The notes under the pieces were generated by a model, which saw only the letters and a list, made by a program, of their open reading frames with translations, did not search any database and was not told the origin of the DNA. From an uncultured Bacteroidales bacterium (GTDB lineage: Bacteria > Bacteroidota > Bacteroidia > Bacteroidales > Paludibacteraceae): DNA of 33,382 nucleotides. Made by a program: the position numbers and the translations under genes. The DNA lies in NCBI GenBank assembly GCA_902771935.1, contig CACXYM010000019.1:1-33382 (forward strand), read 5' to 3'. Positions 1 to 33,382 of this stretch are shown piece by piece (positions within the stretch are counted from its first letter, which is position 1; each line of letters starts with the position of its first letter).

Positions 1-127
1 TTGGGTCAACGCCTGCTTCAGCCAGGATTTTCTTTGCGCTTGAACGACCTAATCCGTAGATGTAAGTCAAACCGACTTCGCCAGCTTTGTTTTGTGGCAG
101 ATCTACACCGACAATTCTTATAGCCAT
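1..127 (-). CDS. rpsM: 30S ribosomal protein S13 (partial, C-terminus outside window)
   Basis: The first 42 residues read [20 protein letters not shown] and then a [11 protein letters not shown] segment, the conserved N-terminal helix-turn region of S13. S13 sits in the head of the small subunit and contacts the large subunit through intersubunit bridges. The gene runs off the left edge of the window, so two thirds of the protein is missing. It follows rpmJ with a 47-nt gap, the normal order at the spc/alpha junction. Confidence 0.95.
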
Positions 128-174
128 AATTTTTTACTTTGGGATGTTGTTTAAATGTTACCAAGATGAGGAGC

Positions 175-291
175 TTATCCCTGACGCATCTTCATTTTGG
201 GTTCTTTTTTGTTAATTACATAAAGCTTACCTTTGCGGCGCACGATTTTGCAGTCCGCATTGCGCTTTTTAATAGATGCTCTAACTTTCAT
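175..291 (-). CDS. rpmJ: 50S ribosomal protein L36, zinc-free form
   Basis: This 38-residue protein starts [20 protein letters not shown] and ends KMKMRQG, the full usual length of L36, a late-assembling protein of the large subunit. In zinc-binding L36 the ligands are three cysteines and a histidine, at about positions 11, 14, 27 and 33. Here only C14 remains and the others are N11, N27 and M33, so the zinc ribbon is lost. This C-minus form is known in Bacteroidetes. The gene lies between infA (22-nt gap) and rpsM. Confidence 0.96.
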
Positions 292-313
292 TTTTGTTGA
301 GTTTTAGAGTTGT

Positions 314-532
314 TTATTTATAGCGGAAAGATATTCTTCCACGAGTCAGGTCATAAGGGCTCATTTCCACTTTTACGCGGTCTCCGGGCAGGATTTTGAT
401 ATAATGCATTCGCATTTTGCCGGAGATATTGGCGATAATGACATGACCACTTTCTAATTGGACGCGGAACATCGCGTTGGACAATGCCTCGGTGATGGTT
501 CCATCTACTTCAATTGCATCTTGTTTTGCCAT
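314..532 (-). CDS. infA: Translation initiation factor IF-1
   Basis: The protein is 72 residues, the standard IF-1 length, and starts [17 protein letters not shown]. It is a single OB-fold with the conserved segment [20 protein letters not shown] and the ending [11 protein letters not shown]-1 binds the A site of the small subunit and helps IF-2 and IF-3 select the initiator tRNA. It sits 4 nt after map and before rpmJ, the usual spc operon position, and is presumably co-transcribed with the ribosomal genes. Nothing is unusual. Confidence 0.98.
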
Positions 533-536
533 AGTT

Positions 537-1322
537 TTAAATAAATCTGTCTCCTAAGACTTGTTGAATATAGTCAAATGTTGATAGTATATCCGCTTTA
601 CCGTTTCTAACGCACACGGATAGTTCATAGTGTGCAGCGGGTTTGCGGTCGCAGGTGCGTGCTGTCCATCCGTCGTCTTCGATGAGGATGTTTCGTCTGC
701 CCATGAGTATCATCGGCTCAATAGCCAATGTCATTCCGGACTTAAGGACGATACCGTTTCCTCTTCGTCCGTAGTTGCAGACCTCGGGATCTTCGTGCAT
801 TTCGCGTCCGATACCGTGTCCGACGTACTCGCGACAAACGGAATAGCCAGCTTTCTCTGCGTGTTGTTGGATAGCGTAACCCAAATCGCCAAGTCGTTTA
901 CCTGTGACAGCTTGTTCGATACCGAGGTAAAGGCACTCTTTGGTTGTTTTCATCAGTTGCAGCACTTCGGGTTTCACTTCTCCTACGGGGAAAGTGTAGG
1001 CCGAGTCTGAGATGTAACCATTGAGATTAATGCAGCTGTCCACGGAGATGATATCTCCCTCTTTGAGCACGACGTCTTTGCTTGGAATACCGTGTACCAC
1101 TTGCTCGTTGACCGAAGTGCAGAGTGTGGCGGGGTAGCCCTCGTAACCCAAGCAGGCAGGTATGCCTCCGTGGTCACAGATGTAGTCGTGCGCTATCTTG
1201 TCCAATTGGGCGGTAGTCACCCCCGGGGCTATGACTTTGGCCAATTCGCCGTAAGTCATGCCCAGGAGTTGATTACTCTTACGCATCAATTCAACTTCTT
1301 CGTCAGTCTTCAGGAACACCAT
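537..1322 (-). CDS. map: Methionine aminopeptidase, type I
   Basis: This 261-residue enzyme removes the initiator methionine from new proteins in the cytosol. The five metal ligands of the pita-bread fold can be placed: the Asp of DIISVDSCI, the Asp of [10 protein letters not shown], the His of [14 protein letters not shown], the Glu of LAIEPM, and the Glu of HYELSV near the end. There is no N-terminal zinc-finger extension, so it is the short type Ia form. It is packed between secY (2-nt gap) and infA (4-nt gap), which couples N-terminal processing to ribosome and translocon production. Confidence 0.97.
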
Positions 1323-1324
1323 AA

Positions 1325-2668
1325 TTAATAAGCCATGGCACCCGAGCGGCCTTTAATGCGCATACCGGACTCAAAGAATCCGTCGTAGTGACGCATCAAG
1401 AGGTGACTCTCGATTTGTTGAAGCGTATCCAAAATTACACCAACCATGATAAGCAAGGACGTACCTCCGAAGAACTGTGCGAATCCCATGCTGACATTAA
1501 ACAAGCGTGCGAACGCCGGCAGTACAGCGATGATAGCGAGCAGGATACTTCCGGGTAGTGTAATGCGGCTCATGATTGTGTCGATATACTCTGCGGTTTT
1601 CTTACCAGGTTTAACGCCCGGGATGAAACCGTTGTTGAGTTTGAGGTTTTCAGCCATCTGCACTGGGTTAATGATAACCGCCGTGTAGAAGTAGGTGAAT
1701 GCGATGATGAGGATAGCGAACACGAGGTTGTAACCGAAGCTATTGTTATCCATAAACGTACGAACCCACCAGGAAGAGCCATCAGCACGGAAGCCGGCGA
1801 TAGCGATAGGGATGAACATGATAGCCTGTGCAAAGATGATAGGCATCACGTTAGCTGCGTTCACTTTGAGCGGGATATATTGGCGTACGCCACCGTATTG
1901 CTTATTGCCCACGATGCGTTTTGCATATTGTACAGGGAGTTTGCGTGTACCTTGTACCAACATAATAGCAAAAGCGAAGACGAGGAGCAAGAGAATAATC
2001 TCAATAAAGAATACGATAAGACCGCCACCCGCGTCGTTCAAACGACTGGAGAACTCTTGTACCACAGCACCCGGGAGACGAGCGATGATACCGATTAAGA
2101 TGATGAAGGAAATACCGTTTCCTACGCCTCTGTCGGTAATGCGCTCACCGAGCCACATAACGAACATAGAACCAGCGCAAAGGATGATGGTTGACGAAAT
2201 GGTAAACCAGTTGAATCCGACTGCGAGCGGTTGTCCTGCCTGCGCCATCTGCACGGAAAGGTTAACGAGGTAACTCGGGCCTTGGAAGAGCAGAATGATA
2301 ACAGTAAGATAGCGCGTGATTTGGTTCATTTTCTGACGTCCGGACTCACCCTCTTTCTGCATTTTCTGGAAGTAAGGCACGGCGATAGTCAAAAGTTGGA
2401 CTACGATAGATGCCGAGATGTAAGGCATGATACCGAGTGCGAAGATCGAAGCATTCGAGAACGCACCACCGGAGAACATGTCTAACAACGCCATCAAGCC
2501 GCCAGCTGTTTGAGCGTGCAGGGATGTCAGTGCTGTTGTATCAATACCGGGAAGGACAACGAAGCTACCGAAGCGATAGATGAGCACGAAGAGTAACGTG
2601 GTCAGCAGTCGATTGCGGAGGTCTTCAATCTTCCAGATATTTGCTACTGTTTCAATAAATTTACGCAT
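1325..2668 (-). CDS. secY: Protein translocase subunit SecY
   Basis: The 447-residue inner-membrane protein forms the pore of the SecYEG translocon. The sequence shows about ten hydrophobic segments. The plug and second-helix region is GGAFSNASIFALGIMPYISA, and conserved cytosolic loops include LGERITDRGVGNGIS and a C-terminal loop followed by RHYDGFFESGMRIKGR. The start MRKFIETVANIWKIEDLRNR agrees with other Bacteroidetes SecY proteins. It lies between rplO (3-nt gap) and map (2-nt gap), the standard spc operon position. No frameshift or missing segment is evident. Confidence 0.98.
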   Translation of the reverse strand: MRKFIETVANIWKIEDLRNRLLTTLLFVLIYRFGSFVVLPGIDTTALTSLHAQTAGGLMALLDMFSGGAFSNASIFALGIMPYISASIVVQLLTIAVPYFQKMQKEGESGRQKMNQITRYLTVIILLFQGPSYLVNLSVQMAQAGQPLAVGFNWFTISSTIILCAGSMFVMWLGERITDRGVGNGISFIILIGIIARLPGAVVQEFSSRLNDAGGGLIVFFIEIILLLLVFAFAIMLVQGTRKLPVQYAKRIVGNKQYGGVRQYIPLKVNAANVMPIIFAQAIMFIPIAIAGFRADGSSWWVRTFMDNNSFGYNLVFAILIIAFTYFYTAVIINPVQMAENLKLNNGFIPGVKPGKKTAEYIDTIMSRITLPGSILLAIIAVLPAFARLFNVSMGFAQFFGGTSLLIMVGVILDTLQQIESHLLMRHYDGFFESGMRIKGRSGAMAY

Positions 2669-2671
2669 AAC

Positions 2672-3118
2672 TTAGATTTTTTCGATAGTACCACCAGCGG
2701 CTGTAATAGCGGCTTCAGCAGATTTGCTGAATGCGTTGGCCTTCACTGTCAGTTTAGCGGTAAGGGTACCGTTTCCGAGGATTTTCACCAATGCGGACTT
2801 GTTGATGAAGCCAGCTTCGAAGAGCTCGGGCAAACCGATTACTTCGAGCTTGCGCTCGTCAGCAAGTTGTTGGAGGATATTGAGGTTAATAGCCTTATAC
2901 TCCACGCGGTTGATGTTTTTGAATCCGAATTTCGGCAAACGACGTTGCATAGGCATTTGACCACCTTCGAAACCAATCTTTTTAGAATAGCCAGAACGTG
3001 ATTGTGCACCCTTATGACCACGGGTAGAAGTTCCACCGAGTCCCGAGCCGGCACCACGGCCGACGCGTTTTGCGGTCTTAACTGAACCAGCAGCCGGAGT
3101 TAAATTATTTAATTCCAT
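2672..3118 (-). CDS. rplO: 50S ribosomal protein L15
   Basis: The 148-residue protein has the glycine-rich N-terminal arm typical of L15 (VGRGAGSGLGGTSTRGHKGA) followed by GYSKKIGFEGGQMPMQRRLP. The arm threads into 23S rRNA and the globular C-terminal part, ending in AAGGTIEKI, lies on the subunit surface. It is positioned between rpmD and secY, as in most bacteria. Length and motifs are ordinary. Confidence 0.98.
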   Translation of the reverse strand: MELNNLTPAAGSVKTAKRVGRGAGSGLGGTSTRGHKGAQSRSGYSKKIGFEGGQMPMQRRLPKFGFKNINRVEYKAINLNILQQLADERKLEVIGLPELFEAGFINKSALVKILGNGTLTAKLTVKANAFSKSAEAAITAAGGTIEKI

Positions 3119-3139
3119 AATGCTTAGTTGTTTTTACGA

Positions 3140-3316
3140 TTAATCAATAACTTTAACGAGGTGTTTAACCTTCTCGACCATACCGAGGATGGCGGGAGTA
3201 GCTTCGTGTTCTACGACAGCGTTGATTTTGCGCAGACCGAGAGCAACCATAGTTTCCTTTTGTACTTTCGGGCATTTAATAGTACTGCGTACTTTTTGAA
3301 TTTTAATCTTTGCCAT
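3140..3316 (-). CDS. rpmD: 50S ribosomal protein L30
   Basis: This is a 58-residue protein, MAKIKIQKVRSTIKCPKVQK onward, with the LGLRKINAVVEHEATPAILG core of L30 and the end KHLVKVID. An in-frame start four codons upstream (MCKT) would lengthen it, but MAKIKIQ fits the family and leaves a normal 14-nt gap to rpsE. L30 binds 23S rRNA domain II near the base of the central protuberance. It lies between rpsE and rplO as expected. Confidence 0.96.
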   Translation of the reverse strand: MAKIKIQKVRSTIKCPKVQKETMVALGLRKINAVVEHEATPAILGMVEKVKHLVKVID

Positions 3317-3330
3317 AGTCTTACACAATT

Positions 3331-3837
3331 TTATCCGTTAAACACTACATCGAGGCTTACGCCACGGTTCTGAGCTACTTGACGTGCGTCGCGCATTTGA
3401 GCCAGAGCTTCGATAGTTGCCTTCACGAGGTTGTGAGGATTAGACGAACCTTTGGATTTAGCGAGGACGTCGCGAACGCCTGCTGATTCGAGCACGGCAC
3501 GCATAGCACCACCGGCTTTTACTCCTGTACCGTGAGTAGCGGGTTGGAGGTAAACGCGTGCTCCGCCGAACTTAGCATACTGCTCGTGAGGAACAGTACC
3601 CTTGAGAACAGGCACTTGAATGAGGTTCTTTTTGGCAGCTTCGGTTCCTTTAGCAATTGCGGCGGTAACTTCGCCTGCTTTACCAAGGCCATAACCAACT
3701 ACACCGTTACCGTTTCCAACAACAACGATGGCTGCGAATGTCATAGTACGTCCACCTTTTGTAACTTTAGTTACGCGGTTGACTGCAACGAGGCGCTCCT
3801 GGAGCTCCAAGTCTTGTGTTGTTTTTACTCTATTCAT
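3331..3837 (-). CDS. rpsE: 30S ribosomal protein S5
   Basis: The 168-residue protein has the N-terminal double-stranded RNA-binding fold ([19 protein letters not shown], then [18 protein letters not shown]) and the C-terminal domain ending [10 protein letters not shown]5 lines the mRNA entry tunnel and takes part in decoding fidelity. The TKGGR loop, where spectinomycin-resistance changes fall in other bacteria, looks unaltered. It sits between rplR and rpmD with 14-15 nt spacers. Confidence 0.98.
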
Positions 3838-3852
3838 AACTATCAGTTGTTT

Positions 3853-4197
3853 TTAGAATTTGAGACCGGCTTCGCGGGCAGCGTCAGCCAAAGCTTGTAC
3901 ACGACCGTGATAGAGGTAGCCGTTACGATCGAAGACGACTTGTTCAACGCCTGCTTTCTTAGCAGCAGCGGCGATGAGAGCGCCTACTTTCTTAGCTTTC
4001 TCTGTCTTGGTCATTTTATCTTTAACAGCGAGTGATGAGGCAGCAGCGAGTGTAACGCCTTTTACGTCATCAATCACTTGAGCATAAATCTGGCAGTTCG
4101 AACGGAATACAGTCAGACGAGGTTGCTCAGCGGTACCACTTACTTTGGTACGGATAGTAGCTTTAATCTTAGCTCTACGTGCAATTTTCTTATCCAT
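3853..4197 (-). CDS. rplR: 50S ribosomal protein L18
   Basis: This 114-residue protein binds 5S rRNA together with L5 and L25-type proteins in the central protuberance. Family features are the basic N-terminus [16 protein letters not shown], the strand [18 protein letters not shown], and the conserved end [20 protein letters not shown]. It is located between rplF (17-nt gap) and rpsE (15-nt gap). Nothing is unusual. Confidence 0.98.
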
Positions 4198-4214
4198 AAC
4201 TTACTCCTTTCTTA

Positions 4215-4772
4215 TTATTTACCAGCAGATTTACCAGCTTTACGACGAACAACTTCACCTTGGAAGCGAATACCTTTACCTTTGTAAGGTTCGGGTTTGC
4301 GGAAGGAACGAATCTTAGCGCAAATTTGTCCAAGTAATTGTTTGTCAGCGCATTCTAACATTACCAACGGGTTTTGGTTACGTTCGGTTTTGGTTTCCAC
4401 TTTCACCTCTTTCGGCAGGCCGAGATAGATGGGGTGAGTATAACCAAGCGAGAAGTTGAGTACTTGGGGTTGAGCGAGCTCTACGCGGTAGCCGACACCG
4501 ACTAACTCGAGAGTAGCTTTATAACCTTCACTTACACCATAAACCATGTTGTGGATTAAAGCACGATACAGTCCGTGTTTAGCACGGCTCTCTTTTTCGT
4601 CATTAGGACGAGTAACGTGGCAAACGCCGTCTTCTACGGTTACAGTGATGATAGGATCAACTGCTTGAACGAGTTCGCCTTTAGGACCTTTAACGGTCAC
4701 TACATTTTCGGGGCTAACTGCTACGGTAACTCCGGCAGGAATAGCGATGGGTAATTTACCAATTCTTGACAT
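4215..4772 (-). CDS. rplF: 50S ribosomal protein L6
   Basis: The 185-residue protein begins MSRIGKLPIAIPAGVTV and contains two similar domains, as L6 does. The C-terminal RNA-binding domain carries the conserved RKPEPYKGKGIRFQGEVVRR segment followed by KAGKSAGK. It binds 23S rRNA near the sarcin-ricin loop, close to the factor-binding site. The gene lies between rpsH (15-nt gap) and rplR (17-nt gap) in normal spc order, and its length fits the family. Confidence 0.98.
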   Translation of the reverse strand: MSRIGKLPIAIPAGVTVAVSPENVVTVKGPKGELVQAVDPIITVTVEDGVCHVTRPNDEKESRAKHGLYRALIHNMVYGVSEGYKATLELVGVGYRVELAQPQVLNFSLGYTHPIYLGLPKEVKVETKTERNQNPLVMLECADKQLLGQICAKIRSFRKPEPYKGKGIRFQGEVVRRKAGKSAGK

Positions 4773-4787
4773 AACTTTCCTCCTTCA

Positions 4788-5183
4788 TTAATATACGTAA
4801 CAAATAACCTCACCACCCAACTTCTGGCCGATAGCCTCTTTGTTGGTCATCACACCCTTGGAGGTGCTCAAGATGGCGATACCCAGTCCGTTCAGCACGC
4901 GCGGCATCTCGCGATAGCCTACGTATTGGCGCAAACCCGGGGTTGAAACACGTTGTAAACTCTTGATGGCGTTAACTTTGTTAACCGGATCATACTTCAA
5001 GGCGATTTTGATAGTTCCTTGAGGTCCATCTTCCACGAACTTATAGGAAAGGATGTAACCTTTCTCAAACAAGATACGTGTGATCTCTTTTTTCAGATTC
5101 GAAGCAGGCACTTCCACTACGCGGTGGCCGGCTTTGATTGCATTTCTGAGTCGAGTCAGATAATCTGCGATTGGATCTGTCAT
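4788..5183 (-). CDS. rpsH: 30S ribosomal protein S8
   Basis: The 131-residue protein starts MTDPIADYLTRLRNAIKAGH and has the conserved C-terminal block GLGIAILSTSKGVMTNKEA, followed by GGEVICYVY. S8 is a primary 16S rRNA binder. In E. coli it also represses the spc operon by binding its mRNA; whether that happens here cannot be read from the sequence. A 63-nt gap to rpsN holds a weak 5-bp inverted repeat (5206-5210 with 5216-5220). Confidence 0.98.
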   Translation of the reverse strand: MTDPIADYLTRLRNAIKAGHRVVEVPASNLKKEITRILFEKGYILSYKFVEDGPQGTIKIALKYDPVNKVNAIKSLQRVSTPGLRQYVGYREMPRVLNGLGIAILSTSKGVMTNKEAIGQKLGGEVICYVY

Positions 5184-5246
5184 TTGTTTGTTGTTTTTAA
5201 AATTATCAGGACTCCCCTGACATTGTTTAATACTTTTGTTAATTTA

Positions 5247-5516
5247 TTACCAGCTAGCTTTCTTCACGCCCGGGATGAGGCCTTTGGAGGCCATCTCACG
5301 GAATTGAATACGGCTGAGACCGAATGCACGCATGTAACCTTTCGGACGTCCGGTGATGCTGCAGCGGTTGTGCAAGCGAACCGGGCTGGCGTTCTTCGGA
5401 AGTGCTTGGAGACCTTCGTAGTCACCATCCTTGAGGAGTTGAGCACGTTTAGCAGCGTATTTAGCTACGAGCTTTGCGCGTTTTACCTCGCGGGCTTTCA
5501 TTGATTCTTTTGCCAT
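5247..5516 (-). CDS. rpsN: 30S ribosomal protein S14, zinc-free form
   Basis: At 89 residues this is the long, zinc-independent version of S14: the CxxC...CxxC knuckle is absent and only one cysteine (in [15 protein letters not shown]) is present. The conserved C-terminus reads [20 protein letters not shown] and ends KASW. S14 binds the head of the small subunit late in assembly. It lies between rplE (20-nt gap) and rpsH. Together with L36 it shows that this organism uses zinc-sparing ribosomal proteins in its main operon. Confidence 0.98.
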
Positions 5517-5536
5517 AGTTGATTACGTTTAAAAGG

Positions 5537-6079
5537 TTACTTTTTGAACGGAAGACCAAACTCACGGAGGAGAGCGAAGCCCTCTTCGTCGGTATTAGCT
5601 GTAGTAACGAACGTGATGTTCATACCAAGCAGTTTGGTGATGTTATCGATGTTAATCTCAGGGAAGATAATCTGCTCTGTGATTCCGAGGGTATAGTTAC
5701 CACGGCCATCCATCTTGTTGTTGATACCTTTGAAGTCACGGATACGTGGCAAGGCAACGCGAACGAGACGCTCCAAGAACTCGTACATACGATCACCGCG
5801 AAGAGTTACGCGCACGCCGATAGGCATTTTTTTACGAACCTTGAAGTTAGCGATATCTTTCTTCGAAACAGTAGCAACGGCTTTTTGACCAGCGATAAGA
5901 GTCATCTCTTGTTGAGCGACCTCGATGATCTTTTTGTCAGCTACAGCTTCGCCGAGGCCCTGATTGAGGACAATTTTTTGGAGTTTAGGGCACTGCATAA
6001 CAGTAGTGTAGTTAAACTCTTTCATCAAGATAGGAACGATGCGCTCCTGATAATCTTGTTTAAGACTTGCTGTATTCAT
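5537..6079 (-). CDS. rplE: 50S ribosomal protein L5
   Basis: The 180-residue protein binds 5S rRNA and forms part of the central protuberance and the bridge to S13. Family features are [20 protein letters not shown], then [39 protein letters not shown], and the end FGLPFKK. The start [10 protein letters not shown] follows rplX by only 3 nt, suggesting translational coupling. Length is normal. Confidence 0.98.
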
Positions 6080-6082
6080 TGC

Positions 6083-6391
6083 TTAGAGTTCTTTACCTGA
6101 TTTTTTACTTACGCGGACGAGTTTACCATCCTTCTTAACGCGACCTACGCGAACGGGTTTACCGTCCTCTACGGGGTTGAGGTTAGAGATATGGATAGGG
6201 CTCTCCTGTTTAACTATTCCACCTTGTGGGTTCTTTGCATTAGGTTTGGTACTCTTAGATACCATATTGACACCTTCTACAATTGCACGTTGTTTCTCTA
6301 CGAGCACTTCCAGTACGCGACCGGTTTTGCCCTTCGAAGCACCTGCATTCACGTAGACGATATCACCTTTCTTAATATGTAATTTTGCCAT
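6083..6391 (-). CDS. rplX: 50S ribosomal protein L24
   Basis: This 102-residue protein begins [20 protein letters not shown], the KOW motif typical of L24, followed by [10 protein letters not shown]24 is an assembly-initiating protein that binds the 5' end of 23S rRNA near the exit tunnel. The lysine-rich end ([16 protein letters not shown]) is standard. It is preceded by rplN (20-nt gap) and followed by rplE (3-nt gap). Confidence 0.98.
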
Positions 6392-6411
6392 TACTGTAAA
6401 AATTTAGATGA

Positions 6412-6777
6412 TTAAAGCACTTCAGGTGCCAGAGAAATAATTTTCATATTCGTTTGACGGAGCTCACGAGCTACCGGGCCAAAGATACGGCTACCGCGGA
6501 GTTCACCAGCGTTAGAGATGAGAACGCAAGCGTTATCATCAAAGCGGATGTAACTACCATCGGCGCGACGTACTTCTTTCTTCACGCGAACAACGATTGC
6601 ACGGCTAACCGTACCGTCCTTGATTTCGCTGGAAGGGATGACGCCCTTAACGGCTACTACAACGGTGTCTCCAAGGGAAGCATAGCGTTTGCGTGTGCCT
6701 CCGAGTACGCGGATTACGAGTGCCTCTTTTGCACCTGAGTTGTCCGCAACTGTAAGTCTTGATTCTTGTTGTACCAT
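6412..6777 (-). CDS. rplN: 50S ribosomal protein L14
   Basis: With the start at [20 protein letters not shown] the protein is 121 residues, the expected length. A longer in-frame start (MKGLSN) would overlap rpsQ and lacks family support. The conserved core [20 protein letters not shown] and the C-terminal REL.....ISLAPEVL are present. L14 sits at the subunit interface in bridge B8. Its start is 1 nt from the rpsQ stop codon, so translation of the two is probably coupled. Confidence 0.97.
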
Positions 6778-6778
6778 A

Positions 6779-7036
6779 TTACTTAGCCCTTTCAATAATT
6801 TGAGTTAGACGCCAACGAACAGTTTTGCTCAGCGGACGAGTTTCCATGATACGAACGGTATCACCGATACCTGCTTCATTCTTCTCGTCATGAACATGGA
6901 ACTTGCGAGTTTTATTGACAAACTTGCCATAAATAGGGTGTTTCTCTTTCCACTTAACGGCTACGACGATTGTCTTATCCATTTTGTTGGAAACGACTTC
7001 TCCCTGACGCTCTTTTCTAAGATTTCTTGTTTCCAT
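6779..7036 (-). CDS. rpsQ: 30S ribosomal protein S17
   Basis: The 85-residue protein is a single OB-fold: [40 protein letters not shown], and [20 protein letters not shown] with the usual [11 protein letters not shown] segment. S17 binds the body of 16S rRNA early in assembly. It is placed between rpmC (12-nt gap) and rplN (1-nt gap), as in nearly all bacteria. Confidence 0.98.
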
Positions 7037-7048
7037 TTTCGTTCGATT

Positions 7049-7243
7049 TTACTTTGTTAATTCTCTCTTACGAAGTTCAGTTGCAAGGCGAGCGATTGTC
7101 TTACGAGCAACCTTAATCTGCAACGGATTGTCGAGCGGAGAAATACTGTGATTCAGTTTCATGCGTACGAGAGCCTCTTTCTCAGCTGCCAAACGCTCTT
7201 GAATCTCAGCGGTTGTTAATTCTTTAATTTCAGCGGTTTTCAT
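7049..7243 (-). CDS. rpmC: 50S ribosomal protein L29
   Basis: A 64-residue, all-helical protein with the L29 signature spanning LNHSISPLDNPLQIKVARKT and IARLATELRKREL. L29 lies by the polypeptide exit tunnel next to L23, near the docking site for the signal recognition particle and trigger factor. Order rplP-rpmC-rpsQ with gaps of 10-12 nt is standard. Confidence 0.98.
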   Translation of the reverse strand: MKTAEIKELTTAEIQERLAAEKEALVRMKLNHSISPLDNPLQIKVARKTIARLATELRKRELTK

Positions 7244-7253
7244 AATCCTTTAA

Positions 7254-7685
7254 TTATACAAGTTGGGTTGCGTCGTAATCACGTCTTACGACAAATTTGG
7301 TTGTAATCGGAAGTTTCTGAGCTGCCAGGCGCAATGCCTCTTTCGCTACCTCGTAAGGTACACCATCCACTTCGAAGATGATACGTCCGGGTTCCAATGG
7401 AACGACGAATCCTTCGGGGGCACCTTTACCTTTACCCATACGAACATCCAAAGGCTTCTTGGTGATTGGTTTATCCGGGAAAACGCGGATCCAAACTTGA
7501 CCTTGACGTTGCATATAACGGGTTACGGCTACACGGGCTGCTTCGATTTGACGACCTGTCAACCAGATGGTACCAAGACTCTTGATACCGAATGAGCCAA
7601 ATGCAAGCTCATTACCGCGCTGCGCATTACCTTTAATGCGGCCTTTTTGTGAGCGGCGGAATTTAGTTTTCTTAGGTTGTAACAT
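7254..7685 (-). CDS. rplP: 50S ribosomal protein L16
   Basis: The 143-residue protein starts [20 protein letters not shown] and contains the conserved blocks [20 protein letters not shown] and [19 protein letters not shown]16 contacts the A-site tRNA and is needed to organise the peptidyl-transferase region. The gene follows rpsC with a 29-nt gap and precedes rpmC by 10 nt. Nothing is unusual. Confidence 0.98.
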
Positions 7686-7714
7686 AACTGTAATCTACAA
7701 ATCGTTTAACATTA

Positions 7715-8458
7715 TTATTTGTTGTTTCTGCGGAAATCACCACGACGTCCACGACGCTCACCACCGCGACGATCATCACGACGGTCACCACCGCGGCCTT
7801 GTTGTTGTGTGAAGTTAGGAGCGAGATCCTTCTTGCCATACACTTCGCCGCGCATAATCCATACTTTCACGCCAAGGATACCCACTTTCGTGAGAGCACC
7901 TACGTGGCAGTAATCAATGTCAGCACGAAGAGTGTGCAGAGGAGTACGACCCTCTTTGTACATCTCAGAGCGAGCGATTTCGGCACCGTTCAAACGACCG
8001 CTGATTTGGATTTTGATACCCTCAGCGCCCATACGCATGGTAGATGCGATTGCCATCTTAACGGCACGGCGATAAGCCACTTTACCTTCGAGTTGTTTAG
8101 CAACCTTTTGAGCTACGATAGTAGCATCGAGTTCCGGACGCTTAATCTCGAAGATGTTGATTTGTACATCTTGTTTGGTGATTTTCTTCAGTTCCTCTTT
8201 CAATTTGTCAACTTCTTGTCCACCCTTACCGATGATATAACCGGGGCGAGCAGTGCAGACAGTTACAGTTACAAGTTTCAGAGTTCTCTCAATGACGATA
8301 CGGCTAATGCTAGCCTCAGCAAGACGTGCGTTCAGGTAGTCACGGATCTTTTGGTCCTCGAGGATCGTTTGACCGTAGTTTTTACCACCGAACCAGTTGC
8401 TATCCCAACCACGGACGATACCCAGACGGTTGGCAATTGGATTAATTTTCTGTCCCAT
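7715..8458 (-). CDS. rpsC: 30S ribosomal protein S3
   Basis: The start [20 protein letters not shown] gives 247 residues; a start 12 codons upstream (MLILKL) would overlap rplV and is not conserved. The KH domain has the GxxG loop in [20 protein letters not shown], and the C-terminal domain includes [19 protein letters not shown]3 lines the mRNA entry tunnel and has helicase activity with S4 and S5. The last 30 or so residues form a low-complexity Arg/Gly/Asp tail ([20 protein letters not shown]), longer than in E. coli; basic disordered S3 tails are common in this phylum. Confidence 0.98.
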
Positions 8459-8462
8459 AGTC

Positions 8463-8867
8463 TTACTCAGCTTTATTAGTTTTAGTATCAACAAAGATAG
8501 TTACATGGTTAGAACGTTTACGGATACGATATCCACGACCTTGAGGAGCGGTCAGCAGACGTTTGAGCATCATACCGCCATCTACCATGATATTAGTTAC
8601 ATACAGAGTTTCAGAATCAGCTTTCTTACCGGTTTTTACTTCCCAGTTAGCAACAGCTGATTTGAGCAATTTCTCGAGTGCGCGGCTTGCTTCTTTTGTG
8701 GAGAAGTGCAATGCACCGAGGGCACGGTTTACTTCCATACCACGAATCATGTCAGCAACAAGGCGCATTTTTCGCGGGGAGGTAGGAACGTTGTTCAGCT
8801 TAGCGAAGTACTGGCTCTTGCGAGCTTCCTTCATAGCTTCAGCACTATTATGTTTTCTAGCACCCAT
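8463..8867 (-). CDS. rplV: 50S ribosomal protein L22
   Basis: The 134-residue protein includes the L22 core [20 protein letters not shown] and the tunnel-lining beta hairpin [20 protein letters not shown]. That hairpin narrows the exit tunnel and is the usual site of macrolide-resistance insertions; none is seen here. The N-terminus is about 20 residues longer than in E. coli. It is followed 4 nt later by rpsC. Confidence 0.98.
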
Positions 8868-8907
8868 TGTCTAAAATTGTTTAAATTTGTTGTGAATGAT
8901 TAGTGGA

Positions 8908-9171
8908 TTATTTCTTTCCTGCGTGTCCACGGAAAATACGGGTCGGAGCGAACTCACCGAGTTTGTGACCTACCATATTCTCAGTTACGTAAACAGGAAT
9001 GAATTTATTTCCGTTATGAACGGCGATTGTGTGACCTACGAAATCAGGAGAGATCATACTTGCGCGTGACCAGGTCTTAACAACTTCTTTCTTGTTAGCC
9101 TCATTCATAGCAAGCACTTTTTTCTCCAACTTAACGTTGATAAACGGTCCTTTTTTCAATGAACGACTCAT
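8908..9171 (-). CDS. rpsS: 30S ribosomal protein S19
   Basis: The 87-residue protein starts [20 protein letters not shown] and contains the family signature ending in [21 protein letters not shown]19 pairs with S13 in the head of the small subunit. It lies between rplB (21-nt gap) and rplV (40-nt gap). Length and sequence are ordinary. Confidence 0.98.
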
Positions 9172-9192
9172 AATTCTCTTCTGTTTAATAGG

Positions 9193-10017
9193 TTACTTTT
9201 TACGTCTTTCAATAATGTATTGGTTAGACTGATTCTTCGGATGGCGAGTCTTATAACCCTTAGCCAACAAGCCCTTGCGGCTTCTCGGATGTCCACCAGA
9301 TGCGCGGCCTTCACCACCACCCATTGGGTGATCTACCGGGTTCATAACAACACCACGGTTGTGAGGACGACGACCTAACCAGCGGCTACGACCAGCTTTA
9401 CCAGATTTCTCGAGCGCGTGATCGCTGTTACCTACGACACCTACGGTAGCGCGGCATGCTGCCAGCACTTTACGGAGTTCGCCGGAAGGCAACTTAATCA
9501 TTGCATACTTGTCCTCACGACCTGCGAGTTGTGCGAACACACCTGCAGAACGTACCATTTGGGCACCTTGGCCCGGACGAAGCTCGATGTTATGCACCAA
9601 TGTTCCCAGAGGAATCTCTGAGAGCGGAAGTGCATTACCTACTTCAGGAGCGATACCGCTACCTGACAGAACAGTTTGACCTACTTGCAATCCGTTAGGA
9701 GCAAGCATATAACGCTTCTCACCGTCAGCGTAGAACAAAAGGGCGATACGAGCCGAACGGTTCGGATCATACTCAATTGTCTTAACAACTGCGGGTACAC
9801 CGTCTTTGTTGCGTTTGAAGTCAATTACGCGGAACTTCTGTTTGTGTCCACCGCCGATATAACGCATGGTCATTTTACCAACATTGTTGCGACCACCCGT
9901 TTTCAGCTTACCGAACACAAGCGATTTCTCTGGTGCGCTTGCGGTAATTGTCTCAAACGCGCCAATAACTTTGTGTCTTTGCCCCGGTGTAGTGGGTTTT
10001 AATTTACGTACAGCCAT
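9193..10017 (-). CDS. rplB: 50S ribosomal protein L2
   Basis: The 274-residue protein is close to the usual length. The conserved loop [20 protein letters not shown], needed for peptidyl-transferase function, is intact; the methionine replaces a histidine found in E. coli. The C-terminus is rich in Arg/Lys and ends YIIERRKK. L2 is one of the largest primary 23S rRNA binders. It follows rplW by 2 nt, so translation of the pair is likely coupled. Confidence 0.98.
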
Positions 10018-10019
10018 TT

Positions 10020-10310
10020 TTAAATATTGCTATAAAAATCAATTGTTTCACCTTCTTTCAATGTAACGATGGCTTTCTTGTACGCTTGTTGTGCACCGCG
10101 AAGCAAACCGGACTTCGTCCAGCGTTGTTTGTTCTTCGGAGCTACTACAAGGGTGTTTACATCTTCCACCTGTACATTGTACATTTCTTCTACTGCCTTC
10201 TTGATTTGCACTTTATTGGCAGTACGCTCTACGCGGAAACCATAACGGTTGAACTTCTCGCCGGCGGCGGTCATCTTTTCAGTGACGATAGGTTTAATAA
10301 TAATTGCCAT
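10020..10310 (-). CDS. rplW: 50S ribosomal protein L23
   Basis: The 96-residue protein starts [20 protein letters not shown] and has the typical [20 protein letters not shown] and [20 protein letters not shown] segments. L23 surrounds the exit tunnel and is the docking point for trigger factor and SRP. Its start lies 12 nt after the last stop of the out-of-frame L4 tail (10323), a normal operon gap. By contrast it is 74 nt from the premature L4 stop. Confidence 0.97.
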
Positions 10311-10322
10311 AATCTTGCCTCC

Positions 10323-10412
10323 TTATGCTAAAGTTTCTTCGATAGCTTTCACGCTGTCTTTCAACAGTACGAGAGCGTTCGAGTTCATGATTGCGTATGT
10401 ATTGAGTTCATC
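10323..10412 (-). pseudogene. rplD: Detached C-terminal end of L4 in another reading frame
   Basis: Reading the minus strand from 10412 gives [19 protein letters not shown] and ends ...SVKAIEETLA before a TAA at 10325-10323. This is the typical end of L4 in Bacteroidetes (asparagine-leucine-rich helix, then KxSVKAIEE). It has no start codon and lies in a different frame from the L4 coding region immediately upstream. It therefore looks like the severed C-terminus of rplD rather than a separate gene. Confidence 0.8.
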
Positions 10413-10849
10413 AGCTTGCCGAGCACTTCAACCATAGCTTTCGTCTTAGGAGCCTCAAATGCGAGAGTATCCAACACGATGAGCTGGTCTTGTTTAGCGC
10501 GCAGACTGAGAGCAGAGCGGCGAGCGAGTTGTTTTACTTTGTGGTTCAGTTTGAAGCTATAGTCACGAGGTACAGGACCAAAAATGGTACCACCACCAAC
10601 GCGAACCGGCGATTTCAAATCACCCGGACGTGCACCACCTCCACCTTTCTGGCGGCCGAGCTTACGTGTTGAGTGAGCGTTTTCGCTACGTTGTTTAGCT
10701 TTTGCTGTTCCCTGACGGTTGTTTGCTAAGAATTGCTTAACGTCCAAGTAAATAGCGTGGTCGTTAGGCTCGATTCCGAAGACCTCATCATTGAGTTTGA
10801 TCTTCTTTCCGGTTTTCTCACCGGCTTGATTCAAAATACTAATTTCCAT
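10385..10849 (-). CDS. rplD: 50S ribosomal protein L4, truncated by internal deletion and frameshift
   Basis: The frame encodes 154 residues, while L4 in this phylum is normally about 205-210 (from memory). Residues 1 to about 146 are normal L4: the N-terminal domain, the tunnel loop [40 protein letters not shown], and the helix [13 protein letters not shown]. The frame then runs into the unrelated tail MNSIHTQS and stops. The true C-terminal 29 residues occur in another frame just downstream. About 33 residues between VLGKL and ELNTY are missing, and because the frame changes the lost length is not a multiple of three (roughly 100 nt). L4 is a primary 23S rRNA binder, so this is either a serious mutation or an assembly error. 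It follows rplC by 5 nt. Confidence 0.9.
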
Positions 10850-10854
10850 ACTGA

Positions 10855-11472
10855 TTACTTGTTAATAGTTACAATACTGTTCTTTGCACCCGGAATAGAG
10901 CCCTTCACCATGATGAGGTTGTACTCAGGGATAACTTTCAAAACTACAAGGTTTTGTACGGTTACGCGGTCTTGACCCATGTGGCCTGCCATACGTGTAC
11001 CCGGGAAGATGCGGCTAGGATAAGCGCAAGCACCTACTGAACCCGGTGCGCGAAGACGGTCGTCCTGACCGTGAGTAGATTGACCTACTCCACCGAAACC
11101 ATGGCGTTTCACAACACCTTGGAAACCTTTACCTTTGCTGGTGCCCACTACGTCAACATAAGTACCTTCTTCGAAGATGTTTACATTGATTTCGTCACCC
11201 AGCTTTAACTCCTGGTCAAATCCGTCAAACTCTGCGAGATAACGCATTGGATTGACGCCAGCGGCTTTGAAATGACCGGCTTCAGCCTTGTTCGTGTGCT
11301 TCTCGCTCTTCTGCTTGAAACCTACTTGAACAGCCTGATAACCGTCTTTCTCCACTGTCTTAAGTTGCGTAACTACGCAAGGACCAGCTTCAATAACGGT
11401 GCATGGTACATTCTTACCATCGGCACCGAAAACGGATGTCATTCCGATTTTTTTACCTAATAATCCTGGCAT
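10855..11472 (-). CDS. rplC: 50S ribosomal protein L3
   Basis: The 205-residue protein starts [20 protein letters not shown]. It has the conserved segment [20 protein letters not shown], followed by [18 protein letters not shown] and [21 protein letters not shown]3 initiates 50S assembly and reaches into the peptidyl-transferase centre. It is separated from rpsJ by a 116-nt gap and precedes rplD by 5 nt. Length and motifs are normal. Confidence 0.98.
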
Positions 11473-11523
11473 TTTTGCTAGATTAAATAATTAATAATTG
11501 TTGTTAATTAACTTCCACTCTCG

Positions 11524-11566
11524 CCGACGGGGTTCGTTGTGTTGTCACACTGTTGCTATCCGTCGG
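11524..11566 (-). promoter_or_regulatory. Inverted repeat in the rpsJ-rplC gap
   Basis: The 116-nt gap between rpsJ and rplC contains a perfect 7-bp inverted repeat (11524-11530 with 11560-11566, CCGACGG/CCGTCGG). Its 29-nt loop itself holds a 4-bp stem, GTGT/ACAC. The transcript could fold into a nested hairpin ahead of rplC. No U-run follows, so a classic terminator is unlikely; a processing or translational control element is possible. Confidence in function is low. Confidence 0.3.
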
Positions 11567-11588
11567 ATGTGGCCTGTTGGTTGTGTAA

Positions 11589-11894
11589 TTAAACCTTAAT
11601 CTCCACTTCCACACCGCTGGCAAGCTCGAGTTTCATCAAAGCTTCAACGGTTTTGTTGTTACTGTTGTAGATGTCGATGAGTCGCTTGTAGTTAGCGAGC
11701 TCGAATTGCTCACGGCTCTTCTTGTTAACGAAGGTTGAGCGGTTTACGGTGAAGATACGTTTGTGTGTCGGCAGTGGAATAGGACCGCTTACAACTGCAC
11801 CCGTAGCTTTAACCGTCTTTACGATCTTCTCAGCAGACTTGTCAGCCAAGTTGTGGTCGAAAGATTTCAGTTTAATACGAATTTTTTGACTCAT
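11589..11894 (-). CDS. rpsJ: 30S ribosomal protein S10
   Basis: The 101-residue protein starts [20 protein letters not shown] and contains the S10 signature [21 protein letters not shown]10 binds the head of the small subunit. In E. coli it also serves as NusE in transcription antitermination. It is flanked by unusually wide gaps for this operon: 126 nt to fusA and 116 nt to rplC, both with inverted repeats. Confidence 0.98.
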
Positions 11895-11993
11895 TTTAAC
11901 TTTTAATTAAATTGTTTGTTTTCGTTTTCGCACGCGCAGACCCCTAAAGAGTCATTCGCTTAGATGACCCGCGTGTACGTATTAATTATAAGT

Positions 11994-12011
11994 ACGTGCG
12001 CGCTCGCACGT
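11994..12011 (-). promoter_or_regulatory. Perfect hairpin just after fusA
   Basis: Nine nucleotides past the fusA stop codon lies a perfect 7-bp inverted repeat with a 4-nt loop (ACGTGCG-cgct-CGCACGT). A second, 5-bp repeat (GTCAT/ATGAC) follows in the same 126-nt gap before rpsJ. There is no U-run on the minus strand, so it is not a standard intrinsic terminator. It could be a pause, RNA-processing or mRNA-stability site dividing the str and S10 parts of the operon. Confidence 0.35.
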
Positions 12012-12020
12012 GATTTATTT

Positions 12021-14135
12021 TTATACAAGGTCAGCTCTACCGCCGCATTCCGTCAAAACGGTTTTGGCAATAGTGCTGCTTACTGGCGCGTAATGGCTGA
12101 ACTCCATACTGCTTGTAGCGCGGCCGCTAGTGATAGTACGAAGCGCTGTCACATAGCCGAACATCTCGGACAATGGAACATGTGCTTTGACTATACGAGC
12201 GCCGGTACGAGCGGTGTCCATGCCTTCTACTTGTCCACGACGTTTGTTCAAGTCGCCGATAACATCACCCATGCTCTCTTCAGGAGTAACAACCTCGATC
12301 TTCATGATCGGCTCCATAAGAACGGGTTTAGCTTTCACGCAAGCGTTCTTGAACGCAATCTGTGCACAAATCTCATAAGATAATTGGTCGGAGTCTACCG
12401 GGTGGAAGCTACCGTCGATAACGGTCACTTTCAACTTATCCACCGGGAAACCAGCCAATACACCATTCTTCATCGCGGTCTGGAAGCCCTTCTCGATAGC
12501 AGGGATATACTCCTTAGGAATATTACCACCCTTCACCTCGTTAATGAATTGCAAGCTTCCTTCGAAGTCGTCGTCAGCAGGCTCGACACGAACAATCATG
12601 TCAGCAAACTTACCACGACCACCGGATTGTTTCTTGTACGTCTCGCGCAGCTCAACCGGAGCGCTGATAGCCTCACGGTAAGCTACTTGCGGACGACCTT
12701 GGTTGCACTCTACCTTGAACTCACGTTTCAAACGGTCGATAATAATCTCCAGGTGAAGCTCACCCATTCCGGAGATTACTGTTTGACCGGTCTGCTCGTC
12801 GGTTTTAACGGTGAAGGTTGGATCTTCTTCCGCAAGCTTAGCCAGACCAACACCAAGTTTGTCGATGTCAGCTTGACTCTTCGGCTCAACAGAGATACCG
12901 ATAACCGGTGCCGGGAACTCGATTGACTCGAGTACGATTGGCTTATCCTCATCGCAGAGGGTATCACCGGTACGGATATCTTTGAAACCTACACCTGCAC
13001 CTATATCACCTGCAGCAATGAAGTCCACAGGATTCTGGTGATTCGAGTGCATCTGGAAGATACGGCTAATACGTTCTTTCTTGCCCGAACGTGGGTTATA
13101 AACGTACGAACCGGCTTCCAGTTTACCTGAATAGACTCTGAAATAACACAGACGGCCTACATACGGGTCGGTTGCAATCTTAAAGGCCAAAGCGCAAAGC
13201 GGTTGGTCATCACTCGGTTGACGCGAAATCTCTTTCTCGTTACGCGGGTCAACACCATCAATTTGTGGTGTATCCAGCGGACTCGGCAGATAAGCACAAA
13301 CGGCGTCAAGCATCGTTTGAACACCTTTGTTCTTAAAGGAGCTACCACAGATTACCGGGAAGATCTTCATTGCGCAGGTTCCCTTGCGGATTGCAACGCG
13401 AATCTCATCCTCAGTAATGGTAGATGGGTCGTCGAAGTATTTCTCCATCAGCGTGTCGTCGAACTCAGATACTGTCTCCAGCATCTTATCGCGCCACTCT
13501 TCGGCTTCAGCTACGAGTCCGGCAGGAATCTCTTCCTCCACATACTCTGCACCCATTGTCTCATCATGCCAGATGATTGCCTTCATCTTAACGAGGTCAA
13601 CGACACCTTTGAATGTCTCTTCTGCGCCAATAGGAATCTGAATTGGACACGGCGTAGCACCAAGCACTTCTTTAATCTGTCTAACCACATCAAAGAAGTT
13701 AGCACCGGAACGGTCCATCTTATTCACGTAGCACAGACGCGGCACATTATACTTATCTGCCTGACGCCATACGGTCTCAGACTGTGGTTGTACACCGCCG
13801 ACAGAGCACAGTGCCATCACGGCACCATCAAGGATACGGAGCGAGCGCTCTACTTCAACTGTAAAGTCCACGTGACCCGGAGTGTCTATAAGATTGATCT
13901 TGTATTTCTCATTCTTATAGTTCCAGTAAGTGGTCGTTGCAGCGGAAGTGATAGTAATACCACGTTCTTGCTCTTGCTCCATCCAGTCCATTGTTGCAGC
14001 ACCGTCATGCACCTCACCAATCTTGTGAGTCAAGCCGGTGTAGAACAATATACGCTCAGAAGTCGTTGTCTTACCAGCATCAATGTGTGCCATGATGCCG
14101 ATGTTTCTGTTATATTTCAGGTCGTGTTTTGCCAT
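12021..14135 (-). CDS. fusA: Elongation factor G
   Basis: This 704-residue GTPase drives tRNA and mRNA translocation and, with RRF, ribosome recycling. The G motifs are all present: G1 [14 protein letters not shown]2 within [18 protein letters not shown]3 DTPGHVDF, and G4 NKMDRSG. Domain IV includes [17 protein letters not shown], and the C-terminus carries [20 protein letters not shown]. Length is typical. It follows rpsG by 13 nt, the conserved str arrangement, with rpsJ next and no tuf gene in between. Confidence 0.98.
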
Positions 14136-14148
14136 CTAATTTAATTAA

Positions 14149-14625
14149 TTAGAAACGGAAATGTGCAAATGCACGGTTAGCCTCTGCCATACGGTGCATA
14201 TCTTCTTTACGCTTGAAGGCACCACCCTGGCTATTAAGGGCATCCATGATTTCTGCAGCAAGCTTCTCAGCCATCGAATGACCTCCGCGTTTGCGTGCGA
14301 ACGAAATCATGTTCTTCATTGCAATACTCTCTTTGCGGTCTGCACGAATCTCAGTAGGAACCTGGAATGTTGCACCACCGATACGCTTGGACTTAACCTC
14401 TACCAACGGAGTAATGTTGTCCAATGCGGCTTTCCAAATGTCAAGAGCAGACTTCTCTGCCTCTTTGTTCTTTTGTTCAACCAAGTCAAGAGCGGTATAG
14501 AATACGCCATAAGCAATATTCTTCTTACCATCCAACATGAGGTGGTTCACAAATTTAGCGACCATCACTTCACCGAACTTAGGATCCGGCAGAATGATAC
14601 GTTTCTTTGGTTTTGCTTTTCTCAT
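14149..14625 (-). CDS. rpsG: 30S ribosomal protein S7
   Basis: The 158-residue protein starts [20 protein letters not shown] and includes the S7 signature around [19 protein letters not shown], then [21 protein letters not shown]7 starts assembly of the 30S head and lines the E site. It lies between rpsL (206-nt gap) and fusA (13-nt gap). The start is preceded by an A-rich stretch rather than a Shine-Dalgarno sequence, usual for Bacteroidetes. Confidence 0.98.
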
Positions 14626-14645
14626 TGTTTTGTTTGTTTTTTAAG

Positions 14646-14662
14646 AGGAATCAGCGATTCCT
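14646..14662 (-). promoter_or_regulatory. Hairpin in the 5' region of rpsG
   Basis: A perfect 7-bp inverted repeat with a 3-nt loop (AGGAATC-agc-GATTCCT) lies 20 nt upstream of the rpsG start, inside the 206-nt rpsL-rpsG gap. On the rpsG transcript it would form a compact stem-loop near the ribosome-binding region. In E. coli S7 represses translation through the rpsL-rpsG spacer. The position is suggestive but the sequence does not prove such control here. Confidence 0.35.
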
Positions 14663-14803
14663 TTTGGTTGTCTGATCGCTTCAGCCCTAACTCGTAAGGC
14701 TTACTCAACCTTCAACCCATGTTAATCTGTCCCATCGTATGGAACTTTTAGTTAGTTTCTTTGTTTTGCAGAATTGTTGTCTGTCTCAGTTGCTCGTCGA
14801 ATC

Positions 14804-14831
14804 TTTCGACTTTCGACTTTCAACTTTTGAC
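14804..14831. repeat. Four tandem heptamers (TTTCGAC) abutting the rpsL stop
   Basis: Four uninterrupted 7-nt units run TTTCGAC, TTTCGAC, TTTCAAC, TTTTGAC and touch the rpsL stop codon (14832-14834). They lie in the rpsL-rpsG spacer. On the transcript the units read GTCGAAA. They resemble, in unit length and CG-ending pattern, the heptamers found inside genes at about 28.7 kb and 30 kb. Confidence 0.8.
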
Positions 14832-15212
14832 TTATTTCTTAGCTTTCGGGCGTTTTGCACCGTACTTACTACGACGTTGCAAGCGGTTAGCTACACCGGC
14901 GGTATCCAACGTACCACGAACTACGTGGTAACGTACACCTGGCAGGTCTTTTACACGACCACCACGTACCATCACGATGCTGTGCTCCTGCAAGTTGTGA
15001 CCTTCACCCGGAATGTAAGCGTTAACTTCCTTCTGGTTGGTAAGACGAACACGTGCCACCTTACGCATTGCGGAATTAGGCTTTTTAGGAGTGGTTGTGT
15101 AAACACGTACACAAACGCCACGACGTTGTGGGCAGCTGTCCAATGCAGGGCTCTTGCTCTTGTCGATAAGTTCTGCTCTTCCTTTTCTAACTAATTGTTG
15201 AATTGTAGGCAT
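14832..15212 (-). CDS. rpsL: 30S ribosomal protein S12
   Basis: The 126-residue protein starts [20 protein letters not shown] and carries both decoding-site blocks, [19 protein letters not shown] and [20 protein letters not shown]. The lysines where streptomycin-resistance mutations arise (in KKPNSA and VKDLPG) are wild type. It is the first gene of the ribosomal operon. It is read from the consensus promoter at 15393-15424 through a leader of about 170 nt with several hairpins. A 206-nt spacer separates it from rpsG. Confidence 0.98.
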
Positions 15213-15278
15213 TGTAACTTGTTTTGGTTAATAATTGTTGTTAATTTGTTAATTTATTTATTGCTTCTTTATTAGGGT

Positions 15279-15305
15279 CCCCGAAAATTTCGCGAATTTT
15301 TGGGG
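15279..15305 (-). promoter_or_regulatory. Long hairpin in the rpsL leader
   Basis: An 11-bp inverted repeat with one mismatch or wobble (CCCCGAAAATT at 15279-15289, AATTTTTGGGG at 15295-15305) encloses the loop TCGCG. It lies 67-93 nt upstream of the rpsL start and would form a stable stem in the leader RNA. No U-run follows on the minus strand, so it is not an obvious terminator. It may be a leader control element for the operon. Confidence 0.5.
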
Positions 15306-15330
15306 AGAGCGAGCGCCCCCGAGTACCTTC

Positions 15331-15358
15331 CGTTAAAACTTTATTTTAGGTTTTAACG
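15331..15358 (-). promoter_or_regulatory. Second leader hairpin upstream of rpsL
   Basis: A perfect 9-bp inverted repeat (CGTTAAAAC at 15331-15339, GTTTTAACG at 15350-15358) has a 10-nt loop. It sits between the predicted transcription start and the hairpin at 15279-15305. GC-alternating sequence on its right (15356-15382) could add a third imperfect stem. Two adjacent strong stems in a short leader suggest a structured regulatory RNA. Confidence 0.45.
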
Positions 15359-15392
15359 CGCGTACGAGGGGAGCGTGCGCGAAAAAAGCGTG

Positions 15393-15424
15393 CAAAATTA
15401 CTGCTTTTTTTTCATTCCCACAAA
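15393..15424 (-). promoter_or_regulatory. Promoter of the str-S10-spc operon
   Basis: On the minus strand TTTG (15424-15421) is followed after exactly 20 nt by TAATTTTG (15400-15393), a full match to the Bacteroidetes primary sigma consensus TTTG-N(19-21)-TAnnTTTG. Transcription would start near 15386, leaving about 170 nt of leader before rpsL. It is the only such match I found upstream of rpsL. Confidence 0.8.
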
Positions 15425-15540
15425 TATTTTTGCACTTTTTTGTAAAAAAACGTCACTTTTGTCATATTAAAGTAGCATTTTCTTCAAATTAGGCCCGATA
15501 TATCTACTTTTTTCTCCAGAATAAGACACATTATTGTTTT

Positions 15541-15660
15541 TATTCTCATTTTCATTCCTGTTCGCATTTTCATTCCTGTTCTCATTCTCATTTTCATTCC
15601 TATTCCTATTCCTATTCTCATTCTCATTTTCATTCCTACTCTCATTTTCATTCTCATTCC
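15541..15660. repeat. Hexanucleotide microsatellite, 20 units
   Basis: Twenty 6-nt units run in perfect register over 120 nt with consensus CATTYY (variants CATTTT, CATTCC, CATTCT, TATTCC, TGTTCT). On the minus strand it could be read as a peptide of alternating Asn-Glu and Asn-Arg (73 codons, 15467-15688), but only from a TTG start. The array lies upstream of both divergent promoters. A slippage-prone array here could vary in length between strains. Confidence 0.9.
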
Positions 15661-15696
15661 CCTCCACCAACCACCCCAAAAAACTCAAAATGACAT

Positions 15697-15751
15697 AAGG
15701 TGATTATAAGGTGATTAAAGGGTGATTAAAAGGTTATTAAAAGGTGATTAA
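15697..15751. repeat. Five tandem 11-mers (AAGGTGATTAA)
   Basis: Five contiguous 11-nt units read AAGGTGATTAT, AAGGTGATTAA, AGGGTGATTAA, AAGGTTATTAA and AAGGTGATTAA. The period is close to one helical turn, so equivalent bases face the same side of the DNA. They lie about 85-140 nt upstream of the -33 box of the rightward promoter. A row of protein-binding sites is possible; a simple satellite is the alternative. Confidence 0.85.
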
Positions 15752-15836
15752 GCTTATCCTAAGCCGCTATTACAGAAATCTTAACAAACTTTAACCCCTA
15801 CTTTTTACATTTTTTCGCCACATTTTGTGAAAAAAA

Positions 15837-15868
15837 TTTGGCAGTTCCAAAAAAAAGCCGTACCTTTG
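15837..15868 (+). promoter_or_regulatory. Promoter of the outer-membrane protein/giant protein unit
   Basis: TTTG (15837-15840) is followed after 20 nt by TACCTTTG (15861-15868), an exact match to the Bacteroidetes consensus with the same spacer length as the divergent ribosomal promoter. Transcription would start near 15875, about 30 nt before the chosen ATG at 15905. The in-frame GTG at 15884 would leave a leader of only about 9 nt. Confidence 0.8.
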
Positions 15869-15904
15869 TCGGCCAAATTATGAGTGCGCACATACGTACG
15901 ACGC

Positions 15905-16837
15905 ATGAGAATTATAAAGTACATACTGTCACTTTTGCTCTTAATCCTAGCAATCCTTCCCGCAAACGCACGGTATTTTCGTCGGGCAGGAAACGTGTCC
16001 GGATTAGGCGGCGACAATTACCACTTCGGTTATATCTCCGGCGGTTTGGGCTATACGAGCCTTCAAGAACGAGTGCCCGACTTTACTCCGTCAGGCGACT
16101 TAGGCGGCCTGGTGGGATTCGGTTACGAATTCCGCAATAACGGGTTGTGGGTGAATGCCGGCCTGCAACTCAGTTTCCATCGTTCCAACGCAACACTCGA
16201 AGCGTACAAATACAACTGCCCGGGTTATGATACACAAGGCAAGGAAGTAACGCTCCATTATACGGTCAGCGAAAAAGACCGCCAGAAGTGGCAATTTATC
16301 GAGATTCCTATTTTGGTCGGATGGTATTCCCACGGCTTTTATGTCGGCGCCGGTCTGAAAGTGGGATATTCGCTCAACTCGAGTATCGTGTCAAGCGGCA
16401 CGTATGAGCTGAGTGCTACAAACGAGTTATACAACATCGAATTCAAAAACATGCCGGAACATGGGTACACTACCTACGAGTTTGAAGGCGAACACACCGC
16501 CTCTCTCAAACCAATGGTTAGTCTGATCGGCGAAATAGGTTACGACGTACTATCGGAAGTGCCAACCCGCAGCCAGTTGTGCCATGTGCTCAAAATAGGC
16601 TTTTACTTCGAATACGGACTGAACAGCATGGTTGAGCCCGTGTCCACCAATGCGCGCCTCAGCATCGACGCAAAGGATGCCACCAAAGCAGTTATCAATC
16701 CGTATTTGGCTTCCGGAATGACAGAAAAATACCGCGTTGTACCTTTCTACACTGGTGTAAAGATAACATACCTGGTCGGTGGCAGCCGTACGGCTCGTGC
16801 AAGTGGCTATCACAAAGGATGTAACTGCTATTACTAA
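15905..16837 (+). CDS. Predicted outer-membrane beta-barrel protein
   Basis: The 310-residue protein begins MRIIKYILSLLLLILAILPA-NA, a clear signal peptide. I chose the ATG at 15905 over the in-frame GTG at 15884 because it gives a cleaner signal peptide and a normal leader length. The mature part has alternating aromatic/hydrophobic strands, for example NYHFGYISGGLGYTSL, GLVGFGYEFRNNGLWVNAGL and IEIPILVGWYSHGFYVGAGL. The last predicted strand is VVPFYTGVKITYLVGG. This pattern fits an OmpA/PorT-like beta-barrel of 8-12 strands. There is no TonB box or plug and no PorP/SprF signature. It ends in a short Cys-containing tail, GYHKGCNCYY. The giant T9SS substrate follows 26 nt later, so the barrel may help anchor or display that protein. 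That link is inferred from position only. Confidence 0.75.
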   Translation: MRIIKYILSLLLLILAILPANARYFRRAGNVSGLGGDNYHFGYISGGLGYTSLQERVPDFTPSGDLGGLVGFGYEFRNNGLWVNAGLQLSFHRSNATLEAYKYNCPGYDTQGKEVTLHYTVSEKDRQKWQFIEIPILVGWYSHGFYVGAGLKVGYSLNSSIVSSGTYELSATNELYNIEFKNMPEHGYTTYEFEGEHTASLKPMVSLIGEIGYDVLSEVPTRSQLCHVLKIGFYFEYGLNSMVEPVSTNARLSIDAKDATKAVINPYLASGMTEKYRVVPFYTGVKITYLVGGSRTARASGYHKGCNCYY

Positions 16838-16845
16838 AGGGGAAC

Positions 16846-16859
16846 GGTTAAAGGTTAAG
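16846..16859. repeat. Two heptamers before the giant gene
   Basis: GGTTAAA followed directly by GGTTAAG lies in the 26-nt spacer between the beta-barrel gene and the giant repeat gene. Two units are too few to call a satellite with confidence. It matches the 7-nt unit length seen at other places in the window. Confidence 0.35.
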
Positions 16860-16863
16860 AAAC

Positions 16864-19800
16864 ATGAAGAAATTGCAAACCATATTGATAACTCTGCTTT
16901 TTGGCGCATTACCACTCTTTGCGTCGGGAGGCATTATCAAAACCGATTATATCGACCGATGCACAGGTGACACGGTTTATTTGTCGCTTTTACGCGGCGA
17001 AGAAAAAGTGTTCACGAACACTACCGTTCGCGACACTATTCATGGCCTCGAACCTACCGAAGACAGCATCAATGTGTATGTAGTCACTTTCCATCCCTCA
17101 ATGATTTTCCGCGAGGAAAGGCAATTGCTCAACGGCCAAAGTTTCGTTTGGCATGAACAGACCATTACCGAACAAGGAACGTACCGCGCAGCATACAAAT
17201 CACAATATGGCTGTGACAGCATCTACTACTTAACCGTAACAGCCGTTTCTACCATTATCGAATCACGCGATACAACCGTAACTATCTGTGACGGCCAATC
17301 CTACACATGGAACGGTATTACAGCACACACAACAGGCGATTACTCCAAAACAGTCATCTTGCCCGGAGGCACGCAAATGACATACACCTTGCACCTGATT
17401 GCTAAGATTGTGGATGTCACGAAGATTAACAAGGCCATCTGTTACGGCAGCAGCTATACTTTCGGCGGTAAGGAACTGACTGAACCAGCTTTATACCGCG
17501 ACACGCTTCTGGCAGTTGACGGCTGCGACTCAATCGTAGAACTCACACTTAATGTGCTTTATCCCGACACCACAGTAGTATATCTCGAAGCCGACGAAAA
17601 CGATGCAGCAGTATGGAACGGCGTAACTTACAAGGGACTCGGTGAACATGTCATCCGCACGCAAAACGAAGGAGGATGCTATTCTATAACACGACTAATT
17701 CTACTAGAGCATCGCATTGAACATGTGGATACAACCGCTACTATCTGCGAAGGAGATTTCATTGAGTGGAAAGGAATAACCGCGTACACCGATGGCGATT
17801 ATAAACGCACGGTGGTAGAAAACGGAATAACGATACTATATGGCTTACATCTACACGTTAAGAGTACTCCTGTCACCAAGTTAAGCAAGCAGATTTGCGA
17901 AGGAGACCAGGAGTATTGGCACGGAAAGCTAATTACTCAATCCGGTATCTATCGCGACACCCTACAAGCAGTAGGAGCTTGCGACTCCATCGTAGAATGG
18001 ACTATCAACATCATGCAACCTGATTTGGTGATTGTCACGCACGAATTGGAAGATGGTGAAACCTACCGATGGAACGGAAAAGAGTACAAACAAGCCGGCG
18101 TTTATACGTACCAGACCAAGAACCACTTCGGCTGCGATTCTATTACACGACTGGTACTCACCTCACACAGTGTGGATCGTATCAGTAGATACGACACCAT
18201 CTGTTCCGGCGATTCAGTTAAGTGGAACGGCATAGTCGGCCGCGACACACATATTTACTCTCGCATTGATACACTTCCTTCAGGAGATGTGATTATCTAC
18301 ACCCTGAATCTGGTTGTTAAACAACCTGTTCATGTGACCAAGCCGCTGAGTATATGTACCGGCGATGTACAGTTCTTTAACGGCAAGTATTATGATACTC
18401 CCGGCACGTTCTACGACAGCATCAGTTGCGACACTATCTACAAAGTGATTGTAACACGTCTGCCAAGTAGCGAAACCGTAACAAAAGCTGTGTTTGACGG
18501 AATAACACCATATATTTGGCATTACGCCAATAAGAATGTTTCTGTCTCGCAGGAAGGCGTAAGAGATGAGAATGTGTATAATCCGGAAACAGGTTGTACG
18601 GACCATTATCATCTGGAACTGCATAAACAAGTGGCAGCTACACCACGCACCATCCATTTCTGCGATCCGATTACTTTCAAAGGCAAAGTATATAACTCCG
18701 CCACCACGGTTTATGACACGCTCTATATGCCGAATTATGTGGATTCAATCATTGCCTACCGACTCATCAAAGGCGAACCATTCCGTTCGGTTGAGTCCAT
18801 GACCATACGCGAAGGCGAAACACTCTACTGGCACGGACAGTTGGTATCCAACGAAAATACGTATTACGATGTCAATCAGTCTATTGCAGGTTGCGATAGT
18901 ACCTACGAATTGCATGTAACACTCGTTCCTGTTGTTCAGCCGAGACCAATCTTCACAGAAGTGGCAGAGATTTGTGCCGGTGACACGTATCCCTGGCGCG
19001 GACGCGAATATAGTAGAACGGATATCTACAAAGAGATTGTTCCGGCTGTGCTTCCTGACACGATGGATACAACGTATATGCTCAATCTGACCGTTCATCC
19101 TGCTTACGACACGGCTTATGTGCATTTGTACAATTGTAGCGGAGAAAAGATTACATACGAAGGACAAGATTACTACTCCGATGCAACGGTTATTACAACT
19201 TATCCTTCGCAGCACGGTTGCGATAGTGTCACCAAAGCATTCTTACATTTCAATACCGCATCGTTCCTTTCGGACACTATGCGTTTGGCGGATACTGACA
19301 CTTCACGCGTTTGGCACGGACAGAAAATCAATCACTCCGGAACATATTACTTTGAAGAAAAACTGCCCGGCGGATGTTATCGCCGCGAAGAACTGCACGT
19401 GTTCTTGTATCCGACTTTCCTGCTCGTGAAAGATACGGCTATCTGCCAGAATGAAGCTCCGTATATTTGGCCGGACGCTGCTCCTGCAGAATGGTATAAC
19501 AAAGAATTCAGTTGCAATCCGGGTGAAACAATATCCAAAGAATGGCGCGCCACTACGGTTTATGGAGTGGACAGCATCTATCGCCTAAACCTGACCGTTT
19601 ATCCGAGTTACATTAAACGCGAGCGAATTACTATTTGCGAGGGCGAGAAAGTGCAAGTGAACGGAAAAACGTACTTCAATCTCGTGCCGAATAAGATTTA
19701 TCGCGACACCGTCATTCTACGCACGCTTAATGATTGCGACAGTGTCATCTACTATGAGATCTCACAGAATTCGACAAAGCATATCACAGAGACAAAGATT

Positions 19801-22800
19801 CTTCACACAGGAGATACCATTTTCTGGCAAGGAGACACCATTACTACAGCCGGCCAATACTCTCGCCTTGAGCAGCAAGTAGTAAGCGGCTGCGACAGTA
19901 TTATCGAACTTATCGTTATTGCGGAAACAGAAAACACGCAACATCTCTGCGCCCTGGATACACCATTTGTATGGCAAGGAAAGAATTACTCGACTTCAGG
20001 TAATTACGTGGATACGGTCTTCGACAAAACTACGGGAGCAATCCTCGAATTCCGCACGCTACATCTCTTTGTGCAACATCCTGTTGATACAACCGTCGAA
20101 CTGCGTGGTTGTCAGCCCGAAGGCGTTACATTCAATGGTAAGACCTACACCGAATCGGCACGAAACGTACTGGATACTTTAGGTTGCGACACACTCTATC
20201 ACCTTAATATAAAGATAGACCCGAAGATATCTATCTCTTATTTCGACACTATTTGCGAGACCGACCTGCCGTATATCATCGGTAGTCAGAAACCGGATAC
20301 CATTTGGGAAGAAGGCACATTCACGCACAAAGATATCACAGCCTGCGGCTGCGATAGTATAGTTACTGTCCACTTGACCATTACTCCGGACTTCAACCGT
20401 AACGATTCTGTCTTCCTCTGTGCTTGTGATATCAGTAAGCAGAAACCGTATATCTTAGGCGAACTCAACAATCCTAAGTTCGCCGAGAAAGAAGGCGGAA
20501 AATATGCTAATGCATGGCAAGGCAATTGGAAAGGTATCAAATATACAGAAGATACCATTATCTGGAACTGTGCAAAGACCCATTACTTCCACATTATCGT
20601 TCGTCCACAGGCCATAATAGACTCAACTTATTACTTGTGCGAACTGGATACCTTGCATTTCGGCTACTTCTCCAACGGACAGCGCCAACTCATCACCAAA
20701 GAAGGTATATACTACGATACTGTTCGGGCCGAATCAGGTTGGATAGATCCGCAATCGCACGGAGGATATCATTATTCCGATACACTCAACTGTGATAGTA
20801 TCATCAAGCTGACCGTGTACATGCGGCCTGCTTATCGCGACACGATTGAGAAACATATTCCGCAAGGTGATTCTATCCTTTGGGGTGGCACATATAAACA
20901 TTATTCCGGCCTGTATTCGGATTCTATTACTAACTTACCTGACAAAGATTCACAAGGCGAATATTGCCACGCCGTACATACCTTGCGCCTGTTCGTGGAT
21001 TCCGTCTATCTACTGCGCGATACGATTGATGTCTGCAATGTGCCGAGTAAGACATTGACACATGTTTGGGCAGACGGCTACAGACAAAAGTTCACCACAC
21101 CGCTGACAGCTCAATCGAAACACTATTACGATTCGCTTGAGACGAAAGTGCATCACTTCGATAGCATCTACGATTTGTACGTTAACTTCAATATCACGCC
21201 AATAACATATATTGATAGCGCAATCTGTTCTGGAGATTCCATTGTCTTCGGTATTGATGGAGCATCCAAACCGCGTTATCTCAAGTCCACCGGTGTTTAT
21301 CAGGATACGCTCAAGGCGGTTAACGGTTGCGACTCCATTATCAAACTGACGCTTAATGTCTATCCGCTGTTCAGCAGGAACTACTTCGTAGATATCGCAG
21401 ACACAGATACACCTTATATCTGGGAACACAAAAAACAAGGTGTGCTCATATCCAAAGATACACTCCGCGCTAGTGGAACCTATTCATATCATTGGGAGTC
21501 TGTCTTCGGTTGTGATAGTGTGGATAACTTAATCTTCGAGATACATAACACCTACAACTATCACGATACGGTGACTCTCTGTCGTTCCGAACTGCCGTAC
21601 ACATGGCGCGATAGTTTGGGCCATATCTTCCGCGAAAATATCGAGTTAGAAGGAACATATATCAAACGCTTCCTGACGAAAGATCACTATGACAGCGTTT
21701 ACAACTTGACCGTTATCGTTAAACCTATTTTCGAACGGGATACCTTTATTTGGAACTGCGCGGGCGATTCGATACAGTTCAACCATAAGAAATATACCAA
21801 ACCCGGTATCTATCGCGATACCATGCGTACCATTGACGATTGCGATTCCGTAATCATCATCCACTACGCATGGTACGAGAAATACTATATTCGCAAAACT
21901 GCACAAACAGATGACAAGGCACCATATCTGTGGCTGCAAGGAGACGGAACAACACGTACTCTAACAAAATCCGGTGTATACTTCGACTCGCTTACGACAG
22001 TCAATGGGTGTGACTCTATTATTGAACTCACACTTAACGTCTATCCTACTTATCGTTTCGAGGAGAACCAGACCATCTGCGAATCGGAAACACCGTACTT
22101 ATGGCGTGGCAGACAATACTGGACATCCGGCGTTTACACGGATAGCATGCAGACTAAGATGCATTACGACTCTATCTTCGTGCTGAATCTCAACGTGCGT
22201 GATACAACTTACGTGAACATGCATTTCAAGATATGCCGCGGCGAGAGCTTTGAATATAATGGCAAAACATACTCACACGGAGGCGTATGGACCGATACCT
22301 TGTCTGCAGTTAACGGCTGCGACTCGATTGTTGTTATTCGCGTTCAAGAACTGCCAAACTATCTCTTCTCCGATACAGCTGCTGTAGCAAATCGTCAGCC
22401 GTATATATGGAGAGGCAAAACACTTACACATACCGGTATTTATCGCGACACACTCGATTCTTCTACCGGTTGCGACTCTATCTATCAGTTGGTATTGACC
22501 GTATATGACAAAGAACAATTGCGCGATACTGTTATTACCGTATGTGAAAACGATTTGCCTGTCCGCTGGAAAAATCGCTGGTTGTCTGAGCAGAAACTCT
22601 TCTACGACACTATTACTACGGGCGATGTAGATACTATCTGGCGCGTTGATTTTCGCGTCGTACGGATGGAATATCAGACAATAGAGCAAACGTTGTGCGA
22701 AGGTGATGTTTGCCACTTCAACGGCAAGGAATACCGAAGGGATACGCTACTACATGAAGTCGTTTATTCCGGTTATGGTTGCGGAACGGAGTACACACTC

Positions 22801-25500
22801 TATCTGCGTTTCCGCAAACCGCATATCATCCAACTCGAGGCTAAGACCAGTAGCGACAAACCATATCGTTGGAACGTAGAAGATACGACGTATACATTTG
22901 GCTTCGGCGGCAACTATGAACATATAGTGCGCACCAAAGATAACCAATGTGACTCTATTATCTACAAACTCCATTTGACTGTCGGATCGGTTTATCTGTT
23001 TAAAGACTCTACTATCCTTTGCCAATCAGACTTGCCGTATAGATGGCACAACCAGCTCATTTACAACACCGGTTTATACTACGACTCGTTGCAGTCGCAA
23101 ATGGGTTACGACTCCGTTTACATACTGAAAGTACTGCAAATTATGCCTTCGTATTATGAAGAGCAAATTATCAATCTCTGCGAAGGAGCCGGCGCATTCT
23201 ATTACAGAGGTAAAGCATACAGTCAGAAGGGCATCTTCTACGACACAATTCCTTCTATCAACGGCTGCGACTCTATCTTTAAGATTACGGTGCGCGTAAT
23301 GCCTACTTACGAGATTTATGACACAGTGCATATTTCCGATCGCCAGACCCACTATTTCCATGGGCGCGAGCTTTCTGTGCCCGGACCGTATATCTACTAT
23401 GGCAAAACGAAAGCCGGATGCGACTCCATTGAGCACCTGCAGTTGTATGTTCATCCGTCGTACCTGTTTGTAGAAGAGAATGAGTTATGTAACAAGGACA
23501 CCTTGATATGGCATAATCGAGTACTCTATGAGAGTGGCGTTTACTACGATTCGCTGCTATCCGTACAAGGCTATGACTCTGTATATAAACTGAAACTCAC
23601 CGTCTACCCGACTTACTATAAGGAAGAGTCTATCGAGATTTGTCCGAATACCTCCACCTGGCTGCACGAGATGAATATCTCCGAACCCGGTGTATATTAC
23701 GACACGCTCTACTCCGTTCATGGTTGCGATTCTATCTTCAAGATTACAGTCAATCTCAAACGCTCGTTCCGACAAGAGTTCACCACCGAGATTTGTCAAG
23801 GCGAAGAATACATGTTCTTCGGTGTGCCGTACACTAAGAGTGGTACCTATAAATATGAAATAGGTTGTGATTCTATCATCACTATGCACCTTATCGTTCA
23901 TCCGAGAGACATCACCGAAAAGCGTGTTGTCATATGCGACGAAGACTTGCCTTATCGCTATAACGGCGAAGAATACTGGGAAACCAAAGTATATGTAGAT
24001 ACATTCAAGAACGTTCATGCGTGTGACAGTATCTTCAAGCTCAACTTGATTGTCTCCACACATGTTTCCGACTGGGATCAGATTCCGCTTTGCCCGGGTG
24101 CCGATATACGCATTGATGGTCAAGTCATTACGGAACCGGGACAATACACTTTCCTCAAACGCTCAAAGGTATCCGGTCTGTTGGATAGCCTCTATCGGGT
24201 AGAAGTATACAACGCTCCCGCTTACGAGACTTGGGATACACTTGCCGTCTGCCAAGGTGACACAGTTATCTTCGACGGCAAACAGCTCACGCGAGGCGGA
24301 GCATATACGGAAACGAAGAAGACAGTCAACAACTGCGATAGTATCCGTCACTTGTATCTCATTATTAACCCGACCTATACTTACACTACACCTGCCGCCA
24401 TCACAGATTACCAAACGTATATATGGCGAGGCAAAGAGTATAAAGAGGCCGGAACGTACTACCAGTCCTACCCGACCATCGATTACTGCGATAGTACCTA
24501 TGTGCTCGAACTCACTGTGGTCAATACACGGCGCGTGGTAGATAGCACGGCTATCTGTTCCGGCAGTTCCGCTATCTGGCGCGGACGCGAATTGAGTGCC
24601 CCTGGTATCTACAACGATACCGTTTGCAACTTGGCAAGCCTGACCTCAATTATCTACTCGCTCAAGTTAACCGTCGTTACGCCGACTGTCATCACCGAAG
24701 CATCTATCGCAGATGTTTCAGCCGATGCAGAGTCGTTTAACATTGATTTCACCTACTCCGGTCTGCGTCCGGAGCGTTATAGCATCACCTTTGACGACTT
24801 GGCGCACCAACAAGGCTTTGCCGACATTATTGACGAGCCGTTTGGACCGGAAGTAATAGCGGTTGTGCCGATACCGCATAAGGATAAAATCATTTATCAA
24901 GACCACACGGTTTATGTTAGACCGAATCGCTATACGATGCGATTAGCTTTAGACAATGGTGTCTGCGGTGTATCTCGCTCTGATAGTCTCACGCTGCTCA
25001 TTCGTTACCCGAACTGGGTTCTTGAGCAGAACTGGGATAATGTTGTCGTTCCACTCCGCAAAGAATACAATGGCGGCTACGAGTTCGGCAATTACGCGTG
25101 GTACATCAACAACGTACTCTTCGACAATAACGGTAGCCCATATCTATACACCAACACGCTCAAACGAGGTGATCAAGTAGTCCTTTACGCAACCCGCGTT
25201 GGAGAAAGTTATGCTATTCCTACCGCACCATTGGAGATAAAAGCTCCTGAACCTAACGTTTTCGACAAACCGGTATTGGTTGCCCCAACATCCACGCCGA
25301 AGACACAAGCACGTGTAAAACTGAAAGCCGAAACTGATGGTACATATAAGGTATATAACGCTACCGGACAACTATTCTCCACCGGCAACTTCACGTATGG
25401 AGAACAAATCATCGATGTACCGGCTACATCCGGATGCTGCTTCGTGCAGACAACCACTGTTGATGGAGACATTACAACAACAAAAATTATTGTATATTAA
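16864..25500 (+). CDS. Giant T9SS-exported protein with about 47 CDSI repeats
   Basis: The 2878-residue protein starts with a signal peptide (MKKLQTILITLLFGALPLFA). From about residue 80 to 2605 it consists of about 47 tandem units averaging 54 residues. A typical unit reads IC-x-GD...FNGK-x-Y...GIY-x-DTL...NGCDSI-x-L-x-LTV-x-P. Units are of three kinds: two cysteines, end cysteine only, or start cysteine only, and they recur mostly in the order two/end/start. Residues about 2606-2800 form a non-repeated region (YPNWVLEQNWDNVVVPL, then GGYEFGNYAWYINNVLF) seen in Bacteroidales surface proteins. The last 65 or so residues (YKVYNATGQLFSTGNF ... KIIVY) fit the T9SS type A sorting domain (TIGR04183-like). 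The protein is thus probably exported to the cell surface as a long fibre or adhesin. I do not recognise a catalytic domain. It shares a promoter with the upstream beta-barrel gene. Confidence 0.85.
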   Translation: MKKLQTILITLLFGALPLFASGGIIKTDYIDRCTGDTVYLSLLRGEEKVFTNTTVRDTIHGLEPTEDSINVYVVTFHPSMIFREERQLLNGQSFVWHEQTITEQGTYRAAYKSQYGCDSIYYLTVTAVSTIIESRDTTVTICDGQSYTWNGITAHTTGDYSKTVILPGGTQMTYTLHLIAKIVDVTKINKAICYGSSYTFGGKELTEPALYRDTLLAVDGCDSIVELTLNVLYPDTTVVYLEADENDAAVWNGVTYKGLGEHVIRTQNEGGCYSITRLILLEHRIEHVDTTATICEGDFIEWKGITAYTDGDYKRTVVENGITILYGLHLHVKSTPVTKLSKQICEGDQEYWHGKLITQSGIYRDTLQAVGACDSIVEWTINIMQPDLVIVTHELEDGETYRWNGKEYKQAGVYTYQTKNHFGCDSITRLVLTSHSVDRISRYDTICSGDSVKWNGIVGRDTHIYSRIDTLPSGDVIIYTLNLVVKQPVHVTKPLSICTGDVQFFNGKYYDTPGTFYDSISCDTIYKVIVTRLPSSETVTKAVFDGITPYIWHYANKNVSVSQEGVRDENVYNPETGCTDHYHLELHKQVAATPRTIHFCDPITFKGKVYNSATTVYDTLYMPNYVDSIIAYRLIKGEPFRSVESMTIREGETLYWHGQLVSNENTYYDVNQSIAGCDSTYELHVTLVPVVQPRPIFTEVAEICAGDTYPWRGREYSRTDIYKEIVPAVLPDTMDTTYMLNLTVHPAYDTAYVHLYNCSGEKITYEGQDYYSDATVITTYPSQHGCDSVTKAFLHFNTASFLSDTMRLADTDTSRVWHGQKINHSGTYYFEEKLPGGCYRREELHVFLYPTFLLVKDTAICQNEAPYIWPDAAPAEWYNKEFSCNPGETISKEWRATTVYGVDSIYRLNLTVYPSYIKRERITICEGEKVQVNGKTYFNLVPNKIYRDTVILRTLNDCDSVIYYEISQNSTKHITETKILHTGDTIFWQGDTITTAGQYSRLEQQVVSGCDSIIELIVIAETENTQHLCALDTPFVWQGKNYSTSGNYVDTVFDKTTGAILEFRTLHLFVQHPVDTTVELRGCQPEGVTFNGKTYTESARNVLDTLGCDTLYHLNIKIDPKISISYFDTICETDLPYIIGSQKPDTIWEEGTFTHKDITACGCDSIVTVHLTITPDFNRNDSVFLCACDISKQKPYILGELNNPKFAEKEGGKYANAWQGNWKGIKYTEDTIIWNCAKTHYFHIIVRPQAIIDSTYYLCELDTLHFGYFSNGQRQLITKEGIYYDTVRAESGWIDPQSHGGYHYSDTLNCDSIIKLTVYMRPAYRDTIEKHIPQGDSILWGGTYKHYSGLYSDSITNLPDKDSQGEYCHAVHTLRLFVDSVYLLRDTIDVCNVPSKTLTHVWADGYRQKFTTPLTAQSKHYYDSLETKVHHFDSIYDLYVNFNITPITYIDSAICSGDSIVFGIDGASKPRYLKSTGVYQDTLKAVNGCDSIIKLTLNVYPLFSRNYFVDIADTDTPYIWEHKKQGVLISKDTLRASGTYSYHWESVFGCDSVDNLIFEIHNTYNYHDTVTLCRSELPYTWRDSLGHIFRENIELEGTYIKRFLTKDHYDSVYNLTVIVKPIFERDTFIWNCAGDSIQFNHKKYTKPGIYRDTMRTIDDCDSVIIIHYAWYEKYYIRKTAQTDDKAPYLWLQGDGTTRTLTKSGVYFDSLTTVNGCDSIIELTLNVYPTYRFEENQTICESETPYLWRGRQYWTSGVYTDSMQTKMHYDSIFVLNLNVRDTTYVNMHFKICRGESFEYNGKTYSHGGVWTDTLSAVNGCDSIVVIRVQELPNYLFSDTAAVANRQPYIWRGKTLTHTGIYRDTLDSSTGCDSIYQLVLTVYDKEQLRDTVITVCENDLPVRWKNRWLSEQKLFYDTITTGDVDTIWRVDFRVVRMEYQTIEQTLCEGDVCHFNGKEYRRDTLLHEVVYSGYGCGTEYTLYLRFRKPHIIQLEAKTSSDKPYRWNVEDTTYTFGFGGNYEHIVRTKDNQCDSIIYKLHLTVGSVYLFKDSTILCQSDLPYRWHNQLIYNTGLYYDSLQSQMGYDSVYILKVLQIMPSYYEEQIINLCEGAGAFYYRGKAYSQKGIFYDTIPSINGCDSIFKITVRVMPTYEIYDTVHISDRQTHYFHGRELSVPGPYIYYGKTKAGCDSIEHLQLYVHPSYLFVEENELCNKDTLIWHNRVLYESGVYYDSLLSVQGYDSVYKLKLTVYPTYYKEESIEICPNTSTWLHEMNISEPGVYYDTLYSVHGCDSIFKITVNLKRSFRQEFTTEICQGEEYMFFGVPYTKSGTYKYEIGCDSIITMHLIVHPRDITEKRVVICDEDLPYRYNGEEYWETKVYVDTFKNVHACDSIFKLNLIVSTHVSDWDQIPLCPGADIRIDGQVITEPGQYTFLKRSKVSGLLDSLYRVEVYNAPAYETWDTLAVCQGDTVIFDGKQLTRGGAYTETKKTVNNCDSIRHLYLIINPTYTYTTPAAITDYQTYIWRGKEYKEAGTYYQSYPTIDYCDSTYVLELTVVNTRRVVDSTAICSGSSAIWRGRELSAPGIYNDTVCNLASLTSIIYSLKLTVVTPTVITEASIADVSADAESFNIDFTYSGLRPERYSITFDDLAHQQGFADIIDEPFGPEVIAVVPIPHKDKIIYQDHTVYVRPNRYTMRLALDNGVCGVSRSDSLTLLIRYPNWVLEQNWDNVVVPLRKEYNGGYEFGNYAWYINNVLFDNNGSPYLYTNTLKRGDQVVLYATRVGESYAIPTAPLEIKAPEPNVFDKPVLVAPTSTPKTQARVKLKAETDGTYKVYNATGQLFSTGNFTYGEQIIDVPATSGCCFVQTTTVDGDITTTKIIVY

Positions 25501-25535
25501 CATATTAACAACAACTTAAAAAACAACAAAACATT

Positions 25536-26477
25536 ATGTCAAAAGTAACTGTAGTAGGCGCAGGTAACGTAGGTGCTACCACCGCAAATGTACTGGCAGT
25601 AAAAAACATCGCCAGTGAAGTAGTATTAATTGATATCAAAGAGGGCGTTGCCGAAGGTAAAGCCATGGATATCATGCAAACGGCTCAACTCTTAGGTTTC
25701 AACACTGTCGTTAAGGGTGTAACCAATGACTATGAACAAACCGCCAACTCCGACGTATGTGTTATCACCAGTGGTATTCCTCGTAAACCGGGTATGACTC
25801 GTGAGGAACTCATCGGTGTAAACGCAGGTATCGTGAAGAGCGTTGCAGAGCAACTGCTTAAGTACTCACCAAATGCTATCCTCGTAGTTGTTTCCAACCC
25901 GATGGATACCATGGCTTATCTCACCCTCAAAGCAACGGGTCTGCCAAAGAACCGCGTTATCGGTATGGGTGGTCAGCTCGACAGCAGTCGCTTCAAATAT
26001 TTCTTGAGCCAGAAACTCAAATGTAATGCCAATGAAGTGGACGGTTTCGTTATCGGCGGACACGGTGACACAACCATGATCCCGATGGCTCGTTTCGCTT
26101 CCTATAAGGGCATTCCTGCTAATGAACTCCTGGAAGAAGATGAAATGAACGAAGTAGTTCATAACACCATGGTTGGTGGCGCAACTCTCACCGGCCTGCT
26201 GGGTACCAGCGCATGGATGGCTCCGGGTGCGAGTGTAGCAACTCTCGTAGACGCTATCATCAACAACCAGATGCGCATGATTCCTTGCTCTGCTTATCTG
26301 GAAGGTGAATATGGTTGTGAAGACATCTTTATCGGCGTTCCGTGTATCATCGGTCGCAATGGTATTGAGGGCGTTCTCGAACTCCACCTTGATGAAAAAG
26401 AGCAGGAACTCTTCGCAGCAAGCTATGCTGCTGTGGCTAAAACAACAGGTATTCTTAAAGAAATTAACGCACTGTAA
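25536..26477 (+). CDS. mdh: Malate dehydrogenase (LDH-like type)
   Basis: The 313-residue enzyme interconverts malate and oxaloacetate with NAD. The nucleotide-binding loop is GAGNVG near the start (VTVVGAGNVGATTAN), with LIDIKEG giving the acidic NAD-selective residue. The substrate loop is IPRKPGMTREEL, with arginines at about 83 and 89; an arginine here marks malate rather than lactate specificity. VVVSNPMD follows, and the catalytic histidine is H176 in IGGHGDTTMIP. In anaerobic Bacteroidales it serves the reductive branch from oxaloacetate to succinate. It starts 35 nt after the giant gene with no terminator or clear promoter in between. It overlaps the next start codon by 1 nt (TAATG), so it probably leads or shares the downstream operon. 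Confidence 0.96.
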   Translation: MSKVTVVGAGNVGATTANVLAVKNIASEVVLIDIKEGVAEGKAMDIMQTAQLLGFNTVVKGVTNDYEQTANSDVCVITSGIPRKPGMTREELIGVNAGIVKSVAEQLLKYSPNAILVVVSNPMDTMAYLTLKATGLPKNRVIGMGGQLDSSRFKYFLSQKLKCNANEVDGFVIGGHGDTTMIPMARFASYKGIPANELLEEDEMNEVVHNTMVGGATLTGLLGTSAWMAPGASVATLVDAIINNQMRMIPCSAYLEGEYGCEDIFIGVPCIIGRNGIEGVLELHLDEKEQELFAASYAAVAKTTGILKEINAL

Positions 26478-27673
26478 TGGATCTCTTTCAAAAATGCATA
26501 TCTGACCCCAACGCGGAGCGTCTACACATGGCTCGGGAACTGAATGTCTACCCGTATTTCCATGTGCTGGAGTCACGTCAGGCGCCGGTCGTTCAGATGG
26601 AAGGGCATCGCGTCATCATGTTGGGTAGCAATAACTATCTCGGCTTCACCGAAGACCAGGAGGTTATTGCCGCCGGACATGCGGCTTTGGATAAGTATGG
26701 AACAGGTGTCAGCGGCAGCCGTTTCCTAAATGGTACGCTCGACTTGCACCTGCAACTGGAGAAAGAACTCGCTGCCTTCACAGGGTACGAGGACTGTATG
26801 ACCTGCTCAACAGGTTTCCAGACTAACTTAGCCATCATCTCTGCCATCTGCGGCAAAGATGACTATATCCTCAATGACCGCGAGAACCACGCTTCTATCT
26901 ACGACGCATGCCGACTCAGCTTTGCTAAAGTCATGCGATATCGCCACTCCAACATGGAGGACCTCGAGCGTATTCTGCAATCTATCCCGCGTACTGCCGG
27001 AAAACTCATCGTCACAGACGGTGTCTTTTCCATGCGTGGTGATATTTGCAAACTGCCCGAGATAGTAGCACTCGCACAAAAATACGGAGCACGCGTCATG
27101 GTGGACGATGCACACGGCTTCGGTGTCCTTGGCCCTGGCGGTCGCGGTACAGCGGCGCATTTCGGCCTAACCGACAAAGTGGATATCACCATGCTCACTT
27201 TCTCCAAGTCTCTCGCCAGCATAGGCGGTTGTATGCTGACCTCACACAAGGTAGCGGACTGGTTACGCCATGTTTCTCGTCCGTTTATCTTCTCGGCCAG
27301 TATGACACCTTCCAGCGCTGCTACGGCACTCGCTGCTTTGCACCGCCTTATCGAAGACCCGGAACGTCCAACACGACTCATGAATATAGCCAAGTACTTC
27401 CAACAAGGTCTGCTCAACGCTGGTATTCGTATCATCGAAGCACCTACACCTATTGTGCCCATCTTCACCTACGAAACGATGGATACTCTTTGGTATGGCA
27501 AAAAGATGTTCGAAGAGGGCGTGTATGTCAATCCCGTTATTACGCCGGCCTGCGTAGAGGGAGAGTGCTTGCTTCGTACTACCCTGATGGCTACCCATAC
27601 CGAACCGATTATCGACGAGGCTGTGGGTATCATCGCCCGCGTACTGCGTGAAAAACCCGACCACAAAGGTTAA
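26477..27673 (+). CDS. spt: Serine palmitoyltransferase (PLP-dependent)
   Basis: The 398-residue enzyme belongs to the alpha-oxoamine synthases and is predicted to condense L-serine with a long-chain acyl-CoA to 3-ketosphinganine, the first step of sphingolipid synthesis. Features include LGSNNYLGFT, GTGVSGSRFLNGTLDLHLQL (the HxxLE-like region), VDDAHGFGVLGPGGRGTAAH with the PLP aspartate and histidine, and TFSKSLASIGG with the PLP lysine K244. The order FNGT-LDLH-x-QLEKELA, the RPFIFSAS segment and the end LRTTLMATHT closely resemble Bacteroidetes SPT as I remember it, more than Kbl or BioF. No acyl-carrier or membrane segment is present. A reductase follows 4 nt later, strengthening the sphingolipid reading. 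Glycine C-acetyltransferase is the main alternative. Confidence 0.85.
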   Translation: MDLFQKCISDPNAERLHMARELNVYPYFHVLESRQAPVVQMEGHRVIMLGSNNYLGFTEDQEVIAAGHAALDKYGTGVSGSRFLNGTLDLHLQLEKELAAFTGYEDCMTCSTGFQTNLAIISAICGKDDYILNDRENHASIYDACRLSFAKVMRYRHSNMEDLERILQSIPRTAGKLIVTDGVFSMRGDICKLPEIVALAQKYGARVMVDDAHGFGVLGPGGRGTAAHFGLTDKVDITMLTFSKSLASIGGCMLTSHKVADWLRHVSRPFIFSASMTPSSAATALAALHRLIEDPERPTRLMNIAKYFQQGLLNAGIRIIEAPTPIVPIFTYETMDTLWYGKKMFEEGVYVNPVITPACVEGECLLRTTLMATHTEPIIDEAVGIIARVLREKPDHKG

Positions 27674-27677
27674 GATA

Positions 27678-28460
27678 ATGCGAACATTGCTCATTACCGG
27701 AGGTTCGTCCGGAATAGGCTTGGCGACCGTGCAACTCTTTGCCGGCCGAGGATGGAATGTGATTGAGCTGAGTCGGCATGGACTCAGCCAATCCAATGTC
27801 CATCACATTGACTGTGACGTCACCGACGAAGATAACGTCCGCTTGGCGGTGCGCAAAGCACTCGAACTGACGGATCACATCGATGTTGTTATAGCTAATG
27901 CCGGATATGGTATCTCCGGAACAGTGGAGTTTACTTCTACGGAAGATGTACGCCGTCAGTTCGATGTCAATTTCTTCGGTGCATTGCATCTGGCGCAAGC
28001 TATCCTGCCGCAACTTCGCAAGCAGAAAAGCGGCATGATTATCTTTACCAGCAGCGTAGCCGCCATACTCAGCGTACCATATCAGGCTTTCTACTCGGCC
28101 ACCAAAGCGGCAATCAACGCTATGGCACTGGCCTTGCAGAACGAGGTGCGCGATTTCGGCATCCATGTCTCAGTGCTGATGCCGGGAGATGTGGCAACAG
28201 GCTTCACCGCCGCACGCACCAAGGATGAAACGGGTGAAGACATCTATCCGCTTGCTCACAAAGCTGTGGCAACCATGGAGCAGGATGAGCAAAACGGCAT
28301 GTCGCCCGAGCAGATGGCTCGTGATTACTGGTGCATTGCCAATAAGCGCAACCCCGCACCACAATACGTAGGCGGAGTTTCGTATAAGACGCTATGTTTC
28401 CTTGACCGGATCCTGCCCAAACGACTGGTTAACTGGATTGAATGGAAAGTATACTCATAA
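27678..28460 (+). CDS. Short-chain dehydrogenase/reductase, candidate 3-ketosphinganine reductase
   Basis: With the start at MRTLLITGGSSGIG the protein has 260 residues; a start 10 codons upstream would overlap spt. It is a classical SDR: cofactor loop TGGSSGIG near the N-terminus, NAGYG after the fourth strand, catalytic S126 in FTSSVA, and Y139-x3-K143 in YSATK. The C-terminal extension after the Rossmann core (RDYWCIANKRNPAPQYVGG onward, ending WIEWKVYS) is hydrophobic and basic, in keeping with a lipid substrate. Classical SDRs are hard to assign by sequence. Its place 4 nt behind serine palmitoyltransferase suggests reduction of 3-ketosphinganine to sphinganine with NADPH. It overlaps the next gene by 19 nt. 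Confidence 0.75.
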   Translation: MRTLLITGGSSGIGLATVQLFAGRGWNVIELSRHGLSQSNVHHIDCDVTDEDNVRLAVRKALELTDHIDVVIANAGYGISGTVEFTSTEDVRRQFDVNFFGALHLAQAILPQLRKQKSGMIIFTSSVAAILSVPYQAFYSATKAAINAMALALQNEVRDFGIHVSVLMPGDVATGFTAARTKDETGEDIYPLAHKAVATMEQDEQNGMSPEQMARDYWCIANKRNPAPQYVGGVSYKTLCFLDRILPKRLVNWIEWKVYS

Positions 28461-29338
28461 TATCACCTTCAGGAACAATCAACCCTGACTATATCGAAGG
28501 CGCTGCAAAGCGTCTTCGCTCGTGGGGGTATAAAGTGAATGTCTCACCACATGCGCGCGGAGAATACGGACGCTTCAGTGGAACAGACGAAGAGCGTCTG
28601 GCGGACTTACAGGCTGCCCTGCAAGACCCGTCTGTGGATGCCATCCTCTGTGCACGAGGTGGTTACGGCCTCCAGCGTATTCTCGACAAAGTTGACCTTT
28701 CATCGTTAAACGCAACGTTAATCGGCTTCTCCGATATCACCGCCCTGCACCAATTGTATGCCCTTTCATCGTTAAACGTTAATCGTTCAACGTTACACGG
28801 CCTCATGTGCAAGCACATCGCCACCTTGCCCGAAGACAGCCGTGCACTACAGCTCTTCCGTCGCGCGCTCGCGGGCGAACCTATTACATATAAACTCCCT
28901 GCCCATCCGCTAAATCGTTGCGGAGAAGCGCAAGGCACACTGGTCGGAGGTAACCTCAGTGTCCTATATGGCCTGCAAGGAACACCGTACGACCTTAATC
29001 ATGTCATTGACGTACATCCTGAAGGAGTAATACTCTTCATTGAAGATATCGGGGAACGCCATTATCATATAGACCGTATGATGAACAATCTCCGCATGTC
29101 AGGCGTCCTTGCCCGCATCAAAGGTCTTATCGTCGGTCAGTTCACCGATTGTGAAGACGACCCGCTGATGGGTTGCACTATTAGTCAGACCATCGCGCAA
29201 GCCGCCGAATCCTATACATTCCCTATGCTCTTCGATTTCCCCGCAGGGCATGTCGAAGACAACTGCCCATTGTGGCTCAATACAACACATCAAATGTCTA
29301 TTACTGAGAAGTTTAGCACACTTACATCCAATGAATAA
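28442..29338 (+). CDS. LD-carboxypeptidase, peptidase family S66
   Basis: The 298-residue protein starts MESILIISPSGTINPDYIEG. It has the family features LCARGGYGLQRIL, nucleophile S97 in IGFSDITALH, E201 in LFIEDIGERHYHIDRM and H270 in FPAGHVEDNCPL, making the Ser-Glu-His triad of LdcA/MccF-type enzymes. LdcA removes the terminal D-Ala from muropeptide tetrapeptides during cell-wall recycling; MccF-like members cleave microcin. With no signal peptide, a cytosolic recycling role is more likely. Two short stretches, SSLNATL and SSLNVNRSTL, are encoded by heptamer repeats and lie right before conserved strands. It overlaps the reductase by 19 nt and the next gene by 8 nt. Confidence 0.88.
   Translation: MESILIISPSGTINPDYIEGAAKRLRSWGYKVNVSPHARGEYGRFSGTDEERLADLQAALQDPSVDAILCARGGYGLQRILDKVDLSSLNATLIGFSDITALHQLYALSSLNVNRSTLHGLMCKHIATLPEDSRALQLFRRALAGEPITYKLPAHPLNRCGEAQGTLVGGNLSVLYGLQGTPYDLNHVIDVHPEGVILFIEDIGERHYHIDRMMNNLRMSGVLARIKGLIVGQFTDCEDDPLMGCTISQTIAQAAESYTFPMLFDFPAGHVEDNCPLWLNTTHQMSITEKFSTLTSNE
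28703..28724. repeat. TTAAACG-type heptamers within the LD-carboxypeptidase gene, copy 1
   Basis: TTAAACG (28706-28712) and TTAATCG (28718-28724), separated by CAACG, lie inside the S66 peptidase gene. They encode SLNATLIG directly before the nucleophile strand IGFSD. The segment CCTTTCATCGTTAAACG (28696-28712) recurs exactly at 28762-28778. Confidence 0.6.
28772..28799. repeat. Four tandem TTAAACG heptamers within the LD-carboxypeptidase gene
   Basis: Four contiguous 7-nt units read TTAAACG, TTAATCG, TTCAACG and TTACACG. They are in coding sequence and give SLNVNRSTLHG, immediately before the conserved HGLM segment. The array is 28 nt, not a multiple of three, so each unit is read in a different frame from the next. 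Confidence 0.75.
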
Positions 29339-31094
29339 GAAAGAAAAAATAATCTTCTCCTGCCTCCTGATTTTTCTGCTGCTACCCAATATCATAGGGA
29401 CCTTTATTGCGACCGACTTACTTACGATGGGGCAGCGCTTTTTATATTTCATCACATCCGTTTGTATCTATGCGTTCGGCCTTTGTATTTTCAAGCGCCG
29501 CACCTTCTTTTATATCTTTTCAGCATGGTTTTTGCTCAGCGCTATTGAGATAGTGCATCTCATTATCAATCAGGCAACTACGTCCATGCTCTTTATCTTC
29601 ACTTGTATCAAATCGGAGAAAGGTGAGTTCTTTGAACTCCTATCCACGTATTGGCCTGTGGTCATACTCTTCTTTGCGCTTTGGGGAGTCTATTATTACC
29701 TCAACCACCGCTTTATTCAAAACGAGTATATTGCACCGCGCGTATGGCGTATGCCGATTATGGCGACTATCATTGCCTTCTTCGTTATCGCCATAATCAT
29801 GTTGGGTTTGAGGCCTAAGTTCCGCAATATCTTCAACTTCCGGGAGCGAGACGAACGCACAGCCGCATGGGTAGGTTGTGAAAAAGCCTGTCCGGTCAAT
29901 ATGGTACTCGGTTTCTACCACATCACATCCCTTGCCCTTGAAATCAAGCACAGCGAAGAAGCTCTTGCCGACTTCCGCTTCGGAGTAAAACCGCTAAACG
30001 CTAAACGAGCAACGCTAAACGAGCAAGACAATCTAGTTGTCTTGCTTATCGGAGAGACTTCCCGCTACGACCACTGGCAAATTAACGGCTACGAACGTTC
30101 CACCTCACCTTGTCTCATGGCGCGAGGAGACCAGATTATCTCTTTTGATTCCGTTTTCACTATCGGCAATCTCACTACTGTCTGCGTACCGTATATGCTC
30201 TCGCGAGCCACGCCCGAAATGCCGCGACTTTATTATCACGAGCCATCTGTTGTCGACGCCTTCCACGAAGCAGGTTATCACACGGCGTGGATTGCCGACC
30301 AGTCTTTTAATAACGAGTTCCTCATGCGTATCGCCAATAGTTGCGATTATGCCAAATACGTCACCGACAACGGCCGCGGCGACTTCATCGACTCCGTCCT
30401 CCTCGCCCCATTACACCAAGTCCTCACAACGCTAAACGCTAAACGCTCAACGAATGAGGGCAACATGATTGTGTTGCACTCATTAGGTTGCCACTTCAAA
30501 TACTCCGAGCGTTATCCCGATTCTTTCCAGTTTTACACGCCCGACATGAAAGGTATCAACGTCCGGGAGATGTTTCGTCGTATGGACGAAGAAGCTGAAG
30601 GTTTTGCACGACTCAAGCCGGAGAACATGGCGATATACAAGAACCTCAAGACTATTCTTGTCAACTCGTACGATAACGCCATTTGCTATACCGATCACTT
30701 CATTGACCAAGTCATTCGCGAACTTGAGGCAACCGACAGGCCTGCTGTACTGGTCTATGTGGGCGACCACGGAGAGAACTTGCTCGATGACGACCGCAAC
30801 ATGTTCCTTCACGGCACTTTCGGCGGCAGTAAGTACGAGTACCATGTGCCGTTGTTCGTCTGGGCTTCGCCTGAATACCGAAAACTCCATTCTCGCCAAT
30901 GGAACACCATGCGAGCGAATACTTCTAAGTGTATCTCTACCATGACGCTTTTCCACTCGCTACTTGACTTAGGAGACCTGCAATATCCTAATATCGACTC
31001 CACACTCCTTTTCACGCAGCCAACTCTTCTCTCACAGCCCATTATCTACGGCTTCGATGCCAACATGGTCCGCATCCCCCTACCAATCAAATAA
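29331..31094 (+). CDS. Membrane phosphoethanolamine transferase-like protein (sulfatase family)
   Basis: With the start MNKKEKIIFSCLLIFLLLPN the protein is 587 residues; a longer frame from 29250 would lie largely inside the preceding gene. Five membrane segments (about residues 8-28, 36-52, 60-80, 107-125, 143-160) are followed by a periplasmic sulfatase-fold domain. T243 in LIGETSRYDHWQINGYERST is the expected phospho-accepting nucleophile. D479-H480 in VYVGDHGENL and the FLHGTFGGS segment are metal and phosphate ligands. This is the EptA/MCR architecture, which moves phosphoethanolamine from phosphatidylethanolamine to lipid A or other acceptors. In this sphingolipid-gene setting a ceramide acceptor is an inference. 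Two heptamer-repeat insertions encode LNAKRATLNEQ and LTTLNAKRSTNE. It overlaps the previous gene by 8 nt. Confidence 0.85.
   Translation: MNKKEKIIFSCLLIFLLLPNIIGTFIATDLLTMGQRFLYFITSVCIYAFGLCIFKRRTFFYIFSAWFLLSAIEIVHLIINQATTSMLFIFTCIKSEKGEFFELLSTYWPVVILFFALWGVYYYLNHRFIQNEYIAPRVWRMPIMATIIAFFVIAIIMLGLRPKFRNIFNFRERDERTAAWVGCEKACPVNMVLGFYHITSLALEIKHSEEALADFRFGVKPLNAKRATLNEQDNLVVLLIGETSRYDHWQINGYERSTSPCLMARGDQIISFDSVFTIGNLTTVCVPYMLSRATPEMPRLYYHEPSVVDAFHEAGYHTAWIADQSFNNEFLMRIANSCDYAKYVTDNGRGDFIDSVLLAPLHQVLTTLNAKRSTNEGNMIVLHSLGCHFKYSERYPDSFQFYTPDMKGINVREMFRRMDEEAEGFARLKPENMAIYKNLKTILVNSYDNAICYTDHFIDQVIRELEATDRPAVLVYVGDHGENLLDDDRNMFLHGTFGGSKYEYHVPLFVWASPEYRKLHSRQWNTMRANTSKCISTMTLFHSLLDLGDLQYPNIDSTLLFTQPTLLSQPIIYGFDANMVRIPLPIK
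29994..30028. repeat. Five CTAAACG/AGCAACG heptamers in the transferase gene
   Basis: Five contiguous 7-nt units read CTAAACG, CTAAACG, AGCAACG, CTAAACG, AGCAAGA. They encode LNAKRATLNEQ in the linker between the membrane domain and the catalytic domain, just before the first catalytic strand VVLLIGET. The open frame is kept across the insertion. Confidence 0.8.
30425..30452. repeat. Four CTAAACG heptamers in the transferase gene
   Basis: Units CACAACG, CTAAACG, CTAAACG, CTCAACG run without gaps and encode TTLNAKRSTNE, right before the conserved strand MIVLHSLGCH. They share two identical units with the array about 430 nt upstream in the same gene. Confidence 0.8.
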
Positions 31095-31102
31095 TTTTCG
31101 CT

Positions 31103-32893
31103 ATGAAGAAACACATCTCCACGCTATTAGCCTTATTCATTATTCTTCTCCCGATTACGGCAGAGGAGGCAGTTTATAATGATCTTCGCTATACGATTGA
31201 CCCGATTCTGAGAACGGCCGAAGTGGCGGACAATTCCACAGTCGGATGGGACGTCAAGTCGGACGTCAAATTACATATCCCCGCACAAATTACAGTCGGA
31301 CAACGAACGTTCACCGTCACAGGCATCTCGGAAAAAGCTTTTAAAGGATGTAAATATCTTGCTGAAATTGTTCTGCCGCCAACCCTTGAGTACCTTAGCC
31401 GAAGTGCCTTTGAAGGAACTGGAATCTGGTTTAATAAGGAGAATTGGAACGAAGGCGCTTTATTCATTGATAGTTGTCTTATCGCAACGGACAAGACCAT
31501 TGCACCAAAATATATGGTGCCCACTTCTACGCGTCTGATCGCAGCGGGCGCTTTCCAAGGGAACAAGACCCTCATACGCGTCGAGTTGCCAGCCTCTATT
31601 AAACGCATTGACAATGACGTGTTCCGTGATTGCAAGAACCTCACCAAAGTCGTCATTCCCACCTCTGTTCAGTGGATTGGGCAAGACGCCTTTCTTAATT
31701 CCGGTATTTGGCTGAACGAGAAAAAATGGCGCAAAGGTGCCCTATATATCGATGGATGTCTTATTGCCGTTAATGCCGATGCACCGGAGAAGTTTGTCTT
31801 TAAGGACAAAACGCCCACACGTCTTATCGCTGCCGGTGCTTTTCGTAATGCCAAGAAAGTCAGAACCCTGTCTATTCCGGAGGGTGTAACGATTATTCCG
31901 GTAGCATGCTTCTACCAATGTCATGAATTGAGCGACGTACAACTACCCTCTTCCATTAAATGCGTAGAACGCCTCGCCTTTGCTAATTGCGAAAAACTCA
32001 AATCCGCCACACTGCCTAACGGTTTGGAATATCTGGGCGCAGCAGCTTTCTCCCAGTGCAGAAATCTAAAGAGCCAGCATCTATCCGATAATCTCATCGG
32101 CATACCTACAGCATGTTTCTACCTCTGTTCGTCGCTTGGGTCCATCACCCTGCCAAAGCGTTTGGAGATTATTGCTGATGGCGCTTTTGCTGCATGCACC
32201 AACTTGGAAGAGCCCGTTCTACCGCCAACCTTGCAACACATTGGCGAAAAAGCATTCGTCTCCTGTAGTCGTTTCCGCGAAATAAGCATACCGGCCAGTG
32301 TTATTACTATTAAGAAAGGCGCCTTTATGGACTGCACACACCTCACACGGGTCAACTTACCGGAAACACTCTATGCCATTGACGACGAGACCTTTATGAA
32401 CTGCATCTCACTGGAACGCATAGTACTACCAAAGGCACTCTTCCGCATCGGCAAAAAGGCCTTTAATAACTGCCAGGAACTCTTCACTTTACATCTCACA
32501 GATAATATCCATCTCATTGAATCAGAAGCATTTATGGGATGCAAGAAACTGTATGAAATCGCGCTTCCTCCGCAACTCAGAGTGCTTTCTGATGGTACAT
32601 TTGCCTCATGCAGCAATCTCTATAAACTGACTTTCAACGACCAACTCAAGATGATTGGTGATGGAGCATGTTATCAATGTCGCCAACTTCGAGAGCTTAT
32701 ATTGCCTGACAGCGTCTCTATCATCGGTGAGGATGCTTTCACTGAATGCAGTAATCTGCGTCAAGTACACTTCCCCGCTAATCTCGAGACTATCGGAACC
32801 AATGCCTTCCGCGATTGTTCCAGCCTCAAACAACCTGCACTTCCGGCAGAAACAACCATCGGAAAAAACGCTTTCAAAGGCTGCAAGAAATAG
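31103..32893 (+). CDS. BspA-like leucine-rich-repeat surface protein
   Basis: The 596-residue protein begins with a signal peptide (MKKHISTLLALFIILLPITA). It then carries about 21 LRR_5/BspA-type units of 23 residues, each with an AF-x-x-C core such as DAFTECSNL, NAFRDCSSL and KAFVSCSRF. Two N-terminal stretches, GIWFNKENWNEGALFIDSCL and GIWLNEKKWRKGALYIDGCL, interrupt the array in the way BspA proteins do. BspA-type proteins of oral Bacteroidetes bind host matrix proteins or other bacteria; the ligand here is unknown. The protein ends on a repeat (AFKGCKK) with no T9SS sorting domain, no lipobox and no anchor. It lies 8 nt after the transferase gene, so is probably in the same transcript. 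Confidence 0.9.
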   Translation: MKKHISTLLALFIILLPITAEEAVYNDLRYTIDPILRTAEVADNSTVGWDVKSDVKLHIPAQITVGQRTFTVTGISEKAFKGCKYLAEIVLPPTLEYLSRSAFEGTGIWFNKENWNEGALFIDSCLIATDKTIAPKYMVPTSTRLIAAGAFQGNKTLIRVELPASIKRIDNDVFRDCKNLTKVVIPTSVQWIGQDAFLNSGIWLNEKKWRKGALYIDGCLIAVNADAPEKFVFKDKTPTRLIAAGAFRNAKKVRTLSIPEGVTIIPVACFYQCHELSDVQLPSSIKCVERLAFANCEKLKSATLPNGLEYLGAAAFSQCRNLKSQHLSDNLIGIPTACFYLCSSLGSITLPKRLEIIADGAFAACTNLEEPVLPPTLQHIGEKAFVSCSRFREISIPASVITIKKGAFMDCTHLTRVNLPETLYAIDDETFMNCISLERIVLPKALFRIGKKAFNNCQELFTLHLTDNIHLIESEAFMGCKKLYEIALPPQLRVLSDGTFASCSNLYKLTFNDQLKMIGDGACYQCRQLRELILPDSVSIIGEDAFTECSNLRQVHFPANLETIGTNAFRDCSSLKQPALPAETTIGKNAFKGCKK

Positions 32894-32929
32894 CACTTTT
32901 TTTTGTATATGTCGGAAAAAGCAGTACCT

Positions 32930-32954
32930 CTCTGCACGCCAAATGCGTGCAGAG
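32930..32954. terminator. Perfect 10-bp hairpin after the LRR gene
   Basis: CTCTGCACGC and GCGTGCAGAG pair perfectly around the loop CAAAT, 37 nt after the LRR stop codon. No U-run follows on the plus strand, so it may protect the 3' end or terminate by another route rather than act as a classic terminator. A sequence resembling a promoter (TTTG, 19 nt, TACCTCTC; 32902-32932) overlaps its left arm, so other roles are possible. Confidence 0.45.
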
Positions 32955-33039
32955 GCGAAAAATATGTGCAAAACTGGAAAAGTATCTGCCGCTGTTGTAA
33001 GTGAGTAAATGAAAAGGATTATGTGAAGCATAGGCCTTT

Positions 33040-33123
33040 TTCCAAAAAAGTGAGCCAATAAATGGTTCACTTTTTCTTTTTATGGGTCTTTCCGTATCTT
33101 TCGGAAACGCAAAAACCTTTGCG
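33040..33123 (-). ncRNA. Candidate small RNA, about 80 nt
   Basis: A consensus promoter on the minus strand (33159-33128) would start transcription near 33123. From there the sequence holds a 6-bp hairpin (33108-33113 with 33118-33123, loop of 4), a second 6-bp hairpin (33089-33094 with 33102-33107, loop of 7) and a terminator stem with a U-run at 33075-33044. No open reading frame fits between promoter and terminator. It does not match a small RNA family that I can name. The whole 293-nt gap between the LRR gene and the next gene contains no coding region that I can support. Confidence 0.5.
33045..33081. terminator. Bidirectional intrinsic terminator
   Basis: AAAAAGTGAGCC (33045-33056) pairs with GGTTCACTTTTT (33064-33075), one wobble in 12 bp, around the loop AATAAAT. 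T-runs follow on both strands (TTTTTCTTTTT on plus, TTTTTT on minus). It can end transcripts from the LRR operon going right and the candidate small RNA going left. Confidence 0.8.
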
Positions 33124-33127
33124 GCTG

Positions 33128-33159
33128 CAAAGGTAATACTATTTTTCCACATGCACAAA
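33128..33159 (-). promoter_or_regulatory. Consensus promoter reading leftward
   Basis: On the minus strand TTTG (33159-33156), a 20-nt spacer and TACCTTTG (33135-33128) match the Bacteroidetes consensus fully. Its elements and spacer are the same as the promoter at 15837-15868. No gene starts downstream of it before the terminator at 33045-33081, which points to a small RNA. Confidence 0.7.
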
Positions 33160-33186
33160 TTATTGGCTCCATTAATTAGCGTCGAA

Positions 33187-33382
33187 ATGAAGCAGTTTGT
33201 ATTGTTATTTGCAGTGGTTTTGTTGGCATTTTGTTGCTGTCAACGAAATGGAAAAGAAGTGTGTGGTGTATCGGTCAAAGGTACGCCGTGGGAGTTAGCT
33301 GCTGCGATATCGGACAAGGGAGACGGTAGTTTTCATGTGGAGAGTGTCGATGTGTATGAGCAAAAGGCATATATCCGCGGTT
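33187..33382 (+). CDS. Probable lipoprotein of unknown function (partial, 3' end outside window)
   Basis: The first 65 residues begin MKQFVLLFAVVLLAFCCCQR, a hydrophobic signal ending in three cysteines, so lipid attachment is likely. The residue before the first cysteine is Phe, which is atypical for a lipobox, so cleavage may occur at the second or third cysteine. The visible mature part (GVSVKGTPWELAAAISDKGD) resembles short Bacteroidales lipoproteins that I cannot name. Base composition is less GC-rich than the upstream operon. It is separated from the LRR gene by the terminator, so it has its own transcript, perhaps from a weak promoter at 33118-33147. Confidence 0.7.
   Translation, partial: MKQFVLLFAVVLLAFCCCQRNGKEVCGVSVKGTPWELAAAISDKGDGSFHVESVDVYEQKAYIRG

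Follow-up and report, generated by a model that had tools for sequence, protein, structure and literature searches.

In a giant tandem-repeat protein of an uncultured Bacteroidales bacterium and in its homologs, the start cysteine of one unit, s(i), and the end cysteine of the next, e(i+1), are kept or lost together. Given this co-retention, the likely bond at every junction is the one from s(i) to e(i+1). The gene lies in the stretch of 33,382 nucleotides that was analysed (hereafter the window; Table 1). The explanation that we find fairly probable when taken as a whole is a fibre exported by the type IX system, whose domains would be stapled to one another by s(i)-e(i+1) disulfides, with a block that had lost one pair duplicated along the gene and the unstapled joints acting as hinges.

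Three kinds of unit and their order

A unit can carry a start cysteine (s, consensus TICxGD) and an end cysteine (e, GCDSI): kind C has both, kind A only e and kind B only s. The unit HMM, built from the giant protein itself, lists 45 units, and two units that it missed were found by eye, an N-terminal one of kind B (Cys33) and one of kind A at Cys578. Profile alignment and cysteine scoring confirmed the three kinds that a preliminary description of this DNA had claimed, as well as their mostly C-A-B order (10 triplets, against a mean of 1.3 and a maximum of 6 in 2000 shuffles) and its five perfect triplets, which are numbered 24-38 in the HMM listing. The claim that A is nearly always followed by B also held: 12 of the 13 A units have a contiguous next unit, and that unit is B in 12/12 cases, above all 2000 shuffles (mean 3.9, max 9). 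Unit 41 is of kind C in the window protein and of kind A in two close orthologs. When the cysteine sites are left out, the similarity between units still peaks at lag 3 (0.233 vs. 0.188 ± 0.010; 0 of 1000 shuffles reach it), which supports the further claim that the array spread by triplet duplication; the same peak is found in two orthologs, and units three apart are on average 23% identical. Other large ORFs with related units occur in the same genome (contigs C1, C3 and C14), and inspection by eye shows no clear C-A-B periodicity in them. Several units have an additional cysteine two positions ahead of the end one (CGCDS, CHCDS, CRCDS or CNCDS), at residue 1161 of the window protein (DNA 20344-20346), near residue 1008 in L078 and L080, and in L070, L048, L051, L055 and L058.

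Table 1. Features of the giant gene and its upstream neighbor in the window
Feature	Positions	Strand	Basis
Upstream 317-aa protein, possibly an outer-membrane beta-barrel	15884..16837	+	Weak NF049866 match
Giant repeat protein ORF, 2878 aa, 74 Cys	16864..25500	+	ORF list, Cys list
Probable signal peptide, residues 1-21	16864..16926	+	Hydrophobic N-terminus, by eye
Array of ~51-aa units, residues about 25-2604, mostly C-A-B	16936..24675	+	Unit HMM
First predicted staple, Cys33 (unit 0, kind B) to Cys117 (unit 1, kind A)	16960..17214	+	Pairing rule
First predicted unstapled A/B junction, Cys117 of A1 to Cys142 of B2	17212..17289	+	Hand assignment
Five perfect C-A-B triplets, HMM units 24-38, residues 1453-2247	21220..23604	+	Unit HMM
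Cys2358, start Cys of unit 41, partnerless under the pairing rule	23935..23937	+	Ortholog comparison
Last predicted staple, Cys2565 (last unit, kind B) to Cys2701 in the next domain	24556..24966	+	Orthologs
C-terminal non-repeat domains	24676..25299	+	s46/e47 Cys pair absent on both sides here
Type IX secretion type A sorting domain (TIGR04183), residues 2813-2877	25300..25494	+	Profile scan

The source genome (2.06 Mb in 46 contigs, 95% complete) has as its closest named relatives found three uncultured Bacteroidales, including L080, a Paludibacteraceae bacterium from goat reticulum, whose malate dehydrogenase is 98% identical to the one adjoining the giant gene. The giant protein matches 31 of 41 near genomes (source genome included), and a profile for which all-C and mixed arrays were aligned together matches 100 of the 294 genomes drawn from the order. 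Our homolog sample comprised 40 regions, 60 more (one in common) and three closest-relative loci, and a second pass of the unit count over the homologs covered 122 ORFs and 1639 units. These were divided into the ortholog group (window included), the other members of the genus (genus others) and the outside group, where L168 (same genus) is counted outside in the tally of 742 units and the outside group includes one genome of the same family (L142). Units in blocks in the outside group are 683 C, 41 A and 18 B, and cysteine-free units number 0 of 742. The junction counts and the replacement-cysteine count drop units below 12 bits, s-to-e spacings outside 22-40 and e-to-next-s spacings outside 18-28, and a cysteine within two residues of a site is counted as present. 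The array-end test drops ORFs with fewer than four units or with an end at a contig edge, and last units that score below 12 bits or lie more than 22 residues after the preceding unit; L054, a near-copy of L045, was dropped from this test and from the lag scan.

Cysteines kept or lost together across junctions

The presence of s(i) agrees with that of e(i+1) at 35 of 35 junctions in the window protein (both/only s/only e/neither, 24/0/0/11), 294 of 297 in the ortholog group with the window included (194/1/2/100), 242 of 249 in the genus others (200/1/6/42) and 624 of 630 outside (614/0/6/10). Among all 1176 junctions, the 16 mismatches proved by eye to be six misregistered start cysteines that are in fact present, four contig edges and six real cases, the last all in the 249 junctions of the genus others (L066, L071, L045, its near-copy L054, L070 and L047). 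In the ortholog group, s(i) and e(i) mismatch in 65% of cases, and e(i) and s(i+1) in 59%. Covariation over 1164 unit dimers gives the same pair as the strongest inter-unit signal (z 19.2 for s(i)-e(i+1); next 7.3). A lag scan under a looser filter found 3 mismatches of s(i) with e(i+1) in 304 in the ortholog group, 18 in 286 in the genus others and 7 in 638 outside (phi 0.98, 0.80 and 0.76). All other site pairs lie between -0.16 and 0.18 in the genus others; outside they reach at most 0.38, at the distances of period-3 echoes, and such echoes are strong in the periodic ortholog group. The scan ruled out a pairing of s with s or of e with e.

The junction counts alone also fit the rule given in the preliminary description, in which C is self-closing and A, through its end cysteine, is bonded to the start cysteine of B, because A nearly always precedes B there. 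The A-before-B counts suit that rule as well as s(i)-e(i+1), and so do the even runs of cysteine sites, with 21 of 21 inner runs even in the window (even/odd: window 21/0; ortholog group 196/3; genus others 71/17; outside 25/0). Assigned by hand, it pairs 64 of the 74 window cysteines and leaves 10 over, Cys33 and Cys2701 included, vs. 66 paired and eight partnerless under the s(i)-e(i+1) rule (with 1163 taken over 1161, and 1186 over 1188, by choice). In the two non-periodic groups, its two bonds find little echo, with phi of -0.16 and -0.04 for s(i) with e(i), and of 0.06 and 0.02 for e(i) with s(i+1). Moreover, loss of the self-closing bond should leave cysteine-free units, and the outside group has none among its 742 units but 13 A-B pairs. 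Together with the array ends, C-terminal domains and geometry described below, these results make that rule very improbable: pairing of cysteines across unit boundaries is supported, by the co-retention of s(i) and e(i+1), whereas self-closure of C and an A-end to B-start bond are not, and A/B would be a joint without a staple. An idea of cysteine pairs every 1.5 units on equivalent half-unit sites, which fitted the run parity, turned out to be the same rule in other words and was dropped on covariation, junction counts and array ends.

The comparison with orthologs points to the same pairing. Two full-length orthologs (77 and 79% identity) keep 71 of the 74 cysteines, and the three that are not conserved (1188, 1950 and 2358) are all unpaired under the s(i)-e(i+1) rule; Cys 884, 1161 and 2588 are conserved yet unpaired. 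The position of Cys2358 is Ser or Ala in two close orthologs and Cys in the more distant L058. At the last staple of Table 1, Cys2565 and Cys2701 are both present in 9/9 orthologs having that C-terminal end. At orthologous junction 39/40 (by eye), both cysteines are present in the window, L078, L058 and L080, and neither in L059, L060, L061 and L113.

Part of this pattern could come from block duplication alone, that is, from the copying of one C-A-B block whose cysteine placement involves no bond, and the lag-3 identity peak in the window and two orthologs is what such copying would leave. The same co-loss, however, is found in non-periodic arrays, both in the genus and outside, and in the non-repeat C-terminal domains, and units only 23% identical at a distance of three have nevertheless kept 71 of 74 cysteines between orthologs. 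Lost pairs are seen in arrays of the order-survey families f1, f2, f50 and f77, and in L121 unit 2, of kind B, is 81% identical to the neighboring C unit, a loss beside a near-identical unit that copying of a block does not explain. These observations suggest independent losses, and the loss in L121 is likely both recent and independent. Duplication without a bond is therefore the least probable of the alternatives that we weighed. Among the homologs, the co-loss of s(i) and e(i+1) recurs in all groups, and in the outside arrays 683 of 742 units are of kind C.

Array ends, exceptions and geometry

The kind of the last unit also varies with what follows it. Among outside arrays with a tail of at most 110 aa, 13 of 14, from six families of the order, end in kind A, and the fourteenth (L117) ends in an assembly N-run; of those with a longer tail (>110 aa), 36/36 end in kind C. 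Ten of the 13 short tails after A-ending arrays were scanned, and all 10 are sorting domains, a domain that is cleaved off in Porphyromonas gingivalis according to part of PMC4804311. A cysteine in a long tail would be unsurprising alone, the kind of the last unit being the informative part; thus the last start cysteine appears to be kept where a further domain follows, and the rule of the preliminary description gives no reason for A before the sorting domain in 13/14. Without the filters, the outside arrays are 18 A-ending (8 without any later cysteine), 37 C-ending and 1 B-ending, and in the A-ending long-tailed ones (L119, L127 and L112) the last unit is gapped or weak. The genus group has two C-ending arrays with short tails (L064 and L049), and among its longer tails 16 end in C, 7 in A and 1 in neither, one of the A-ending arrays lacking any cysteine before the last 80 aa. 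In the ortholog group, 9 long-tailed arrays end in B, and a single frame-broken piece ends in A. On the N-terminal side, four ORFs lack an upstream cysteine; two of them start with B, as expected (L161 and L069), and two with C (L117, at an N-run, and L079, at a broken frame).

The co-loss extends beyond the repeats. The first C-terminal alignment held 17 proteins, 9 orthologs and 8 picked for cysteines at like distances; when the test was repeated without picking, the 31 of 43 genus and ortholog ORFs that have a homologous C-terminus were scored. In the 9 orthologs the s46/e47 pair is present in five and missing in four (window, L078, L080 and L079), and it is never split, a co-loss that the self-closing rule leaves unexplained. 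The 22 genus others gave 15 with both and 7 with e47 only by machine count; by eye, s46 is present in four of the seven and missing in L064 and L049, with L063 unsettled. Both tails lacking s46 have a cysteine 11 or 12 residues after e46. For the start cysteine of the last unit and e46, the machine count over the 31 proteins was 23 both, 4 neither (L041, L044, L047 and L071), 3 s only and 1 e only; two of the three s-only cases (L064 and L049) do have the e46 cysteine by eye, and L066 keeps e46 with no start cysteine in a weakly scored last unit. Across the 17 aligned C-termini, Cys2588 and Cys2859 are confined to four proteins (window, L078, L080 and L079), all of them lacking s46/e47; Cys2858 is found in the same four plus L058.

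Several observations run counter to the rule. Going by raw HMM calls, the unit after A is of kind C in 11 of 24 outside cases and in 13 of 71 among the genus others. Eight of the 11 outside cases have a cysteine 31-58 residues before e, which indicates longer units rather than kind A, and three lie at ORF edges. In five of the six real mismatches s is lost and the e of the next unit kept, and in four of these five another cysteine lies 11 (L045 and L054, unit 10) or 14 (L047 and L071, unit 5) residues after e(i), although these four look like two pairs of related proteins. An extra cysteine 9-14 residues after e is found at 7 of 1008 junctions with both cysteines and 0 of 152 with neither, a count made post hoc after the pattern had been seen in L045 and the tails. 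Since the strand register sets e(i)+11 beside the lost s(i), it is possible that an extra cysteine 11-14 residues after e compensates for the lost start cysteine.

The geometry was drawn from covariation computed with the cysteine columns masked. It indicates parallel pairing, at offset 11, between the stretch preceding s and the one following e (mean z 2.3, vs. 1.5 at offset 9 and 1.6 at 13), and antiparallel pairing of the segments flanking e (2.9). In Ig-like folds the first and last strand pair in parallel. By this register the two cysteines of a unit would sit at the two ends of a strand, about 11 residues or some 35 Å apart, probably too far for the self-closure of C. The masked neighborhoods of s(i) and e(i+1) score 1.67 (null 0.05 ± 0.12; 0/40), those of e(i) and s(i+1) 0.71, also above null (0.12 ± 0.11), and those of s(i) and e(i) 0.73. 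Same-site neighborhoods outscore s(i)-e(i+1) (s-s in all dimers; s-s and e-e in all-C dimers), and since the similarity of neighboring units could cause these high scores, we take neighborhood covariation as supporting evidence only.

A proposed stapled fibre and its relation to known systems

Taken together, these results suggest that the protein is a fibre, either secreted or at the cell surface, which is built of small beta-sandwich domains in tandem (probably Ig-like) and uses the type IX system for export. A disulfide between s(i) and e(i+1) would staple each of its domains to the next. In the homologs sampled from outside the genus (all-C arrays), the pair is present at nearly every junction. 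In the giant gene, duplication of a block that had lost one pair would account for the absence of the pair at mostly every third junction (A/B); A and B would then flank a junction that no longer has its bond. The fibre would read (B=C=A)/(B=C=A), with stapled triads linked by unstapled joints; that these joints act as hinges is the least certain step. By hand assignment, the pairing rule divides the giant protein into 49 domain-like units, from unit 0 to the C-terminal domain with Cys2701, with 33 stapled and 15 unstapled of 48 junctions (the A1/B2 junction of Table 1 and 14 more downstream). The stapled runs hold 2, 3, 3, 3, 2, 3, 3, 6, 3, 3, 3, 3, 3, 4, 3 and 2 domains, B=C=A being the commonest block. 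This pattern suggests short stiff segments joined by looser joints. The disulfide-stapled fibre of the preliminary description is thus retained as regards stapling across boundaries and revised as to which cysteines pair: the protein is probably a type IX fibre stapled by disulfides, in which joints that lack a staple recur at regular spacing. A stronger statement, in which disulfides form a stiff or loose code set junction by junction, the triad-and-hinge block was amplified in one clade and an unrecognised oxidant makes some 33 bonds per chain, is offered tentatively, and we consider it unlikely in full.

The match to TIGR04183 is marginal (23.3 bits vs. a cut-off of 23), and Pfam listed no sorting-domain match at E 10 in a whole-protein scan. 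The Pfam scan of the window protein gave no family above cut-off, the repeats being uncovered, and no recognised adhesive domain; neither Pfam nor NCBIfam scans of the whole protein gave a curated Ig-like profile. A PDB profile search returned weak antibody light chain matches (best 0.0018 for the whole sequence, 0.24 for the better stretch). The source genome has a type IX translocon component (SprA_N match of 599 bits in an open frame of 2520 aa). The 317-aa gene ends 26 bases upstream of the giant gene and adjoins it in 6 of 9 ortholog loci (L078, L079, L080, L159, L058 and L061), the sequence examined in the other three (L059, L060 and L113) ending within the giant gene; its NF049866 match reaches 22.2 bits (cut-off 135), and its product may be an anchor or partner of the giant protein. 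Short tandem repeats at 15541-15751 (6/18/36 bp, then five copies of an 11-bp unit) sit between an S12-like gene on the minus strand and the 317-aa gene.

The pair s(i)/e(i+1) could also be real without being a disulfide within one chain, its cysteines being reduced thiols, a metal site or inter-chain bonds. VKOR, DsbA and DsbB have no match at E 0.001 in the source genome (95% complete), so that no known periplasmic oxidase was found there, and VKOR matches 16 of the 294 genomes of the order, three of these 16 (G104, G116 and G201) belonging to the 100 with arrays; covariation, too, is blind to intra- versus inter-chain pairing. Against a metal site, two cysteines alone make a poor one. In addition, the Asp that follows the end site is present in 66% of 181 e-lost units vs. 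96% of 996 C units; a metal co-ligand should disappear along with the end cysteine, whereas this residue only becomes rarer. We regard these readings jointly as improbable, though less so than the other two alternatives. Given the lack of oxidase matches, either another oxidant acts, or the cysteines are oxidised extracellularly, or no disulfide is formed by the pair. If the stapled fibre is real, the rule would predict from sequence which joints are cross-linked in a large unannotated class of Bacteroidales fibres and would make available, for mechanical work, a naturally occurring series of joints with and without staples; it would also leave to be explained how the cysteines are oxidised in a bacterium that has no recognised Dsb or VKOR oxidase.

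We found no description of the s(i)-e(i+1) rule in the literature searched (open-licence PMC papers). The CHU_C-associated Ig-like domain Ig_7 (PF19081) has by eye a similar motif order, a start Cys and a GC near the end, at a spacing of about 45 vs. about 28 in the giant-protein units; it matches 3 of 30 segments of the unit family and not the window protein. Extension of the pairing rule to longer Ig_7-like domains was abandoned because the profile merged with the unit profile. Cytophagalysin has, in part of PMC11674741, Ig-like domains of Bacteroidetes and a predicted disulfide between two neighboring domains, one such bond joining the catalytic domain to D3 in the predicted model; the part consulted has no repeated pairing rule, unlike the giant protein. 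Fibrillar adhesins with CHU_C or Por_Secre_tail anchors, as presented in part of PMC8286594, are Bacteroidetes proteins with stalk domains and these tails, and the words disulfide and cysteine are absent from the main text of that paper by term count. The giant protein shares with them a repetitive stalk (45 HMM units) and differs in having no Pfam domain above cut-off. RTX adhesin extender regions, as described in part of PMC7493085, are long tandem beta-sandwich stalks whose linkers are stiffened by calcium. The likeness would lie in a long tandem stalk with stiffened inter-domain joints, as proposed here, and the difference in the junction element, which in the giant protein is a cysteine pair present or absent at each junction.
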